From a virus: a stretch of 48,924 nucleotides of DNA. Positions 1 through 48,924 of the stretch are shown here, one piece after another (positions within the stretch are counted from its first letter, which is position 1; every line of letters begins with the position of its first letter). The position numbers and the translations under genes are program-made. The DNA lies in IMG/VR virus record IMGVR_UViG_3300009184_000065, positions 1-48,924 of that record; one strand, written 5' to 3'. The notes below the pieces were generated by a model. It did no database searches, had not been told where the DNA came from, and saw only the letters and a list, made by a program, of their open reading frames with translations.

Positions 1-498
1 TTGTTTAAAACCTTTGAGAAGAAGTTCTGCTTCCTCCATGTTACCTTTATCGATAGCCTTACTAATGAGTCCATTAAGACATCCGCTGAGAACGATAATA
101 CCTTCGCTATAATCATTTAAAACTTCTCTATCAATACGTGGCTTATGATAAAAGCCTTCGTTCCAAGCAAGTTCTTGTAGAATATTTATATTCTCCAACC
201 CCTTTTTATTTTTCGCTAGCAAAATAATATGGTTGTAGGCCTGAATAGACTTATCTGTTTTAGATGATCTATCAAACCTATCGGTTGGAGAAATGTACGC
301 CTCAACACCAAGAATTGGCTTAATGCCAGTTTCCTTTGCGGCAATTTGCATATCTCTGTGTGACGAGAGAGTACCATGGTCTGTAATTGCAATCGCAGTT
401 TGCCCAGCATCTAGTGCTGCTTGGCATAATTCTTTAGGTGAATTTAGTCCATCCATTAATGAATAATAGGAGTGAACGTGTAGGTGTGTAAAGCTCAT
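1..498 (-). CDS. dnaE: DNA polymerase III alpha subunit (DnaE-type), N-terminal part
   Basis: This is the 5' part of a replicative DNA polymerase gene that runs off the low-coordinate edge of the window; 166 codons are visible. The protein begins MSFTHLHVHSYYSLMDG and continues with AITDHGTL and GVEAY. This is the PHP domain that opens bacterial DnaE/PolC polymerases, with the metal-binding histidines in HLHVHS and DHG. The polymerase palm and fingers domains lie outside the window, so activity cannot be judged. The ATG overlaps the stop of the upstream gene by one base (TAATG), which implies translational coupling. It is the last visible gene of the replication block after helicase, primase and the ssDNA-binding protein. 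A stand-alone PHP phosphoesterase is less likely, because the start and motif spacing are typical of DnaE. Confidence 0.88.
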   Translation of the reverse strand, partial: MSFTHLHVHSYYSLMDGLNSPKELCQAALDAGQTAIAITDHGTLSSHRDMQIAAKETGIKPILGVEAYISPTDRFDRSSKTDKSIQAYNHIILLAKNKKGLENINILQELAWNEGFYHKPRIDREVLNDYSEGIIVLSGCLNGLISKAIDKGNMEEAELLLKGFKQ

Positions 499-704
499 TA
501 ATATCCGCCCATGCATTCATTTCTTGTATGATAAAGTCTTATCTTAGTCATAGTCTTTTTATTTGGTGCATAAAGGTCTTCGCCACAACATGCGGCCTTC
601 AAGTGCCATTCTCTTGCAAAGAAATCATACAGCATTCCCTTATAGTCTTTATACTTATTTGCTACAAAAGTATCAAAAGGATCTGGTATCTCGTATGTGT
701 TCAT
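498..704 (-). CDS. Small hypothetical protein (68 aa)
   Basis: A 68-residue protein I do not recognise. It has a Cys pair (ACCGED), several aromatic residues and a C-terminal MGGY, with no membrane segment or signal peptide. The ATG has no Shine-Dalgarno sequence. Instead a -10 box (TAGACT) ends exactly 6 nt before it, with TTGACT 17 nt further upstream, so a leaderless transcript is likely. Its stop overlaps the start of the polymerase gene (TAATG). Expression of the polymerase may therefore depend on this small gene and its promoter. Function unknown. Confidence 0.6.
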   Translation of the reverse strand: MNTYEIPDPFDTFVANKYKDYKGMLYDFFAREWHLKAACCGEDLYAPNKKTMTKIRLYHTRNECMGGY

Positions 705-710
705 ATTAAC

Positions 711-739
711 AGTCTACTAAATAGAATAGGGGCAGTCAA
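711..739 (-). promoter_or_regulatory. Putative leaderless promoter for the small gene and polymerase
   Basis: Read on the minus strand, TTGACT (739-734) is followed by a 17-nt spacer and TAGACT (716-711), then 6 nt, then the ATG at 704. The -35 box lies inside the loop and arm of the terminator hairpin at 729-750. Transcription from the ssDNA-binding protein gene is thus stopped and restarted in the same 40 bp. Confidence 0.55.
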
Positions 740-750
740 TAGACTGCCCC
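729..750 (-). terminator. Terminator hairpin after the ssDNA-binding protein gene
   Basis: A perfect 9-bp GC-rich stem (GGGGCAGTC/GACTGCCCC) with a 4-nt loop lies 13 nt past the stop of the gene at 763-1434. On the minus strand it is followed by TATTCTATTT, which is only moderately U-rich. It probably works as an intrinsic terminator, possibly a leaky one. Confidence 0.7.
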
Positions 751-762
751 TAACTAATTAAT

Positions 763-1434
763 TTACCAGTCTACGCTGCTGCTTGATGCAGAAGCTTCTT
801 CTGTGTGTCCGCCTTCACCAGCAAAAAATGCTTCTTGCTCTGTGTAAGGTAGGTCACGAACTGCAGTTGTTTCCAAATCGTACAGTTCGAGTGATGATGA
901 ATCAAATGGTGATTCATCTTTTGCGAGTGGAATGATTGTATAACTTGTGTCCGTCTTTGTTCCTGAACGTTTGATACGCCACATTAGATTTGTGATTGAA
1001 CCCATTTCTCCTGCGTATTCAATTAGTGTAGGTGTAATTGTCTTTCCGCTTGAACCTTGAGAAAGAATTGCCACGTATGGATCTTCTTTGCCGTCATCAA
1101 TAAGAACGTTTGTATAAAGTCGTGAACGACCTTTCCACCCAGCCTTATAGTCCTTACGATGCTGTTCACATCCGTAACACTTACCTTGGTCCTCCATAGA
1201 ACATAAAGCCTTACGGCGATAGTCTTTTGGATTTGTGTGCTCTACGGCAATAAAGCCTAAGCCATTCTTTTCGTTGTATGTTGGCGAATCTGGATCAAGC
1301 TCTTGAAGGAAACGAACCTTCACGCTTTCTGCATCTTCTAACTTGGCCCAACGAGCCTTCACTCCATCTCCGCTTGAGTGTTGCGGTGCATCCATGACCT
1401 TATTTAGGCCTTTTAGTCCTTTAACGATACCCAT
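763..1434 (-). CDS. Probable phage single-stranded DNA-binding protein
   Basis: A 223-residue soluble protein with a central Cys-His cluster (C78-x7-C86-x2-C89-x2-H92), a likely zinc site. Ser-Arg-Leu-Tyr and other aromatic/basic segments follow, and the tail is acidic and Ser-rich. This resembles gp32-like phage ssDNA-binding proteins, which have a zinc-bound core and an acidic tail, but sequence identity is not obvious by eye. It lies between the primase and the polymerase, where phages often keep this gene. A strong Shine-Dalgarno (AAGGAGA) sits 5 nt before the ATG. The gene has its own strong promoter and a terminator, so it is probably expressed at high level, as needed for a stoichiometric DNA-coating protein. 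Codons are richer in C/G third positions than in neighbours. Confidence 0.6.
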   Translation of the reverse strand: MGIVKGLKGLNKVMDAPQHSSGDGVKARWAKLEDAESVKVRFLQELDPDSPTYNEKNGLGFIAVEHTNPKDYRRKALCSMEDQGKCYGCEQHRKDYKAGWKGRSRLYTNVLIDDGKEDPYVAILSQGSSGKTITPTLIEYAGEMGSITNLMWRIKRSGTKTDTSYTIIPLAKDESPFDSSSLELYDLETTAVRDLPYTEQEAFFAGEGGHTEEASASSSSVDW

Positions 1435-1482
1435 TGTATCTCCTTAGTTTATAGTTGATGGTGTAAATCCATCTGTGTTATT

Positions 1483-1511
1483 AGTATAGCATTACCAACT
1501 GACATATTCAA
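1483..1511 (-). promoter_or_regulatory. Strong extended -10 promoter for the ssDNA-binding protein gene
   Basis: On the minus strand TTGAAT (1511-1506), a 17-nt spacer and TATACT (1488-1483) form a sigma-70/SigA-type promoter, with TGC directly before the -10 box. It overlaps the end of the primase gene. The leader of about 45 nt carries the Shine-Dalgarno AAGGAGA. Confidence 0.65.
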
Positions 1512-2484
1512 TATGAGAAACAGAATTTTTTATACATTGCTGTATTTCCTGATCCGTCATATCTCCTACATCTTTTGCGTCATGAGGGTATATCTTACCA
1601 TAGTCATAGGAAGCCCACAAGATGTCTTTTGTATTTAATCTATTTGCAATACTTAGGCCAAGCTCACGCCCAGCCTCATCAGCATCAGTCATTATTACAA
1701 TTGTGCTGAAATATTTATTTAGTAGCCTTTGCTGCTCTGAGGACAAAGATCCTCCAAGAGTGGCTACAACATTAGGAAAGCCAGCCTGGTGCACACGGAT
1801 TGCATCAAAGCTGGACTCTACTACTATGACATTACTGCCAATTTTTTTAGCACGATGTATATTAAATATCGTTTTGCTTTTAGGCAAATTTGTACTATTC
1901 TTAAAAGATTTTCCTTCGATAGATCTGCCAACAATTCCAATTGCAATTCCGTCTGGGCTGTGAACTGGTACAGTAACCATCCCCATATTCTTTGAGTATC
2001 CTAGATTAAAATCAATAATTGATTGTGACTCTATACCCCTAGACTTAAAATAATCTTTGCCTTCTTCCGTTGAATAAATCTCAGAGTATAGTTTATCAAG
2101 AGTCTCTTGTGGGAACTCTTCAAAGTCTGGTTTCTCTTCCATTAGCCCAGATAGCAATTCGTCAAAGTTTTCTAGAGCTTCGTTTTGCTTAGACCCGATA
2201 AATCTAAGGGCCTCAAAATCATTCTTGTGCAAGATTCTTTTAACTAACTCAACAAGGTTTCCAGACTCTCCGCATGCTGGGTTGTAGCAGAGCCACGCTC
2301 CGTTCTCACAACTAATGCTAAAGCTTGCCGTATGTCTATTAGAATGAAACGGGCAATACATTAATAGGTTATTGTTTGCCTCTGAAGTTTCGTGTAGCCC
2401 TAGAGCTTTTACAATTGCTTTTACTTGCGAGACAGCGTACTGCGTGGAATCAGCTTTCCTTGCGTAATTGCTTCTGAGTGCCAT
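1492..2484 (-). CDS. DnaG-type DNA primase
   Basis: Synthesises RNA primers for phage DNA replication. From the chosen start the protein has 330 residues. A CHC2-type zinc finger lies near the N-terminus (C44-x2-H47, then C66-x4-C71, in YCPFH and WLCYNPAC). A TOPRIM catalytic domain follows, with the acidic motifs VVESSFDAIR and MTDADEAGREL. At about 330 residues it is much shorter than bacterial DnaG and appears to lack the C-terminal helicase-binding domain, as in many phage primases. I chose the ATG at 2484, not an in-frame one at 2535, because GAGGAAGG sits just before 2484 and nothing comparable precedes 2535. It overlaps the upstream small gene by 64 nt and follows the DnaB-like helicase, its functional partner. 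Confidence 0.88.
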   Translation of the reverse strand: MALRSNYARKADSTQYAVSQVKAIVKALGLHETSEANNNLLMYCPFHSNRHTASFSISCENGAWLCYNPACGESGNLVELVKRILHKNDFEALRFIGSKQNEALENFDELLSGLMEEKPDFEEFPQETLDKLYSEIYSTEEGKDYFKSRGIESQSIIDFNLGYSKNMGMVTVPVHSPDGIAIGIVGRSIEGKSFKNSTNLPKSKTIFNIHRAKKIGSNVIVVESSFDAIRVHQAGFPNVVATLGGSLSSEQQRLLNKYFSTIVIMTDADEAGRELGLSIANRLNTKDILWASYDYGKIYPHDAKDVGDMTDQEIQQCIKNSVSHIEYVSW

Positions 2485-2732
2485 GCCTTCCTCTTTCCCA
2501 CATATGTTCCATAGAGTGTCATTAAGAACACCCATGTTGTACCGTCAAATTCTACCGAAAAGTTAGTATCTATGTCAAGTACCCTAAGATATCCCTTATC
2601 TCTCATCTGGTGCGTAAGCATACTTTCATATTGATGCTTAATACGAACCATATCAGAGTCGTCTAGAAATTCAACTCTAACCTGAAATCTTTTTATCGGT
2701 TTGTGATTCATTATTTTGGAATGGATTCTCAT
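2421..2732 (-). CDS. Small hypothetical protein in the replication operon
   Basis: A 103-residue basic protein wedged between helicase and primase, overlapping the helicase end by 56 nt and the primase start by 64 nt. It is soluble, with a beta-rich look (RFQVRVEFLDD, NFSVEFDGTTWVFLM) and a basic C-terminal tail. The ATG at 2732 has AAAGAG just upstream; a second ATG at 2711 is possible. I recognise no family. The long overlaps with two confident replication genes are unusual but are best explained by tight packing, because the frame stays open with sensible composition. A replication accessory role is only a guess from position. Confidence 0.6.
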   Translation of the reverse strand: MRIHSKIMNHKPIKRFQVRVEFLDDSDMVRIKHQYESMLTHQMRDKGYLRVLDIDTNFSVEFDGTTWVFLMTLYGTYVGKRKAWHSEAITQGKLIPRSTLSRK

Positions 2733-3939
2733 AAATCTCTTTGACGATACCCCTATTGATATCCCAATCTAAGTATAAACCAAAATCGTGTCCATGTCGA
2801 TTCTTGCGTGAAACAATCTCAATCATGTTAGTTCCTGGATATCGATGCACTGCCATAGCCATATCGGCATCATATTCAATTGCCTTTGACCAAGCTACCT
2901 GAGACATCATAGGAGGATTGTCTTGATCCGACACATCGTCTGCAGTAGCAGCAGTAATATCAATAATTGGAATATTGTTAGATACTGCCAGCATCTTAAA
3001 TTCACGAGAGACATTTCGGTTACGCTCAACTTCAGAATTGCTTCGCTTGTTATCATTAAACAATTGATGGTAATCAAGAATAACTAAATCTGGCTTATGC
3101 TGATCTATCTTGCCTTGAATAGTTGCTGGAGTAACTTCAGTATTTCCTTCGTTTGAAATCAAAATAAAGCTGTTCTTGTTTTCGAACTTCTTCTGTGACC
3201 ACGAACGGAAGTCATCTATATTAATATCACCCTTTGAAAAATCAGAAGCTTTAAATAATCCAGAGCCTAGCATAGTATAAATACGGTCACGCATATTCTC
3301 TGGAGACATTTCAAGGGAAACAATCATTGGCTTAAATCCCTGTTCCCAGGCTTTACAGGCAAGGTATGAAGTAAACCATGTCTTACCACGCCCTGGCCAG
3401 CCGATAGCGACGATTAGGTGTCCTGGAGCCATACCTGTTGGGTATGCCAAATCTATGGCCTCAAAGCCCGTCTTGATGCCTGGAGAACCACCCATTTCGG
3501 CAGACCTAACACGAAGCAACTCCATATGCCTAATTGCAGCATCCGCATCTGTAATATCTAAGTCTCTTACGTTATTAGTAAATCGGCTTAGACCAGCAAG
3601 TTGGCTTTGCATTTGTTCTAGTACTCTTGAGGCTGCATCTTCTTTTAATGCTGAGCCGCTTTTTAATAAAATGTTCTTTAGCTTTGCAGACAAAAATTCA
3701 TTCTTAAGTGTGTCTAAATAATAACCCGTCTCGGCTTTTGTCTCTACTGGCTCAAAGTCTTTAAACTTTTCCTGAAGGATCCCAACTTCTGGGACAGCCT
3801 TAAACTTATAATAATATGACTTTAGGCCTTCCCAAATATCTTTATGGGAGGTAAATAGATCGTCTACATTGTCTGCTAGTAGCGTACTGATATCTTTATT
3901 CTTACATACAGCAGATATTAATGTTGCTTCTGTATTCAT
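2677..3939 (-). CDS. DnaB-like replicative DNA helicase
   Basis: A hexameric ATP-dependent helicase that would unwind DNA at the phage fork. The 420-residue protein has a helical N-terminal region (1 to about 125), as in DnaB, followed by a RecA-type ATPase core. Visible motifs are Walker A GWPGRGKT (180-187), the downstream catalytic Glu in SLEMS (about 210) and Walker B LVILDYHQL (285-293). Length is near that of phage DnaB-type helicases. The ATG overlaps the stop of the upstream gene by ATGA, with AAGGCGGA as ribosome binding site. The primase is encoded next but one downstream, consistent with a helicase-primase pair. Confidence 0.9.
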   Translation of the reverse strand: MNTEATLISAVCKNKDISTLLADNVDDLFTSHKDIWEGLKSYYYKFKAVPEVGILQEKFKDFEPVETKAETGYYLDTLKNEFLSAKLKNILLKSGSALKEDAASRVLEQMQSQLAGLSRFTNNVRDLDITDADAAIRHMELLRVRSAEMGGSPGIKTGFEAIDLAYPTGMAPGHLIVAIGWPGRGKTWFTSYLACKAWEQGFKPMIVSLEMSPENMRDRIYTMLGSGLFKASDFSKGDINIDDFRSWSQKKFENKNSFILISNEGNTEVTPATIQGKIDQHKPDLVILDYHQLFNDNKRSNSEVERNRNVSREFKMLAVSNNIPIIDITAATADDVSDQDNPPMMSQVAWSKAIEYDADMAMAVHRYPGTNMIEIVSRKNRHGHDFGLYLDWDINRGIVKEIYENPFQNNESQTDKKISG

Positions 3940-4259
3940 TCTATTCCGCCTTGCTCTACCATCTTCTTCGTTTCTTCCAGTAACAAACGACGCTTTTCTT
4001 TATCCTTTTCAATCTCAGTCTTTACTAAATCCATCTTGTCAAAATTATAAAAGAAGAATTGAAGTGGGTGCCCATTCTTAGTTAGCCCAAAATAATACTC
4101 TAGTAATTCTTTTGCACGAGTATATCCTACACTATCAATGACATCTTGCATAGCCCACTTTTCACGGAACTTATTAATTGTCACAGCCTTATTGTATTTA
4201 TCCTTATATAGATTCTGATACAGAGTCAAAAGGATATAAGGCTCTTTGCTATTTGCCAC
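3936..4259 (-). CDS. Hypothetical protein upstream of helicase, possible loader
   Basis: A 107-residue, charged, mostly helical protein starting with GTG. GAAGAAGAG lies about 7 nt before the start, inside the end of the upstream gene. Its stop overlaps the helicase start (ATGA). Small helical proteins directly before a DnaB-like gene are sometimes helicase loaders, for example G39P-type in Bacillus phages. Size and place fit that idea, but I see no specific motif, so the function is unassigned. Confidence 0.6.
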   Translation of the reverse strand: MANSKEPYILLTLYQNLYKDKYNKAVTINKFREKWAMQDVIDSVGYTRAKELLEYYFGLTKNGHPLQFFFYNFDKMDLVKTEIEKDKEKRRLLLEETKKMVEQGGIE

Positions 4260-4452
4260 GCTTTAGCTCTTCTTCTACTTCTTGCGTCTTTTCAATAAGC
4301 TTGTTTTCAACAAAAGCATATACTCTTTCTGTTGCAGCATCAACCGTCTCACCTTGGCGGACATCGTCTTCAATGCCTATTCCAATTTTAATGCTCTCAT
4401 AGTTTCCTAGATTTCTAGTAAATGATAGGTCAACCTTTACCTTCGTTGTCAC
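4249..4452 (-). CDS. Small hypothetical protein (67 aa, GTG start)
   Basis: An acidic protein with a beta-strand start (VKVDLSFTRNLGNYESIKIG) and a helical, Glu/Lys-rich end, of a kind common in phage replication and recombination modules. The GTG start overlaps the stop of the 36-residue zinc-finger gene (GTGA), and its own end overlaps the next gene by 11 nt, so it is translationally coupled on both sides. I cannot assign a function. The DNA-facing neighbours suggest an accessory replication role. Confidence 0.6.
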   Translation of the reverse strand: MTTKVKVDLSFTRNLGNYESIKIGIGIEDDVRQGETVDAATERVYAFVENKLIEKTQEVEEELKRGK

Positions 4453-4559
4453 TTGTGCTCCTTCTTAATATGGTTAGATAATGTTATGTGTGCAAAATCA
4501 GATCGTACTTCAAGTTCTTTATTGCATTCAGGGCATATTACTATTCGGCTACTTGCCAT
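4449..4559 (-). CDS. Mini zinc-finger protein (36 aa)
   Basis: A very short gene encoding MASSRIVICPECNKELEVRS and ending SNHIKKEHK. The pattern C-x2-C with a later H-x4-H is a single C2H2-type zinc finger that fills almost the whole protein. It starts 11 nt inside the end of the upstream 45-residue gene, and its TGA overlaps the GTG of the next gene, which supports real coupled translation. Single-finger phage proteins can bind DNA or partner proteins; the target is unknown. Confidence 0.6.
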   Translation of the reverse strand: MASSRIVICPECNKELEVRSDFAHITLSNHIKKEHK

Positions 4560-4686
4560 CTTTGTCACCAACAACTTTGGTAACAACAACTGGACCGTTT
4601 AAAGAATTCCAGTACTCGACTTCTGCTTCACGCTTACGCTTTTTTGCAGCGCCAGTCTCAAGTGTGTACTGTGCCATTTCAGCCAT
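4549..4686 (-). CDS. Small basic hypothetical protein (45 aa)
   Basis: The protein reads MAEMAQYTLETGAAKKRKRE and ends with a beta-like stretch, GPVVVTKVVGDKDGK. The KKRKR cluster may bind nucleic acid. The ATG overlaps the stop of the HTH gene (TAATG), and its end overlaps the zinc-finger gene by 11 nt. These couplings on both sides are the main evidence that it is a gene. Function unknown. Confidence 0.5.
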   Translation of the reverse strand: MAEMAQYTLETGAAKKRKREAEVEYWNSLNGPVVVTKVVGDKDGK

Positions 4687-5171
4687 TACTCCGCCTTCCA
4701 GATTGGAATGAATTTTCCTTCATCTGTTTTAGTATACAATATAAAGTTGTTTTTGAGAAGCCCCAATAATTCTGCCTTTGAAGGAAGCTCAGAAGAATGC
4801 CCTGAGTCTAATATATGCTGATGTATGTCAAGTATGTTCTTTTGATTAAACATATACTTAGACCAGTATTGGCTGTCTGGTTCTCCTATTGGATATATTT
4901 TAGTTGGAGTAATTACTTTACCCTCTAAAATATAATCCTGTATTGTAACTCTATGTTTATTCAGCATAGCAGATACTTGTACGATTGTATATGCCGTCTC
5001 CATATTCTTTTTAACTTGAGAGTATGGATACATAACTCTTTTTTTATCTGGGTAGCACCAAGCAACTATCTCATCCTTGGATCTAGATGAGCTTAGCACC
5101 TTGTGTATTTTATCGTTTAAGAAGAAATACCGTAAAACTTTTGGTTTGCTGTCTCTTTTTGATCTAGCCAT
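4686..5171 (-). CDS. Helix-turn-helix DNA-binding protein (MerR/excisionase-like)
   Basis: A 161-residue basic protein. Residues about 60-120 match the layout of a winged helix-turn-helix of the MerR/excisionase type: a helix with VQVSAMLNKHRVTIQDYI, then a GKVITPTKIYPIG wing, then a short helix in which a Tyr/Phe-rich segment precedes NILDIHQHI. The N-terminus is rich in Lys/Arg. It could be a transcription regulator of the early genes or a recombination directionality factor. No integrase is seen in the window, so the regulator role is more likely. Its start overlaps the zinc-ribbon gene by 55 nt. GGAA just before the ATG is a weak ribosome binding site. Confidence 0.6.
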   Translation of the reverse strand: MARSKRDSKPKVLRYFFLNDKIHKVLSSSRSKDEIVAWCYPDKKRVMYPYSQVKKNMETAYTIVQVSAMLNKHRVTIQDYILEGKVITPTKIYPIGEPDSQYWSKYMFNQKNILDIHQHILDSGHSSELPSKAELLGLLKNNFILYTKTDEGKFIPIWKAE

Positions 5172-5302
5172 TTTCCGAAAGCACTCGTTTCCTTATTGCA
5201 CATCCAGCGTTTGCCGCACATGATACAGAATAATTCCATATGTAGTTTCTGAGAAAAAACTCTATCTACAAAAACTCTACCGTTACATTTTCCACACCAC
5301 AT
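5117..5302 (-). CDS. Small zinc-ribbon protein (61 aa)
   Basis: The protein starts MWCGKCNGRVFVDR and has a second cysteine knuckle, FCIMCGKRWMC. Two C-x2-C pairs about 29 residues apart make a zinc ribbon. I chose the ATG at 5302 because it overlaps the metallophosphoesterase stop (TAATG); a longer frame reaching 5335 exists without such support. It overlaps the following HTH gene by 55 nt. Small zinc ribbons of phages often bind nucleic acid or RNA polymerase; no specific role can be read. Confidence 0.6.
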   Translation of the reverse strand: MWCGKCNGRVFVDRVFSQKLHMELFCIMCGKRWMCNKETSAFGKWLDQKETANQKFYGISS

Positions 5303-6102
5303 TATAAAGTAAACAACTTTCCATCTACAACGCAAGAGTAGTCTGGTGCAATATGAATCATTTGAATATGAGGATAGTCGTTAACAATATGTGCTACCGC
5401 AAATCCCTTTTGCCAGTCGTGATGCTGACTGTATTTCATTCCATCACTCTTTTCATCACACATATGACCGATTTCATATCCACGAAGCGTTTCTCCTTCG
5501 CCGTTGTTTCTAAGTTCATATGTTACCATATGGGAAGCAATTCTGTGTGAGTGTCCACGAATTAAAGAAACCTGTAGGTCTTCTACATCTTTTCTAACTG
5601 ATCCTGTTGCTGCAATTGAAAGACCGTGGTGTACGTGTATGTCTCCAAAGCGTCGCTTAGGTAGTTCATTATAATAAATATATTCATACCCCAAAGAGTC
5701 TAGACTCCATAAAGATTCTGGTGTAACCTCACTGATATACTCTGGAAGCTTGGCATCTACATAATTAAAGACTCTAATGTCATGGTTGCCTAATGCAGAA
5801 AACAGTTGAGCATCTGGAAGCATCTCTCTTGTCTTTGCATAGAAGTCTCTAGCGCCCTTTGCTTCATGACGCATCATTGGAACAATTAAATCTCCGCTTT
5901 CAGTCTTATGATAATTTAAGAACTCTGCAGATCTTCCTTCTGTATACTTGCTATAACACGCCTGATCATCTGTATCACCTAGGTAATCAACAACGTCTGG
6001 CTTAAACCATTTCATTACTTTAAACCATAGGGCAATCATCTTGTCATCTTGATACGGAAACTGCTGATCGGATGAAAGCATCCATTTTAAATCGTTGCTC
6101 AT
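5302..6102 (-). CDS. Calcineurin-like metallophosphoesterase
   Basis: A two-metal phosphoesterase of 266 residues. Motifs appear in the usual order: SSDQQ (D12), LGDTDD (G42-D43), ALGNHD (GNHD 105-108), HVHHG (H159) and RGHSH (GHSH 183-186). The first motif is D-x-Q instead of D-x-H, a variation seen in some phage members; the other metal ligands are intact. The substrate cannot be read from sequence. DNA-end processing or nucleotide or RNA phosphoester cleavage would all fit its place at the head of the replication operon. It starts with ATG preceded by AAGGTAGACA and lies just downstream of a strong promoter and a hairpin leader. Confidence 0.85.
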   Translation of the reverse strand: MSNDLKWMLSSDQQFPYQDDKMIALWFKVMKWFKPDVVDYLGDTDDQACYSKYTEGRSAEFLNYHKTESGDLIVPMMRHEAKGARDFYAKTREMLPDAQLFSALGNHDIRVFNYVDAKLPEYISEVTPESLWSLDSLGYEYIYYNELPKRRFGDIHVHHGLSIAATGSVRKDVEDLQVSLIRGHSHRIASHMVTYELRNNGEGETLRGYEIGHMCDEKSDGMKYSQHHDWQKGFAVAHIVNDYPHIQMIHIAPDYSCVVDGKLFTL

Positions 6103-6119
6103 TGTCTACCTTAATACGT

Positions 6120-6144
6120 AAAAAAGTCACGGGTACGTGACTTT
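6120..6144 (-). terminator. Hairpin with T-run between structural and replication genes
   Basis: On the minus strand a perfect 9-bp stem (AAAGTCACG/CGTGACTTT, loop TACC) runs directly into six T residues. This is a standard intrinsic terminator placed after the structural genes. However, it lies downstream of the promoter at 6157-6184, so it would also sit at the very start of that promoter's transcript and could act as an attenuator. Confidence 0.72.
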
Positions 6145-6156
6145 GATGTTACATTT

Positions 6157-6184
6157 ATTGTAACATATTGGCCTAGCTTGTCAA
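6157..6184 (-). promoter_or_regulatory. Strong promoter for the replication operon, with a palindrome over -10
   Basis: On the minus strand TTGACA (6184-6179), a 16-nt spacer and TACAAT (6162-6157) preceded by TGT give a strong extended -10 promoter. An inverted repeat, ATGTTACA/TGTAACAT with a 5-nt spacer (6146-6166), covers the -10 box and the expected start site, so it may be a repressor operator. Confidence 0.65.
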
Positions 6185-6188
6185 GAGG

Positions 6189-6635
6189 TTATTTTGTAAC
6201 TAATGTTCCTGCAGCAAACAATGTATATTTAACTGTAGTGTTTGCAGTAGCAGTTCTAAATCTAATAACTGCACTTGTTGAGGTTACACTTTCTATTTGT
6301 GGAAAAACTTGTGAGTTTGCCCAGGATGGAGAAGTTTGTCCAATTGTATTTATCTGAACCCACACATTGGGAGTTGAAGTAAATTCAACATTCTTTCCAA
6401 AAGATACCGTAGTTGTAGTACCAGCGCCTGCAGACTTTATTGCCTTACTTCCTGCAATAGCAACTATTGTAGAAGATACTGCAGCTGGTGGAGTATTGGC
6501 ACCAGCGTTTTGTATATTAATAACAGTAGGTGCTGCGGGTGCTGCAAGAAGATTTATATTTTGAATCATTGCAGCAATCAAATCAGAGGTTACTGGATCT
6601 CCTGCTGATATCTTGGTTGGTGTAAGTTGTACCAT
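6189..6635 (-). CDS. Probable minor virion protein (148 aa)
   Basis: A Thr/Ala/Val-rich, beta-sheet-like protein of the kind found at the end of tail modules. The C-terminal 70 residues (from about FGKNVEFTSTPNVWVQI to KYTLFAAGTLV) look like one compact beta-sandwich, with some resemblance to small tail-tip or H-type lectin-like domains; I would not name it further. It follows the S74 fiber and a coiled-coil mini-protein in the same operon, with GAGGAG a few nt before its ATG. It is the last structural gene before the terminator and the replication promoter. Confidence 0.6.
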   Translation of the reverse strand: MVQLTPTKISAGDPVTSDLIAAMIQNINLLAAPAAPTVINIQNAGANTPPAAVSSTIVAIAGSKAIKSAGAGTTTTVSFGKNVEFTSTPNVWVQINTIGQTSPSWANSQVFPQIESVTSTSAVIRFRTATANTTVKYTLFAAGTLVTK

Positions 6636-6637
6636 TT

Positions 6638-6796
6638 TTACTCCTCTGGTTGCTCCTTTGGAGCTTCCATTTCTTGAATTCTTATTGTTAGCTGAGTAAT
6701 CTCAGCACGAAGAACAGCAATATGAGTCTCATATTGTGAGACGACCTCGCCAATTCTTTGCTGTAATGCCTGTACTACTAGTTCTACTTTATCCAT
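6638..6796 (-). CDS. Coiled-coil mini-protein (52 aa)
   Basis: The protein begins MDKVELVVQALQQRIGEVVS and ends in Glu-rich EAPKEQPEE. Hydrophobic residues recur in heptads (V, L, I, V, I, L, I), so it should form a coiled coil. AAAGGAA precedes the ATG, and its stop lies 2 nt before the next gene, whose GAGGAG ribosome site is inside the end of this one. A virion assembly or trimerisation helper next to the fiber gene is possible but unproven. Confidence 0.6.
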   Translation of the reverse strand: MDKVELVVQALQQRIGEVVSQYETHIAVLRAEITQLTIRIQEMEAPKEQPEE

Positions 6797-6829
6797 TTTA
6801 TTCCTTTTCTATTTAGATCAAGGATACCA

Positions 6830-9646
6830 TTAAGCACCTATAGCGTCAAGTCTTTGTTTTAAATTAATGATTTCCAGGCTTTGTTTTTGTATTAGAGATA
6901 GCATTCCTGGAATTATAATGTTTGTGTTCCATCTCTCTGGGGTTCCATCATCATTATAGTCTACAGCAGATGGATATACCAATTCAACTTCTTCTGCTAT
7001 AAATCCAGGCATTAGGACTCCGAATCTTTGATCAGATTCCGAAAGGTGCTCTGCGTTATATTTAAAGGCTCTAACTGGAATATTTAATAGATTTTCTGGA
7101 TTTAATGCGTCTATGGTATCTATATCAACAATATCAGTTTTGTACCTTCTACTTGAAGATGTGTTTACTCTTAAAAATCCGCTTGACTGTGTTATAAAGT
7201 TTGCGGTAGTTGCCGTACCTAATGCATTAGCGTATATATTTCCGCCAGAAAGTAGTTTAGTTTTTACTGTAGTTCCGTTGTCATCATTATCTGCACCTGA
7301 GTGTCCAACCATTAGGTTTCCGCTCATTCTTAAGTCATTCCATCTGTATGTTCTTGTTCCCAGATCAATATTTGGAGCGCCTGGCATGTATGGATAACAA
7401 TGAGATGTCCATCCTCCAATAGATGTATTTTTAAATCCAATTGATCCTACAACTAATCCAGTTACTCCGCTTAGGCTTCCTGCTGAATCAATATATGCAG
7501 CTGTATCTGATGATGTATTTACAGCTAGTCTTCCACCAAATGTTCCACTTGCTCCAGATATATTTCCGTTAAATACTGCGTTTCCATTGGAGTTGATTGA
7601 AAACATTACTGCTCCAGCGCTGTTATACGAAGCAATGCCTTGGCTATTTAATATAACCATATTTGCACCTGCTGTAGCTGTAGTATCTGTATTTATCTTA
7701 AACCCTGTTGAAGTTATTGTAATACCATTAGATGTTATAGATGTAACTTGATTTTCAGCATTAGCAACAAGATACCCACCTGCAGTTAGCTTTGCGTCTA
7801 CAGCTGCTTTGGTTGCATATGAAGTATCAGTTCTTTGTGTCCATACAGATCCTGTCCAAGTTTTTATTATATTACCCTGGCCAGTGTCGATCCATATGTC
7901 TCCTACCTTTGTTGCAGTAGGTGTAGTTGCTTGTGCAAATGTAGCATTCTTTGCTCCAACCGAGGTGCTTAGCGATGTGCTTAGAGCTGTTAGATCTGTT
8001 GTTTTTGCATATCCTTCAATTTGTGGAGAGCCTGTAAATATAGCTCCTGCTGCTGTTAGAACTCCAGTTGTAGAAACTCTGAAAGGAGCATTTGATGATG
8101 ATGTGGAGCCAACCCAAATTCGATAAGTTGTATCTGTTGCGCTTAATCTAACTGCAGATGCCAATGTTCCAGTTTTATCTCCAACTGAAATATTACCATT
8201 ACTATCTAAAATGGTATTGTTTTTTGAAATAGTTCCTGTAGTTTGTGCACTTCCATCAATTGTCCATCCTCCGATATATCCCTTACGAGCATCAATCGTT
8301 CCGTCTTTTGTAATTGAAACTGTTGCATCTGTGACTAGTCCGTTATACGCAAATAGGCCTTCGCTATTTAATCTTAAGCGAGCTCCTGATGTTGCGGATG
8401 CTCCTGCATAAAGGCTTCCGCTTGTAGTGCCTCCTGTTGGAATTGCAAGCTGAACGTTGCCTGTAAATTTGCCTCCAGTAGCTTCAATGCTTCCAGTTAG
8501 GTAGAGGTCAGTACCGTTCCAATAAAGGAACTCGCTAGAGTTTCCTACTCTAAATTGTCCTGTAGTTAGCCAAAAATTATTACCAACATTTGTTGTGGAC
8601 TTGTTTAATAAAATTCCGTGATAGGTTCCTGCTGTTAATGTTGGGCTTGCTAAAGGCTCTGTATTTAAATTAATGCTTTGAGCAATTCCTGTTCCTATTT
8701 TAAAAAGGTCTTGGGTTGCTCCGCCGATTGCTATAAAAGATTTAAGTCTTGCAAGAGCTCCTGCTGCTGTTCCATCTGCATCTGAAGCTATAAATGTGCT
8801 TGTTGCTGCGCCAGTCCAGTTAGTGGTGTCGTAAGGTGTTTTTGCTGCAACCTGATAATAATATGTTGTATTTGGAATTAATCCCGTTGCGCTGTAGGTA
8901 TTGGTTGTTCTACCAGAAACTGAAGCATACTCCCACAGTGGTGTGCCCGTTGCTGGGTTTGTTGTAGACCATCTTAGTGCATACCCAGCTGTCTTTGTAT
9001 CTGTTGCTACCGCCCATGTTATGTTTGATGCTACGCTAAATCCGCTTAAATCTTTTGGATCAATTGATGCTGACGCAGAAGTGCTTGTTGGGTTTGCAAC
9101 AGTGTAGGTAGTATCTGGATCTGGATTAAGAGGAGTAACTGTTAATATAGGAGACTCTGATCTATTTGTATCAAGCCACTTATCTCTAACTACAACCTTA
9201 ACCCATCTTTGTGCCGTACTCCCAGTCTGGATTGTTATGTTAGTAGAATTTCCTACATAAACAATATATGGAGCAGAAAAATCAGCAGACAAGCTTTCAT
9301 AAACAACAACATCTTCTTGTATGCTTAATGGATCATTGTCAAACTTAATTCCATACGCTCTGTATGATGCAGTTATGCTTAAATTTATAACTGGCTTAGT
9401 TAGGTTTGGAATATCAAATCCAAGCTCTACAATTGGAGAACGCTGTCCTTCAGTTAATTCTTTTGTTTCTGCATCTTCATATAAGTATGTAAACCAAAAT
9501 CTGTATTTCTTGTCTTTAACAAGAGGAAGTCTAATTATTTTATCGTAAGATCCTGTAGGTGCAGATTTAGCAGCATCCGCTGATTGTGTTGTAGTTTTTT
9601 CTAAATCTGGCGGAGTATATCCTTTCCAAGAAGCTGTCGTTGGCAT
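6830..9646 (-). CDS. Tail fiber with fibronectin-III region and C-terminal S74 chaperone
   Basis: A 938-residue virion protein. After an N-terminal beta-rich region there is an Fn3-like domain (about 185-290, with NTTYYYQVAAKTPYDT). Long repetitive beta-helical fiber segments follow (GTIDARKGYIGGWTIDG, NGNAVFNGNISGASGTF). The last ~110 residues are an intramolecular chaperone of the S74/endosialidase type: SSSRRYKTDI, then AEEVELVYPSAVDYN, then a terminal helix. S74 domains trimerise the fiber and then cut themselves off at a conserved Ser; S and K of the SSSRRYK segment are present. Host receptor binding is the likely role. The gene lies 1 nt after the preceding tail gene, without a clear ribosome site. 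Confidence 0.8.
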   Translation of the reverse strand: MPTTASWKGYTPPDLEKTTTQSADAAKSAPTGSYDKIIRLPLVKDKKYRFWFTYLYEDAETKELTEGQRSPIVELGFDIPNLTKPVINLSITASYRAYGIKFDNDPLSIQEDVVVYESLSADFSAPYIVYVGNSTNITIQTGSTAQRWVKVVVRDKWLDTNRSESPILTVTPLNPDPDTTYTVANPTSTSASASIDPKDLSGFSVASNITWAVATDTKTAGYALRWSTTNPATGTPLWEYASVSGRTTNTYSATGLIPNTTYYYQVAAKTPYDTTNWTGAATSTFIASDADGTAAGALARLKSFIAIGGATQDLFKIGTGIAQSINLNTEPLASPTLTAGTYHGILLNKSTTNVGNNFWLTTGQFRVGNSSEFLYWNGTDLYLTGSIEATGGKFTGNVQLAIPTGGTTSGSLYAGASATSGARLRLNSEGLFAYNGLVTDATVSITKDGTIDARKGYIGGWTIDGSAQTTGTISKNNTILDSNGNISVGDKTGTLASAVRLSATDTTYRIWVGSTSSSNAPFRVSTTGVLTAAGAIFTGSPQIEGYAKTTDLTALSTSLSTSVGAKNATFAQATTPTATKVGDIWIDTGQGNIIKTWTGSVWTQRTDTSYATKAAVDAKLTAGGYLVANAENQVTSITSNGITITSTGFKINTDTTATAGANMVILNSQGIASYNSAGAVMFSINSNGNAVFNGNISGASGTFGGRLAVNTSSDTAAYIDSAGSLSGVTGLVVGSIGFKNTSIGGWTSHCYPYMPGAPNIDLGTRTYRWNDLRMSGNLMVGHSGADNDDNGTTVKTKLLSGGNIYANALGTATTANFITQSSGFLRVNTSSSRRYKTDIVDIDTIDALNPENLLNIPVRAFKYNAEHLSESDQRFGVLMPGFIAEEVELVYPSAVDYNDDGTPERWNTNIIIPGMLSLIQKQSLEIINLKQRLDAIGA

Positions 9647-9647
9647 T

Positions 9648-10610
9648 TTAGAAGTTTAACCCTAATCTATATTCTATATCCATCTGTCTTCCGATTGATT
9701 TTATTATTGGGTCTGTAAGAACAGATCTGCTAATAAGACCATAATCTGATCTAAATGAATCTTCATCATTAATTCTAAGCCCATCAAATAATACATTTGT
9801 TGAGCCTGAAGATTTTGCTTTTGCTCCAACCGATACTTTAATTATTGAAGAGTTGTCTGGAGTTCCAGCGCCAAACCCACTTGAGTACAAGTTGTTTAAA
9901 GTTAATTGTTTAATCTTGCTTCCAATTGCTGGGTCTCCAGCATATCTAATTTCATAATAATTAGTAGAAGAGCTATAGAATCTAACAAATACATAGTCTA
10001 GATTTAAATCGCTTTGAACATATGCAAGTGTAAGACTGTCATTTGGGCTATACCCATTTATGTCTATATCTATGCTGGATGAATACTGTTTACTATTTGA
10101 AGCTGCTGCTGTTAATGATAAATGATTTGCTCCAATTCTTGGAGTTGGAGAAGTAACTGCTGTTGAATAGGACCCGTCATCATTTGTCCATTGCTGATAA
10201 TCTGAAAATGTTGATATAGATTTGCTTGCATAGTCTGTTGACCCAAGTGTGACACTTGGGAATAAACCAATTTCAGAAACAATTCCAGAAACATCTACTG
10301 GTAGGGTTGTTTTGTAAACAACTCCATAGGTGCTTAATCCTGATGTTGTGCTTGTCTGTATATTAACACTTGAAATATTTACCTGTGATCTATAAAATTC
10401 AAAGTCTAATCCTGTATTGTTTTCTGATGCAACGGTTGAGCCTATTCCAACAGCTATGTCTTTATTGTTTGTTGTTGCTTGCCCTGCCAGGTACTGGGTT
10501 ATATATCTCTTACCAAACTTGGTGAGAATGTTTTTAGATCTATAAATTTCTTTCCCGTCTTCATAAAAGCGGTACTCTCCTTGTAACAATAAGTTATTGT
10601 CCATATCCAT
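9648..10610 (-). CDS. Minor tail protein (320 aa)
   Basis: A beta-rich protein rich in Ser, Thr and Tyr. Its N-terminus reads LLLQGEYRFYEDGKEIYRSKN, followed by KFGKRYITQYLAGQA and an EIGLFPS segment. That N-terminal pattern is common in phage tail-tip and receptor-binding accessory proteins. The second half (about 165-300) looks like a carbohydrate-binding-type beta-sandwich (LDYVFVRFYSSSTNYYEIRY), but no catalytic residues stand out. It overlaps the upstream gene by 17 nt and is followed directly by the S74 fiber. Structural role likely; exact position in the tail unknown. Confidence 0.65.
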   Translation of the reverse strand: MDMDNNLLLQGEYRFYEDGKEIYRSKNILTKFGKRYITQYLAGQATTNNKDIAVGIGSTVASENNTGLDFEFYRSQVNISSVNIQTSTTSGLSTYGVVYKTTLPVDVSGIVSEIGLFPSVTLGSTDYASKSISTFSDYQQWTNDDGSYSTAVTSPTPRIGANHLSLTAAASNSKQYSSSIDIDINGYSPNDSLTLAYVQSDLNLDYVFVRFYSSSTNYYEIRYAGDPAIGSKIKQLTLNNLYSSGFGAGTPDNSSIIKVSVGAKAKSSGSTNVLFDGLRINDEDSFRSDYGLISRSVLTDPIIKSIGRQMDIEYRLGLNF

Positions 10611-10956
10611 TTACTCCTACTACTTCTGCTCCGACATGATTTTTTACATTAAATTTAAATTCTACGTATTGATTTTTATTTCCATCTGTTACAAGCGTTT
10701 TACTTATTAAAGTTATATCCTCTAGGTTTGGAGCACCAAGACCAGCAAGTGGGTCATCTTCAATTTCTTCTTCAACATCATCTATAAATGCTTCATTGTC
10801 ATCCTGTATACCTTGAATCTCTGCTTGAGTTAAAGTAGACGGATCTACAATTAGATACAGGTCTGGGTTAAGGACCTCTATAAGCTTATCTCCTGGAAAT
10901 AATAATAGCTTTTTGGCTTTAGGTGATTTAGATGCTTGTTGTTTTTGGTTACTCAT
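10594..10956 (-). CDS. Small tail-module hypothetical protein (120 aa)
   Basis: The N-terminus is basic (QQASKSPKAKKLLLFPGD). The middle is very acidic (DDVEEEIEDDP) and helical, and the end is a short beta-rich stretch. No known domain is evident. The start has no Shine-Dalgarno sequence; TGGTAGAAT ends 6 nt before the ATG, so a separate leaderless transcript may begin here. Position between the large tail-tip protein and receptor-type proteins suggests a minor virion or assembly protein. Confidence 0.55.
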   Translation of the reverse strand: MSNQKQQASKSPKAKKLLLFPGDKLIEVLNPDLYLIVDPSTLTQAEIQGIQDDNEAFIDDVEEEIEDDPLAGLGAPNLEDITLISKTLVTDGNKNQYVEFKFNVKNHVGAEVVGVNGYGQ

Positions 10957-10962
10957 ATTAAC

Positions 10963-10971
10963 ATTCTACCA
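10963..10971 (-). promoter_or_regulatory. Putative leaderless extended -10 promoter
   Basis: On the minus strand TGG-TAGAAT is followed by 6 nt (GTTAAT) and then the ATG at 10956. The -35 region is weak (TCGATT, 17-nt spacer). The same GTTAATATG junction occurs at the leaderless start at 704. Confidence 0.45.
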
Positions 10972-10973
10972 TT

Positions 10974-13900
10974 TCATCCAGTATAAATCGATCTGCACAT
11001 TAAATTTGTGACAGGTGCGCTTTGGTCATCATAGCTATTTTCTACTGTGAGAACAACATATTTCCCTACTGGGTATGGGGGGGTTACGTCTTCTGAGGAA
11101 TAAAGCTGGTTTTTAGGATATGATATTTCAACTACATCGCCTATCTGTATTAAAGGATTAATAAATGTCTCTATGCTGACAACCTTTTGTTGCTTAGCCC
11201 ATTGTTTTGTAATCCACTCAGATAGCTTGGCTGCCTCTGTTTCTTTTTGTATCCATAGGGAGTCAAATGCAACTTCTTCCGCCCTATCTGCATCGGTAAG
11301 CTTAGGATCAATGTATTCAAATGAGTCTGATGGGGTTATTTGATTACCCACAATAACAAATGATTTTTGCTGACCATTGGCAAGGTCGGTAAACGTTCCA
11401 GTATTATTCATAACAAATACGTCCATTGTAAATGGGTCAAGGGAAGATCCTACCAGGGTTACGTCATTGTTTTGAACTATTACTGGATATAGGGGATAGC
11501 CTGGAGAGTTTGTGTATCTTCCAGTTATTCTTCTTAGCTCACGGGCAACTGGACCGAACTCTCTTAGCCATACATCTGTCTTTGGCTTATCACTCTTATT
11601 AAATATAAAATCGCTAAATGATTTTACCATGGACGAGTTGGTTGAAAGAAATCCTGCATAAGCATCAAATGAAGTAGTGGATCCAAAGTCTTCTTTTGTA
11701 ATGCTTGCTGTGTAAACATAATCAAATGATGTTGTTCCCTGTAATGAGGCTATTCCTATTTTATTTGTAAGGGTAAGTGGTGAAGAATCTGTAACTCCTA
11801 TTATCTTTCCATTTAATGAAATTTTAAATACTCTATTTTCTGTAGAGCCATTCATAATCGTCATTGCTTTAATTTCAACCTTATATAAATCTCCGCCATT
11901 TATGTTTGTTATAATAGTTCCGTCTGCGTCTTTTTGGCTTGTTATCATGGCCACAGGCTTGCCAGCAACTATCTTATAGAAATTAACATCTCTGTATGTC
12001 TTATCTCCGTTGTTATTCTGAGAAGTTCCTATGGACAAAAGGTATCCGCTTTTGTTGTCTGCACTTAATGAAAATGCAATTCCAGCAATTGTCATCTGAT
12101 TACCTGTTTGTTTTTTTGTGTCTTTGTCTACCATTAATGGGAAATACATGTTAGCCCCAATAACAAATGCATTGTCTGACCCTGAGCTGTATTGGGCTTC
12201 AGCAGTTGCTATCTTATATATCGTATTAGGTATGTATTTATCATCAGTTGGCTTTGCTGGATCAGAACTTGGTACATACTTAACGTCTTTGGCAAATATT
12301 GTAGCCATTGATCTTGAAACTCCATTATACAAAAGCCTTTGTCCGTCTGAGCCATTCGGATCATATTGTGGAATGCTTGTGGTTAACATTGAACCTGGGC
12401 TATCTGTAAATACTCCAGTTTCTGAGTTCCATTCTTTTTGTGTCCATCCGTCATCGGAGTTTCCTAAAAGGTGTGTCATGTCTTTGTCCATTGCTGCTTG
12501 GGTGTAAGAAGCGGTTACTGGCCCAAGTACACCAAATGCATTTCTTGTTTTAATTCTATAATTGTTAGTTGGTTTAAATGATGATGGGGTAGCAAGACCT
12601 TGAAATTTAGCAACATCAGAATCTGTTGCAATCCATTTATACTTTGTAGTTCCAGTGCCTGTCTCTGTGTAGCTGTATTCTATGGCATCATATTCTATTA
12701 TTTCTTTTTCTATAACAAGATACCCGCTAAATGTATATTGAGCTGAACCTAGTCCAGAAATTACTACTGGTTCACAAGAGACTATTCCCTTGCTTGCAAC
12801 CTCTCCTGAGTTGTTTGTATAAGACGGCTGTGTTGGCAGAATGTTATTTACTATAGCAGATGCTCCTAGTGTTATGACTGGGGCATCATATAAATTTTCT
12901 CCTGTTCCTCTGTATGAACTTACAAGCTGAGGTGTATAAACTATCTTAACGGCTTTAACCGATGGAACATTTTCAACTGAAATAGAAGAAATATTTGCAA
13001 GATTAGATCCTATATTTCTGTCTCTTAGTTTAAAGCTAGTTTGCTTGTCTGCTTTAAATATATAGTCTCTTGGGTAAAATTGTAAAACATCAAACTCGTC
13101 AAACGTTGCTATCATCTGTGTGTCTTTACAAAGATCTTGTATGTGTTGCCATACCGTCTTGCTATTATCTGTATACCAGTGATATGGTGTTATAACAGTT
13201 GTATCTGTAGTCGTAAGGTTAAAGTTATAATTAGTAAATCCAACTGAATCTAGTAGCCTTCTTATAATAGCAACCGATGTCATGTTGTCACAAACAATAT
13301 CTGGTGGCTTAATGTATTGTAGCTCCTTAGCTCCATCAAGGCCAGTCAGACTAATATCTCCGAACTCGCTTACTGAAAATGATTCTGTGTAAAACACGCC
13401 TAGGCTAATCTTGTCTGATCCAATTTTTACAAATGGCTTGATTATTACGTCTTTGTATAAATTAAATTTGTTTTTATTAAATGCTACGCTTTTGTCATAA
13501 GATTCGTATGCTCTGTCGTATCCATTTATATCTAAGAATATAGAGTTGGATGTGACATCTCCTACTGGAATTATTCCAGATACGTCGTCTGATGAAGACT
13601 TGTTTATAGTCATTGAAACTAATCTGCTTGTAATATCTACTACATATCTAGGTGATAGCTCTATTACTCCTACAAACCCGCCTGCGGTATCTAATGAAGA
13701 TATCTCTAGTTTAAGTCCGCTTAAATCAACTCCTGCAGAAGGAGTTGTAAATTCTGTTGTTGTCCACGCTGTTCCGTTCCAATACAGATTTACTACGCCA
13801 TTCATGGCATCTGTTACTAGAATGTTTGATACCACTGGAAATTCAGTCCCAGTAAGTCCTATTAGCTTAAGCGACCAATTAACTGGTTTTGAGTGTGACG

Positions 13901-14390
13901 TTTCAAATTTAACCACTATCTTATTTGTAACTGCAGTTTTGCCTGCTGGATATACTGCAGTCAATACGCAATTAGATAATGATGTTGATCCCGCTGCTGC
14001 TTGTGGGGTTACCCAATATTTGTAAACCATCTTAGATCCTGAAAAATATAATCTAGATGGAAAATTTGCTGCAGTCTTATACTTATCTACTACGCCTGAT
14101 GCTGCATCTTTAGTTAGGCTTGGGTCACCAGCAATCATATATTTAATTCCTGCCAATTTAGGTCTTCTTGGATCAAGAATTGATGACACTGGGAATAGCT
14201 TTTCAAATGGCTTGTATGTGTATCCCGATGCTTGGTCTGTTTTTGTTACAGTGAGTACACCGTTTGGATCATCAATCTTTGCCCCATCAATCAATGCATT
14301 CATATTATATTCAACCCAGCATCCATTTTGCATAGATATTGATTGAGATTGATTTAGAGTAGTTATTGTTTCAGGTGCTGCTGTTAACAT
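10974..14390 (-). CDS. Large minor tail / tail-tip protein (1138 aa)
   Basis: A large structural protein following the tape measure and one small tail gene, in the usual position of siphovirus tail-hub and tail-tip proteins. The first ~480 residues have hub-like character, for example KIGSDKISLGVFYTESFSVSE and a DISLTGLDGAKEL stretch. A middle part looks like a concanavalin-type beta-sandwich (about 700-930). The C-terminus returns to hub-type sequence (KVVSIETFINPLIQIGDVVEIS). I chose the ATG at 14390 because it overlaps the upstream stop (TAATG) and has GGAAGAAG before it; a longer in-frame start at 14423 lacks support. It probably initiates tail assembly and forms part of the host-contacting tip. 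Confidence 0.72.
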   Translation of the reverse strand: MLTAAPETITTLNQSQSISMQNGCWVEYNMNALIDGAKIDDPNGVLTVTKTDQASGYTYKPFEKLFPVSSILDPRRPKLAGIKYMIAGDPSLTKDAASGVVDKYKTAANFPSRLYFSGSKMVYKYWVTPQAAAGSTSLSNCVLTAVYPAGKTAVTNKIVVKFETSHSKPVNWSLKLIGLTGTEFPVVSNILVTDAMNGVVNLYWNGTAWTTTEFTTPSAGVDLSGLKLEISSLDTAGGFVGVIELSPRYVVDITSRLVSMTINKSSSDDVSGIIPVGDVTSNSIFLDINGYDRAYESYDKSVAFNKNKFNLYKDVIIKPFVKIGSDKISLGVFYTESFSVSEFGDISLTGLDGAKELQYIKPPDIVCDNMTSVAIIRRLLDSVGFTNYNFNLTTTDTTVITPYHWYTDNSKTVWQHIQDLCKDTQMIATFDEFDVLQFYPRDYIFKADKQTSFKLRDRNIGSNLANISSISVENVPSVKAVKIVYTPQLVSSYRGTGENLYDAPVITLGASAIVNNILPTQPSYTNNSGEVASKGIVSCEPVVISGLGSAQYTFSGYLVIEKEIIEYDAIEYSYTETGTGTTKYKWIATDSDVAKFQGLATPSSFKPTNNYRIKTRNAFGVLGPVTASYTQAAMDKDMTHLLGNSDDGWTQKEWNSETGVFTDSPGSMLTTSIPQYDPNGSDGQRLLYNGVSRSMATIFAKDVKYVPSSDPAKPTDDKYIPNTIYKIATAEAQYSSGSDNAFVIGANMYFPLMVDKDTKKQTGNQMTIAGIAFSLSADNKSGYLLSIGTSQNNNGDKTYRDVNFYKIVAGKPVAMITSQKDADGTIITNINGGDLYKVEIKAMTIMNGSTENRVFKISLNGKIIGVTDSSPLTLTNKIGIASLQGTTSFDYVYTASITKEDFGSTTSFDAYAGFLSTNSSMVKSFSDFIFNKSDKPKTDVWLREFGPVARELRRITGRYTNSPGYPLYPVIVQNNDVTLVGSSLDPFTMDVFVMNNTGTFTDLANGQQKSFVIVGNQITPSDSFEYIDPKLTDADRAEEVAFDSLWIQKETEAAKLSEWITKQWAKQQKVVSIETFINPLIQIGDVVEISYPKNQLYSSEDVTPPYPVGKYVVLTVENSYDDQSAPVTNLMCRSIYTG

Positions 14391-14851
14391 TATACTTCTT
14401 CCAGGCCTATAGAAACATCCCAAAATTCTTGTGGAGAATCAGCAGTCTTTTCTTTTACATTTCTTTTAACCACGGTAAATGAACATGATGTAAATGACAT
14501 TAATAGTATCTCGTCTCTAGCCGCAACTCCGTTGTATGATATCTTTACCTTAAATGTATTCTTTCCCTTGTCTCCATGATAAAACGTTCTAATAGAAGCC
14601 GCTCCATATCCGCCATCAACAGTCATGGCGTCATTTGTTGGCAGCATGCTCCAACTAGTATTTATAGTTTTCTTATCAGCAATCCATACTTTTCTAAGTG
14701 TCCCGCCCGACATTCTTTGAGTCTTTTCAATCCTCTCAGTATCAATTGAAATTGGTGACCTATTGTGTTCTGACAGCTTAACCCAAGTTGGGGTATCTGT
14801 TAAAGAGGTATCAAGATATAAAACCGATCCTACTGGCAAAGTCATTGTCAT
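14390..14851 (-). CDS. Minor tail protein after the tape measure (153 aa)
   Basis: A beta-rich protein immediately after the tape measure gene, overlapping it by ATGA. Segments such as SPISIDTERIEKTQRMSGG, TINTSWSMLP and IRTFYHGDKGKNTFKVKISY resemble small tail-tip components that actinobacteriophages often encode at this position. It could be the distal-tail adaptor that joins the tail tube to the tip; this is inferred from gene order and size. Its stop overlaps the start of the large tail-tip gene, so the two are translationally coupled. Confidence 0.65.
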   Translation of the reverse strand: MTMTLPVGSVLYLDTSLTDTPTWVKLSEHNRSPISIDTERIEKTQRMSGGTLRKVWIADKKTINTSWSMLPTNDAMTVDGGYGAASIRTFYHGDKGKNTFKVKISYNGVAARDEILLMSFTSCSFTVVKRNVKEKTADSPQEFWDVSIGLEEV

Positions 14852-17800
14852 GTTTTAATACTCACATTCATTGGGTTTCCTACCATTTTAGCATTTAGTT
14901 TACTATCTTGTCCAATAGCTTGCTTTGTCATTGAAACAACTTGTCTAACAAATGCATCTGTGTTCATTCCTTCAGATGGGTATATGTTTTGAGTAAGGTT
15001 AATTACACTGCCACCGCTTTGTGAATCACGCATTGGCTCAAACATTTTTGCTGCTTGATTTACATCATATCTTGGTGATGAGAATGGTATCTTGGCCATA
15101 TTAGGAATAACCATTCCTCCAAATGCCATTTCTGGTCCACGATCTCCAACAATTGTAGGAACTTTTGGATTAAGCTTCATAGCTCCATAGCCAGCTTTTT
15201 CTACATAATAATTACCATACTGACCTGCTGCAGAAATTTTCCATTTTGTGCCATCTTTATCTAAAAACATTGTGCCCTTAGTTCTGCCTTGAACACCAGC
15301 TGCAGACAGAGCACCTTCTCCAACTGTATTTTTCATGACGCCAGTTGTTGATACTGCATAAGATATAGCTTTAAGTGGTTTTCCATTTGCATCTACGCTT
15401 GCAGACAAATCAGCCTTTTTGCCATTAATAATAATATCTCCGCTACCCATTGTAATTCCCTTTGAAGAAAGAGCGCTAGTAACTGCGTCCATAGGCTTAC
15501 CCATTAACTTGAGAGTTTCTGCTGCAACATCTACTCCCTTTACATCTCCCTTAAAAGCACCGACAGCTTTTCCATTTGTTAATAAGCTTGCAGCATCTCC
15601 TTGTCCCGCCTTGGAGTCTTTGATATAATCTGCAACTGTTTTTCCTGCAGCAATTGCATTTAAAACAAGAGTTACCATTGCTTTATTAAAATCTTCAATT
15701 TTTTGTCTTTGAGTTGCAATTTTATCTGCAAGCTTTGACAGTCCTTCTCCAGCTAGGTTTGCTTTATCTCCAAGCTTTTCTTGTGCATTATTAATTGCAT
15801 CAATTTTTTCTTGTAGTTTTGCATTAATTCTATCTCTTGAATCTTCAATAGACTTTTTTTGTGAATTGTATTGCATTGTTGATTCAAGCTGTTTTACATC
15901 TAGACCTGCTTGCTGAGCTGTAGATGTGTCTCCTCTTGCTATTGCTGAGTCGTACTCAACCTTCTTTTTAGCAATTTCATTTGCTATGTCGCCTTCTTGC
16001 TTAGCTGCATCTAAGGCCTTTAATCTTGAATCTGCAAGTTTATTATTTGCATCAATTTGTTTCTGAAGAGACTTTAGCTGATCTCTTGTACTAATTTGCT
16101 GAGCAACTGATTGTCCCTTGGCTGCTTTCTGCAATGATTTGTATTGACCCTCAAGTCTACCTAACTCCTTGTATTGAGCTTTTAATAAACCATTTTCATT
16201 TTGAGTTGCAATTGCTGCACTTGCAACATCTGCAATTTTAGATAGAGTTGCAACAGCTTCAGAGCCTAGATTTGCCAGGTTGCCAGTAAAGCCTTTGGAT
16301 GCAAGATTCATTTTTTCAAATAAACTTACTAGCGTATCTGCTGGATTTAGAACATTAGCAAGAGCTGGGTTTTGTTTAATCATTTCTTCTCTAGTTGCTG
16401 CTGTAAGTTTAGTTTTTGAAGATTCAAGATTGTTAAGTCTTTTCAGCATTTTTTCTTGAGCTTCATACTCGGTTAATATTGGGACGCTCTTATCTTTCTT
16501 ATTTTCCTTTTTACTCTTATCAATTAAATCTTGTATGCCTGTATCAATAGCTGTAAGCCCTGTATTTACTGCACCAGCGCCTTCTACTCCGCCTTCTGCT
16601 GCTGCCTTACCATATCTTCCAACAGCTTGGGCTGCTGCATCTTGTTTTGTTTGTATATTATTGAATTTTGAATTCTTAAGTGTATAGTCGCTTGCAGTTA
16701 AAGCCTTATCGGACATCTTAAACATAGCCCAAATTTTCTTAGTGGCATCTTCTGCAGATAGACCTGCAGCCATTAATTGAATCTTAAGATCTTCAGCAAG
16801 CTTCTTGGTATTTTTTTCTCCCTTGGTCTGGTTAATTAATTTAACCTGATCAGAATAGACTGACTTAACTTCTTTTCTAAGCTTCTTATACTCTTCAACA
16901 GTCATTCTAATTGGAGTGTTAGCATTTTGCATGCTCTCATAAAGTAGCTGATTTTTTTCTCTTAAAGCTCTAGTAGTTTCAACTATATTTGCAAGCTTAG
17001 AGTTATAATCAGTATATTTAAGCCCAGCCTTCTTTGCAGCTTCTTCTGTTAATCCGTACTGAAGTGCACCAATTCTTAAATGCTCATTATGCGCTTTCCA
17101 TGCCTTGACTGCGCCGTAAACTGCAAGTGAGCCAACTGCAAGACCAACATTTAATCTTGTAAGTCCAAATCCAATTTTTGCAAGCATTGAGCTAAGTGGC
17201 TTTCCACTCTTAGCCATTGATTCTAGGCCAGCGCCGTAGCGACTTAGTATCTTTCCATCAGTGCCTCTTGCAACGCTACCCATTGGTCTAGTCATAGACT
17301 CTGGAAGCTTTGAAACCATGCCCTTAATTTTTCCAGGTTGGGCTGTGCCGTCTCCACCCATTTTTTGCATGCTTGCAGTCATAATCATTTGTGGCAAAAC
17401 AAAAGATAGGGCCTGCATAATTGTTTGAATCATAGGATTAGCAATTTTACTTGATAGCATCATTGGTATTAATGAAGCTGCTATCATTCCTACTTGACCA
17501 CCAACACCATACTTGTTATTTGGTACTATTCCTCCCGAGTTTCTTGGAACAAATAGTTCTGGGCCCTTTTCTCCAACAACGTAGGCCTGGCCAGCATTTA
17601 CTGGGCCACCCATTTCTCTTTTCTCTAACCCAAATATAACTTGCTTTAAAGATTCTGTAAGAGGTGTATCTTTTTTAGATTCCCAATTTAAATATTTGTT
17701 TCTAAGTATATCTTTATCTATAGGAGATAGTTGCTTAAGAACATTTCTATCTCCAATAAGATCTGATGCAGCTGATCTTACTATGGAATCTAATACGTCT

Positions 17801-20800
17801 GGCTCCAGAGCATTTTTTAAAGATCCGCTTGCGTCTTTAACATAACCGTAAGGTTTTTCTTTTGCTAGTGCTGCTGCAAACTTGTCATAGAATAATTTTT
17901 GAGTATGCTTTCTTAGTCCAGTGTTTGCAAATAGTGTTTCTGCCATCTGTATAGACAGTGAAGTTACTCCCCATGGTGCTGACTCATACATGCTTGGCTT
18001 TGGTGCACCAGTAGGACCAAAACCTGCACCAATTCTATGCATTGCTTTACCCTTAAGAACATTGCCAATCATTCCGCCAATTGAAAATCCATTACTAGCT
18101 GTTTTAAAACTTGCATCTGATAGGCTAGCTGAGTGACCAGACTGTCTGCGCTTTAGCTCATCTGCAGCAATCATCTTAGCAATTGCAGCTGGAGTCATAG
18201 ACTTTTCTGTTGATACTGATACCGCAGAGTGCATGCCATGAAGCTGTTCATAATTTTGAGTTCTTGCATCTGAAAGCCTTTTAATCATTGCATTGTATAT
18301 AATTTTTTCTTCTGCATTTAAGTCAAAAGTTGCAATAGTTTGTTTTAATTTTGGCAGAGCATCTTCTATTTCTTTAACCATTCTTGAATGATATTGTTGT
18401 GGCGTCATTCCCTTTGGAATATTTAATGTAGACTCTGCAAAGAATCTTTTAGCTCCGCTTCCTTTTCTTCCCAATAAATTAGTTATAGCCTGGTCTTTAA
18501 ATGATGGCATTGTTGCGGAATAATCTCTAAGCCCAGATGCTGTTGCAAATACTCCTGCTGGTCCAACGTCTGCTAAAGTATTTCCAGAAAGGTTACCCTT
18601 GCCTAAATCTTTATCTCCACGCAAAGCTGAAGCAACAAGTTGTCTAAAGTATTGATCTTCTGTAAATTTACCGTCTTGTTTTGCAAACGATTCATCATAT
18701 TGTGATTCAAGAGCCAGTATTTTTCTTTTACCGTTTGGATCAGATGGGTCTCTCATAACAACAACTTTTTGTTTTGGAGAATTTAATCCATGAACGTCAC
18801 GAGCAATTTGAGTAGCTCTCATTTCAGCTAATGCAGCTTTTTCATCTAGCATTGGCTTTACAAAAACCTTATTGCCGTTCTTTGAATAAACTCCACCTAT
18901 TCCTGCAACTGGGAAACTTCTGCCTGAAGTTGGCTCTAACAAATCTCCATATTCTGTAATAGACTTCTTTGCAAATCTAGAATTATTTACTGCAGCGCTT
19001 GCCTTTTCCATTGCAGCTTTTTGAGCTCTTTGAGCTTCTACTTGCTTAAGTGTTTTAGGCATTCCTAGGAATAATCTTCCTCCGCCGAATAGTCTCTGTG
19101 CAAACTTACCTGGGATCATTCCTCCAGAGTTTCTCTTAAGGAATGCTTTTGCCATAAGCTTAGCAAGACCTTGTCTACCGCTATTGTAAGAGCTTCCGCT
19201 AAATGTTCCTAACAGTCCCTTTGCAACTACAGATAATCTAGATTTTTCAATTGTAGTCAATCCATTTCTTCCCTTAATTAATGTTTCTAGTGCAGCAATT
19301 TGCTTTCCATCTCTTGGGCCCATTGGTTGAAGAACTGAATTAAATACAGACTTAAATGATCTATTCCCTACTCTTATTTGACTAAATGATTTAGATGGTA
19401 AAATTTCTTTTTGGAACCATTTTTCAAATGTTATGTCTCCATTTTTACCACCAAATGTTCTGCTGTCTTTTTCAAGCTTAGCTAGCATTTCATTAAAAAC
19501 TTTATCAAACTTAGCAGCATTTTTTGGATCTCCGCCGAGATCATTTGACGCAGTCATCCATGGTTCAAATGGGTGATGGCCTGACTTAATTGCTTTTCTA
19601 AATTCTTTAGCTAATTCTGGGCCCGTCATTCCTTTGCCAACAGATCGTGTCTCTTGGTTTGCATCTCTTGTCATCCAAATTGGTATACCCCTGCTAACAC
19701 TTACTGTTTTGGCATAGCCTTTTGTAGATCTAACTGCTTTAAGATCTGAGGGAGTTCCTTCTGCAAGATGGCTTCTTTCTAATGTTATTCCTCCACCATC
19801 TACATGCTGACCATCTCCTGAAGTATTTCCTGGACCACCATTTAGTTCATACATCAAAGGCATATTCTTTTGTGCAACTGCTGCAGGTATAACTGCTTCA
19901 CCAGGAGTTAGTACAACTGGTACTTGACCACCTTGAGCAAACTTAGGAGTTCCACCCAATAGGCTACTAATTATTGGCATATTTTCTTCAGTAGATTTTT
20001 TATTAATTACAAAAGACCCAGCCTCTGCTGTTGTGTGATATGTATCTGTATTTCCTGTTCCAGGTACAATTCCGCCATCAGCAAATTTAGGCTTTGTTGT
20101 TTCAATGTTATATCCTGCACCCGAAGTTCTAACTCCTCCAAGAGCTCTAGCAATTTTATCTACAAGGGTTTTTGTTGATCCCTTATGGAACATCTCTTTC
20201 ATGTTTGATTTCCCAGTAACTGGATCGACTACTGGCTGAGATGTAAATGGGACTGTGGTTAGGTTTGCAGTTCTTCCCATTGTCTGCGCTGTAAGCGCTG
20301 TTGTTTCTGCAAGCATTGCTTCTACTGTTGCATTTAACTGAATTACTTTTGCTCTTGCTTGATCTACTGTTATTTTGCTTGCTTGAAGCTGTTGAACAAT
20401 TGCTTGTGTTTCGGCTGCAGCAAGCTGAGTAATCTCAGAAAATTGTGGTAGTAATGCTTGATAAGAATCTGATAGGCTTGATGTAACTGTTCCAGTTGCC
20501 GTAACTTCTGTTTTTAATAATTTAATTTCTGCTTCTGATTGCATTGCAATTGCTGCAGTCATTGCATGCCATTTGGCAGCTTCGGCTGCAACAATTCCTG
20601 TAGAGGTTCCACCTATAGATGTAACTCCTGGAATCTTTGGCATATCTGCATTCATATATGCTTGTGGATTTTTTCCAATTCTAAGGTTTACTGGTCCTGC
20701 TCCTGGTACTGTTCCAAATATAGTTCCTGGCTGATTTGTTTGTGCTGGAATCATATGAGACATATCTCTTGAATATGGCTCTCCAATTAGTGGGTTACTC

Positions 20801-22788
20801 TTGTCTACCATTCTTTGTCCCACTCCGCCTGCCGCAAGAACACTTCCTGCTACTGTAGATATTGCTGGTTGAACTGCAACCTTAGCTGCGTTTGCTCTTG
20901 TCTCAAGCCCTGTAAAAGATGCTGCAAGAGTATCTACTGCATTTTTTAATACTATAGTTGCTTCTGAGTCTGAATAAAAAGATGTTGCTAGCCCCTTTGC
21001 CGCAGCATCTGCTGCAATTATTTCTGGAGTCAGTAATCTAAAACCTTGTCCGCCCTTAGCAAATTGTCTTAAGTGGAATATGCCTTTTACAACATAACCA
21101 ATAAAGTTACCCATAACACCAGCCATCATTATGAGTGGTCCAGCAATTGCTGTTATTCCACCTAATGCATTAAGAAATGTTTTAACTGGGCCTGGAAGTG
21201 CTTTAAAGAAATTAATTATTCCATCTACTACTTTTAAAACCTTTGTGCTTATCTTTAAGAATTGCTCTCCTACTGTGGCAAGGTCTGCTTGTACTGCAGC
21301 CCATGCTCTTTTAAACTGTCCAGAGGCTGACTCTGTGATCATTTTTAATTCTCGCTCAGAAATACTTGCAAGGTCAACTGCACTTGCTTTCATTAAGTCC
21401 ATAACTTGCAATGTCTGTGACCCTGATTTTCCGAGGTTTTCAAATAGTGCAGACATTCTTGCAAACTGGAACTTTCCAAATAGCTGTTCGATTGCTCTAG
21501 ATTTATCTAAAGGATTAAGCTGGTCTAGCGCTGATTGCAACGCCATTATAGTTTCTGTAAGGTTTCCAGCGTTATCGTTTACTATTCCCTTAAGGTCAAT
21601 TCCAAATCCAGCAAACTGTTCTGTCGCAACCTTAGTTGGGTTAATAAGCGATGCCATTGCTGATTTAATTGCGTTTGCACCTTCAGATGCATTTACTCCG
21701 CCTTCTTTCATTGCTGTTAAATAAAGCGCTAAATCTTTTACATCTCCACCTAGTGATTTAACTACTGGTCCTGCTTTTGGAATAGCTTCAGTTAAATCTG
21801 CAAGGCTTGTTGATGTCTGGTTTTCAACTGCGTTAAGAAAGTCAATTGATGCAGTAAGTTCGTCTGTATTTTGTTTAAATGCGTTTTGAATTGCAAGAGT
21901 TGCTTTCATTGCTTCTTGTCTATCAACTTCACCAAGAACTGCTAGTCTTGTAGTTTGTTGTGTAGCAGCTATTAAGTCGTTGCCCTGTTGTCCTGTTGCT
22001 GCAAGATCAGCCGCTAATGCGATTGTTTCTTTGTATGCAACTCCATAAGAGCTTGCAATTTCTTTTGCGGTTGCGCTAACATCTTTTCTAACTTGAGCTA
22101 AATCTGCTGAAGATGTTGCAGCTAATCCGCCATAAACTTTTGTTAATCTTACTAGCTCTTGGTCTGCTTCTCTAAATGCTTTTTGTGCTGCTGCGCCGAA
22201 TGCAATTAGTGGAACAGTAAGTCCTACTGTTAATTGACGTCCAGCCCATTGAGTATTTTTACCCCAGTTAATAAGCCCTGTTGATCCGTCAAGCATGACC
22301 TTGTTCATAATTGCTGCTTGCTGTGTAGCAATGGCCATCTTATTCTTTACTTCATCAAGACCCTTTGCAACCATAACATTGTATTGCATTAAACCTTGTG
22401 CGTTTTTACCTACAGGCTGAACTATGGCCTGCTGAAGCATTACTTGCTGCTTAGCAAGTTCTCTAACTAAATTGCTTGTTTTCTTTGTATGGCCGCTCCA
22501 AGCATTATAATATTCGTTGAGCTTGAGTCGGCCTCTATCTAAATTTCTTCCAAACTTGTCTACGTCTGAAGTTAGAGATACAAAGTGTTGTGAAAATTGC
22601 CCTGTTGAAGTAAGTGTCGTGGCAAACGACTTGTTCATCACTGCAATTTGATTTGCAAGTTTAGCGTTTGTGCCAGCAGTTGTTTCTTGTAATTTTACGA
22701 GTTGGGCAGTAACCGCAGCTAGCTGAGTTCTTAAACTCGTAAAGTCTGCGTTGGCGGTAATAAACGTGGTTAAATTATTATCTGCCAT
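14848..22788 (-). CDS. Tape measure protein with embedded kinase-like domain
   Basis: At 2,646 residues this is the longest gene in the window; tape length sets tail length, so a long tail is expected. The N-terminal ~500 residues are the conserved TP901-type tape-measure core (QTTRLAVLGEVDRQEAMKA, EGGVNASEGANAIKSAMASL). Membrane-like segments follow (for example GPLIMMAGVMGNFIGYVV) and further hydrophobic stretches near residues 1750-1900. Gly-rich motifs typical of tape measures recur (FADGGIVPGTGNTD, VVGEKGPELFVP, VGDRGPEMAFGG). Coiled-coil blocks fill 1950-2400. Unusually, residues about 1277-1520 look like a protein/lipid kinase fold (see findings). The start is ATG with no clear ribosome site, 9 nt after the tail chaperone stop. 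Confidence 0.93.
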   Translation of the reverse strand: MADNNLTTFITANADFTSLRTQLAAVTAQLVKLQETTAGTNAKLANQIAVMNKSFATTLTSTGQFSQHFVSLTSDVDKFGRNLDRGRLKLNEYYNAWSGHTKKTSNLVRELAKQQVMLQQAIVQPVGKNAQGLMQYNVMVAKGLDEVKNKMAIATQQAAIMNKVMLDGSTGLINWGKNTQWAGRQLTVGLTVPLIAFGAAAQKAFREADQELVRLTKVYGGLAATSSADLAQVRKDVSATAKEIASSYGVAYKETIALAADLAATGQQGNDLIAATQQTTRLAVLGEVDRQEAMKATLAIQNAFKQNTDELTASIDFLNAVENQTSTSLADLTEAIPKAGPVVKSLGGDVKDLALYLTAMKEGGVNASEGANAIKSAMASLINPTKVATEQFAGFGIDLKGIVNDNAGNLTETIMALQSALDQLNPLDKSRAIEQLFGKFQFARMSALFENLGKSGSQTLQVMDLMKASAVDLASISERELKMITESASGQFKRAWAAVQADLATVGEQFLKISTKVLKVVDGIINFFKALPGPVKTFLNALGGITAIAGPLIMMAGVMGNFIGYVVKGIFHLRQFAKGGQGFRLLTPEIIAADAAAKGLATSFYSDSEATIVLKNAVDTLAASFTGLETRANAAKVAVQPAISTVAGSVLAAGGVGQRMVDKSNPLIGEPYSRDMSHMIPAQTNQPGTIFGTVPGAGPVNLRIGKNPQAYMNADMPKIPGVTSIGGTSTGIVAAEAAKWHAMTAAIAMQSEAEIKLLKTEVTATGTVTSSLSDSYQALLPQFSEITQLAAAETQAIVQQLQASKITVDQARAKVIQLNATVEAMLAETTALTAQTMGRTANLTTVPFTSQPVVDPVTGKSNMKEMFHKGSTKTLVDKIARALGGVRTSGAGYNIETTKPKFADGGIVPGTGNTDTYHTTAEAGSFVINKKSTEENMPIISSLLGGTPKFAQGGQVPVVLTPGEAVIPAAVAQKNMPLMYELNGGPGNTSGDGQHVDGGGITLERSHLAEGTPSDLKAVRSTKGYAKTVSVSRGIPIWMTRDANQETRSVGKGMTGPELAKEFRKAIKSGHHPFEPWMTASNDLGGDPKNAAKFDKVFNEMLAKLEKDSRTFGGKNGDITFEKWFQKEILPSKSFSQIRVGNRSFKSVFNSVLQPMGPRDGKQIAALETLIKGRNGLTTIEKSRLSVVAKGLLGTFSGSSYNSGRQGLAKLMAKAFLKRNSGGMIPGKFAQRLFGGGRLFLGMPKTLKQVEAQRAQKAAMEKASAAVNNSRFAKKSITEYGDLLEPTSGRSFPVAGIGGVYSKNGNKVFVKPMLDEKAALAEMRATQIARDVHGLNSPKQKVVVMRDPSDPNGKRKILALESQYDESFAKQDGKFTEDQYFRQLVASALRGDKDLGKGNLSGNTLADVGPAGVFATASGLRDYSATMPSFKDQAITNLLGRKGSGAKRFFAESTLNIPKGMTPQQYHSRMVKEIEDALPKLKQTIATFDLNAEEKIIYNAMIKRLSDARTQNYEQLHGMHSAVSVSTEKSMTPAAIAKMIAADELKRRQSGHSASLSDASFKTASNGFSIGGMIGNVLKGKAMHRIGAGFGPTGAPKPSMYESAPWGVTSLSIQMAETLFANTGLRKHTQKLFYDKFAAALAKEKPYGYVKDASGSLKNALEPDVLDSIVRSAASDLIGDRNVLKQLSPIDKDILRNKYLNWESKKDTPLTESLKQVIFGLEKREMGGPVNAGQAYVVGEKGPELFVPRNSGGIVPNNKYGVGGQVGMIAASLIPMMLSSKIANPMIQTIMQALSFVLPQMIMTASMQKMGGDGTAQPGKIKGMVSKLPESMTRPMGSVARGTDGKILSRYGAGLESMAKSGKPLSSMLAKIGFGLTRLNVGLAVGSLAVYGAVKAWKAHNEHLRIGALQYGLTEEAAKKAGLKYTDYNSKLANIVETTRALREKNQLLYESMQNANTPIRMTVEEYKKLRKEVKSVYSDQVKLINQTKGEKNTKKLAEDLKIQLMAAGLSAEDATKKIWAMFKMSDKALTASDYTLKNSKFNNIQTKQDAAAQAVGRYGKAAAEGGVEGAGAVNTGLTAIDTGIQDLIDKSKKENKKDKSVPILTEYEAQEKMLKRLNNLESSKTKLTAATREEMIKQNPALANVLNPADTLVSLFEKMNLASKGFTGNLANLGSEAVATLSKIADVASAAIATQNENGLLKAQYKELGRLEGQYKSLQKAAKGQSVAQQISTRDQLKSLQKQIDANNKLADSRLKALDAAKQEGDIANEIAKKKVEYDSAIARGDTSTAQQAGLDVKQLESTMQYNSQKKSIEDSRDRINAKLQEKIDAINNAQEKLGDKANLAGEGLSKLADKIATQRQKIEDFNKAMVTLVLNAIAAGKTVADYIKDSKAGQGDAASLLTNGKAVGAFKGDVKGVDVAAETLKLMGKPMDAVTSALSSKGITMGSGDIIINGKKADLSASVDANGKPLKAISYAVSTTGVMKNTVGEGALSAAGVQGRTKGTMFLDKDGTKWKISAAGQYGNYYVEKAGYGAMKLNPKVPTIVGDRGPEMAFGGMVIPNMAKIPFSSPRYDVNQAAKMFEPMRDSQSGGSVINLTQNIYPSEGMNTDAFVRQVVSMTKQAIGQDSKLNAKMVGNPMNVSIKT

Positions 22789-22797
22789 ATTACTATG

Positions 22798-23462
22798 TTA
22801 CTCTATAGAGTATCCTAATCCCGCTCCGATGCCAAAACCAGCTTCGCTGGCAAATGACCCTTGTAATGATACAACATCGTCTGCTGATGCCGTAACTCCA
22901 AGTGCTCTTCTTTTAACATCTTCGAAGGATGACCCCCCTTTATTTTCATTACTGCTTTCATTTAAATCTACTCCCTGAATTGAAGCTAAGAATTTTCTTT
23001 TTTCCGATTCAGTTTTTTGCATTGATTTAAAAGTCTGGACTAATTCTGGCATTGAAAGACTTTCTTCTAGCTGTTCGTAATTTATCCAATTACCAAGAAG
23101 AAAAACTTCCCCTTCTAAAGCGGCTAGATCTAGTTCTGACCAGCCAGTACTGCTGCCGCTAGTAGGTTTGGGTCGTCCATCTTAATTCCTCCGCAAACTT
23201 CAAGAATGCGATTGATAGTTGGAACGTCAAGTGTGTCTTCAAATGCGTCTTTGTCCGCTACTAAGTCTGGAAGCTGCTTCTGTAAAGCCACTCCACAAGC
23301 CTCAATAAGGATTGTTAATGTTTCGTCTTCTGTTGTTACTTCTTGTGTCTTATTAATGACCTTCATAAACTCACGTAGCTCTTTAATTGTTAAAGGCTTA
23401 AGCTTAACTGTAGCGCCATTCTGTAGCTGAATTTCTTCAACATCATATACTGTAGTTGCCAA
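22798..23462 (-). CDS. Tail assembly chaperone G-T fusion made by -1 frameshift
   Basis: Many tailed phages make a short chaperone (G) and a longer G-T product through a programmed -1 frameshift just before the tape measure gene. Here the second frame is exactly -1 relative to the G gene and stays open from 23183 to the stop at 22798. Shifting at CCCAAAC (23172-23166) joins residues 1-99 of G to 122 residues of the T frame, giving 221 residues. The T part contains TGWSELDLAALEGEVFLLGN, then YEQLEESLSMPELVQTFKSM. An internal ATG at 23052 would miss most of that conserved segment, so independent initiation is less likely. The fusion would bind the tape measure during tail assembly. Confidence 0.85.
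23130..23462 (-). CDS. Tail assembly chaperone G (110 aa)
   Basis: The shorter, more abundant tail assembly chaperone, read without frameshifting. The protein opens with MATTVYDVEEIQLQNGATVK and KPLTIKELREFMKVI, a typical start for this family, and continues as a helical domain. It has a strong Shine-Dalgarno (TAGGAGGAT) 7-8 nt before the ATG and lies downstream of the terminator that follows the major tail protein. The last 11 residues are replaced in the fusion. It should coat or guard the tape measure protein until the tail tube assembles. Confidence 0.85.
   Translation of the reverse strand: MATTVYDVEEIQLQNGATVKLKPLTIKELREFMKVINKTQEVTTEDETLTILIEACGVALQKQLPDLVADKDAFEDTLDVPTINRILEVCGGIKMDDPNLLAAAVLAGQN
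23166..23172 (-). other. Slippery heptamer CCCAAAC for -1 ribosomal frameshift
   Basis: Read in the frame of G, the codons fall as C CCA AAC, the canonical X XXY YYZ arrangement. After slipping, the A- and P-site tRNAs can re-pair with AAA and CCC. The new frame has no stop between here and 22798, while the G frame stops 34 nt downstream at TAG. No other good heptamer lies in the short overlap window (23181-23130). Confidence 0.85.
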
Positions 23463-23524
23463 TTTAATCCTCCTAGGATCTAGTCTTAATTATTGTATCA
23501 TATCAGAAATACCAATACAATGAT

Positions 23525-23554
23525 AAAACCCCCCTAATTTCTTAGGGGGGTTTT
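23525..23554 (-). terminator. Strong intrinsic terminator after the major tail protein gene
   Basis: A perfect 13-bp stem (AAAACCCCCCTAA paired with TTAGGGGGGTTTT, 4-nt loop) lies 19 nt past the stop of the major tail protein gene. It can act in both directions. It probably limits read-through from the highly expressed tail tube gene into the chaperone and tape measure genes, which are needed in smaller amounts. Confidence 0.88.
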
Positions 23555-23572
23555 ATTAATTAATTAAATTAA

Positions 23573-24355
23573 TTATGCTGATAGAACACGGTCTACAATG
23601 AAACCATATTCCTGACCTGTGTGAGCTGAGTCACCAGATGGTAGCAAACGGAATGTTACTGGGAATGTTGATGCTGCGTTACGAGCCAAAGAGAACTGTG
23701 ACTGTTGTACAGAAAGAACACGACGTGCATAGTATACACGCTCAGTTGCAGATTCTGCTGCTGAAGTTGGTGCTTGACCAACTGCAATAAGCTGACGCTC
23801 TGTTGGTGCTTCACCAAGAGCTCCACCTGCAAGACCTAGCTTTTTGCCAGATTCTGTGAGTGTAGATGATGCCTGACCAAATACAGCAAGAACGTTCTCA
23901 AGAGTACCTTCTGCCATTTCTGTTGCGATCATAACTTCCATTGTCTCCTTGAAAAGCTTTGCTGAGTCAAGAAGCTGATCTACTGTTACTGAACCGTATG
24001 ATGGGTTGTATGTAACCTGAAGACCGTTGTTTGTGTAACCTACGTTACGATAAAATGCACCCTTTTTAGTTGAAGCTGCTGCTGCAACTGGTGGTGTTGC
24101 AGATGGGTTGCCGATTACTCTAGCTGTTCCATCTTGTGCTGCTGTAGCTGTGTCGATATCATTCAAAGAATCTGTGTATGATAGACCAGCTGTAAATGCA
24201 GGGACTGACTTATTCTTGTTTGCTGCAAATGCATTTAGTGTACCAGCTGGTGCTGATGCAACATAGTCTGCGCTAGTGATGTCTGTTACTGAAAGGAACA
24301 GTGGTGATGCACCAACGAGAATATTTCTAGCATTACCTGTGTTTTGTGTTGCCAT
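23573..24355 (-). CDS. Major tail (tube) protein
   Basis: A 260-residue protein in the standard slot between the tail terminator and the tail assembly chaperones, flanked by its own strong Shine-Dalgarno (AGGAGG, 10 nt before the ATG) and a strong terminator. The core has the tail-tube look (NPSYGSVTVDQLLDSAKLFK, then EMAEGTLENVLAVFGQA), and the C-terminus is a beta-rich segment (FPVTFRLLPSGDSAH). Codons end in C or G more often than in the surrounding tail and fiber genes, as expected for an abundant virion protein. The 120 bp upstream are AT-rich, with a (TA)n run; I see no convincing promoter there. Confidence 0.82.
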   Translation of the reverse strand: MATQNTGNARNILVGASPLFLSVTDITSADYVASAPAGTLNAFAANKNKSVPAFTAGLSYTDSLNDIDTATAAQDGTARVIGNPSATPPVAAAASTKKGAFYRNVGYTNNGLQVTYNPSYGSVTVDQLLDSAKLFKETMEVMIATEMAEGTLENVLAVFGQASSTLTESGKKLGLAGGALGEAPTERQLIAVGQAPTSAAESATERVYYARRVLSVQQSQFSLARNAASTFPVTFRLLPSGDSAHTGQEYGFIVDRVLSA

Positions 24356-24475
24356 GTTGTAAAACCTCCTGTTAAATAAATATATATATATTGACTTACG
24401 TTTTAAATCTAAATCAAAGCTGGCTAGGCTTTTTCCTCTAAGCTAATTTTAGTGTATAATGACCCCAAACGCAAC

Positions 24476-24985
24476 TTAGATAAAACGTCCATCTGGGCCA
24501 GTGATTCTTGAGTATTTTACTTCTAGGATTATGTCGGACGATAGGAAGCCCTGAAGTTCCTCTGACGGGGTTATGGGTGAGGTCTCAACAACCTGTATAC
24601 TGTGAAATTTAATCTTTGGCTCATCCTTAAATTTATTAATATCTCTGGCAGAATCGTCCATTCTTCTGAATAGGTCTGTCATCAAATTTCGGATCTCATA
24701 TATATCAGATACGTCTGTAGAATACACTGTAAATAAAACCTTCTCGCAGCATAGTAGCCATATGTCCTCATAGGATAGGCCAATCTTGTCATAGACAATA
24801 TGCTTCTTCCCGCTTAAAAATTGATTGAGTTCTGGCTGTTGCTGAACTGGGATAATTGGAATAATCTCCATATTAATATTATCGCTGTAGTATTCTGTAG
24901 GATCAAATATCTTTGTAGTCTTTAATTCATTCCAGAGGAACTTGCGTAGTTCAAATACTGCATCTATCTTATAATCTACTGTCAT
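24476..24985 (-). CDS. Tail terminator / tail completion protein
   Basis: A 169-residue protein in the neck module directly before the major tail protein gene. The pattern of an N-terminal helix, a VLFTVYSTDVSDIYEIRNL segment and a C-terminal DIILEVKYSRI strand is typical of siphovirus tail-terminator proteins, which cap the tail tube and join it to the head. Position is the strongest evidence. It overlaps the upstream gene by ATGA, with GGGGGAG before the ATG as ribosome site. Confidence 0.65.
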   Translation of the reverse strand: MTVDYKIDAVFELRKFLWNELKTTKIFDPTEYYSDNINMEIIPIIPVQQQPELNQFLSGKKHIVYDKIGLSYEDIWLLCCEKVLFTVYSTDVSDIYEIRNLMTDLFRRMDDSARDINKFKDEPKIKFHSIQVVETSPITPSEELQGFLSSDIILEVKYSRITGPDGRFI

Positions 24986-25770
24986 AATGCTCCCCCAAAT
25001 GCCGCTTGTAATTCCATGTCTGCTTCCAACCTAATTTTACCAGCTGTAAAGCTATATTGCACTTTTCTAATATTAGCTGGTGTATCTAATGCCTTGCTCA
25101 TTTTGGCGTTAAATATATTCTGAAACCCAGAGGCCTTGATTGAATTATTAACAAGCTGCCCCCCAAAATATCTTCCATAGTGTAGTCTAAACTGATTTGA
25201 TGAGGCACGTCCTCCTGGGCTTTTAACGGTCACTGAAGACCCTTTGGGCATAAACACGGTAATACCATCTAACTCAAATACTAAGCGCTCAGCGGACCTT
25301 GGACGGATTATTACGGGCATTCCAGCTTCCATCACAGAAGCCTTTGTTGCAAATACATATTTCTTTCTTTGTTTTTTATTTTTAGACGGGACAGAAGACT
25401 TAGATAATTGAAAGTCATATGTTACTCTAAATGAAAGTCCATCTGCATCCATCCTATTTAATTTAAACAGTCTAGATGTTTCTTGCCCAGTTTTATTCCA
25501 TTCATAAACATGGTGCAACGCAGTTGGCTTTACTCTTGCAGATGAATCTATGTAGTCCCCAAAATCTTTATTTATCTGATTAAATATAGTTTGTTTAAAT
25601 AAACTTTGAAAGGCTTTGTTTGCTGTAAGTTTTCCAAGGACACTTGCTTGGTAATAAAGGAATGCAGATATTTGTGCTACAGAGGAATCTTTAATTATCC
25701 CAGGCTTGTTTCCAGCCATTGGTCGTTCGAGGCCGCTTGCGGTTTGTAATAAAGCAACACTAGAGTCCAA
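24982..25770 (-). CDS. Neck / head-tail connector protein (262 aa)
   Basis: A basic structural protein of the neck module, between the head-closure and tail-terminator genes. It contains TALHHVYEWNKTGQETSRLFK, then a long beta-rich stretch (KYVFATKASVMEAGMPVIIRP), a pattern I associate with the HK97 gp10-like neck proteins of actinobacteriophages. The exact family is uncertain. The likely start is TTG at 25770, preceded by GGAGAATCAGGTAA; the first internal ATG is at 25719. It overlaps both neighbours by a few nt. Confidence 0.6.
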   Translation of the reverse strand: MDSSVALLQTASGLERPMAGNKPGIIKDSSVAQISAFLYYQASVLGKLTANKAFQSLFKQTIFNQINKDFGDYIDSSARVKPTALHHVYEWNKTGQETSRLFKLNRMDADGLSFRVTYDFQLSKSSVPSKNKKQRKKYVFATKASVMEAGMPVIIRPRSAERLVFELDGITVFMPKGSSVTVKSPGGRASSNQFRLHYGRYFGGQLVNNSIKASGFQNIFNAKMSKALDTPANIRKVQYSFTAGKIRLEADMELQAAFGGAL

Positions 25771-26185
25771 TTACCTGATTCTCCGATCTACGGGCTGAAC
25801 AGTTGTATCCTAGTATTCCGCCGAATGGGTCAGTGATTGGTGTAGTTCCAATTAGTTCAAAGACTGTTGGAGTTTCTGTTGGGTAATTTAGCTCGGCCCA
25901 AATAACATTATCTGATGAGTCTCTAATATTTGTAATCTTGTCTCTCAGGGTTACTCTTGCTTCAGTTCTAATTTCAATATTTTGCTGGTTCGTGTATTTA
26001 TTGCTTATGGTTTGGACATCTGAAGATCTGGCTCCGCTGCTAGTGATTATTCCTTTTGCATAGCAGGCAATAGTTTTTGAATAGAGCCATTCTTTTTTTA
26101 TAGCCCCTGTATCTTGGTCCTGTACGTCTTGCTGCACATACACATCCATCTTCATGTTTAGGATGGAGTCTACAAGGTTATTCAT
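25760..26185 (-). CDS. Head-closure (head-tail stopper) protein
   Basis: A 141-residue beta-barrel-type protein with MKMDVYVQQDVQDQDTGAIK near the N-terminus, IEIRTEARVTLRDKITNIRD in the middle and a WAELNYPTETPTVFELIGTT stretch. Proteins like this, with a strand pattern describing 'tool, direction, conditions', close the capsid after packaging (SPP1 gp16-like). Order supports it: adaptor, stopper, neck protein, tail terminator, tail tube. It overlaps the next gene by 11 nt and starts 1 nt after the adaptor stop. No clear ribosome site, so translation is probably coupled. Confidence 0.65.
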   Translation of the reverse strand: MNNLVDSILNMKMDVYVQQDVQDQDTGAIKKEWLYSKTIACYAKGIITSSGARSSDVQTISNKYTNQQNIEIRTEARVTLRDKITNIRDSSDNVIWAELNYPTETPTVFELIGTTPITDPFGGILGYNCSARRSENQVIGL

Positions 26186-26186
26186 T

Positions 26187-27110
26187 TTATATCAATACCA
26201 TTTTGCTTATTACGTACGGCAAAAGCAATTGGTCTACATAGTTATTTCCAGTACCTGAGAAGGTGGCTGAGTTAAAATCAAACTGCCAATCAAAGGTTGA
26301 TATACTCTTTATATACTTGTTTCTCCATACTTTGTCTTTAGAGAAATAGTCTTTCATAAGCTCAATAGCTGCCATCTCAACTTCATTTGGAACCTTTTCC
26401 CAACCGAAGTATCCCGTGACTTTATATCTAGCATCTTTATTAAAGATTCCTGAGTAGTCATTAATAGTTGGTGGGATCAATCCGTTAGCAACATATGTTA
26501 CGTTGTCAAGCATATCTGCACGATTTAATCTAATTGAAAATCCACTTTCAGCAACTTCAAATGGCATTCCTGTAAGCGGGATGTCATTTACTTCTATTGC
26601 CTGAAGAGTGTTAATCTTATTTGATAAAGGAAGAATGTCATTACCAGAACCATAGGCAATCTCTGAGGAAAGATAGCTATAGAACTTTTGCTGAGTGTAA
26701 TTTTCAATTACTTTACGAGAGTACTTCTCGGCATCAACTAGCTCTTGATAAGTTTTGCTATTTGGATCATTGTAGTCAGAGCCCAAACCTAAACCATTGA
26801 TTACTTGTGACAAGTCTACGTATGGCTTAACTACATCAACATTTTGATCATATGATATAGAAAAACCTTCAACCGCATATTGCCATCTTGCAATAAGAGA
26901 TCCTGGAAGCTTAGTGGTTTGTGGTGCATAAAAATTGTAAACCCCTGTATCGGTCTCCGATTGAACTGCAGTGCCAGAGTATAAAACTGTTTGTGCTGGT
27001 ACATCTGCTCGTAATAAAGATACTGTTGGTAAGCTATCTGCAACTGCAGATTCGCCTTTCCAAAATACCCTGTGCTGTATTGGTGAGTTTGTTCCTGCTA
27101 ATATTTCCAT
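26187..27110 (-). CDS. Head-tail adaptor protein
   Basis: A 307-residue connector protein that would form a ring below the portal. The first ~110 residues are an extra beta-sandwich domain (FWKGESAVADSLPTVSLL). The C-terminal two-thirds hold the gp6/gp15-type adaptor helices: DAEKYSRKVIENYTQQKF, then VPNEVEMAAIELMKDYFS. The last ~40 residues end in a hydrophobic tail (LLLPYVISKMVLI). The N-terminal extension makes it longer than a minimal adaptor. It follows the Rho-N/HeH-like protein in the head operon. Confidence 0.7.
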   Translation of the reverse strand: MEILAGTNSPIQHRVFWKGESAVADSLPTVSLLRADVPAQTVLYSGTAVQSETDTGVYNFYAPQTTKLPGSLIARWQYAVEGFSISYDQNVDVVKPYVDLSQVINGLGLGSDYNDPNSKTYQELVDAEKYSRKVIENYTQQKFYSYLSSEIAYGSGNDILPLSNKINTLQAIEVNDIPLTGMPFEVAESGFSIRLNRADMLDNVTYVANGLIPPTINDYSGIFNKDARYKVTGYFGWEKVPNEVEMAAIELMKDYFSKDKVWRNKYIKSISTFDWQFDFNSATFSGTGNNYVDQLLLPYVISKMVLI

Positions 27111-27126
27111 TAACTTATGTTAACGT

Positions 27127-27519
27127 TTAGTTGTAGAAGTCCTGAACTTCCTTTGGTGTCGCTAAACGAAAACCCTCCTCTGTATCAAAGATTTTTTGAG
27201 CATCATCTTCAGACATTGCTACAAAGGGATGAGTCTTTGTAAAGCTGTATCCGTGAATATCATATCTATGATTATCTCTTGTCATACGTACCAAGATAGT
27301 ATCTTCTGGCTGAGCCTTCGGATCAAAAACTGGTAAAATTTCAATTTCTTCTGTCGCCTCTTCAATTGCTTGAACTGTCTTTTGATATACAGAATAGGTT
27401 ACGCCCTCTTCTGCCATGGCAGCAATTATTTCTTTTTTATTTTTTAGGCCTTCTGTGTCTACTGCAAACTCCGTTGCAATTTCCTTTAATTCAGCTACTG
27501 TTAATGTGTCAAATGACAT
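27127..27519 (-). CDS. Rho-N/HeH-like head protein (130 aa)
   Basis: The N-terminal ~40 residues (LTVAELKEIATEFAVDTEGL, then KKEIIAAMAEEGVT) match the short helix-extended-loop-helix or Rho N-terminal domain pattern often found in a small protein encoded just after the major capsid gene of actinobacteriophages. The rest is an acidic linker and a compact domain with RYDIHGYSFTKTHPFVAMSE. Role unclear; it may be a head accessory or decoration protein. AGAGGAGA sits 8 nt before the ATG. A terminator separates it from the capsid gene upstream. Confidence 0.65.
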   Translation of the reverse strand: MSFDTLTVAELKEIATEFAVDTEGLKNKKEIIAAMAEEGVTYSVYQKTVQAIEEATEEIEILPVFDPKAQPEDTILVRMTRDNHRYDIHGYSFTKTHPFVAMSEDDAQKIFDTEEGFRLATPKEVQDFYN

Positions 27520-27573
27520 ATTTAGTTCTCCTCTTTCTAGGTCCTTTAATTATAGCATTGATAAATTAAAATG

Positions 27574-27603
27574 AAAAGCCCCCAAAATTAATTGGGGGCT
27601 TTT
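27574..27603 (-). terminator. Intrinsic terminator after the major capsid gene
   Basis: A 12-bp stem (AAAAGCCCCCAA paired with TTGGGGGCTTTT, 6-nt loop) lies 22 nt past the stop of the major capsid gene and is followed on the minus strand by CATTTTAATTT. It should limit read-through from the most highly expressed gene. Confidence 0.86.
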
Positions 27604-27625
27604 TGGTAGTTTAATTCTTAATTAA

Positions 27626-28675
27626 TTAAGAAGCAACCTTAACGTTCTTTACAACTACCCAAGCGTCTGCCTGCTCAATTTGAACGCCAACACGGGTATA
27701 CATTGTGTACTCGATTGTGTCCTTACGTGGCTGGAAGAAGCGGTAAACAGTAACATCACGCTTGATACCAATAACTACGTTATTTGGGAATGTCAAGTGG
27801 ATATCTCCGTGTGAACCTGATGGGCTTGCGTATGTACCTGCCTGTGTCTCAGGAAGCAATGGAACTTCAACGATTGGAATACCAAATGCGTATGGAGCTA
27901 CATATCCTGCTGGACCTCCAAGAACTGGAACGTCGCCACGGATGATGCCTGAAGCAATATCTTGTGGAGTAACATTCTGGATGTTCTGTGAGTTTGAGTA
28001 TAGGTAATCTTGGATCAAGTTTGATCCTGAAAGGAAGCGAAGGTCTGTACGACGTTGCTTGTACTTACGTGGAAGAGCCTTAAGAGCTGAGTTAAATACA
28101 GCACGAGAAATTCCCGCACCTGCTGCATCGACTACACGACCAGAGGTCTTAGCCTTCTTAACTGCACCATCAAATGACTTGTATAGAGCATCGGCTGAAA
28201 GTGATGTATCACCATTAAGAATAAGATCTTCGATGTCATTTCCAGCTTGTGTTGCCATCATACGTGCAATATGATCTTCAAGATCTGCACCTTCGATATT
28301 GTCTTCTAGAGACTCAGTTGAAAGTTCCCAGTCCATGCGGAGCTTCTTTGTTGTGAGAGAGATCTTTGAGAATGTTACGCCTTGATTTACGGCTGTGTTT
28401 TCTCCTTCGGATGCAAGCTTTACAAGCTTTTCTCCTACTGACATACGATCAATCTCTGTTGTGTCAGACTTCATTCGAACTGTACGTGCAACCTTACCAA
28501 TTACGGTAGCGTCGAACATATAGTCCAAGAATCTTGCTGATTGTTCTGGGTTAAGAAGACCACCGTTGCCATTTTCTGAAGCAACGTGGACGCCTGTACC
28601 ACCAGTTGATGAGCCAAAACCAGTTGATACTGTTGTACCTGCTGCTGCGGCCTTTTCTAATAATTCATTACTCAT
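27626..28675 (-). CDS. Major capsid protein (HK97 fold)
   Basis: The 349-residue shell protein. A Gly/Ser-rich N-arm is followed by LLNPEQSARFLDYMFDATVI, then KISLTTKKLRMDWELSTESL (the E-loop-to-spine transition common in HK97-fold capsids), a long helix (EDHIARMMATQAGNDIEDLI) and C-terminal FPNNVVIGIKRDVTVYRFFQ. There is no long delta domain, because scaffold is encoded separately as part of the preceding gene. AGGTGA precedes the ATG. Codon use favours AAC, AAG and GAC over the A/T-ending codons of the tail fibers, a sign of strong expression. It lies directly after the protease-scaffold gene and before a strong terminator. Confidence 0.92.
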   Translation of the reverse strand: MSNELLEKAAAAGTTVSTGFGSSTGGTGVHVASENGNGGLLNPEQSARFLDYMFDATVIGKVARTVRMKSDTTEIDRMSVGEKLVKLASEGENTAVNQGVTFSKISLTTKKLRMDWELSTESLEDNIEGADLEDHIARMMATQAGNDIEDLILNGDTSLSADALYKSFDGAVKKAKTSGRVVDAAGAGISRAVFNSALKALPRKYKQRRTDLRFLSGSNLIQDYLYSNSQNIQNVTPQDIASGIIRGDVPVLGGPAGYVAPYAFGIPIVEVPLLPETQAGTYASPSGSHGDIHLTFPNNVVIGIKRDVTVYRFFQPRKDTIEYTMYTRVGVQIEQADAWVVVKNVKVAS

Positions 28676-28693
28676 TTTTTATTTCACCTACCC

Positions 28694-29263
28694 TTAATTT
28701 TGAAAGATTTCATTTACGGAACCGAGGAAAGCTCCTGACCATTTTGATTTGGACTTTGTAAACACCTCAGACCCGCCAAGGTCAGAGGACTTCTTAATTG
28801 CGGTGGAGCCTTCTACGGCATCTACCTGCTTTTGAACACCTTCGATGGTGCCCTTTATTTCTGACACAGCATCACTAAGTGCGCTGTGCTTTTCTGCCAA
28901 CTCTAAAATTCTAGCATCAACATTCTTGCTAAATGCTTCTACAGATGTTTTAATATCTGTAACTTGTGCAGCATTTGCTTCGCTTGCCTTTGCTAGTGTT
29001 TCTGAGAAAAAGCCTTTTAGATCGCCTAACATTTTTGCAAAATCAGGTTCATCAACCATAACTTCTACTGCTTCGGCTGCTTTTTCAACGTTGTCGGCAG
29101 AGGTATCTTCAGTTGCAACTGCTGCAACTTCTAATGACTTGTCAAAAAGATTGACGTTTGATTCATCTGCTGCTGGAGCCGCTACGGCTTCTGCTACAGG
29201 TGCTTCTACGACTACTGCTTCTGCTACTGGAGCATCTGCAACATTCTCATCATGATGTGACAT
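28694..29263 (-). CDS. Internal-start scaffold protein (189 aa)
   Basis: An in-frame ATG at codon 263 of the protease gene is preceded by a near-perfect Shine-Dalgarno (AAGGAGG, then 7 nt TAACAAA), much stronger than the signal at the main start. Translation from here gives MSHHDENVADAPVAEAVVVE and the whole coiled-coil part, without the protease. As in lambda Nu3, this would supply the many scaffold copies needed per protease. Direct proof would need protein N-terminal data. Confidence 0.8.
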   Translation of the reverse strand: MSHHDENVADAPVAEAVVVEAPVAEAVAAPAADESNVNLFDKSLEVAAVATEDTSADNVEKAAEAVEVMVDEPDFAKMLGDLKGFFSETLAKASEANAAQVTDIKTSVEAFSKNVDARILELAEKHSALSDAVSEIKGTIEGVQKQVDAVEGSTAIKKSSDLGGSEVFTKSKSKWSGAFLGSVNEIFQN

Positions 29264-30049
29264 TTTGTTACCTCCTTCTACGTTTGCCTGTTTTGCTATT
29301 TGTGTTTCAGGCAACGGTAATCTTGACTTCTTAAATGAAGCAAGAATTCTATTTATTTCTTTTGATTTATTCATATCTGAACTCTCCACCCAGCCAATAA
29401 GAGTTGCTGGTTTTCCTGATACTGGTGATTCGAAAGTTTTTTCTGTTGACATAAATACAGAGTCGCTTTCCTCACAGTAAAAAATATTTTCTGTTACTAC
29501 TTCTGTAGCGATACCTTTGTATACCATTTGACCATTTACTTTTTCAATTGAAAAAATGTTACAAAGTTCATTAGCTGGTGAATCTACAATTGAAAGCTCT
29601 ACAAGATCGTAGTCTTTGATAAATCTTACTGCCTCACCTGTTGCTTTGTTAACTTCGTTATCTGACTCTTTAATCTTTCCGCCGATTGAAAAACCAGAAA
29701 GAGTGCCGTCAAGAACTTTTTCCCAAGTATCTTGTGCACCCTTTGAAATGTATGATGTTACGTAAACACCATTATAAAAATTATTAGACTTTTGGTCGTA
29801 GTATGTTTCTGGCTTAAAAGAAACAACTTTGCCGACGGCAATTGACTGATGCATCTCACGAAGATTTCCTCTGAAATTTTCAAATGCCTTCATGCTTGCT
29901 TCAGCTGTTACAACGTCGCCTGTTTGATCAACATTGTCAAGAGTCGCAAAACCTGATACGGTTCTGTTCTCACGATTTACTTTAGTGAATGGGACTGAGA
30001 GATGGAGGTTTTCTCCATCGCTAGACCAGTTGGACTTCTCGATGTTCAT
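28694..30049 (-). CDS. Prohead protease fused to scaffold
   Basis: A 451-residue protein. Residues about 15-170 are an HK97-type (U35/S78) prohead serine protease: the His region REMHQSIAVGK, the Ser motif GTLSGFSIGGK and a VELSIVDSPAN segment. Residues from about 263 are an Ala/Glu-rich coiled-coil scaffold (AEAVVVEAPVAEAVAAPAAD, then ETLAKASEANAAQ). The two parts together recall lambda C/Nu3, in which one gene gives a protease-scaffold fusion and an internal start gives scaffold alone. The ATG has no Shine-Dalgarno but lies 7 nt after a TAAAAT box, so its transcript may be leaderless. Confidence 0.85.
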   Translation of the reverse strand: MNIEKSNWSSDGENLHLSVPFTKVNRENRTVSGFATLDNVDQTGDVVTAEASMKAFENFRGNLREMHQSIAVGKVVSFKPETYYDQKSNNFYNGVYVTSYISKGAQDTWEKVLDGTLSGFSIGGKIKESDNEVNKATGEAVRFIKDYDLVELSIVDSPANELCNIFSIEKVNGQMVYKGIATEVVTENIFYCEESDSVFMSTEKTFESPVSGKPATLIGWVESSDMNKSKEINRILASFKKSRLPLPETQIAKQANVEGGNKMSHHDENVADAPVAEAVVVEAPVAEAVAAPAADESNVNLFDKSLEVAAVATEDTSADNVEKAAEAVEVMVDEPDFAKMLGDLKGFFSETLAKASEANAAQVTDIKTSVEAFSKNVDARILELAEKHSALSDAVSEIKGTIEGVQKQVDAVEGSTAIKKSSDLGGSEVFTKSKSKWSGAFLGSVNEIFQN

Positions 30050-30056
30050 ATGCTTA

Positions 30057-30085
30057 ATTTTAATGCTTTATCTACTATAACGCAA
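30057..30085 (-). promoter_or_regulatory. Putative leaderless promoter for the protease-scaffold gene
   Basis: On the minus strand TTGCGT (30085-30080), a 17-nt spacer and TAAAAT (30062-30057) are followed by 7 nt and the ATG at 30049. There is no Shine-Dalgarno. It would add a transcript over protease, scaffold and major capsid genes. Confidence 0.4.
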
Positions 30086-30102
30086 ATAGCAGTTGATTAA
30101 AC

Positions 30103-31695
30103 TTATTTGACTTTTGGACCATCGCCTTTGGCATTTCTGCCTTCCCCAGTTTTATCTGGAGCATTGGCTGCCCTTTGCTGATCTCTAGTTTTATTGCCAG
30201 TGGACTTGGCTTGCTGATCTGCAGCTTGCTGTGGCTTTAATTCTACCATTTCGTCCCCACCCTCAACAGTTGTCATATTTTTTCTTAGACGAACTTCGTT
30301 AGGGGTAATTACCTGCATTCTCAAATAAATTTCATCAATTTGGCTTTGGGTTAATTCATCGGTCAAACTTAATTCATTAAATTTAAGTTGGACGACATCT
30401 GTCTTCTCTGCAATAATATAATTTAATTTCTTTTCAAGTCTATCCTGTGCTGGTCGACAAACCTGCTCTTTAAATGTTTTATCTGCATCACGAGCAACGG
30501 CTAGGTTAACTCCTTCAGGGGTTCCTATTTTATTAATAGGTACACGATGTGCAAGAAGTATTTCATCTCTATTTGTTTTACGATAGATATTGAATGAAGA
30601 CTCTTGTTCTCCAGCCTCAATTGGCTCCATCTTAAATTCAGTCTTTGAGTCTGGTGTGTCTGCTGGAAGTGGAATATATAGAGATCTATGATTCTTCCCC
30701 TTTAATCCAACCTGGAAAAATTCAAGAAGTTTTCTTTCTGATTCTGGAGAAAGCTTTGCTCCCTTTACTGTAATAATATATCTTGGGACCGCCTTGTTTT
30801 CAAAGTAGTCTAGGTTATATCTTCCAGCAAATTCGTTTCCTGCCAATGCCTGCTGAGCAGCAATGATATCTGGAACACCATAATAATTATTCATTGGTGT
30901 ATATTTCTTTAGATGAATAATCTCATTTGGTCTTTCCTCTTGCGCTGCAATTGGGCTTGGAGTTTCCATATCTCCAAAATTACGGAAGAATACAGCCTTG
31001 CCATAAAGCAATTGAATAAATCCATCACGGAATCTACGCACACGCATCGTTTTAGCTGGTATATGGCCTATATAGCCTATGTCGCCTGCTGTGGTACGTC
31101 CTATCTCTAGGTACCCGTTTCCAGTCGCCTCAAGGTCTGTGTAGGCCTTTATAAGGGTCTCTGTAAAAGACTCTTCTTCGTTGCAATCATCAAGCCATCT
31201 ATCTAATTGAGTTTTAATTCTTTCAACCTTGGCTCTTGCTCGATCCATCTGCTTTGAATCTTTAATTTCATCCATAGCATCTTTGGCCTTGTCTGTTTCT
31301 GTAAATGAATATCCGAGCCCTACTATGTTAGAAACCTTTGCGTTAATGGCTGCGTAATTGTATGTTGAAATCTCATAAATCTTTGAAAGGTATTCTAGGT
31401 TGTATGTTGGCTCTACTAAATCAAATAAAGCATATCCGCTAATGGCTTGCTGTAATAAATTTTGCTGAGTTGCAGTTCCGCCAGTTCCTACAAATGCCTT
31501 AGAGAAATCACGATTAATTTTACGCTTAAAGTTTGTTCCCAAACCCCTTAGCTTTTTAATTTCTTCTACACCTATTTTAAATGGGTCTTCTGACTCCTGT
31601 GCTTTTTCAAAGTGGAACCAGTCTGCTGTGTTAGAAATATCAATTGTGCTTACGCTATCAATTTCGTCTTCCATAAACTCTACTTTTCTTGTCAT
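30103..31695 (-). CDS. Portal protein
   Basis: A 530-residue dodecameric ring protein at the DNA entry vertex. Typical features are the central core (DLEATGNGYLEIGRTTAGDI, then HIPAKTMRVRRF), the YYGVPDIIAAQQAL stretch and a downstream long helix (FENKAVPRYIITVKGAKLS). The C-terminal region, from about 490, is basic and low in complexity (ADQQAKSTGNKTRDQQR), likely facing the capsid interior. It overlaps the upstream small gene by ATGA. No terminase gene lies before it in the window; fibers and oxygenase genes are there instead, which is an unusual order. Confidence 0.9.
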   Translation of the reverse strand: MTRKVEFMEDEIDSVSTIDISNTADWFHFEKAQESEDPFKIGVEEIKKLRGLGTNFKRKINRDFSKAFVGTGGTATQQNLLQQAISGYALFDLVEPTYNLEYLSKIYEISTYNYAAINAKVSNIVGLGYSFTETDKAKDAMDEIKDSKQMDRARAKVERIKTQLDRWLDDCNEEESFTETLIKAYTDLEATGNGYLEIGRTTAGDIGYIGHIPAKTMRVRRFRDGFIQLLYGKAVFFRNFGDMETPSPIAAQEERPNEIIHLKKYTPMNNYYGVPDIIAAQQALAGNEFAGRYNLDYFENKAVPRYIITVKGAKLSPESERKLLEFFQVGLKGKNHRSLYIPLPADTPDSKTEFKMEPIEAGEQESSFNIYRKTNRDEILLAHRVPINKIGTPEGVNLAVARDADKTFKEQVCRPAQDRLEKKLNYIIAEKTDVVQLKFNELSLTDELTQSQIDEIYLRMQVITPNEVRLRKNMTTVEGGDEMVELKPQQAADQQAKSTGNKTRDQQRAANAPDKTGEGRNAKGDGPKVK

Positions 31696-32030
31696 TGTAC
31701 CGCCCCGTTTCTAAGCATTGAATCTTTATATACTCCGATATCCAAAGGATCTGGAGTTAGTCCCCATTTAAGTCTTTCGTTTTGATGTTCAAATTCTTCG
31801 TCGTCAATTTTTCTACGCCCTGAAAGGAACTTGGGACGGCCCTCGTGTATGCCATACGAGCTAACTTCTCTAGCCAAAGCATCGATTCTGGATCTATTGC
31901 CTTTTTTGGACGTGATCGAAAGAAAGTTGCCATCGTCGTCTCCAATCCATCTGCCGTCAGGCATCTCCCACACATATATCCCTAGGGTGGTTTCTTCAAG
32001 TATTCTCGTGTTTTTATTTAAGATATCCAT
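31692..32030 (-). CDS. Small head-module protein before portal (112 aa)
   Basis: A charged soluble protein (IYVWEMPDGRWIGDDDGNF near the N-terminus, GRRKIDDEEFEHQNERLKW later). I recognise the pattern from small proteins encoded before portal genes of actinobacteriophages but know no function. I chose the ATG at 32030; an in-frame TTG at 32039 would add three residues but lies on the -10 box of a likely promoter. There is no Shine-Dalgarno, consistent with near-leaderless translation. Confidence 0.6.
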   Translation of the reverse strand: MDILNKNTRILEETTLGIYVWEMPDGRWIGDDDGNFLSITSKKGNRSRIDALAREVSSYGIHEGRPKFLSGRRKIDDEEFEHQNERLKWGLTPDPLDIGVYKDSMLRNGAVQ

Positions 32031-32038
32031 AGAACACA

Positions 32039-32047
32039 ATCATACCA
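32039..32047 (-). promoter_or_regulatory. Putative extended -10 promoter for the head operon
   Basis: On the minus strand TGG-TATGAT ends 8 nt before the ATG at 32030, so the transcript would carry at most 1-2 leader nt. No good -35 is present at the right distance. Two TTGACA copies (32090-32085 and 32079-32074) lie too far upstream for this -10 and may be an operator-like direct repeat with an 11-bp period. Confidence 0.45.
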
Positions 32048-32092
32048 TTATTTGGCGTTAAAGTCCAAATTTTTGTCAACTGCTTGTCAAAT

Positions 32093-32121
32093 ATTATACG
32101 CTTATAGCATCTGGCTGTACA
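32093..32121 (-). promoter_or_regulatory. Putative promoter upstream of the head operon
   Basis: On the minus strand TGTACA (32121-32116), a 17-nt spacer and TATAAT (32098-32093) lie at the 3' end of the LamG-like gene. It would start transcription of the small head protein, portal and downstream head genes. Confidence 0.5.
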
Positions 32122-33905
32122 GAAAATATAATGAAAGCGGTGGAATTGTTGCCTGCCGTGCTTTCTGCTATAGAAAATGACGTGTCATTGATTATATTTA
32201 TTACATTATCTGTATAAAGCTGGTAATGTTTAGTTATTTGATGCTGAAGAAGCTCGTATTCGTATATAGCAAGGTTGCTATATAGTTGGTTTTGGCCAGA
32301 CTTTGTGTCCCCCTGATTTTGATTTACCTTGATCCCAGAGGAGGCTGCGGCTGAAAGGATTATTACAATATGGTGTGGGACGCCTTTTACTAGGAAGTCT
32401 CCAATATTTGCAGAAGACTGCCTATTAATTCCGTTTACATATATTGCTGAAACTCCAGATTTGGTTACGACTCCAGATGCCGACCACTCATATCTGGCAG
32501 AGGGTGTGGAAATTAATACGTTCTCTCCCGCTCCTGGGGTGTATATCATTTCAATAGTTTTTACTGGCAGGCTGGCATTTACTGAGAAGCCGTGTCCGTT
32601 ATACATCTTAATCCCATTGTATTTGTTATATGCAAGAACCTTGCTATTAAATTCAGGAATTGAATAGTCATATGCCGAAGAAAGGCTGTACCCAAAATTA
32701 TCTGCGTATACGTCTTTATTCTTAAAGAAGTTAATTCTTATAGATCTTAACCTAGTAAAATCTGTTGATGTGTCTGTTGATGAAATAAGAACCTTAATAT
32801 AAAGTGTATCTGAGATTAGATTATCATTTTTATTAAATAGTGGAAGAGGAGATCCGTTAGTACATTCGCTCCATACTAACTTATTTGCACTTACGTATAC
32901 TCTTATTCCCGCCACATCTTCATCCCAATGTATTTGAGATGTTGTCACCCCGATATGGCTAGGTATAAAAAGCTCGTCTATAAATTCAAATGATGCTGTT
33001 GCTGGAGTTTCGGTTTTTTCAAAATATAAATATTGGCTATCTTGAGAAACAAGGATTCCGTCATCTGCCAAGTCTTCCCAAGACTTGGAGCCTGGGTAAG
33101 AGTAAGATAAAGAGGGCTTAATCCTTGAGGCGTTAATGCTAAATAAGTATCCGTTGTCTGCATTTACTATTTGAGAATAGTTTATTTCTTTTGTTCCTTC
33201 AGAGTAATGCTTTTTTATTTGTGCAGATGTTAGGTTAAATCTATAAAAAGCTACTGCATCAACAAAAAAAGTCTCATTAATTGGACCAATGTTAAAGTTC
33301 ATAACTTCGTTTGCAAACTTATAATTATCTAAGGATGTCGAGTCTACCTCTACGCCGTTGACTGTAATTGATATCTTGGTTGAAAAAAATTGAGCAACTA
33401 TATGTATTGCTTCTTTATTTGATACCTTGTATGAGCAAGAGTAGCTTCCTACCTTAAATAAAATATTTGAGCCCTGATAGAATATGCCAAACCCTTGTAC
33501 TGAATCTCCTAGAATCATTTTAGAAGATGATGATTGAGCTGGAAGCTTTACCCACATCTCAATATCAAAAGAATTGTCAGAGTAATATTTTGTTGCAATT
33601 CCAGGGACCTTAAAAGCTATTTTTGTATCGGACAAAACTTCAGTTCCTCTAACTGTGCCAGACACTATAGGCATTAATTCTTTAGTTGAAGCATTTATTG
33701 CATATCCGTCATTTGCATTTCCTGAGTAGTCATATATTGGCAATCCGCTTACTGCCGAGTAAGAAACACCATTATCTTTTAAATCTTGATAAGTAGCAAA
33801 TCTAAGCATCAGATTAGTATAATCTCCGATTGAGCCTGATCGTATTTCATCAAGCATATAAAAAGATGTTGGTTTATCTTGTAAGACTGTATACTTATAG
33901 GACAT
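32094..33905 (-). CDS. LamG/concanavalin-like tail protein (603 aa)
   Basis: A beta-rich virion protein. Residues about 45-235 look like a LamG/concanavalin A-like jelly roll: DYSGNANDGYAIN, then FDIEMWVKLP, INGVEVDST-like turns and VDAVAFYRFNLTSAQIKKHY, a classic end segment of such modules. A second such domain spans about 440-570, ending AIYEYELLQHQITKHYQLY. Carbohydrate binding on the host surface is the usual role. It lies 3 nt after the collagen-like fiber gene, so the two are probably co-translated and may form one appendage. Confidence 0.72.
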   Translation of the reverse strand: MSYKYTVLQDKPTSFYMLDEIRSGSIGDYTNLMLRFATYQDLKDNGVSYSAVSGLPIYDYSGNANDGYAINASTKELMPIVSGTVRGTEVLSDTKIAFKVPGIATKYYSDNSFDIEMWVKLPAQSSSSKMILGDSVQGFGIFYQGSNILFKVGSYSCSYKVSNKEAIHIVAQFFSTKISITVNGVEVDSTSLDNYKFANEVMNFNIGPINETFFVDAVAFYRFNLTSAQIKKHYSEGTKEINYSQIVNADNGYLFSINASRIKPSLSYSYPGSKSWEDLADDGILVSQDSQYLYFEKTETPATASFEFIDELFIPSHIGVTTSQIHWDEDVAGIRVYVSANKLVWSECTNGSPLPLFNKNDNLISDTLYIKVLISSTDTSTDFTRLRSIRINFFKNKDVYADNFGYSLSSAYDYSIPEFNSKVLAYNKYNGIKMYNGHGFSVNASLPVKTIEMIYTPGAGENVLISTPSARYEWSASGVVTKSGVSAIYVNGINRQSSANIGDFLVKGVPHHIVIILSAAASSGIKVNQNQGDTKSGQNQLYSNLAIYEYELLQHQITKHYQLYTDNVINIINDTSFSIAESTAGNNSTAFIIFSVQPDAISV

Positions 33906-33908
33906 GTC

Positions 33909-35165
33909 TTACGCCTCTTCTATTGCTTTTACTCTCGCTGTAAGCTCTTGTACTGCTTTGATTAATGGAGATATAAACTCTTCATATCTTAAAGCCTGAG
34001 TATTGTCTTCTTGATTAACCCAACCACCAAAATCTGCAACTCCAGCTTCATCTAGAGCTTGCTTTACTTCTTGTGCAATTAATCCGTAGTGTGTTCTATT
34101 ACCAGCTACTGGTGTCTCAGAATGGCTTCCGTCTTCATTTGGAGTATAAGTAATCCCTCCAACATTGTATTTATAGCTTACTGGATTTAAAGAATTAATA
34201 AAGTCTAGGCCTAAGTCAGACTCAGCAATTGTATTCTTTGCATTTATATCTGATGAAACAATAGTGGAAGTTTGAATAAACATATTGCCTGATGCTATAA
34301 CAGATGCTGCTTTAATTGTTCCTGTAAAAAAAGCATCTTTCCAAGACTTGGCTGTACCCGTACCTGCTGCTGCATCTTTTCCTATACTCCATGTTCCAGA
34401 TCCAAGTGGATACCAATGTGAGTTAACTCCGTCTGATACTCCGTTAGGAATATTTAAACTAATAACTTGATTTATTGGATCAAGGACTGCGTTAGCGCCG
34501 TCTGCTCCAGGTGCTCCGTCTGCTCCTGGTGCTCCTGGTGCTCCAGCTGATCCTGTTGCTCCTGTTGCTCCACGGGGAATTGTAAAGTTTAATACAACTG
34601 CGCTAGATGTGCCAGAGTTTGTTACAGATGCATTTGTTCCTGCATTTCCAGTTGATGTGGATCCAACAGATATTGTTGCCGCTGCTGGGCCTGTAGCTCC
34701 TGTAGCGCCTGTAGCTCCTGTAGCGCCTGTAGCTCCTGTATCACCTTTTGGAATTGTAAATGTTAAAGTTTGTGATGGTATTCCGTTGGAAATTGTTTGT
34801 TGAGAAATTGTTACATTAGCTTGTGTTCCAGCTAGCCCAGTAATTGTTGGATTTACTGCAATTACATTTGCTGGTCCTGGACCACCTAGTACGCCATCTA
34901 CGCCTCTGGGAATTTTAAAATTAAATCTTGCTGCTGTAGCTGTTCCTACATTGATGACTTGTGGCATTGAGCCTGGAGCAAGAACATCAACTGATTCAAC
35001 CACTATGGTAGCGGCAGTTCCTGGATTTCCTTGGTCACCCTTTAAATCTGGATTTGATGAAACCCATGCAGAAATGTCGTCTGCAAGGTTAAGCAGATCT
35101 CTAGGGACATCTGGTGAGTCTGTATATGTTGGGAAACGCCAACCGTTTATACCTGTAGTAGCCAT
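33909..35165 (-). CDS. Collagen-like tail fiber with S74 self-cleaving domain
   Basis: A 418-residue fiber protein. Gly-X-Y repeats lie at residues 43-51 (GDQGNPGTA), 141-160 (mostly GAT) and 199-224 (GAPGAPGADGAPGADGANA). Between them are beta-rich IPRG/IPKG segments. Residues about 303-418 form an intramolecular chaperone (S74) domain: SSDINAKNTI, LIAQEVKQALDEAG and a terminal helix. Collagen repeats should form a triple-helical shaft; the GAP triplets place Pro in the Y position, which collagen prolyl 4-hydroxylases modify. The gene lies 7 nt downstream of the oxygenase cluster, which makes it the best placed substrate candidate. Confidence 0.82.
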   Translation of the reverse strand: MATTGINGWRFPTYTDSPDVPRDLLNLADDISAWVSSNPDLKGDQGNPGTAATIVVESVDVLAPGSMPQVINVGTATAARFNFKIPRGVDGVLGGPGPANVIAVNPTITGLAGTQANVTISQQTISNGIPSQTLTFTIPKGDTGATGATGATGATGATGPAAATISVGSTSTGNAGTNASVTNSGTSSAVVLNFTIPRGATGATGSAGAPGAPGADGAPGADGANAVLDPINQVISLNIPNGVSDGVNSHWYPLGSGTWSIGKDAAAGTGTAKSWKDAFFTGTIKAASVIASGNMFIQTSTIVSSDINAKNTIAESDLGLDFINSLNPVSYKYNVGGITYTPNEDGSHSETPVAGNRTHYGLIAQEVKQALDEAGVADFGGWVNQEDNTQALRYEEFISPLIKAVQELTARVKAIEEA

Positions 35166-35172
35166 TTTTTAA

Positions 35173-35802
35173 TTATACCACCTTGTCAGTTTTACGCCAG
35201 AATCCTGGGCACATATATTTTACACCACTGGTTACTGGTAAAGACTCGTGATAGTACGGCTCTACCGAAGGGAATATTACTATGCTTCCAGCCTTTGGCT
35301 TTATTTTTACGCCTTGTTCTTTAAAATAAATTTCTCCGCCTTCGTAATCATCGTTTAGATAAAGTACAACAGAAATATTTGGATTGTCTCCATTGCTATA
35401 ATCATCAACATGTGGGCCCATTGACTTACCAGTGGAGTATTTGCTTATTGATAATGGCATTAGGGAGCCGATGTCCATACTATGCATGTTGCCATAGTTT
35501 TCTGAAGAGCCTACAATTGCATTTTTTAAAATATTATTAATTCTTCTTATGTCTGGGTGCGTGTCTGTATCTACATTGTTGCTAAATCTTTTTTGATAAC
35601 CAAATACATACTCTGTATCTCCGCTTGCCGCCCATTCTTTCCACGCAGGGATACTGGTGTTTTCATTTAGGCCTCCGTCAGAAATCTCTATTAAATTAAT
35701 TAAGTAGTCGGGATCAGTAATAACATTTTCATAGTAATGTATCTTCCCGTATTGGGTTAGATTTACGCTATCCATTTCTTCCATTTTTTTCGTCTGCTTC
35801 AT
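35173..35802 (-). CDS. 2OG-Fe(II) oxygenase A (prolyl-hydroxylase-like)
   Basis: A jelly-roll dioxygenase of 209 residues. The iron triad is visible: H131-x-D133 in GPHVDD and H185 in YYHESLPV; K195 (SGVKY) should bind the C5 carboxylate of 2-oxoglutarate, as in prolyl 4-hydroxylases. The motif LYLNDDYEGGEIYF (about 147-160) is shared by all seven enzymes of this cluster. Residues AGSIVIFPS mark the strand before the distal His. This is the shortest member and the last in the cluster, overlapping oxygenase B by about 35 nt and lying just before the collagen-like fiber gene. Start uncertain: ATGs at 35802, 35784 and 35775 are all in frame. Confidence 0.88.
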   Translation of the reverse strand: MKQTKKMEEMDSVNLTQYGKIHYYENVITDPDYLINLIEISDGGLNENTSIPAWKEWAASGDTEYVFGYQKRFSNNVDTDTHPDIRRINNILKNAIVGSSENYGNMHSMDIGSLMPLSISKYSTGKSMGPHVDDYSNGDNPNISVVLYLNDDYEGGEIYFKEQGVKIKPKAGSIVIFPSVEPYYHESLPVTSGVKYMCPGFWRKTDKVV

Positions 35803-36619
35803 CTCTTGTATTTTTACCAGATTTTAGATCAGCTATCTGTCTTTCTCTATCCATCTGTCTCCATAGCTCTTCGCCATACTTATCTTTGTTTGCATGCCAT
35901 GCTTCCGAGCCTGGATAGTCATACATATAAAAACTTCTAATAAAATATTTTATTCCATTTGTTACAGTCTTTACTCCGTGATAGTATGGTGCTCTTGATG
36001 GAAAAATTGTTACATCGCCAAATTCTGGTTGGTACATATGTTTTACATACTCTGCATTTGGATCATTTGATTCATCTTGGAATATCTTAAAGGATACTTG
36101 TCCTCCATCATAATCATGATTTAAATACATGCAGCATGTTACAAAAAATTTAAAGCCTGGCTCTTCGGTTTTTTCTTGCTGAAAATCTGTGTGGTGTCCC
36201 ATTACTGATCCAGTTGGTTCAAAACTCTCATGAGGTATATACTTGAGTAGTGTTGCGGTTGTGTGGCTTATCGGAGAGCCTTCTGGTGGAGTCTCTCCAG
36301 TAAGCTCAAAATAGTGCTTGGTCATATTATAAAAAACATCTTCTATGTAGTTATAGAAAAATTTAAGCTTTTCATCTGTGACTTCGTCAAAATTAATATC
36401 TTGTTTAAATTCATTATAGGGCAGAACTCCTGGAACATTGTGTGGTCTAGTAGCTTTAACTGGAAAGTTTGTCTGCTTGCCAAATGTGTACCAGTCTACC
36501 CACATATTATCAATAGACTTAATGTGTTCAAAACATTCCATAAAATAATCATTATTGAAGACATTTTTGTAAACAATAATCTTTGGAGCTATCTTATAAA
36601 AATCTGTACCCTCAAGCAT
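35768..36619 (-). CDS. 2OG-Fe(II) oxygenase B
   Basis: A 283-residue enzyme with H143-T-D145 (GHHTDF), H214 (YYHGVKTV) and K224 (NGIKY), plus MYLNHDYDGGQVSF in place of the usual DDYEGGE motif. It shares a C-terminal extension with oxygenase D (GSEAWHANKDKYGE, then a helix ending in ELWRQMDRER) not present in the others, and an N-terminal WYTFG segment. B and D are therefore close paralogs. I chose the ATG at 36619 (MLEGTDFYK) because AAAGGAAA lies 5 nt upstream; an earlier in-frame ATG at 36715 lies inside oxygenase C and adds a basic tail without support. Overlaps C by 8 nt. The enzyme has a complete triad and should be active. Confidence 0.87.
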   Translation of the reverse strand: MLEGTDFYKIAPKIIVYKNVFNNDYFMECFEHIKSIDNMWVDWYTFGKQTNFPVKATRPHNVPGVLPYNEFKQDINFDEVTDEKLKFFYNYIEDVFYNMTKHYFELTGETPPEGSPISHTTATLLKYIPHESFEPTGSVMGHHTDFQQEKTEEPGFKFFVTCCMYLNHDYDGGQVSFKIFQDESNDPNAEYVKHMYQPEFGDVTIFPSRAPYYHGVKTVTNGIKYFIRSFYMYDYPGSEAWHANKDKYGEELWRQMDRERQIADLKSGKNTRDEADEKNGRNG

Positions 36620-37376
36620 ATTTGTTTCCTTTATCCCATTCTTCTTTCTGCTTTGCCTGTTCAATTCTAACTTGCTTTTCTTCTTCTTCCCATCGATCAA
36701 GTGTCTCTTGATCATAGACTAGTTCTTCATAGTCCCAGAACGATACCATGGTGTATCTTGTTCCAGCGGTTATTTCTGCTACTCCGTGTATATTCTCGTA
36801 CCCGCCTGGGAATACGTAGTAGGAATATGCGTTTGGCTTAAATGATAAATAGGTTTTCATTTCATTATCTTTGTCGCAAAAATAAAGGTCTCCGCCTTCA
36901 TAGTCGCTATTTAAATAAAGTATGCCTACATATTTATTAATCTCAAAAGCATTTGGCTTTCCTGAATTATCTGAGTTATCTGAGTGTGGACTTGCAAAGC
37001 CTCCAACGTCCCATTTTTGTGCATGAGATGTATTTGCTCTAACCTTTCTATCAAAAACAGTTTCAACTGCTTCTTTGTACTTGTCTTTTAGCTTATCAAA
37101 AAAACCATCTGGCAATCCAAACTTAGCCATAGTTTCTGAGTCTGTCTTAATTCCTTTGCCCGACGATCCGTAGAATGCAATGTCTCCCCACTCTACGTCA
37201 CAGTTTTCAAAAAAGTTAATCATCTTTGTGACTATTTCTGGATCAATAAAATCTGGTATCTCTACAACAGTATTACGAGTTACGCCCAGGACTCCACGCT
37301 TATTATCTGGGACCTCATCATCTTGAAGGTATATAAATTTATTTTTATCTATAACATCAATCATTCCATCTATCAT
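36612..37376 (-). CDS. 2OG-Fe(II) oxygenase C
   Basis: A 254-residue enzyme with H131-S-D133 (SPHSDNSD), H197 (NIHGVAEI) and R207 (GTRYTMVSFW); here Arg replaces Lys as the 2-oxoglutarate anchor. The core motif reads LYLNSDYEGGDLYF. A C-terminal Glu/Lys-rich helix (about 222-254) extends beyond the jelly roll. It lies in the middle of the overlapping run: its ATG overlaps the stop of D (TAATG), and its end overlaps the start of B by 8 nt. By its Arg anchor and HGV motif it groups with oxygenase E. Confidence 0.87.
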   Translation of the reverse strand: MIDGMIDVIDKNKFIYLQDDEVPDNKRGVLGVTRNTVVEIPDFIDPEIVTKMINFFENCDVEWGDIAFYGSSGKGIKTDSETMAKFGLPDGFFDKLKDKYKEAVETVFDRKVRANTSHAQKWDVGGFASPHSDNSDNSGKPNAFEINKYVGILYLNSDYEGGDLYFCDKDNEMKTYLSFKPNAYSYYVFPGGYENIHGVAEITAGTRYTMVSFWDYEELVYDQETLDRWEEEEKQVRIEQAKQKEEWDKGNKYA

Positions 37377-38251
37377 TAGTATTTACCGTTGTCCCTTCCA
37401 AAGAATTCATGAACCGACTCTCCATCAATCTGTGCATTAAAAATTTCTTTTTTAAATCTATCCTTTTCCATTTGATCCCAGACATCTTCGCCATACTTTG
37501 CTTTATTGGCATGCCACTCATCTGAACCCTTATCTTCAAATTCCCAGAAGCATCTAATCATATATCTGCGTGGGCCAAATGACTTTCTAACTCCGTGCAT
37601 GTATGGATCTCTTGAAGGGAAAACAATAACGTCTCCAGCTTGTGGCTTATGAGAAACATAATGATCATTAATCTTAAAGCATATCTCTCCGCCCTCATAA
37701 TCATCATTTAAATAAAATGTCGTTGTTAGTCCAAACTTTACTCCTGGATTTTCTTTTAGGGGAACAACAAAATCTGTGTGGTAGTTCATCGCATAATGTT
37801 CTGAAATTCCAGCATCATTTTCATAGATATTAATAGATGCTGAGCCTTTACTATAATTAGGAAGCGATACATCTGGATTATTTTTAAGGTAGTGATTAGT
37901 TACCTTATAAAATATGTTTCCTACTTCTTCAGTTAAATCCGATTGACTTGAAACTGGGCCCCAAGATCTTGCCCACTTGTATTGTTCCTCTGTTGGAAAT
38001 TTTTCAAAATTTATTCTTTGCTCCATTAAAGAAAGCATAGACCCAAAGGTATACCATTTCTCCCAGCCTTCTTGTTTTTTAGCTGACTCAAGAAATCCAT
38101 TTATATCCTTAAATAAATTTCTGTAGACATAAACCTTGGGATAAATTTCTTCAAACTTTATTTCTTCTTCTGGTCTCTGCTTTTTAATTTTATGAGTGTT
38201 ATCGCAGTAAGGATATGTTTGAGATCTTCCACAAATACATTGTTTGGTCAT
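37376..38251 (-). CDS. 2OG-Fe(II) oxygenase D with N-terminal CDGSH-type iron-sulfur motif
   Basis: A 291-residue fusion. Residues 5-20 read CICGRSQTYPYCDNTH, fitting the CDGSH pattern (C-x-C-x2-S/T-x3-P-x-C-D-G-x-H) at every position except G18, which is N. The ligands C5, C7, C16 and H20 could hold a [2Fe-2S] cluster. The rest is an oxygenase with H158-T-D160 (YHTDFV), H219 (YMHGVRKS) and R229 (GPRRY), the motif FYLNDDYEGGEICF, and the same C-terminal extension as B (GSDEWHANKAKYGE). The iron-sulfur unit might pass electrons to the active site or sense redox state. ATGA overlap with E upstream, TAATG with C downstream. Confidence 0.87.
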   Translation of the reverse strand: MTKQCICGRSQTYPYCDNTHKIKKQRPEEEIKFEEIYPKVYVYRNLFKDINGFLESAKKQEGWEKWYTFGSMLSLMEQRINFEKFPTEEQYKWARSWGPVSSQSDLTEEVGNIFYKVTNHYLKNNPDVSLPNYSKGSASINIYENDAGISEHYAMNYHTDFVVPLKENPGVKFGLTTTFYLNDDYEGGEICFKINDHYVSHKPQAGDVIVFPSRDPYMHGVRKSFGPRRYMIRCFWEFEDKGSDEWHANKAKYGEDVWDQMEKDRFKKEIFNAQIDGESVHEFFGRDNGKY

Positions 38252-38928
38252 GGCTGCTTATCTCCTGTATGCTTCAATATGGTCCAGAAGAAAGGAATAA
38301 CGTAACGAATTCCACTTGTTATTTCTTTTACTCCATGGATATAGTTCATATCGCCTGGGAAAAAGTATCCTGCTGCAGGCTTAGGCTTAAACTCTATGCC
38401 TTGATTTGGGAAATAAAGTTCGCCACCCTCATAATCATCGTTTAAATAAAACAATCCTGAAAGATCATAGTAAGGGAAATCATTTGCTTTACCAGCGTCT
38501 GGACCTGTGTGCAATTCTTTATCTGCATGAGGCTCTTGTCTATACCCTGGAAGCCACCTAACAATTGCTGGACTTGTTGGAAGTGCATCAACATTAAAAT
38601 ATTCATCAACCTCTATCTTAAGTCTAGCTACTATTTTTTCAATTACTAAAGATATTTCTGGATTAATTTTATCTAAGATCGGTCTTGATGCAACACGATT
38701 ATCCCAGTAGGTTGAGTCGTAAATTACTGTTCCATTTTCATTGTAATGTGTCTCTGTTATGTCCCACTCTTCAATAGATCGAGCTGCTTCCAAAAGAAAC
38801 TTGTGCTCTTCTGAAGTCATTATGTTTTCTCTAGATTGAATATTGTCTGGAGAGTTTCCAAAGAAACCTGAAGGAGTTATTGAAACTCTTTCATCCCATC
38901 CCCAATTACTGGCTGCTTTTTTATCCAT
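38248..38928 (-). CDS. 2OG-Fe(II) oxygenase E
   Basis: A 226-residue enzyme with H134-A-D136 (EPHADKEL), H198 (YIHGVKEI) and R208 (SGIRY), and the motif FYLNDDYEGGELYF. The N-terminus contains NWGWDERVSI, with no further domain. I chose the ATG at 38928: it lies 6 nt after TGG-TATAAT, a pattern for leaderless transcripts, while the earlier in-frame start at 38970 lies inside the preceding gene. It therefore may begin a second transcript within the cluster (E, D, C, B, A). The end overlaps D by ATGA. Confidence 0.85.
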   Translation of the reverse strand: MDKKAASNWGWDERVSITPSGFFGNSPDNIQSRENIMTSEEHKFLLEAARSIEEWDITETHYNENGTVIYDSTYWDNRVASRPILDKINPEISLVIEKIVARLKIEVDEYFNVDALPTSPAIVRWLPGYRQEPHADKELHTGPDAGKANDFPYYDLSGLFYLNDDYEGGELYFPNQGIEFKPKPAAGYFFPGDMNYIHGVKEITSGIRYVIPFFWTILKHTGDKQP

Positions 38929-38934
38929 ATATTT

Positions 38935-38943
38935 ATTATACCA
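38935..38943 (-). promoter_or_regulatory. Putative leaderless promoter inside the oxygenase cluster
   Basis: On the minus strand TGG-TATAAT is followed by 6 nt (AAATAT) and the ATG of oxygenase E. The -10 box is perfect; no good -35 is present, which fits an extended -10 promoter. It sits in the 17-nt gap between two genes. Confidence 0.55.
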
Positions 38944-38945
38944 TC

Positions 38946-39674
38946 CTAGGAGTAGGTCCTTTTGGACCAAACTTCGTTTTTATAGATACCGCCGTCTGGC
39001 TTTCTATATTTTGCTGAATTTTCCATATTTTTTTTCTGTAGATTAGATGCTTTTTCAATTACGACTTCATGTTGCCAATCTTCTCTTTTAAAGGGAAGCA
39101 TTTGTGCATAAGGAGTGCCTGCTGGCAAAATGCCAGAGAATCCCTTTACTAAAAAGAACGGCATTGAGCCTGGCAAATTAACATTGTCATTATCAATGAT
39201 TCCTGAAGTAGTAAGGAATGGCAATTCAAATCTATTAAAAGGTTGTGAATACAATACGCTATAACCTGTAGGAGTTTCTATAGCCCAATCTGGAAACCAC
39301 GCAAAATGTGTTTCATGATATCCCTGTGGATGTTTAAACTGTGGCATAGGCGGTCTTACAGAGCAAAAATCTTCATATCTCTTATCAGTAATTTTTGCTG
39401 AGATAGCGCCAAAATCTCCTTCAAAAAACTCTATGTCGCATGGAGTTTTTAGCGTATACCCTGTGCCCATTATGTCAAAGATTGCTGGACATGCTTTCCA
39501 AGTAGGCATCTTACCACCCCCTGGATTTTCCCAGTATTCTCCGTCTGGCTTTTTTGCAAATCTGTCAGCTTTTCTATACCAGTCTGGAATACTTTTAATA
39601 ATTGGTTCTGGTTTTGATTTACTGTCTTTGTTAAGCCATGGTCTATTTGATACGAATTTAATCGTTAGTGCCAC
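38946..39674 (-). CDS. Probable jelly-roll/cupin-type protein 1 in oxygenase cluster
   Basis: A 242-residue protein of a family I cannot name with certainty; it resembles uncharacterised phage proteins (DUF6065-like) often near oxygenase genes. It aligns by eye with the next protein upstream: both have a Cys in a central strand (TWKACPAIFDIMGTGYTL here), an aromatic-rich region and a strand ending in AG-x(4)-Q/A (ILPAGTPYAQMLPF). The beta-rich pattern suggests a jelly roll, but no HxD...H triad appears, so it may be a non-catalytic partner. GTG start with GGGAAA upstream, overlapping the previous gene by 17 nt. Confidence 0.6.
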   Translation of the reverse strand: MALTIKFVSNRPWLNKDSKSKPEPIIKSIPDWYRKADRFAKKPDGEYWENPGGGKMPTWKACPAIFDIMGTGYTLKTPCDIEFFEGDFGAISAKITDKRYEDFCSVRPPMPQFKHPQGYHETHFAWFPDWAIETPTGYSVLYSQPFNRFELPFLTTSGIIDNDNVNLPGSMPFFLVKGFSGILPAGTPYAQMLPFKREDWQHEVVIEKASNLQKKNMENSAKYRKPDGGIYKNEVWSKRTYS

Positions 39675-40389
39675 ACTGTTTCCCGTCTTTAACGTATACA
39701 GTCTTAAGCTTTAATGCTTTAACTTCATGCTCTCCGACAGATTCGCCTTTTTCATTTATTGCATCTCTATACCAATCAGTCCACTCACCTAAAGCAGTTT
39801 TTACTGCAGAAGCATTTCCATATGCTTGTGCTGCTTGCTCAGCAACTGGATTGCTAACATAATCATCAACGTTTATAGTAGAATCTTTTAGCTGTCCTAA
39901 TGACAGAGGTATAATTGCTGCAATTACTTGTCCTGCTTTTATAGTAATTTCTTTGTTAGCAGTTAAAGCTTTTATTGCAAGAGGCAATGGGTGTGGATAA
40001 AAAGAAGTGGATATGACAGATGAAATAACTTCAAAATCTTTATTAAAGAAATTTGGAGGGTTTACAGCCAACAAGCTTATATTTTTATCGGTGACAAATT
40101 TTAAGTTTGTATTAAAGCTTAAAGTTGATTGTCCCCTGCCTGTATAGCAAAGACCTTCTCCTTCTAGTATCTTTACATGATCTCCAGAGTGGTCATTGAC
40201 TCCATCCCAAATAAACTTAATATCAGTTTTTGCAGAAATGCCCCAGCCTATAGTGTTTGCAAGGGTTACTGGAAAACAATGGTATGCGTGTTTGTCAAAG
40301 GTCGCATCCATCCAGTCTCTTACTACTGATAGAGGTTCTACAACAAAAGCGGTTGGAGAAGTTCTATAGGCATTTATTTCATTACTCAT
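39658..40389 (-). CDS. Probable jelly-roll/cupin-type protein 2 in oxygenase cluster
   Basis: A 243-residue relative of the preceding protein. Matching parts are YHCFPVTLANTIGWGIS with CPAIFDIMGTGY, and ITIKAGQVIAAIIPLSL with ILPAGTPYAQMLPF. It contains several His and Asp residues (WDGVNDHSGDHVKI) but not in the spacing of a 2OG-oxygenase triad. Located between oxygenase F (TAATG overlap upstream) and jelly-roll protein 1 (17-nt overlap), so it is translated together with the oxygenases. It may bind or present the substrate, or carry out a different metal-dependent reaction. Confidence 0.6.
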   Translation of the reverse strand: MSNEINAYRTSPTAFVVEPLSVVRDWMDATFDKHAYHCFPVTLANTIGWGISAKTDIKFIWDGVNDHSGDHVKILEGEGLCYTGRGQSTLSFNTNLKFVTDKNISLLAVNPPNFFNKDFEVISSVISTSFYPHPLPLAIKALTANKEITIKAGQVIAAIIPLSLGQLKDSTINVDDYVSNPVAEQAAQAYGNASAVKTALGEWTDWYRDAINEKGESVGEHEVKALKLKTVYVKDGKQCGTND

Positions 40390-41126
40390 TAGTCACCTGT
40401 CTCAATAAACATTTCTTGTGTATGGAATTTGGCGCTATAGTCTAGCATTGTTACTATTGAATATTTAGTTCCTGATACAACCTTTTTAGCTTGATGAGGA
40501 TACATAAAGTTTGAAGGGAAAATAAACAGGTCTCCTGCTTGTGGCTTAATGTTTAGATTTTGCAGTCTAAAGTAAAGCTCTCCACCCTCATAGTCGTCAT
40601 TGAAATATCCTACAAGTGAAACTGTACAGTTGTATGAATAGCCATGATCGTGGTGCTCCATAAAGTGATTTCCAGGCTCGTATCTAATAAAGTTAAATGC
40701 TTCCCAGTATCTTAAATTATGAATGTTATATGTTCTACAATAGTCACGAACTGCTTGGTATTGAGGGTCATAGCACTCTTGCCAAATTTCTCTCAGCTTA
40801 TTGTCTGCTTCTTTTTCTCCATAGATATCTGTCTTCTTGTATTTAAAGTCAACACAATCCCTGTAGTCTGGCATTCTTTCTTGGTAGCCCACGTAAGCTG
40901 GCATCCACTCATACTGATTATCTTTTGCTGCAAGGATTTCTTCAAGTCTTTCTGGGATGTTTCCACCTGTTGGCAATACATTTCTATAGCACCAGATTCC
41001 GTTTCCTAAATCAATTTTTTCTGTCCAGGTCTGCTTGATTGGTCTGTGTTGCTCTGCTTCCCATTCGCTAATATACTTTTGGTCTTGCAGCTTTTTAATT
41101 TCTTGAGCTGGGTCTATCGTTTCCAT
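40389..41126 (-). CDS. 2OG-Fe(II) oxygenase F
   Basis: A 245-residue enzyme with H158-H-D160 (MEHHDHGY), H211 (YPHQAKKV) and K221 (SGTKY), and the motif GYFNDDYEGGELYF. The His-rich HHDH stretch makes the first iron ligand slightly ambiguous, but the H-x-D spacing is right. It shares the segment RDCVDFKY and a NFIRYEPG/NFVKYEGEG region with oxygenase G, so the two arose by duplication. Strong ribosome site AAGGAG 5 nt before the ATG. Second gene of the cluster, 8 nt after G. Confidence 0.87.
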   Translation of the reverse strand: METIDPAQEIKKLQDQKYISEWEAEQHRPIKQTWTEKIDLGNGIWCYRNVLPTGGNIPERLEEILAAKDNQYEWMPAYVGYQERMPDYRDCVDFKYKKTDIYGEKEADNKLREIWQECYDPQYQAVRDYCRTYNIHNLRYWEAFNFIRYEPGNHFMEHHDHGYSYNCTVSLVGYFNDDYEGGELYFRLQNLNIKPQAGDLFIFPSNFMYPHQAKKVVSGTKYSIVTMLDYSAKFHTQEMFIETGD

Positions 41127-41134
41127 TTTTCTCC

Positions 41135-41881
41135 TTAGTACGGTGAAGATGCTGCTGCAGCAGCATTTTGAATATGTCCCTGGTGGGCCATATCATTTAA
41201 ATCCATCATTACAACAACGCAATACTTTGTTCCAGATTTTATTGGAAGCGATGCGTGTTCATATATATAATTAGACGGGAAGATTGCTATGTCCCCTGGC
41301 TTTGGCTTTATTATTTTATTATCCATTCTTGGATAGTATATCTCTCCGCCTTCATAATCATCGTTTAAGTAAATTACTGCTGACACAGCTGCTTTATACA
41401 TTGGGCCATCATCTGCATGAATTTTAAACTCTTTGCCTTCGCCTTCATACTTTACAAAATTAAACACCTCGTAGTAGGTTACATTAATTCCCCAGTATCT
41501 ACAATAATGATCAATACAAGATTTAAGCTTTTTATAAATTTCATCATACACTTGCCATAGCTCAGCATTTTCTTCATTCTGTTTACCGCCAAGTGTGCTG
41601 TAGTTCATCTTAAAATCAACACAGTCTCTAGCCTTTTTAATTGGCTGATCTGAATTTGTTACACGGGCTTCGTTCCAATGATACTTAGTTCCTGGCTTTA
41701 GATTCTTTTCTAGTGTATCTATGTACCACTGTATTCTTGTTTGGTCTAATGCATTGTTGTATAGGTCTAAGCCTAACGCCTCATTGGTTACTTTAATGTC
41801 CCCAAACATTACGTCTGCCTTCCTATTTGAAGAAGTTTCAGACCTGTCTTTTTCAAACCAGTCATCTTGTATATTAGTCAT
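41135..41881 (-). CDS. 2OG-Fe(II) oxygenase G, first gene of the cluster
   Basis: A 248-residue enzyme with H155-A-D157 (KIHADDGP), H209 (YEHASLPI) and K219 (SGTKY), and the motif IYLNDDYEGGEIYY. KPGDIAIFPSNYIY precedes the distal His. The C-terminus ends in an Ala-rich tail (AAAAASSPY). It starts the oxygenase cluster just downstream of a strong terminator and is likely translated from a leaderless mRNA, because TATACT ends 6 nt before the ATG and no ribosome site is present. Sister paralog of oxygenase F. Confidence 0.88.
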   Translation of the reverse strand: MTNIQDDWFEKDRSETSSNRKADVMFGDIKVTNEALGLDLYNNALDQTRIQWYIDTLEKNLKPGTKYHWNEARVTNSDQPIKKARDCVDFKMNYSTLGGKQNEENAELWQVYDEIYKKLKSCIDHYCRYWGINVTYYEVFNFVKYEGEGKEFKIHADDGPMYKAAVSAVIYLNDDYEGGEIYYPRMDNKIIKPKPGDIAIFPSNYIYEHASLPIKSGTKYCVVVMMDLNDMAHQGHIQNAAAAASSPY

Positions 41882-41887
41882 GCTTCA

Positions 41888-41916
41888 AGTATAGCATTTT
41901 AGATTTATAGATACAA
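41888..41916 (-). promoter_or_regulatory. Leaderless promoter of the oxygenase cluster
   Basis: On the minus strand TTGTAT (41916-41911), a 17-nt spacer and TGC-TATACT (41893-41888) are followed by 6 nt and the ATG at 41881. The expected start site is the A of the ATG. The -10 matches the TGC-TATACT and TGC-TATAAT boxes at 1483 and 45693. Confidence 0.65.
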
Positions 41917-41930
41917 GCCTATATACAAAT

Positions 41931-41964
41931 AATAAGGGGGCCAGCTCTCGCTGGCCCCCTTATT
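41931..41964 (-). terminator. Strong intrinsic terminator after the FN3-Hint gene
   Basis: A perfect 14-bp stem (AATAAGGGGGCCAG paired with CTGGCCCCCTTATT, loop of 6) lies 10 nt past the stop of the gene at 41974. On the minus strand the hairpin is followed by an A/T-rich run (TTATTTGTATATAG) without a long T tract. It separates the fiber operon from the oxygenase operon. Confidence 0.88.
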
Positions 41965-41973
41965 TTATTTATT

Positions 41974-43323
41974 TTAAGATATTACTATGTAGTTTCCTGC
42001 TATGAACCATTGTGATGGCTCGCATCTTATGTCATAGACATCCTTTGCTGGAAGCTTTTCAATAGTGTCAACTGTCTCAAATATTATCTCGCAAGATTCT
42101 ATTCTTAGGGTTACAAGTATGTCTCCAACTTGAACCTGTCCAGTCTCCTTATATTTAATTAGTTCGCCTTCTTTTACAAAGATTGGCTGTCCTTCTGAGA
42201 ATAGTGTATCAGAGCCGTTGAACTTAATTAAATCTTTTTGACTTAATTCATGCTTGACAACAGTTGTCTCGCTAAGTGTTACCTTATTTCTTAGAACTAT
42301 ATCTGAAGTCATATCTCCATTGTTTAGTTCAGATGGATCAATTGTGAGAAGTACATCTCCAACCTTTACATCTTTTGCTAAGATATATCCATTTGAAGTT
42401 AACAGCTGTGAGTCTTCTTCAATACAAAACTTAGACTTAAAGTAAGGTCCAAACCCTGGTGGGAAGAACGGTGGGAAGAACGGTCCGAACCCTGGTGGGA
42501 AGAACGGTCCAAACCCAGGCGGGAAGAACGGTGGGAAGAATGGGAAGTACGGGAAGAACGGTGGGAAGTATGGTGGGAAGAATGGGAAGTACGGGAAGTA
42601 CGGTGGGAAGTATGGTGGGAAGAATGGGAAGTACGGGAAGTACGGTGGGAAGTATGGTGGGAAGAACGGGAAGAATGGGAAGAACGGTGGGAAGAATGGG
42701 AAGTACGGTGGGAAGTATGGTGCGGTTGTAGTAACGCTATTTGAAGAAGCTGAATAAGGGCTATTACCATTTGCATTCTTTGCAAGAACTTGATAAGTCT
42801 GCGCTGTTCCAGCCGTTTCATTAATTGTTGTTGATGTTACTCCTGCAGCAAGATCATAAGTTGGTCCATCTGAGGACTTAAGAGTATATCCAGTATTTGG
42901 AGTTCCTCCTAAATTAGATGGTGCTGACCAAGAAACTACGTCTTGATTAGCATTTGGAGAAGATGCTGTTGGCGCTGATGGCGCATTTGGCAAAGTAGTT
43001 GGAGTAGCTGCAGAGGAAGTAGCTGGTAAGCTATTTCCTGCTGCATTTGATGCTACTACAGTAAATGTATAAGATGTTCCTCCATTTAAGCCAGGAAAGG
43101 AAAATGAAGTTCCTGTGGTGCTTTGTGTTGTTGTAACTGGAGTTGATGTAATTGTGTAAAGTGTTGCTGGTGGAGATGCAGCTGGTAATTCCCAAGTTAG
43201 GTTTACTGATCCATTTCCGCTTGCTCCGCCATTTACGGCAGTAGCAGCTAAAGATGTGACTGCATTTGGCTCTAGGAAGTTGTCCTGGGCCGATGATTGA
43301 ATACCTACTCTTTTATTTGCCAT
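41974..43323 (-). CDS. Fibronectin-III / aromatic-Pro repeat / Hint protein
   Basis: A 449-residue protein with four parts. Two fibronectin-III domains (about 18-108 and 112-199; SYTFTVVASNAAGNS, TYQVLAKNANGNS). A tract made only of Phe, Pro, Tyr and some Gly (201-296, units like PPYFP and YFPFFP). A C-terminal Hint domain (300-449) beginning C300-IEEDSQLL with KVGDVLLTI, and ending VYDIRC, QWFIAGNYIVIS. C300 is the usual nucleophile for the N-S acyl shift. The block-B TxxH appears as SxxQ (FSEGQPIF), and no C-terminal His-Asn is present, so only N-side processing is plausible. Likely a virion adhesion protein. A ribosome site, AGGAGA, precedes the ATG. Confidence 0.8.
   Translation of the reverse strand: MANKRVGIQSSAQDNFLEPNAVTSLAATAVNGGASGNGSVNLTWELPAASPPATLYTITSTPVTTTQSTTGTSFSFPGLNGGTSYTFTVVASNAAGNSLPATSSAATPTTLPNAPSAPTASSPNANQDVVSWSAPSNLGGTPNTGYTLKSSDGPTYDLAAGVTSTTINETAGTAQTYQVLAKNANGNSPYSASSNSVTTTAPYFPPYFPFFPPFFPFFPFFPPYFPPYFPYFPFFPPYFPPYFPYFPFFPPYFPPFFPYFPFFPPFFPPGFGPFFPPGFGPFFPPFFPPGFGPYFKSKFCIEEDSQLLTSNGYILAKDVKVGDVLLTIDPSELNNGDMTSDIVLRNKVTLSETTVVKHELSQKDLIKFNGSDTLFSEGQPIFVKEGELIKYKETGQVQVGDILVTLRIESCEIIFETVDTIEKLPAKDVYDIRCEPSQWFIAGNYIVIS
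42436..42723 (-). repeat. Aromatic-proline coding repeat (Phe/Pro/Tyr/Gly only)
   Basis: About 290 bp of imperfect tandem units, 9-42 bp long (TTCCCACC, TACTTCCC and TTCTTCCC blocks on the minus strand), encoding about 95 residues of Phe-Pro with Tyr and, at the Hint side, GFG. Units vary in third positions, so the repeat is kept at protein level. Such tracts may form extended poly-Pro-like rods. Confidence 0.85.
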
Positions 43324-43347
43324 TTATATCTCCTATAATTTTATTTA

Positions 43348-45660
43348 TTAAGCTGTTAGGTCTCCGATAAGGACCCATGTATTTGCTGCTCTCTTAAACA
43401 ATGTTGCCGAAGAGTAACGTGCTCTTAGCTTTAATCCTGGAGTTCCATTTACTGTTGTTCCTGAACCAGCTGTAATTGTTACGTTTCCTGTATTTGCTCT
43501 AAATATATCAAGTGATGTTCCTACTGCATATGTTCGTGCATTTGTACCATCTACTGGAACAACAATTACTACATCTCCTGTAGAATCTACATCTAGCCAT
43601 CCATCGTGGTAGTCTGCATCATTAATTCCAAAGCTTGCTGTTTTATTAGTGACTGTTGTATATGAAGCAACCTTACCTGCAATTGCTGTTGTTACTGTTG
43701 AAGCAAAGTTTGCATCATCATTTAAAGCTGCTGCAAGTTCATCAAGTGTATTTAGTGCTGCTGGAGCACCTGCAATTACTGCTGTAACTTCTGCAAGAGC
43801 TTCAGACTTAGCTGTTGCAATTGCTGCTGCTTGAGCTGTTGAAACTGGCTTAGCTGAGTCTGCTGTATTATCAACATTGCCTAGTCCAACATGTGCTTTT
43901 GTAACACCCGATACAGTTCCTGTAAATGTTGGATCTGCAAGTGGTGCTTTTAGCGCTACATTTGAAATTGTTGCATATGTAGATGCTGCTGTTGCTGTTG
44001 CAAGCTTTGTATCGATTTGTGCCTGAATTCCTGAAGTAACACCATCTACGTAAGCAATTTCTGTTGCTGAAACATTTCCTATTGATGTTGTTGCTGGAAG
44101 AACAACTGTTCCTGTAAATGTAGGTGATGCTTTTGGAGCTAAGTTTGTATTAATTGATGTTATTGATGTATTGATTGCAGTAATGTCAGAAGTCTGTGTA
44201 GCATTAACTCCTTGAATTGCTGTAATTTGACTACCCTTAGTAGCAAGATCTGTTGTATGTGTGGCAAGAAGAGTATCTTGATCTGTATTTTTTGTTTCAA
44301 TGGCTGCGATTGCTGCTGATTGGGTTCCATTGACTGTTGTTAAATCGTTTATGGCAGTAGTCTGTGTAACATTAATTGCCTTGATAGCTGTAATGTCTGT
44401 TTCAGCTGTTGTTAGTCTTGGGCCATATAGTTGAACTGCATCTATATCTGCTTCGGCTGAATCAAGTCTTGCATCTAAGCTGTCAAGTGCTGAAGTGTTG
44501 TTGGTAAAGTTGGTTGTTGTTGATGAAATAAATGTATCTAAATTAGACTTTTGAGCAACTGTTTCAAAATCTACAATTATTTGATCATTGTAATTTGTTA
44601 AGCCAGTTCCTACTGTTACTGGTATTGCTCCTGTAAACTGTGTGAAGTTAAGAGAATCTGTTCCAAGCTGGAAGATTTCTCCTGCTCTAGAGCCCTCTGT
44701 TAGAAGAACATATCCGTCACGAGCATTTGCAGTTCCTTCTTGTGTAAATGTAAAGAGGCCTTCTCTGACTTCTCCGTCTACGCTGTTATCTGAATCTGTT
44801 GCACGAGTTAAAACTGCTGCTGCTGAAGATCCACCTGCATTTGTTACTGTATAAATACCATTTTGCTTTGCATCTGTTTGGTTCTTAAGAAGAACTCTAT
44901 CTCCTGCGGCTACTGTAATGCCATCAATTGAAAGTGCTCCATTTGCGGAAGCTGTTAGTCTTTCTCCAACTCCATTTCCACCTGATGCATCTGCTGTTCC
45001 AGCTGCTCTAGTTGAAGCAAAGTTTGCTGTTGATGCTACACGAACTGAACCCTTAATTTGAAGTCCTGAACTTAATGAAGCAACGTCAAGCTTTGTTGCC
45101 CAGAATGACTCATTAATTTGATTGTCTGGTATCAATGCGCTATTGTTAAGTGAAGCTACTCCACCTGCAACACCACGATCTGAAACTGGAAGATAGTCTG
45201 TATCTACTGTATTTGCTAAACCTGCAACTGCATCTGTTACATATGTCTTATTAGCAATTACTGAAGTATCTACTGCGACTGCAAATGTGTTTCCTGTATC
45301 GTTGTATACTTTAGTAATACCATTACCCTCAACAAATGCTGAGTTAATTGCATCTTGTGCAAGTTCTGTAAAGTATGAATTGTCTACTGATATTGTTATG
45401 GTGTTTGCACCATCATTGTAAGTCTTTGTTAAACCTGAACCCATTGTAAGGGCATTGTTAACTGCATCTTGTGAAATTTCTGATATTGCTACGTCTGAAT
45501 TATTAGCATATGCAAGGGCGGTCCATGTTGCGGTGCCGTTACCAAACTTAAATAAGTTTGTGTCTGACTCAACACCCATTTCTCCTGCTGCCAAAATTGG
45601 ATTTACTGAGGTCCACTGTGAGGCGGTTCCTCTTCTTACTTGAATTCTTACTGTTGACAT
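43348..45660 (-). CDS. Tail fiber protein (770 aa)
   Basis: The N-terminal ~50 residues (STVRIQVRRGTASQWTSVNP, then AGEMGVESDTNLFKFGNG) are a widespread virion-attachment module at the start of phage fiber proteins. The middle holds LKNQTDAKQNGIYTVTN, another common fiber unit, and a coiled-coil/Thr-rich shaft (about 370-530). Near 560-660 lie ATSIGNVSATEIAYVDGVTS and LDELAAALNDDANF, the latter shared with the fiber encoded at 46160. The C-terminal ~110 residues are a beta-rich domain (ADYHDGWLDVDSTGDVVIVV). Receptor binding or a shaft role is likely. AAGGGG lies 8 nt before the ATG; a promoter lies upstream. Confidence 0.78.
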   Translation of the reverse strand: MSTVRIQVRRGTASQWTSVNPILAAGEMGVESDTNLFKFGNGTATWTALAYANNSDVAISEISQDAVNNALTMGSGLTKTYNDGANTITISVDNSYFTELAQDAINSAFVEGNGITKVYNDTGNTFAVAVDTSVIANKTYVTDAVAGLANTVDTDYLPVSDRGVAGGVASLNNSALIPDNQINESFWATKLDVASLSSGLQIKGSVRVASTANFASTRAAGTADASGGNGVGERLTASANGALSIDGITVAAGDRVLLKNQTDAKQNGIYTVTNAGGSSAAAVLTRATDSDNSVDGEVREGLFTFTQEGTANARDGYVLLTEGSRAGEIFQLGTDSLNFTQFTGAIPVTVGTGLTNYNDQIIVDFETVAQKSNLDTFISSTTTNFTNNTSALDSLDARLDSAEADIDAVQLYGPRLTTAETDITAIKAINVTQTTAINDLTTVNGTQSAAIAAIETKNTDQDTLLATHTTDLATKGSQITAIQGVNATQTSDITAINTSITSINTNLAPKASPTFTGTVVLPATTSIGNVSATEIAYVDGVTSGIQAQIDTKLATATAASTYATISNVALKAPLADPTFTGTVSGVTKAHVGLGNVDNTADSAKPVSTAQAAAIATAKSEALAEVTAVIAGAPAALNTLDELAAALNDDANFASTVTTAIAGKVASYTTVTNKTASFGINDADYHDGWLDVDSTGDVVIVVPVDGTNARTYAVGTSLDIFRANTGNVTITAGSGTTVNGTPGLKLRARYSSATLFKRAANTWVLIGDLTA

Positions 45661-45692
45661 TTATGCCACCCCTTATTTAGACTTATTTGGTA

Positions 45693-45721
45693 ATTATAGC
45701 ATCACAATAATTCCAAAACAA
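45693..45721 (-). promoter_or_regulatory. Extended -10 promoter for the fiber/Hint operon
   Basis: On the minus strand TTGTTT (45721-45716), 17 nt and TGC-TATAAT (45698-45693). The leader of about 30 nt carries AAGGGG. It should drive the 770-residue fiber gene and the FN3-Hint gene up to the terminator at 41931. Confidence 0.6.
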
Positions 45722-46093
45722 TTAAGCAATTGTTCCAGAATCGAATGTGTAGCTAAATGTATCTGTTGTATAGCTTCCACCATCGGCAAACTTTGTTCCT
45801 ACGGTGTTTACTCCATTAGCAAAAACGCTGTATACTGGCTTGCCATCGTAGTCGATAGCCAAACCAATGTCCATGAATGTTAATGCTGTTGGATCTTCTG
45901 TTGCATCTGTTAAAAGAGCAATTTCTCTCCAAATTCCGCCAATCTGGATTTTTAGTCGTCCAGTTGAGGAGTCAAAAGCTAGGGGGGTTGAATTTAAGAC
46001 TAAGTTTTCTACATTTACTGCTGCATCAAAAGTCGCAGCACCTGCTACATTAAGGCCATTTTTTACCTTGAAGTTTTTATTTACTGTTGCCAT
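45722..46093 (-). CDS. Short fiber-type virion protein (123 aa)
   Basis: The N-terminus MATVNKNFKVKNGLNVAG is nearly the same as that of the fiber gene upstream (MAIVNKNFRVKNGLIVDG), so both should attach to the same virion site. The rest is beta-rich (RLKIQIGGIWREIALLTD, then VYSVFANGVNTVGTKFADGG). It may be a short fiber or a competing cap protein. The 66-bp gap upstream has two alternative small hairpins that share a GGGG block, but no clear terminator T-run. A weak AGGGGA lies about 13 nt before the ATG. Confidence 0.7.
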   Translation of the reverse strand: MATVNKNFKVKNGLNVAGAATFDAAVNVENLVLNSTPLAFDSSTGRLKIQIGGIWREIALLTDATEDPTALTFMDIGLAIDYDGKPVYSVFANGVNTVGTKFADGGSYTTDTFSYTFDSGTIA

Positions 46094-46159
46094 TTAAGTT
46101 CACATATCCCCTAATTGTTTTGTTGGGGTTTTGAAAGGACCCCATACCTTCTTATTTAA

Positions 46160-47557
46160 TTATTTAATTAATGTTGCGTATACCATGACATCTGTCGAGG
46201 CATATACTGTGGTTACTGATATTGAAACATTTCCTGAAACATAGGCTGCTGAAATTGAGCCTAGATCTCCGTTGGTTCCAATTGAACCAAATTCTGTTAT
46301 TGCTACGTTATTGCTGGTATCAAGTGTGAGCAAGATCTCAGAAACTTGAGTATTTGCTCCATTCTTGAACTTAACAAGAGCCTTAGCTGTACGATAATCT
46401 GCTGCTGCCCATGTGAGAGCATTTACAGTGCTTGCTGATGATACTGTTGTGGTTGCTGCTTTGACTGATGCTACATCATTTACATTTACTGCTGTAAATG
46501 CTGTTGTACCATCTTTTACTGCATTAAGAGCAGTTGTTGCAGCTGATGTAGCAGCTGATTGCGCCGCATTTGCTTTAGTTGTAGCATCTGAAGACGCTGT
46601 TGATATAGCTTCTGATTTAGCTGTTGCAATTGCTGCAGTAAGGGTTGTAGATTGATTTGTATTAGCTGTGTCTACATAATCTTTTGTAGTTGCATCTGTT
46701 CCAGCTGTAGGAGTTCCAAGACCAGTGATCTTGTTTGTGCCCATTGCAAGGTTGCCAGACATTGTGTCGCCAGCCTTGGATACCTTTGTGCCTACTGATG
46801 TTGTAAGCGTTGTTGCAAAGTTAGCATCGTCTCCGATTGCTGCTGCTAATTCATTAAGTGTGTCTAGAAGAGCTGGAGCTGAATCAACAAGTGCTGAAAC
46901 TTTTCCATCTGCGTAAGTATTAGCTGATGCTAATGCTGCTGCTGACTTTGTTGTTGCATCTGTTGCTGCTGCTGCGATAGCTGCGGCTTGGGCTGCATTA
47001 GCCTTAGATGTAGCATCTGCTGATGCAACTGCTTCTGCTGCTGCTTTAGCTGTTGCAATTGCGGTATTTCTATCAGCAACCTCTGTAGCAATTGCTGATG
47101 CAATTGCTGAGTTACGTGCTGTTGCTTCTGCTGCAACCTTTGTTGTTGCATCTGTTGCTGCATTTGCCTGAGCTGTTGTTGCTGAGCCTGCTGCATCATA
47201 TGCAGCTGCTGTTGCAGCTAATGCACGAGCATTAGTAAAATATAAATTAGCTCCTGCGCCTGTGCCTTCCGCTAAAGCATTAGTTGTATGATTTGAAAGG
47301 CTTGAAACTGTTCCTGTTACATTACCAGTTAGGTTACCTACAAAAGTTGCTGTAATTGTTCCTGCAGCAAAGTTTCCATTACCATCACGCTTAACAACGG
47401 CATTAGGTGTATTAGCTGTATCAGCTGCTCCACCAATTGTTGAAATGATAAAAGCTGTTGAAGCTTCTGTTAATACATTATAGCCATTTACTGTTGCGAC
47501 TGAACCGTCGACAATAAGGCCATTTTTTACTCTAAAGTTTTTGTTTACAATTGCCAT
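46160..47557 (-). CDS. Tail fiber protein with Ala/Thr-rich coiled-coil shaft (465 aa)
   Basis: The N-terminal ~20 residues form the NKNFRVKNGLIVDG attachment motif. Next is FTNARALAATAAAYDAAG, a junction used in many fibers. Residues about 125-350 form an Ala/Thr-rich helical shaft (ATDATTKVAAEATARNSAIA and similar) interrupted by LLDTLNELAAAIGDDANF and NLAMGTNKITGLGTPTAGTD. The C-terminal ~110 residues are beta-rich (ALVKFKNGANTQVSEILLTL), probably the tip domain. The shaft repeats should form a trimeric coiled coil. GAGGAG lies about 8 nt before the ATG. Confidence 0.78.
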   Translation of the reverse strand: MAIVNKNFRVKNGLIVDGSVATVNGYNVLTEASTAFIISTIGGAADTANTPNAVVKRDGNGNFAAGTITATFVGNLTGNVTGTVSSLSNHTTNALAEGTGAGANLYFTNARALAATAAAYDAAGSATTAQANAATDATTKVAAEATARNSAIASAIATEVADRNTAIATAKAAAEAVASADATSKANAAQAAAIAAAATDATTKSAAALASANTYADGKVSALVDSAPALLDTLNELAAAIGDDANFATTLTTSVGTKVSKAGDTMSGNLAMGTNKITGLGTPTAGTDATTKDYVDTANTNQSTTLTAAIATAKSEAISTASSDATTKANAAQSAATSAATTALNAVKDGTTAFTAVNVNDVASVKAATTTVSSASTVNALTWAAADYRTAKALVKFKNGANTQVSEILLTLDTSNNVAITEFGSIGTNGDLGSISAAYVSGNVSISVTTVYASTDVMVYATLIK

Positions 47558-47585
47558 AATTTATGACTCCTCTTACTGCTTTTAT

Positions 47586-48134
47586 TTACTTTAATGCCGT
47601 TCTAAAATATCTAGCCGTTACAGCAGTTGAAACTGGTGTGACTGTTAGATTAATTATACCATTAGATTGTTCAAATAATACATTGGCAAGGTTGCTGCTT
47701 GTATTTGAGACTATATCTGACTCTGATACGTATATGTTTGTAGAGTCGTGAAGAACGCTGATATTGGAAAAGTAGTATTCTGTTCCACGACTTATCTGAA
47801 GAGAATAGGTAGCTGTTCTATAGTTTGATGCTTGGAAGCTATCTATAGTTGTCTTATTCTCAATTCCATTGACTGTTAGGTCGTTGTTGCCTTCAAGGCC
47901 AAAAAGAGTTGAAATTGCATCTGTTGCATTTGTCATTGAAACCAGTGTGTCATTTATAAGGTTAACCTTATATGTGATAGAGTTTGAATCTGTTGATCCA
48001 GTTACACCTACTGCTGTTTCTAGTGCCTCAATTGCATCATTGGCATTTGTATGTTGTGCCGCATGTCCCGTAAGCTCATCATTTGCAGATGGATTAGAGA
48101 GGTTATCTTTACTTGTTGGAAAGCTGGTAGCCAT
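47586..48134 (-). CDS. Minor virion protein (182 aa)
   Basis: The N-terminus (SFPTSKDNLSNPSANDELTG, then AAQHTNANDAIEALE) is a very common head for phage virion proteins that attach to tails or baseplates. The middle is Asn/Thr-rich with a short helix, and the C-terminal ~85 residues are a beta-rich domain (YRTATYSLQISRGTEYYFSN). It likely serves as a small fiber or a base for longer fibers. Strong ribosome site AAAGGAGG before the ATG, and a -10 box within a palindrome about 30 nt upstream. Confidence 0.7.
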   Translation of the reverse strand: MATSFPTSKDNLSNPSANDELTGHAAQHTNANDAIEALETAVGVTGSTDSNSITYKVNLINDTLVSMTNATDAISTLFGLEGNNDLTVNGIENKTTIDSFQASNYRTATYSLQISRGTEYYFSNISVLHDSTNIYVSESDIVSNTSSNLANVLFEQSNGIINLTVTPVSTAVTARYFRTALK

Positions 48135-48156
48135 TTTTCCTCCTTTTACTGCCTAT

Positions 48157-48171
48157 CTGTATATTATACAG
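48157..48171 (-). promoter_or_regulatory. Putative -10 box inside a perfect palindrome
   Basis: CTGTATA-A-TATACAG on the minus strand is a perfect 15-bp palindrome that contains TATAAT (48168-48163). The -35 region is poor. It may be a promoter with an operator on top of it, placed between the Hint gene and the next virion gene. Confidence 0.4.
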
Positions 48172-48180
48172 CATTATTTA

Positions 48181-48924
48181 TTAACTAATTACAATAAATC
48201 CTTCTGCAATAAACCACTGGTTTTCTAGTGTCCTAATATCGTATACTTCTTTATCAGTATCTGTCTCTATGGAGTTAACCAAAACTTCATTTATTGTAGA
48301 GCCGTCTATTGTTAATAGCGTATCTCCAATTTTTACGGATCCCGCTTCTACCCATGTTGCAAGTCCGTCTTGTTTAATGAATATTGGCTGTCCGTAAGAG
48401 AAATACTTTTCTGTTCCGTTGAATGAAAGAACATCCTTTGTTGACATTTCAGATTTAATAACTTCAACGCCTACAAGATTTACATCTTTATTGACATTAA
48501 AGAACTTCATTGATTGATTGCCAAAGTCTGCTGCTGAAATAGAAACTAGTTTATCTCCAATTGATATATCTTTTGCTGCAACATAACCATTATTTAATGT
48601 TAGCAACCTGGTATTTGCTTCTAAACAAGATTTACTTGCTTTAAAAGTTGGGAACGTTGGGAACGTTGGGAACGTAGGGAACGTTGGGAACGTAGGGAAC
48701 GTTGGGAAAGTTGGGAAAGATGGCGCCTTAAATGATGGGAAGTAAGGGAACGTTGGGAACGTTGGGAAAGTTGGGAACGTAGGGAACGTTGGGAAAGTTG
48801 GGAAAGTAGGGAAAGATGGCGCCTTAAATGATGGGAAGTAAGGGAACGTTGGGAACGTTGGGAAAGTTGGGAACGTAGGGAACGTTGGGAAAGTTGGGAA
48901 AGTAGGGAAAGATGGCGCCTTAAA
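48181..48924 (-). CDS. Phe-Pro-Thr repeat / Hint protein, C-terminal part
   Basis: The gene enters the window from the high-coordinate edge; 247 residues are visible. The first ~95 are tandem repeats of FPT, with a spacer FKAPS and an FPYFPS end in every 32-residue unit. A Hint domain follows (about 100-247): C100-LEANTRLLTLNNGY, SIGDKLVSI, then FSYGQPIFIK and KIGDTLLTI, and a final WFIAEGFIVIS. It matches the Hint domain of the gene at 41974 over the whole length, including SxxQ in place of TxxH and the C-terminal VIS. N-terminal domains are outside the window. It is followed by a palindromic promoter region and then a virion gene, so a virion role is likely. Confidence 0.82.
   Translation of the reverse strand, partial: FKAPSFPTFPTFPTFPTFPTFPTFPTFPYFPSFKAPSFPTFPTFPTFPTFPTFPTFPTFPYFPSFKAPSFPTFPTFPTFPTFPTFPTFPTFPTFKASKSCLEANTRLLTLNNGYVAAKDISIGDKLVSISAADFGNQSMKFFNVNKDVNLVGVEVIKSEMSTKDVLSFNGTEKYFSYGQPIFIKQDGLATWVEAGSVKIGDTLLTIDGSTINEVLVNSIETDTDKEVYDIRTLENQWFIAEGFIVIS
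48650..48924 (-). repeat. 96-bp tandem repeat encoding 32-residue Phe-Pro-Thr units
   Basis: The block GGCGCC recurs at 48722, 48818 and 48914, exactly 96 bp apart, with the sequence between nearly identical. Each unit encodes FKAPS, seven FPT triplets, FPY and FPS. About three units are visible, and the array continues beyond the window. Near-identity at DNA level suggests recent expansion or frequent recombination. Confidence 0.9.

Follow-up and report, generated by a model that had tools for sequence, protein, structure and literature searches.

Phages from aquatic habitats commonly encode 2OG-Fe(II) oxygenases; the explanations that we found in the literature are proposals on host metabolism. 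The window analysed here, a stretch of 48,924 nucleotides (IMG/VR record IMGVR_UViG_3300009184_000065, positions 1 to 48,924), raises the question why a single freshwater phage should keep seven such genes, A to G, in one cluster, and on which substrate their products might act. All seven are encoded on the minus strand between positions 35173 and 41881, and when the whole record was searched in six frames, exactly these and no further copies came up. The features that matter for the following argument are:

33909 to 35165, minus strand: K, collagen-like protein of the (GAT)n/(GAP)n type, a relative of tail spikes and fibres that may serve as a secondary substrate
35173 to 35802, minus strand: A, 2OG-Fe(II) oxygenase of orthologue group A, last gene of the cluster; H131, D133, H185, K195; PF13640 55.1 bits
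35768 to 36715, minus strand: B, 2OG-Fe(II) oxygenase, sister of D; H175, D177, H246, K256; PF13640 36.1 bits
36612 to 37376, minus strand: C, 2OG-Fe(II) oxygenase of orthologue group C; H131, D133, H197, R207; PF13640 35.7 bits
37376 to 38251, minus strand: D, 2OG-Fe(II) oxygenase with the N-terminal CDGSH-type motif CICGRSQTYPYCDNTH; H158, D160, H219, R229; PF13640 38.1 bits
38248 to 38970, minus strand: E, 2OG-Fe(II) oxygenase; H148, D150, H212, R222; PF13640 27.7 bits
38946 to 39674, minus strand: J1, DUF6065-related / phrog_7084 protein with a predicted dUTPase-like (beta-clip) fold
39658 to 40389, minus strand: J2, DUF6065 protein and paralogue of J1; PF19541 90.9 bits, above the curated cut-off
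40389 to 41126, minus strand: F, 2OG-Fe(II) oxygenase of orthologue group F; H158, D160, H211, K221; PF13640 52.3 bits
41135 to 41881, minus strand: G, 2OG-Fe(II) oxygenase; H155, D157, H209, K219; PF13640 45.0 bits
41931 to 41964, minus strand: element resembling an intrinsic terminator, placed between P and the oxygenase genes, with a 15-bp stem, a GAGA loop and a T-rich tail
41974 to 43323, minus strand: P, putative substrate, with two fn3 domains (aa 1-202), an aromatic-Pro repeat (aa 203-299) and a Hint/intein-like part (aa 300-449)
42427 to 42717, minus strand: aromatic-Pro repeat of P, proposed hydroxylation target, with 13 PP units and 9 single-Pro FP[FY][FY] units

In a Pfam profile search all seven open reading frames passed the curated cut-off of 27 bits for PF13640 (2OG-FeII_Oxy_3) with 27.7-55.1 bits, and the HxD...H iron triad together with a basic residue for 2-oxoglutarate (2OG) is present in 7/7, which bears out the preliminary description of seven intact genes. 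That description had proposed such a profile search, and also structure prediction, as checks; the AlphaFold2 model of D (pLDDT 88) indeed has the double-stranded beta-helix of a 2OG oxygenase, with PolD, PHD2 and P3H1 as PDB neighbours at modest TM-scores (~0.45 by query, 0.6 by target). The labels "DNA endonuclease" and "ferrochelatase" of PHROG families matched by oxygenase genes were rejected as carried-over annotation, as Pfam, the PDB profiles and the model agree on a 2OG oxygenase. The N-terminus of D scores 27.2 bits with the CDGSH iron-sulfur domain PF09360, below the cut-off of 29.5, and has the ligand pattern C-x-C-x2-[ST]-x3-P-x-C-D-x-[ST]-H; this segment, which occurs in 20 of the sequences examined, is disordered in the metal-free model. 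The 2OG-binding position is occupied by Lys in A, B, F and G and by Arg in C, D and E. The subgroups suggested earlier therefore hold for the F/G pair with Lys, for the C-terminal extension of B and D and for Arg in C and E, but D also has Arg and A is without a partner. Similarly, the one-base or short overlaps are real for D/C (1 nt), E/D (4 nt) and J2/F (1 nt), F and G being spaced by 8 nt, but the long overlaps arise because the first start codon was picked automatically. An ATG at 36619 is a likelier start of B than 36715 and would leave an overlap of 8 nt, and with the likelier ATG at 38928 the overlap of E would be gone.

The gene order P-[G]-F-J2-J1-E-D-C-[B]-A is fixed across about 100 freshwater phage loci, and the tree resolves the clades A, C, E, FG and BD, each represented in 50-68 loci. 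Clade A comprises 78 sequences from 68 loci (support 0.894), clade BD, whose members have the common C-terminal extension, 52 loci (0.987) and clade F 49 loci (0.984). The basic 2OG residue is fixed per clade, with Arg in C (70/70) and E (71/71) and Lys in F (55/55) and G (17/17). Tree and synteny thus reveal long-separate orthologue groups, and a recent tandem duplication of A to G was rejected. Among 351 non-redundant homologues the catalytic residues are near-invariant (H 351/351, D 350/351, H 350/351, K/R 351/351), and dN/dS at close range, computed against three related loci (L015, L016, L021), is 0.02-0.13 (A 0.05-0.07, B 0.04-0.13), as in the portal gene, indicating purifying selection; decayed copies were rejected on these grounds. 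Seven copies, which had been considered unusual, are ordinary in this lineage: a contig typically has 3-11, and 11-16 were counted in near-complete relatives; a published cyanophage has 24. Some lineages are devoid of D or B, and no feature of the repeat matches these absences. The analysis supports the suggested division of labour.

The closest solved structures in profile searches are mostly peptidyl-proline enzymes, namely bacterial prolyl 4-hydroxylase (P4H), collagen prolyl 3-hydroxylase 1 (P3H1), PKHD and LH3. Clade F is nearest to bacterial P4H, clade A to PKHD with P4H close behind, and clades C and E to P3H1 (E 1.7e-12 and 1e-9, respectively), so that P4H is the closest characterised relative of F and nearly of A, but not of C and E. 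At the level of sequence, prolyl-hydroxylase-like enzymes, as proposed earlier, are thus supported, with A and F resembling P4H/PKHD and C and E resembling P3H1. The bacterial collagen-type P4H (3itq/5hv0) and the algal P4H (2jig/3gze) are likewise 2OG-FeII_Oxy_3 proteins with an HxD...H triad, and share the Lys for 2OG with A, B, F and G. In profile searches they rank first for F and near the top for A, at low identity. They differ in that the phage set is a multi-enzyme operon whose proposed substrate is an aromatic-Pro repeat and not collagen. P3H1 (8k0e) is the best match of clades C and E; unlike it, the phage proteins are single domains without CRTAP/PPIB partners, and their substrate is a prediction.

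The preliminary description had pointed to proline-rich virion proteins on both sides of the cluster. This is correct for P at 41974, whose repeat consists of 39 Phe, 38 Pro and 11 Tyr in 97 residues, but not for K at 33909, a collagen-like GAT/GAP protein with few prolines. The fn3 part of P is well recognised (PF00041, 44.4 bits), and its C-terminus reaches 15.6 bits with the Hint/intein profile PF14890, below the cut-off of 35.8, which amounts to an intein-like resemblance only. Judged by its gene context, P is presumably a tail or fibre component of the virion.

It could be shown that the presence of the cluster follows the chemistry of this repeat. Among loci retrieved via the fn3 part of P, a multi-oxygenase cluster accompanies a Pro-rich repeat in 69/69 cases and a Pro-poor repeat in 0/4, the Pro-poor loci being few and partly related; when the comparison was repeated on new loci, the counts were 33/33 and 0/3. 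The preliminary description had regarded homologues without a nearby proline-rich gene as speaking against its reading, and the opposite was found. Where the repeat has become Pro-poor the fn3 part remains while the cluster is gone, also in repeats that retain Phe (FGAFGF); two loci keep both P and the cluster despite five genes inserted between them. The enzyme set follows the repeat as well, as G is present in 58/59 loci with single-Pro units between aromatics (FP[FY][FY]) and in 0/38 without them. This rule was found post hoc in the first loci (31/32 versus 0/32) and held in the new ones (27/27 versus 0/6). In L045 and L049, which are nested among G-bearing lineages, G and the motif were lost together. 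The association of G with the repeat is weakened because the loci share ancestry: a tree-aware test counts only 2-3 independent transitions, all concordant, and is non-significant. As the hydroxylase set follows the repeat chemistry across about 100 loci, the enzymes very probably decorate the repeat. For single 2OG oxygenases of cyanophages, a link to such a repeat was not supported; their neighbours are a helicase and DNA genes.

Based on the fold class, the catalytic residues, the ancient fixed-order groups, the purifying selection and the linkage to the repeat, including the motif of G, we think it likely that A to G are dedicated peptidyl hydroxylases of the prolyl 4-/3-hydroxylase type that act on the repeat of the neighbouring P. 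In this mechanism, the hydroxylases would modify the aromatic-Pro repeat of the fn3/Hint-like P, whose gene lies directly upstream of theirs, the modified residue would be proline, and each clade may serve a different position, distinguishing double from single Pro and C-4 from C-3. The modification would probably serve to stiffen or solubilise the very hydrophobic Phe-Pro stalk, or alternatively to offer hydroxyls to the surface of the host or as sites of additional decoration. A more tentative extension, for which the odds are somewhat against us, is a "hydroxylation code", in which each orthologue group modifies a distinct Pro context (double or single Pro, C-3 or C-4) in the Phe-Pro repeat of the tail protein; the enzyme set would therefore be predictable from the repeat and vice versa.

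As alternative to P, the collagen-like K could be the oxygenase substrate, as in collagen biology. Both in the window and in many relatives K is the next gene after A, and collagen P4H, P3H1 and LH3 are among the closest solved enzymes. However, only some of the loci have K and many clusters occur without it, the K of the window has few prolines in X-Pro-Gly context, and three relatives (G046, G049 and G050) possess several collagen-like genes and no FPP protein, yet only two oxygenases. K was thus rejected as a general partner, P is the likelier substrate, and we consider hydroxylation of K as the explanation of the cluster very unlikely. The earlier proposal that a flanking proline-rich protein is the substrate is supported in the case of P. 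It is also conceivable that the repeat of P is hydroxylated on Phe or Tyr, or on Lys, Asn or Asp at the repeat borders, since the aromatic residues are as plentiful as Pro and the family acts on several residues, as illustrated by the LH3 matches. The Phe-keeping, Pro-poor repeats without a cluster and the mostly prolyl-specific nearest solved relatives speak against this, and we regard it as quite unlikely.

A coupling without any enzymatic link is unlikely too, although cluster and FPP protein may simply co-travel in one syntenic tail module, as the shared ancestry of the loci and the few independent transitions would permit. Against such hitch-hiking stand the loci in which the fn3 part stays while repeat prolines and cluster both vanish, those in which P and cluster stay together across the inserted genes, and the joint loss of G and its motif in L045 and L049. 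Finally, the genes could be auxiliary metabolic genes by which the phage alters the 2-oxoglutarate or the metabolism of its host, a role suggested for cyanophages rich in 2OG oxygenases (PMC3037559, PMC9602691). A lowering of 2OG requires neither a fixed synteny in the tail block nor coupling to a repeat nor distinct orthologues kept by selection, and this possibility appears highly improbable to us.

The preferred assignment, hydroxylation of the repeat of P, can be compared with two viral systems. Cyanophage S-SCSM1 has 24 2OG-Fe(II) oxygenases, which were interpreted as host reprogramming (PMC9602691). It resembles the window in its many paralogues, four of which are consecutive and adjoin tail-fibre genes, one of these with FRAP/RQPRNF repeats; it differs in that the other copies are scattered over the genome and that the stretch examined contains no DUF6065/fn3/Hint module. 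For Chlorella virus PBCV-1, a viral prolyl 4-hydroxylase acting on peptide substrates has been described, with hydroxyproline claimed in viral proteins (Eriksson 1999, as reported in PMC9301287). This is likewise a viral P4H-type enzyme, but from an algal virus, and an array of seven genes linked to an adjacent repeat protein does not feature in that account. In the present phage lineage, which is abundant in freshwater, the repertoire of enzymes can be connected with a visible candidate substrate and losses have occurred naturally, by which the role of phage 2OG oxygenases becomes testable. If the proposal is true, virion structure would gain a class of protein with a hydroxylated Phe-Pro repeat, and enzymes with selectable proline contexts would become available. 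If the hydroxylation code is also true, the cluster would be a dedicated multi-enzyme peptidyl-hydroxylation line that builds hydroxylated aromatic-proline virion fibres of a new type.

The two proteins interleaved with the oxygenases had been taken for a related pair of probable jelly-rolls, but they belong to DUF6065, and their predicted fold is a dUTPase-like beta-clip. J1 has no Pfam match and shares phrog_7084 with J2; its top PDB matches are all dUTPases or dCTP deaminases (beta-clip) at modest scores (E 4e-4, TM by query ~0.3). J1 and J2 adjoin in most loci, and J proteins are also found without oxygenases. A literature search on DUF6065 or on freshwater actinophage oxygenases found nothing. 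Bacterial chromosomes were rejected as source of the whole module, as Gammaproteobacteria have J1-like genes alone, and the only complete module binned with a bacterium, L312 (5.3 kb), is apparently a misplaced phage contig. By sequence, J1 and J2 are members of DUF6065 (PF19541)/phrog_7084, of which haloarchaeal tailed viruses encode a homologue in the vicinity of genes for tail fibres and adhesins; in the window, by contrast, two paralogues lie inside an oxygenase operon.

The seven 2OG-Fe(II) oxygenase genes A to G lie at 35173-41881 on the minus strand, where the preliminary description had placed them, and a six-frame search of the whole record returned exactly these seven. Each passes Pfam 2OG-FeII_Oxy_3, and the iron triad described as complete is indeed invariant in all seven. 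The proposed F/G and B/D pairs and the Arg of C/E hold; the 2OG residue is Lys in A, B, F and G and Arg in C, D and E. In 351 non-redundant homologues the catalytic residues are H in 351, D in 350, H in 350 and K/R in 351, and dN/dS against three related loci (L015, L016 and L021) is 0.02-0.13 for all seven genes and similar for the portal gene; A-G are neither recent nor decaying. The tree resolves clades A (68 loci), C (60), E (60), FG (50) and BD (52) with good support except for E (0.47), and the 2OG residue is clade-fixed (C, Arg 70/70; E, Arg 71/71; F, Lys 55/55; G, Lys 17/17). One or two copies per phage had been named as the common number. However, 41 of 42 records carry 3-11 per contig and larger cluster-bearing relatives (82-120 kb) carry 11-16, and since copy number is high throughout the lineage, seven is ordinary there. 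The plain 2OG oxygenases of 35173-41881 also match phrog_2297, phrog_3531 and phrog_274, whose names "DNA endonuclease" and "ferrochelatase", found in phage records, look misleading for such enzymes.

Profiles built separately per clade, plus one pooled profile, were compared with solved structures. The clade profiles matched peptidyl hydroxylases: C and E collagen prolyl 3-hydroxylase 1 (1.7e-12 and 1e-9), clade F a bacterial prolyl 4-hydroxylase and clade A PKHD and P4H, and the pooled profile extended to lysyl hydroxylase LH3 and PHD2. The predicted structure of D (pLDDT 88) matches PolD, PHD2 and P3H1. In D (37376-38251) the oxygenase is fused to an N-terminal [2Fe-2S] ligand pattern of the CDGSH type at residues 5-20, CICGRSQTYPYCDNTH; this pattern scores 27.2 bits, below the Pfam cut-off, and occurs in 20 of the sequences examined.

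Upstream of the cluster lies the putative substrate:

41974-43323, minus strand: P, with two fn3 domains, a 97-residue repeat (39 Phe, 38 Pro, 11 Tyr) and an intein-like C-terminus

Loci were collected from viral contigs with only the fn3 part of P as query, so that sampling was independent of the oxygenases, and were counted if at least 2.5 kb lay downstream. Oxygenases occurred inside the locus in 67 of 69 loci with a Pro-rich repeat; in the other two, L236 and L295, they lie beyond inserted genes, with eight per record. The four Pro-poor homologues (repeat e.g. FGAFGFTPFGAF) had no cluster (0/4) and 0-1 oxygenases per record. Starting from other lead sequences, two more searches added non-redundant loci outside the first set, with the cluster in 33/33 Pro-rich and 0/3 Pro-poor ones. 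The expected proximity of a proline-rich gene was thus borne out (69/69 and 33/33 against 0/4 and 0/3). At the oxygenase position, three Pro-poor loci (L256, L257, L285) have three tandem genes of ~200-230 aa without a Pfam match.

The oxygenase set follows the repeat chemistry of P. Where the repeat contains lone prolines flanked by aromatic residues (FP[FY][FY]), 31 of 32 loci have enzyme G, against 0/32 with purely FPPF or FxPPGF repeats; the exception, L265, has the motif once and no G. This rule was noticed post hoc in the first locus set; among the new loci, G occurs in 27/27 with the motif and 0/6 without, with no exceptions. A 95-locus tree shows three changes in the presence of G, each accompanied by a change of the motif, and these include losses in L045 and L049, nested within G-bearing phages. 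These amount to only 2-3 independent pairs, so that a tree-aware test is unable to reach significance and indeed stays below it.

The collagen-like protein K (33909-35165), previously named as a flanking substrate, does not hold up as the general partner of the cluster: it is missing beside many clusters, and three relatives by capsid (G046, G049, G050) that lack an FPP protein have just two oxygenases despite several collagen-like genes. The interleaved pair J1 (38946-39674) and J2 (39658-40389) groups with DUF6065/phrog_7084. It had been read as probable jelly-roll, but the top matches of the J1 model (pLDDT 95) are only dUTPase/dCTP-deaminase-type folds, with modest scores. J homologues lie near adhesin and tail-fibre genes in haloarchaeal viruses and adjoin Pro-poor P without oxygenases in L260 and L393; the pair belongs to the locus and is not strictly tied to the oxygenases. 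Bins of Gammaproteobacteria also contain J1-like genes (58-67% identity; L304-L311), which stand alone there, with no oxygenase cluster.

Fold, catalytic residues, conservation and linkage to Pro-rich P are established for the oxygenase module. Proline would be the residue hydroxylated by A-G, P would be a virion component, and positions in the repeat may be divided among the clades. One effect of hydroxylation could be a stiffer polyproline-type helix, another a soluble Phe-rich stalk. Between P and cluster, L236 (and L295 by sequence similarity) encodes a TylF-like methyltransferase, a radical SAM/SPASM protein and a Cys/Met PLP enzyme; L294 has a sulfotransferase, an Asp/Asn hydroxylase and a luciferase-like monooxygenase, the first two of which L096 shares by sequence similarity. 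These inserted genes hint at further tailoring.

Cultured T4-like cyanophages usually have 1-5 2OG oxygenase genes, and cyanophage S-SCSM1 has 24, interpreted as host reprogramming (PMC3037559, PMC9602691). Four consecutive oxygenases of S-SCSM1 adjoin tail-fibre genes, one with FRAP/RQPRNF repeats, whereas single cyanophage copies are located elsewhere. A P4H has also been described from a chlorella virus (cited in PMC9301287). In the open-access literature we found no description of a phage multi-hydroxylase module coupled to an aromatic-proline repeat protein.

The window, a whole IMG/VR record of 48,924 bases, comes from a tailed phage, as its genes for portal, major capsid protein and head protease show; the closest matches of the protease are Streptomyces and Rhodococcus phages (best 43-45% identity), which suggests an actinobacterial host. 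The gene order is stable across relatives: P-[G]-F-J2-J1-E-D-C-[B]-A-[K]-600 aa-115 aa-portal-protease-capsid. A strong terminator-like hairpin (41931-41964, AATAAGGGGGCCAGC-GAGA-GCTGGCCCCCTTATT) separates P from G and would fit a structural protein P produced at higher levels than the enzymes that modify it. The C-terminus of P (41974-42426) is exchangeable between loci, being Hint-like with or without terminal HN, Cys-rich or lacking, and an orphan Hint-like ORF similar to the window's own lies just downstream of P in L021 (5912-6493), as would result from a swap of the tip. A second proline-repeat protein, (FPT)n with a Hint-like domain (48181-48924, truncated by the window end), is a further candidate substrate.

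Follow-up and report, generated by a model that had tools for sequence, protein, structure and literature searches.

The window, that is, the whole stretch of 48,924 bases analyzed here, is an IMG/VR record of a virus of bacteria whose source is given only as bulk environmental DNA. A host search by a scan of genome contigs returned 67 pattern matches, none of them confirmed, and an Rfam search gave no match. On the minus strand at the window edge lies the 3' end of a fiber gene (48181-48924), translated as a 247-aa ORF that is open past the edge. Its product consists of three FKAPS-(FPT)n blocks followed by KASKS, then CLEANTRLLT...IVIS and the stop codon. DNA repeat analysis and translation placed the repeat tract at 48649..48924 (minus strand), with a 96-bp unit, FKAPS-(FPT)7-FPYFPS, that occurs in 2.9 copies with 96% matches and extends past the window; the two complete units are identical in DNA. 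An earlier sequence-only reading had described Phe-Pro-Thr repeats before a Hint domain at this site. The repeats are indeed present, but they are not pure, since the tract also holds FPY, FPS and FKAPS spacers. The HINT domain that follows them, supported by an AF2 model and its PDB matches, spans 48184-48636 (48181..48636 with the stop codon, minus strand).

We found the whole FPT fiber gene in five other IMG/VR contigs (L001-L005), where it encodes 1021 aa (1024 in L002) with a TTG start predicted by the ORF listing, and in L006, where the fiber has 1106 aa and the spacer is TPKGYPVSP. The complete fiber with its repeat tract can be seen at L003:3391-6456. Extending the contig through these relatives, as had been suggested along with the sequence-only reading, revealed N-terminal Ig/FN3-like and PASTA-like stretches (PASTA match of 23.9 bits, cut-off 23.2), followed by the repeats and then by the Hint domain, all in a single frame. 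This layout ruled out that the repeat belongs to a separate reading frame, and a C-extein after the Hint domain was present in none of the six contigs with the FPT fiber.

A paralogous fiber of 449 aa is encoded at 41974..43323 on the minus strand. Profile searches and alignment identified FN3 domains (44.4 bits, cut-off 25), a tract of Phe-Pro-Pro/Phe/Tyr repeats with a 42-bp unit (42458..42715, minus strand) and a HINT domain (41974..42435, minus strand; Cys1 codon 42424-42426). Among close relatives the length of this FPP fiber varies in 14-aa repeat steps (435, 449 and 491 aa), although such copy-number differences may be assembly errors. The two Hint domains share 44% identity over their length, which agrees with the description of the edge domain as clearly related to the one at 41974. 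Both were present in five of the ten contigs searched (window included) and one in the other five, mostly shorter contigs; none of the ten carried three. The Hint fiber genes are situated among tail-fiber-like genes in the tail-gene region, and a 770-aa protein with a Mtd_N domain (47.6 bits) is encoded between them at 43348-45660. Both proteins are phage fibers made of an Ig/FN3/PASTA-like N-terminal shaft, a Pro/aromatic repeat tract and a C-terminal HINT domain.

Between the FPP fibers of the window and L016, identity is 86.7% across the 203 N-terminal residues but 32.5% in the Hint domain, and the FPT fibers of L003 and L117 show 81% N-terminal identity against 31.7% in the Hint domain. 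Moreover, the Hint domain of L117 is 73.9% identical to that of the L016 FPP fiber. These identities clearly indicate that Hint modules swap between fibers. Directly behind the L016 fiber we observed a free-standing ORF of the window-type Hint (L016:5926-6465, 73.7% identity), in which GGAGG precedes the ATG as a good Shine-Dalgarno sequence. At L380:5469-5999, another free Hint ORF lies directly behind a fiber with a different Hint domain. Judging from their placement, such ORFs are perhaps a displaced or trans-acting tip module.

To address the association between repeats and Hint domains we gathered loci by Hint alignments, with search patterns that included neither Cys1 nor the repeat (76 and 80 loci). 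Among the 79 Hint-selected proteins in which the domain is preceded by 60 aa or more, 74 have a strongly periodic tract directly before it, compared with two of 21 control stretches located further upstream in the same proteins. The functional repeat-Hint unit proposed in the sequence-only reading is therefore supported by these counts. The repeat units before Hint domains are wider than Phe-Pro and include FPPFFP, FPT, FFAPPG, GFTPFG, FTPAPPD and NTPPYD. The converse is weaker, as few FP-repeat ORFs end in a Hint domain. When FP-repeat proteins were gathered by DNA pattern (with 15 loci of already counted contigs omitted), 54 of 137 ORFs stopped within 15 residues after the last FP, 27 had a Cys-rich tail, 24 a Hint domain, three an S74-like stretch and 19 another end, and ten were cut off by the end of the locus. 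Since FP ORFs end in so many ways, the Hint domain is one of several exchangeable ends. In 28 of the 54 proteins that stop shortly after the last FP the ending is FK and a stop codon, at the very site where others meet the HINT domain. The Cys-rich tails, such as GGCSGCIRSYCWQACPSCCGSCGC followed by a stop, come directly after the FP repeats (L076, L081, L107, L141, L196, L210 and others) and resemble small disulfide-knotted tips; in L189 an S74-like stretch was seen by eye directly after FPPAFK.

The region between the FP fiber and a collagen-like fiber is occupied by an array of oxygenase genes. Seven of the ten genes tested within 33909-41881, all on the minus strand, matched the 2OG-Fe(II) oxygenase family PF13640. 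Five of them are prolyl-hydroxylase-like (41135..41881, 40389..41126, 38248..38970, 36612..37376 and 35768..36715), one has a CDGSH-like N-terminus (37376..38251), and the last (35173..35802) had as its best PDB match an algal prolyl 4-hydroxylase with (Ser-Pro)5. The HxD...H ligands characteristic of 2OG-FeII_Oxy_3 are kept in all seven. A DUF6065 gene (39658-40389; 90.9 bits, cut-off 26.6) lies inside the array. Directly past the array, the collagen-like gene (33909..35165, minus strand), in which a profile search found a C-terminal Peptidase_S74 domain, encodes a third repeat fiber with a self-processing end. The best solved relatives of the oxygenase profile were prolyl 3-hydroxylase 1 (E 1.1e-13), PKHD hydroxylases and prolyl 4-hydroxylases. 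A model of the 35173..35802 product, of moderate confidence (pLDDT 67.7), matched the algal enzyme 3gze with (Ser-Pro)5 (Z 17.8), the Bacillus enzyme 5hv0 (Z 17.3) and the PBCV-1 enzyme vCPH 5c5t (Z 17.0).

We then compared 50 FP records, picked from 147 FP loci because their contigs were 15 kb or longer, with 50 control records. PF13640 was present in 49 FP records versus two controls (Fisher p ~1e-24, with records treated as independent, though they are related); ten controls were shorter than 15 kb, and both positives were among the other 40. In the FP records the oxygenases form arrays of paralogous copies, mostly 5-11, beside the FP-repeat fibers. An oxygenase ORF was found near 98 of 128 FP loci, at 1 kb or less in 84 of them, and the nearest one lay downstream in 96 of the 98. 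The local control gave 19 of 114 loci, although it includes loci with FP repeats just below the threshold and is not a clean control. An oxygenase also occurred in the locus of 70 of 90 Hint-selected domains.

These observations make it plausible that the adjacent enzymes hydroxylate the repeat tract. A serious alternative, though one we lean against, is that the oxygenases are unrelated to the fibers and are auxiliary metabolic genes travelling in the same phage lineage. A metabolic role has been published for cyanophages, where the sections of two papers available to us assign 2OG oxygenases to 2OG level, nitrogen or DNA repair (PMC3037559, PMC9602691). None of six isolate phages with 2OG oxygenases (five cyanophages, one methylophage) showed the FPP pattern, so there is no general tie between these enzymes and FP repeats, and this too speaks for the alternative. 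We used the head protease family of the window (phrog_9427) as a lineage marker, and this one family was common to 26 of the 50 FP records, strongly in 25; because at least 25 of the 50 share it, lineage inflates the association between FP repeats and oxygenases. Nevertheless, the association held in 23 of the 24 FP records without this family, several of which are fragments. The placement of the array between two repeat fibers, one collagen-like and one FP, the downstream position and short distance of the nearest oxygenase, and the close match to solved protein prolyl hydroxylases, the nearest relatives of known structure, also argue against an unrelated metabolic role.

Regarding the domain at the end of the repeats, the AF2 model of the FPT-fiber Hint domain, built with 26 relatives, reached a pLDDT of 89.2 and a pTM of 0.80. 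A PDB search with this model gave a Z of at least 5 for 91 of 1000 chains, the best being inteins, Hedgehog and BIL structures at Z 16-17.6. The top match was the NpuDnaB intein (Z 17.6, 133 residues, rmsd 2.0), and the comparison with the bacterial-intein-like and Hedgehog families suggested earlier yielded a match to both, at Z 16.3 for BIL 2lwy and Z 16.8 for Hedgehog 1at0. The HINT fold covers the whole domain in the model, and we predict this fold with confidence. On the other hand, all intein and Hint scores of the window proteins fell below the curated Pfam cut-offs: Intein_splicing and PT-HINT gave 19.8 (cut-off 35.8) and 18.5 bits (27.7) for P0001, P0002 reached 15.6 bits (35.8), and Hint_2 had no match in the window. 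The best BFVD matches of the Hint model were uncultured Caudovirales proteins named FN3, PASTA and Hint, so databases already list proteins of this type by those names.

In the structural alignment, Cys8 of the model coincides with intein residue 1, the N-terminal nucleophile (Cys codon at 48625..48627, minus strand), and Ser155, its last residue, with the last residue of the intein. Block B of inteins is usually T-x-x-H, and in most of them this His plays an important part in the N-S acyl shift. Translation and alignment showed that it is replaced by S-x-x-Q in both window Hint domains (Ser-Tyr-Gly-Gln at 48388..48399 in the FPT fiber, minus strand), which therefore lack the block-B His of B-type BIL domains. 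Both proteins end in IVIS and a stop codon at the intein's last residue; Ile-Ser (48184..48189, minus strand) stands at the site of the terminal His-Asn of inteins and A-type BIL domains, with the stop directly after it. Thus, of the features of class 1 inteins the window domains have Cys at position 1 but neither a terminal Asn, Gln or Asp nor a C-extein. The missing C-terminal splicing motif is as in B-type BIL domains, and with zero residues past the HINT domain the sterol-recognition region of Hedgehog Hog domains is lacking.

To determine which of these features are conserved, we reduced 225 Hint matches to 210 complete and 124 distinct domains, the latter comprising 90 Hint-selected domains, domains of FP-selected loci and those of two isolate phages. 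All 90 Hint-selected domains have Cys at position 1, while C-terminal His-Asn is present in 54 and missing in 36. In the 124-domain set, position 1 is Cys in 120 and Ser in three, and a single domain, that of L235, is unaligned there. In the most divergent domains (L099, L108 and L215) the nucleophile seemed to be missing, but this reading was discarded, as the alignment puts Ser at this position. His-Asn is found in 65 of the 124 domains, 58 of which stop one residue after it, as HNK, and 49 end in Ile-Ser/Ala and similar. An FK within nine residues before Cys1 precedes 47 of the 49 domains without His-Asn versus none of the 65 with it; because the former class is a single clade (support 100/97), this contrast may represent one event. 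The F, the K and the Cys are among 17 invariant columns in the alignment of eight diverse members without His-Asn, and the FK leader is kept across domains that are 38-45% identical to the first of them.

With the position-1 nucleophile kept in nearly every domain, the leader kept outside the fold and the active site variable in its C-terminal half, N-terminal chemistry is the probable mode of action: an acyl shift at the junction of repeat and Hint domain, after which the repeat end would be released or transferred. B-type BIL and Hog domains act in this manner according to the portions of two articles that we could access (PMC7765530, PMC7664689). The HINT module would act like one of these domains: Cys1 would attack the preceding peptide bond, giving a thioester at the junction between repeat and HINT domain, which water or a nearby amine would resolve to leave the repeat end as the fiber tip, the C-terminal half of splicing having presumably been lost. 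Against processing stands the Gln in block B of both window Hint domains and of 73 of the 90 Hint-selected ones (the other 17 have His). As for compensation, the accessible part of one article describes some inteins, other than the window domains, that still splice in this way without the block-B His (PMC7664689).

The main rival to this chemistry is that the HINT fold is a non-catalytic tip or cap, such as a trimer cap, a folding helper or a receptor-binding head, with a structural Cys1. The absence of both the block-B His and the C-terminal His-Asn from the window domains favors an inert cap, as do the quite different ends of other FP proteins, including the Cys-rich tails of 27 of the 137 ORFs, which look like an exchangeable head. 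The retention of Cys1 could also have another cause, for instance a disulfide. However, the nearly constant position 1 (Cys or Ser in 123 of 124 domains) fits a reaction at the bond better than an inert fold, and the same holds for the conserved FK-x-K junction, which lies outside the fold and would be unexpected for an inert cap. We thus regard the cap as possible but unlikely. An ordinary intein, which would excise itself and join two exteins, has the same fold, and related C...T-x-x-H...HN domains occur in the same setting (L149, L170 and L212), but in the window proteins the chain terminates where an intein has its last residue, lacking both the Asn and a C-extein, and we rejected this very improbable reading for them. 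Equally improbable is a pretoxin HINT domain that would release a C-terminal effector, as in polymorphic toxin systems: swappable C-terminal modules, a displaced free module behind a new one and the weak PT-HINT match recall such systems, but the genes lie among tail-fiber-like genes, and with no residue, and hence no toxin domain, beyond the HINT domain we rejected it.

Overall, the explanation we consider probable is that these are three-part phage fibers in which the HINT domain would carry out N-terminal chemistry and the repeats would be hydroxylated by the neighboring, prolyl-hydroxylase-like enzymes. A bolder and rather doubtful extension is a two-step finishing of the fiber tip, in which the phage prolyl hydroxylases would modify the Pro/aromatic shaft and the HINT domain with Gln in block B would trim or ligate it, every class ending in lysine. 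Proteins without a HINT domain would do so as FPPxFK and a stop codon, and the window class through FK-x-K ahead of the thioester. Aminolysis is said to occur in BIL domains that have no +1 nucleophile, and the lone residue following the Asn of the His-Asn class (HN-K in 58 of 65) might be joined on in this way; in the window class, alternatively, a lysine near the thioester could cross-link fiber subunits.

What is new here is the extent of this widespread modular system, its altered active site and its link to prolyl-hydroxylase-like genes. If true, the proposed mechanism would explain the many PF13640 genes of aquatic phages (up to 11 in the records searched) and the role of intein-like domains at phage fiber ends. 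It would mean that a phage fiber contains hydroxyproline and that a receptor-binding tip is shaped by HINT chemistry, neither of which our literature search found described. The passages retrieved from two papers that combine Hint domain and tail fiber (PMC3556154, PMC5259590) report terminase or ribonucleotide reductase inteins, or none. Repeat length and tip modules would be rapidly swapped parts of the fiber, and the His-Asn/Lys class could supply compact ligation domains.

Among known systems, the modeled window oxygenase shares its predicted fold and the HxD...H ligands with the prolyl 4-hydroxylases 3gze, 5hv0 and 5c5t. Self-processing C-terminal domains of phage fibers are also known from the Peptidase_S74 intramolecular chaperone of tail spikes, which has a fold unrelated to HINT and Ser chemistry. 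Also among the known systems are the isolated Erwinia phage pEa_SNUABM_1 and Alcaligenes phage Afa-NA1, whose tail proteins (L257:2014-3456 and L258:2035-3465) combine a repetitive fiber with a C-terminal HINT domain that has full splicing residues. They differ in that collagen repeats and an Ig-like domain lie ahead of the HINT domain, which has T-x-x-H and HN intact and continues into a short tail; both motifs are absent from the window Hint domains. Their annotation as virion structural and putative tail protein supports the fiber role and implies that the combination of fiber and HINT domain is not unique to FP repeats. The window Hint domains had no match in the isolate-phage collection, which gave 15 matches to a His-Asn relative. 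The A-type BIL/HINT-HN fiber ends (L212, L183 and L236) share with the window domains the position after Pro/aromatic repeats and Cys1, but they keep His-Asn, nearly always as HNK and a stop, which the window domains do not.

The Hedgehog Hog domain 1at0 has in common with the window domains the HINT fold, the N-terminal Cys, the lack of a C-terminal Asn and a C-terminal place in the protein, from where it processes the preceding part, as is predicted for the window Hint domains. The latter differ in that they have no sterol-recognition region, lack the block-B His and belong to a bacterial virus. With B-type BIL domains, which cleave at their N-terminus according to the part of a review available to us (PMC7765530), they share the HINT fold, the N-terminal Cys, the missing C-terminal motif and an occurrence in variable modular proteins. 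They are set apart by Gln for His in block B, their position at the extreme C-terminus of phage repeat fibers, the FK-x-K junction and Pfam scores under the cut-off, and because of the missing block-B His we have not filed them as B-type BIL domains. Our overall judgment is that of a modular repeat fiber whose C-terminal domain is B-type-BIL-like and has probably retained the ability to form the N-terminal thioester.
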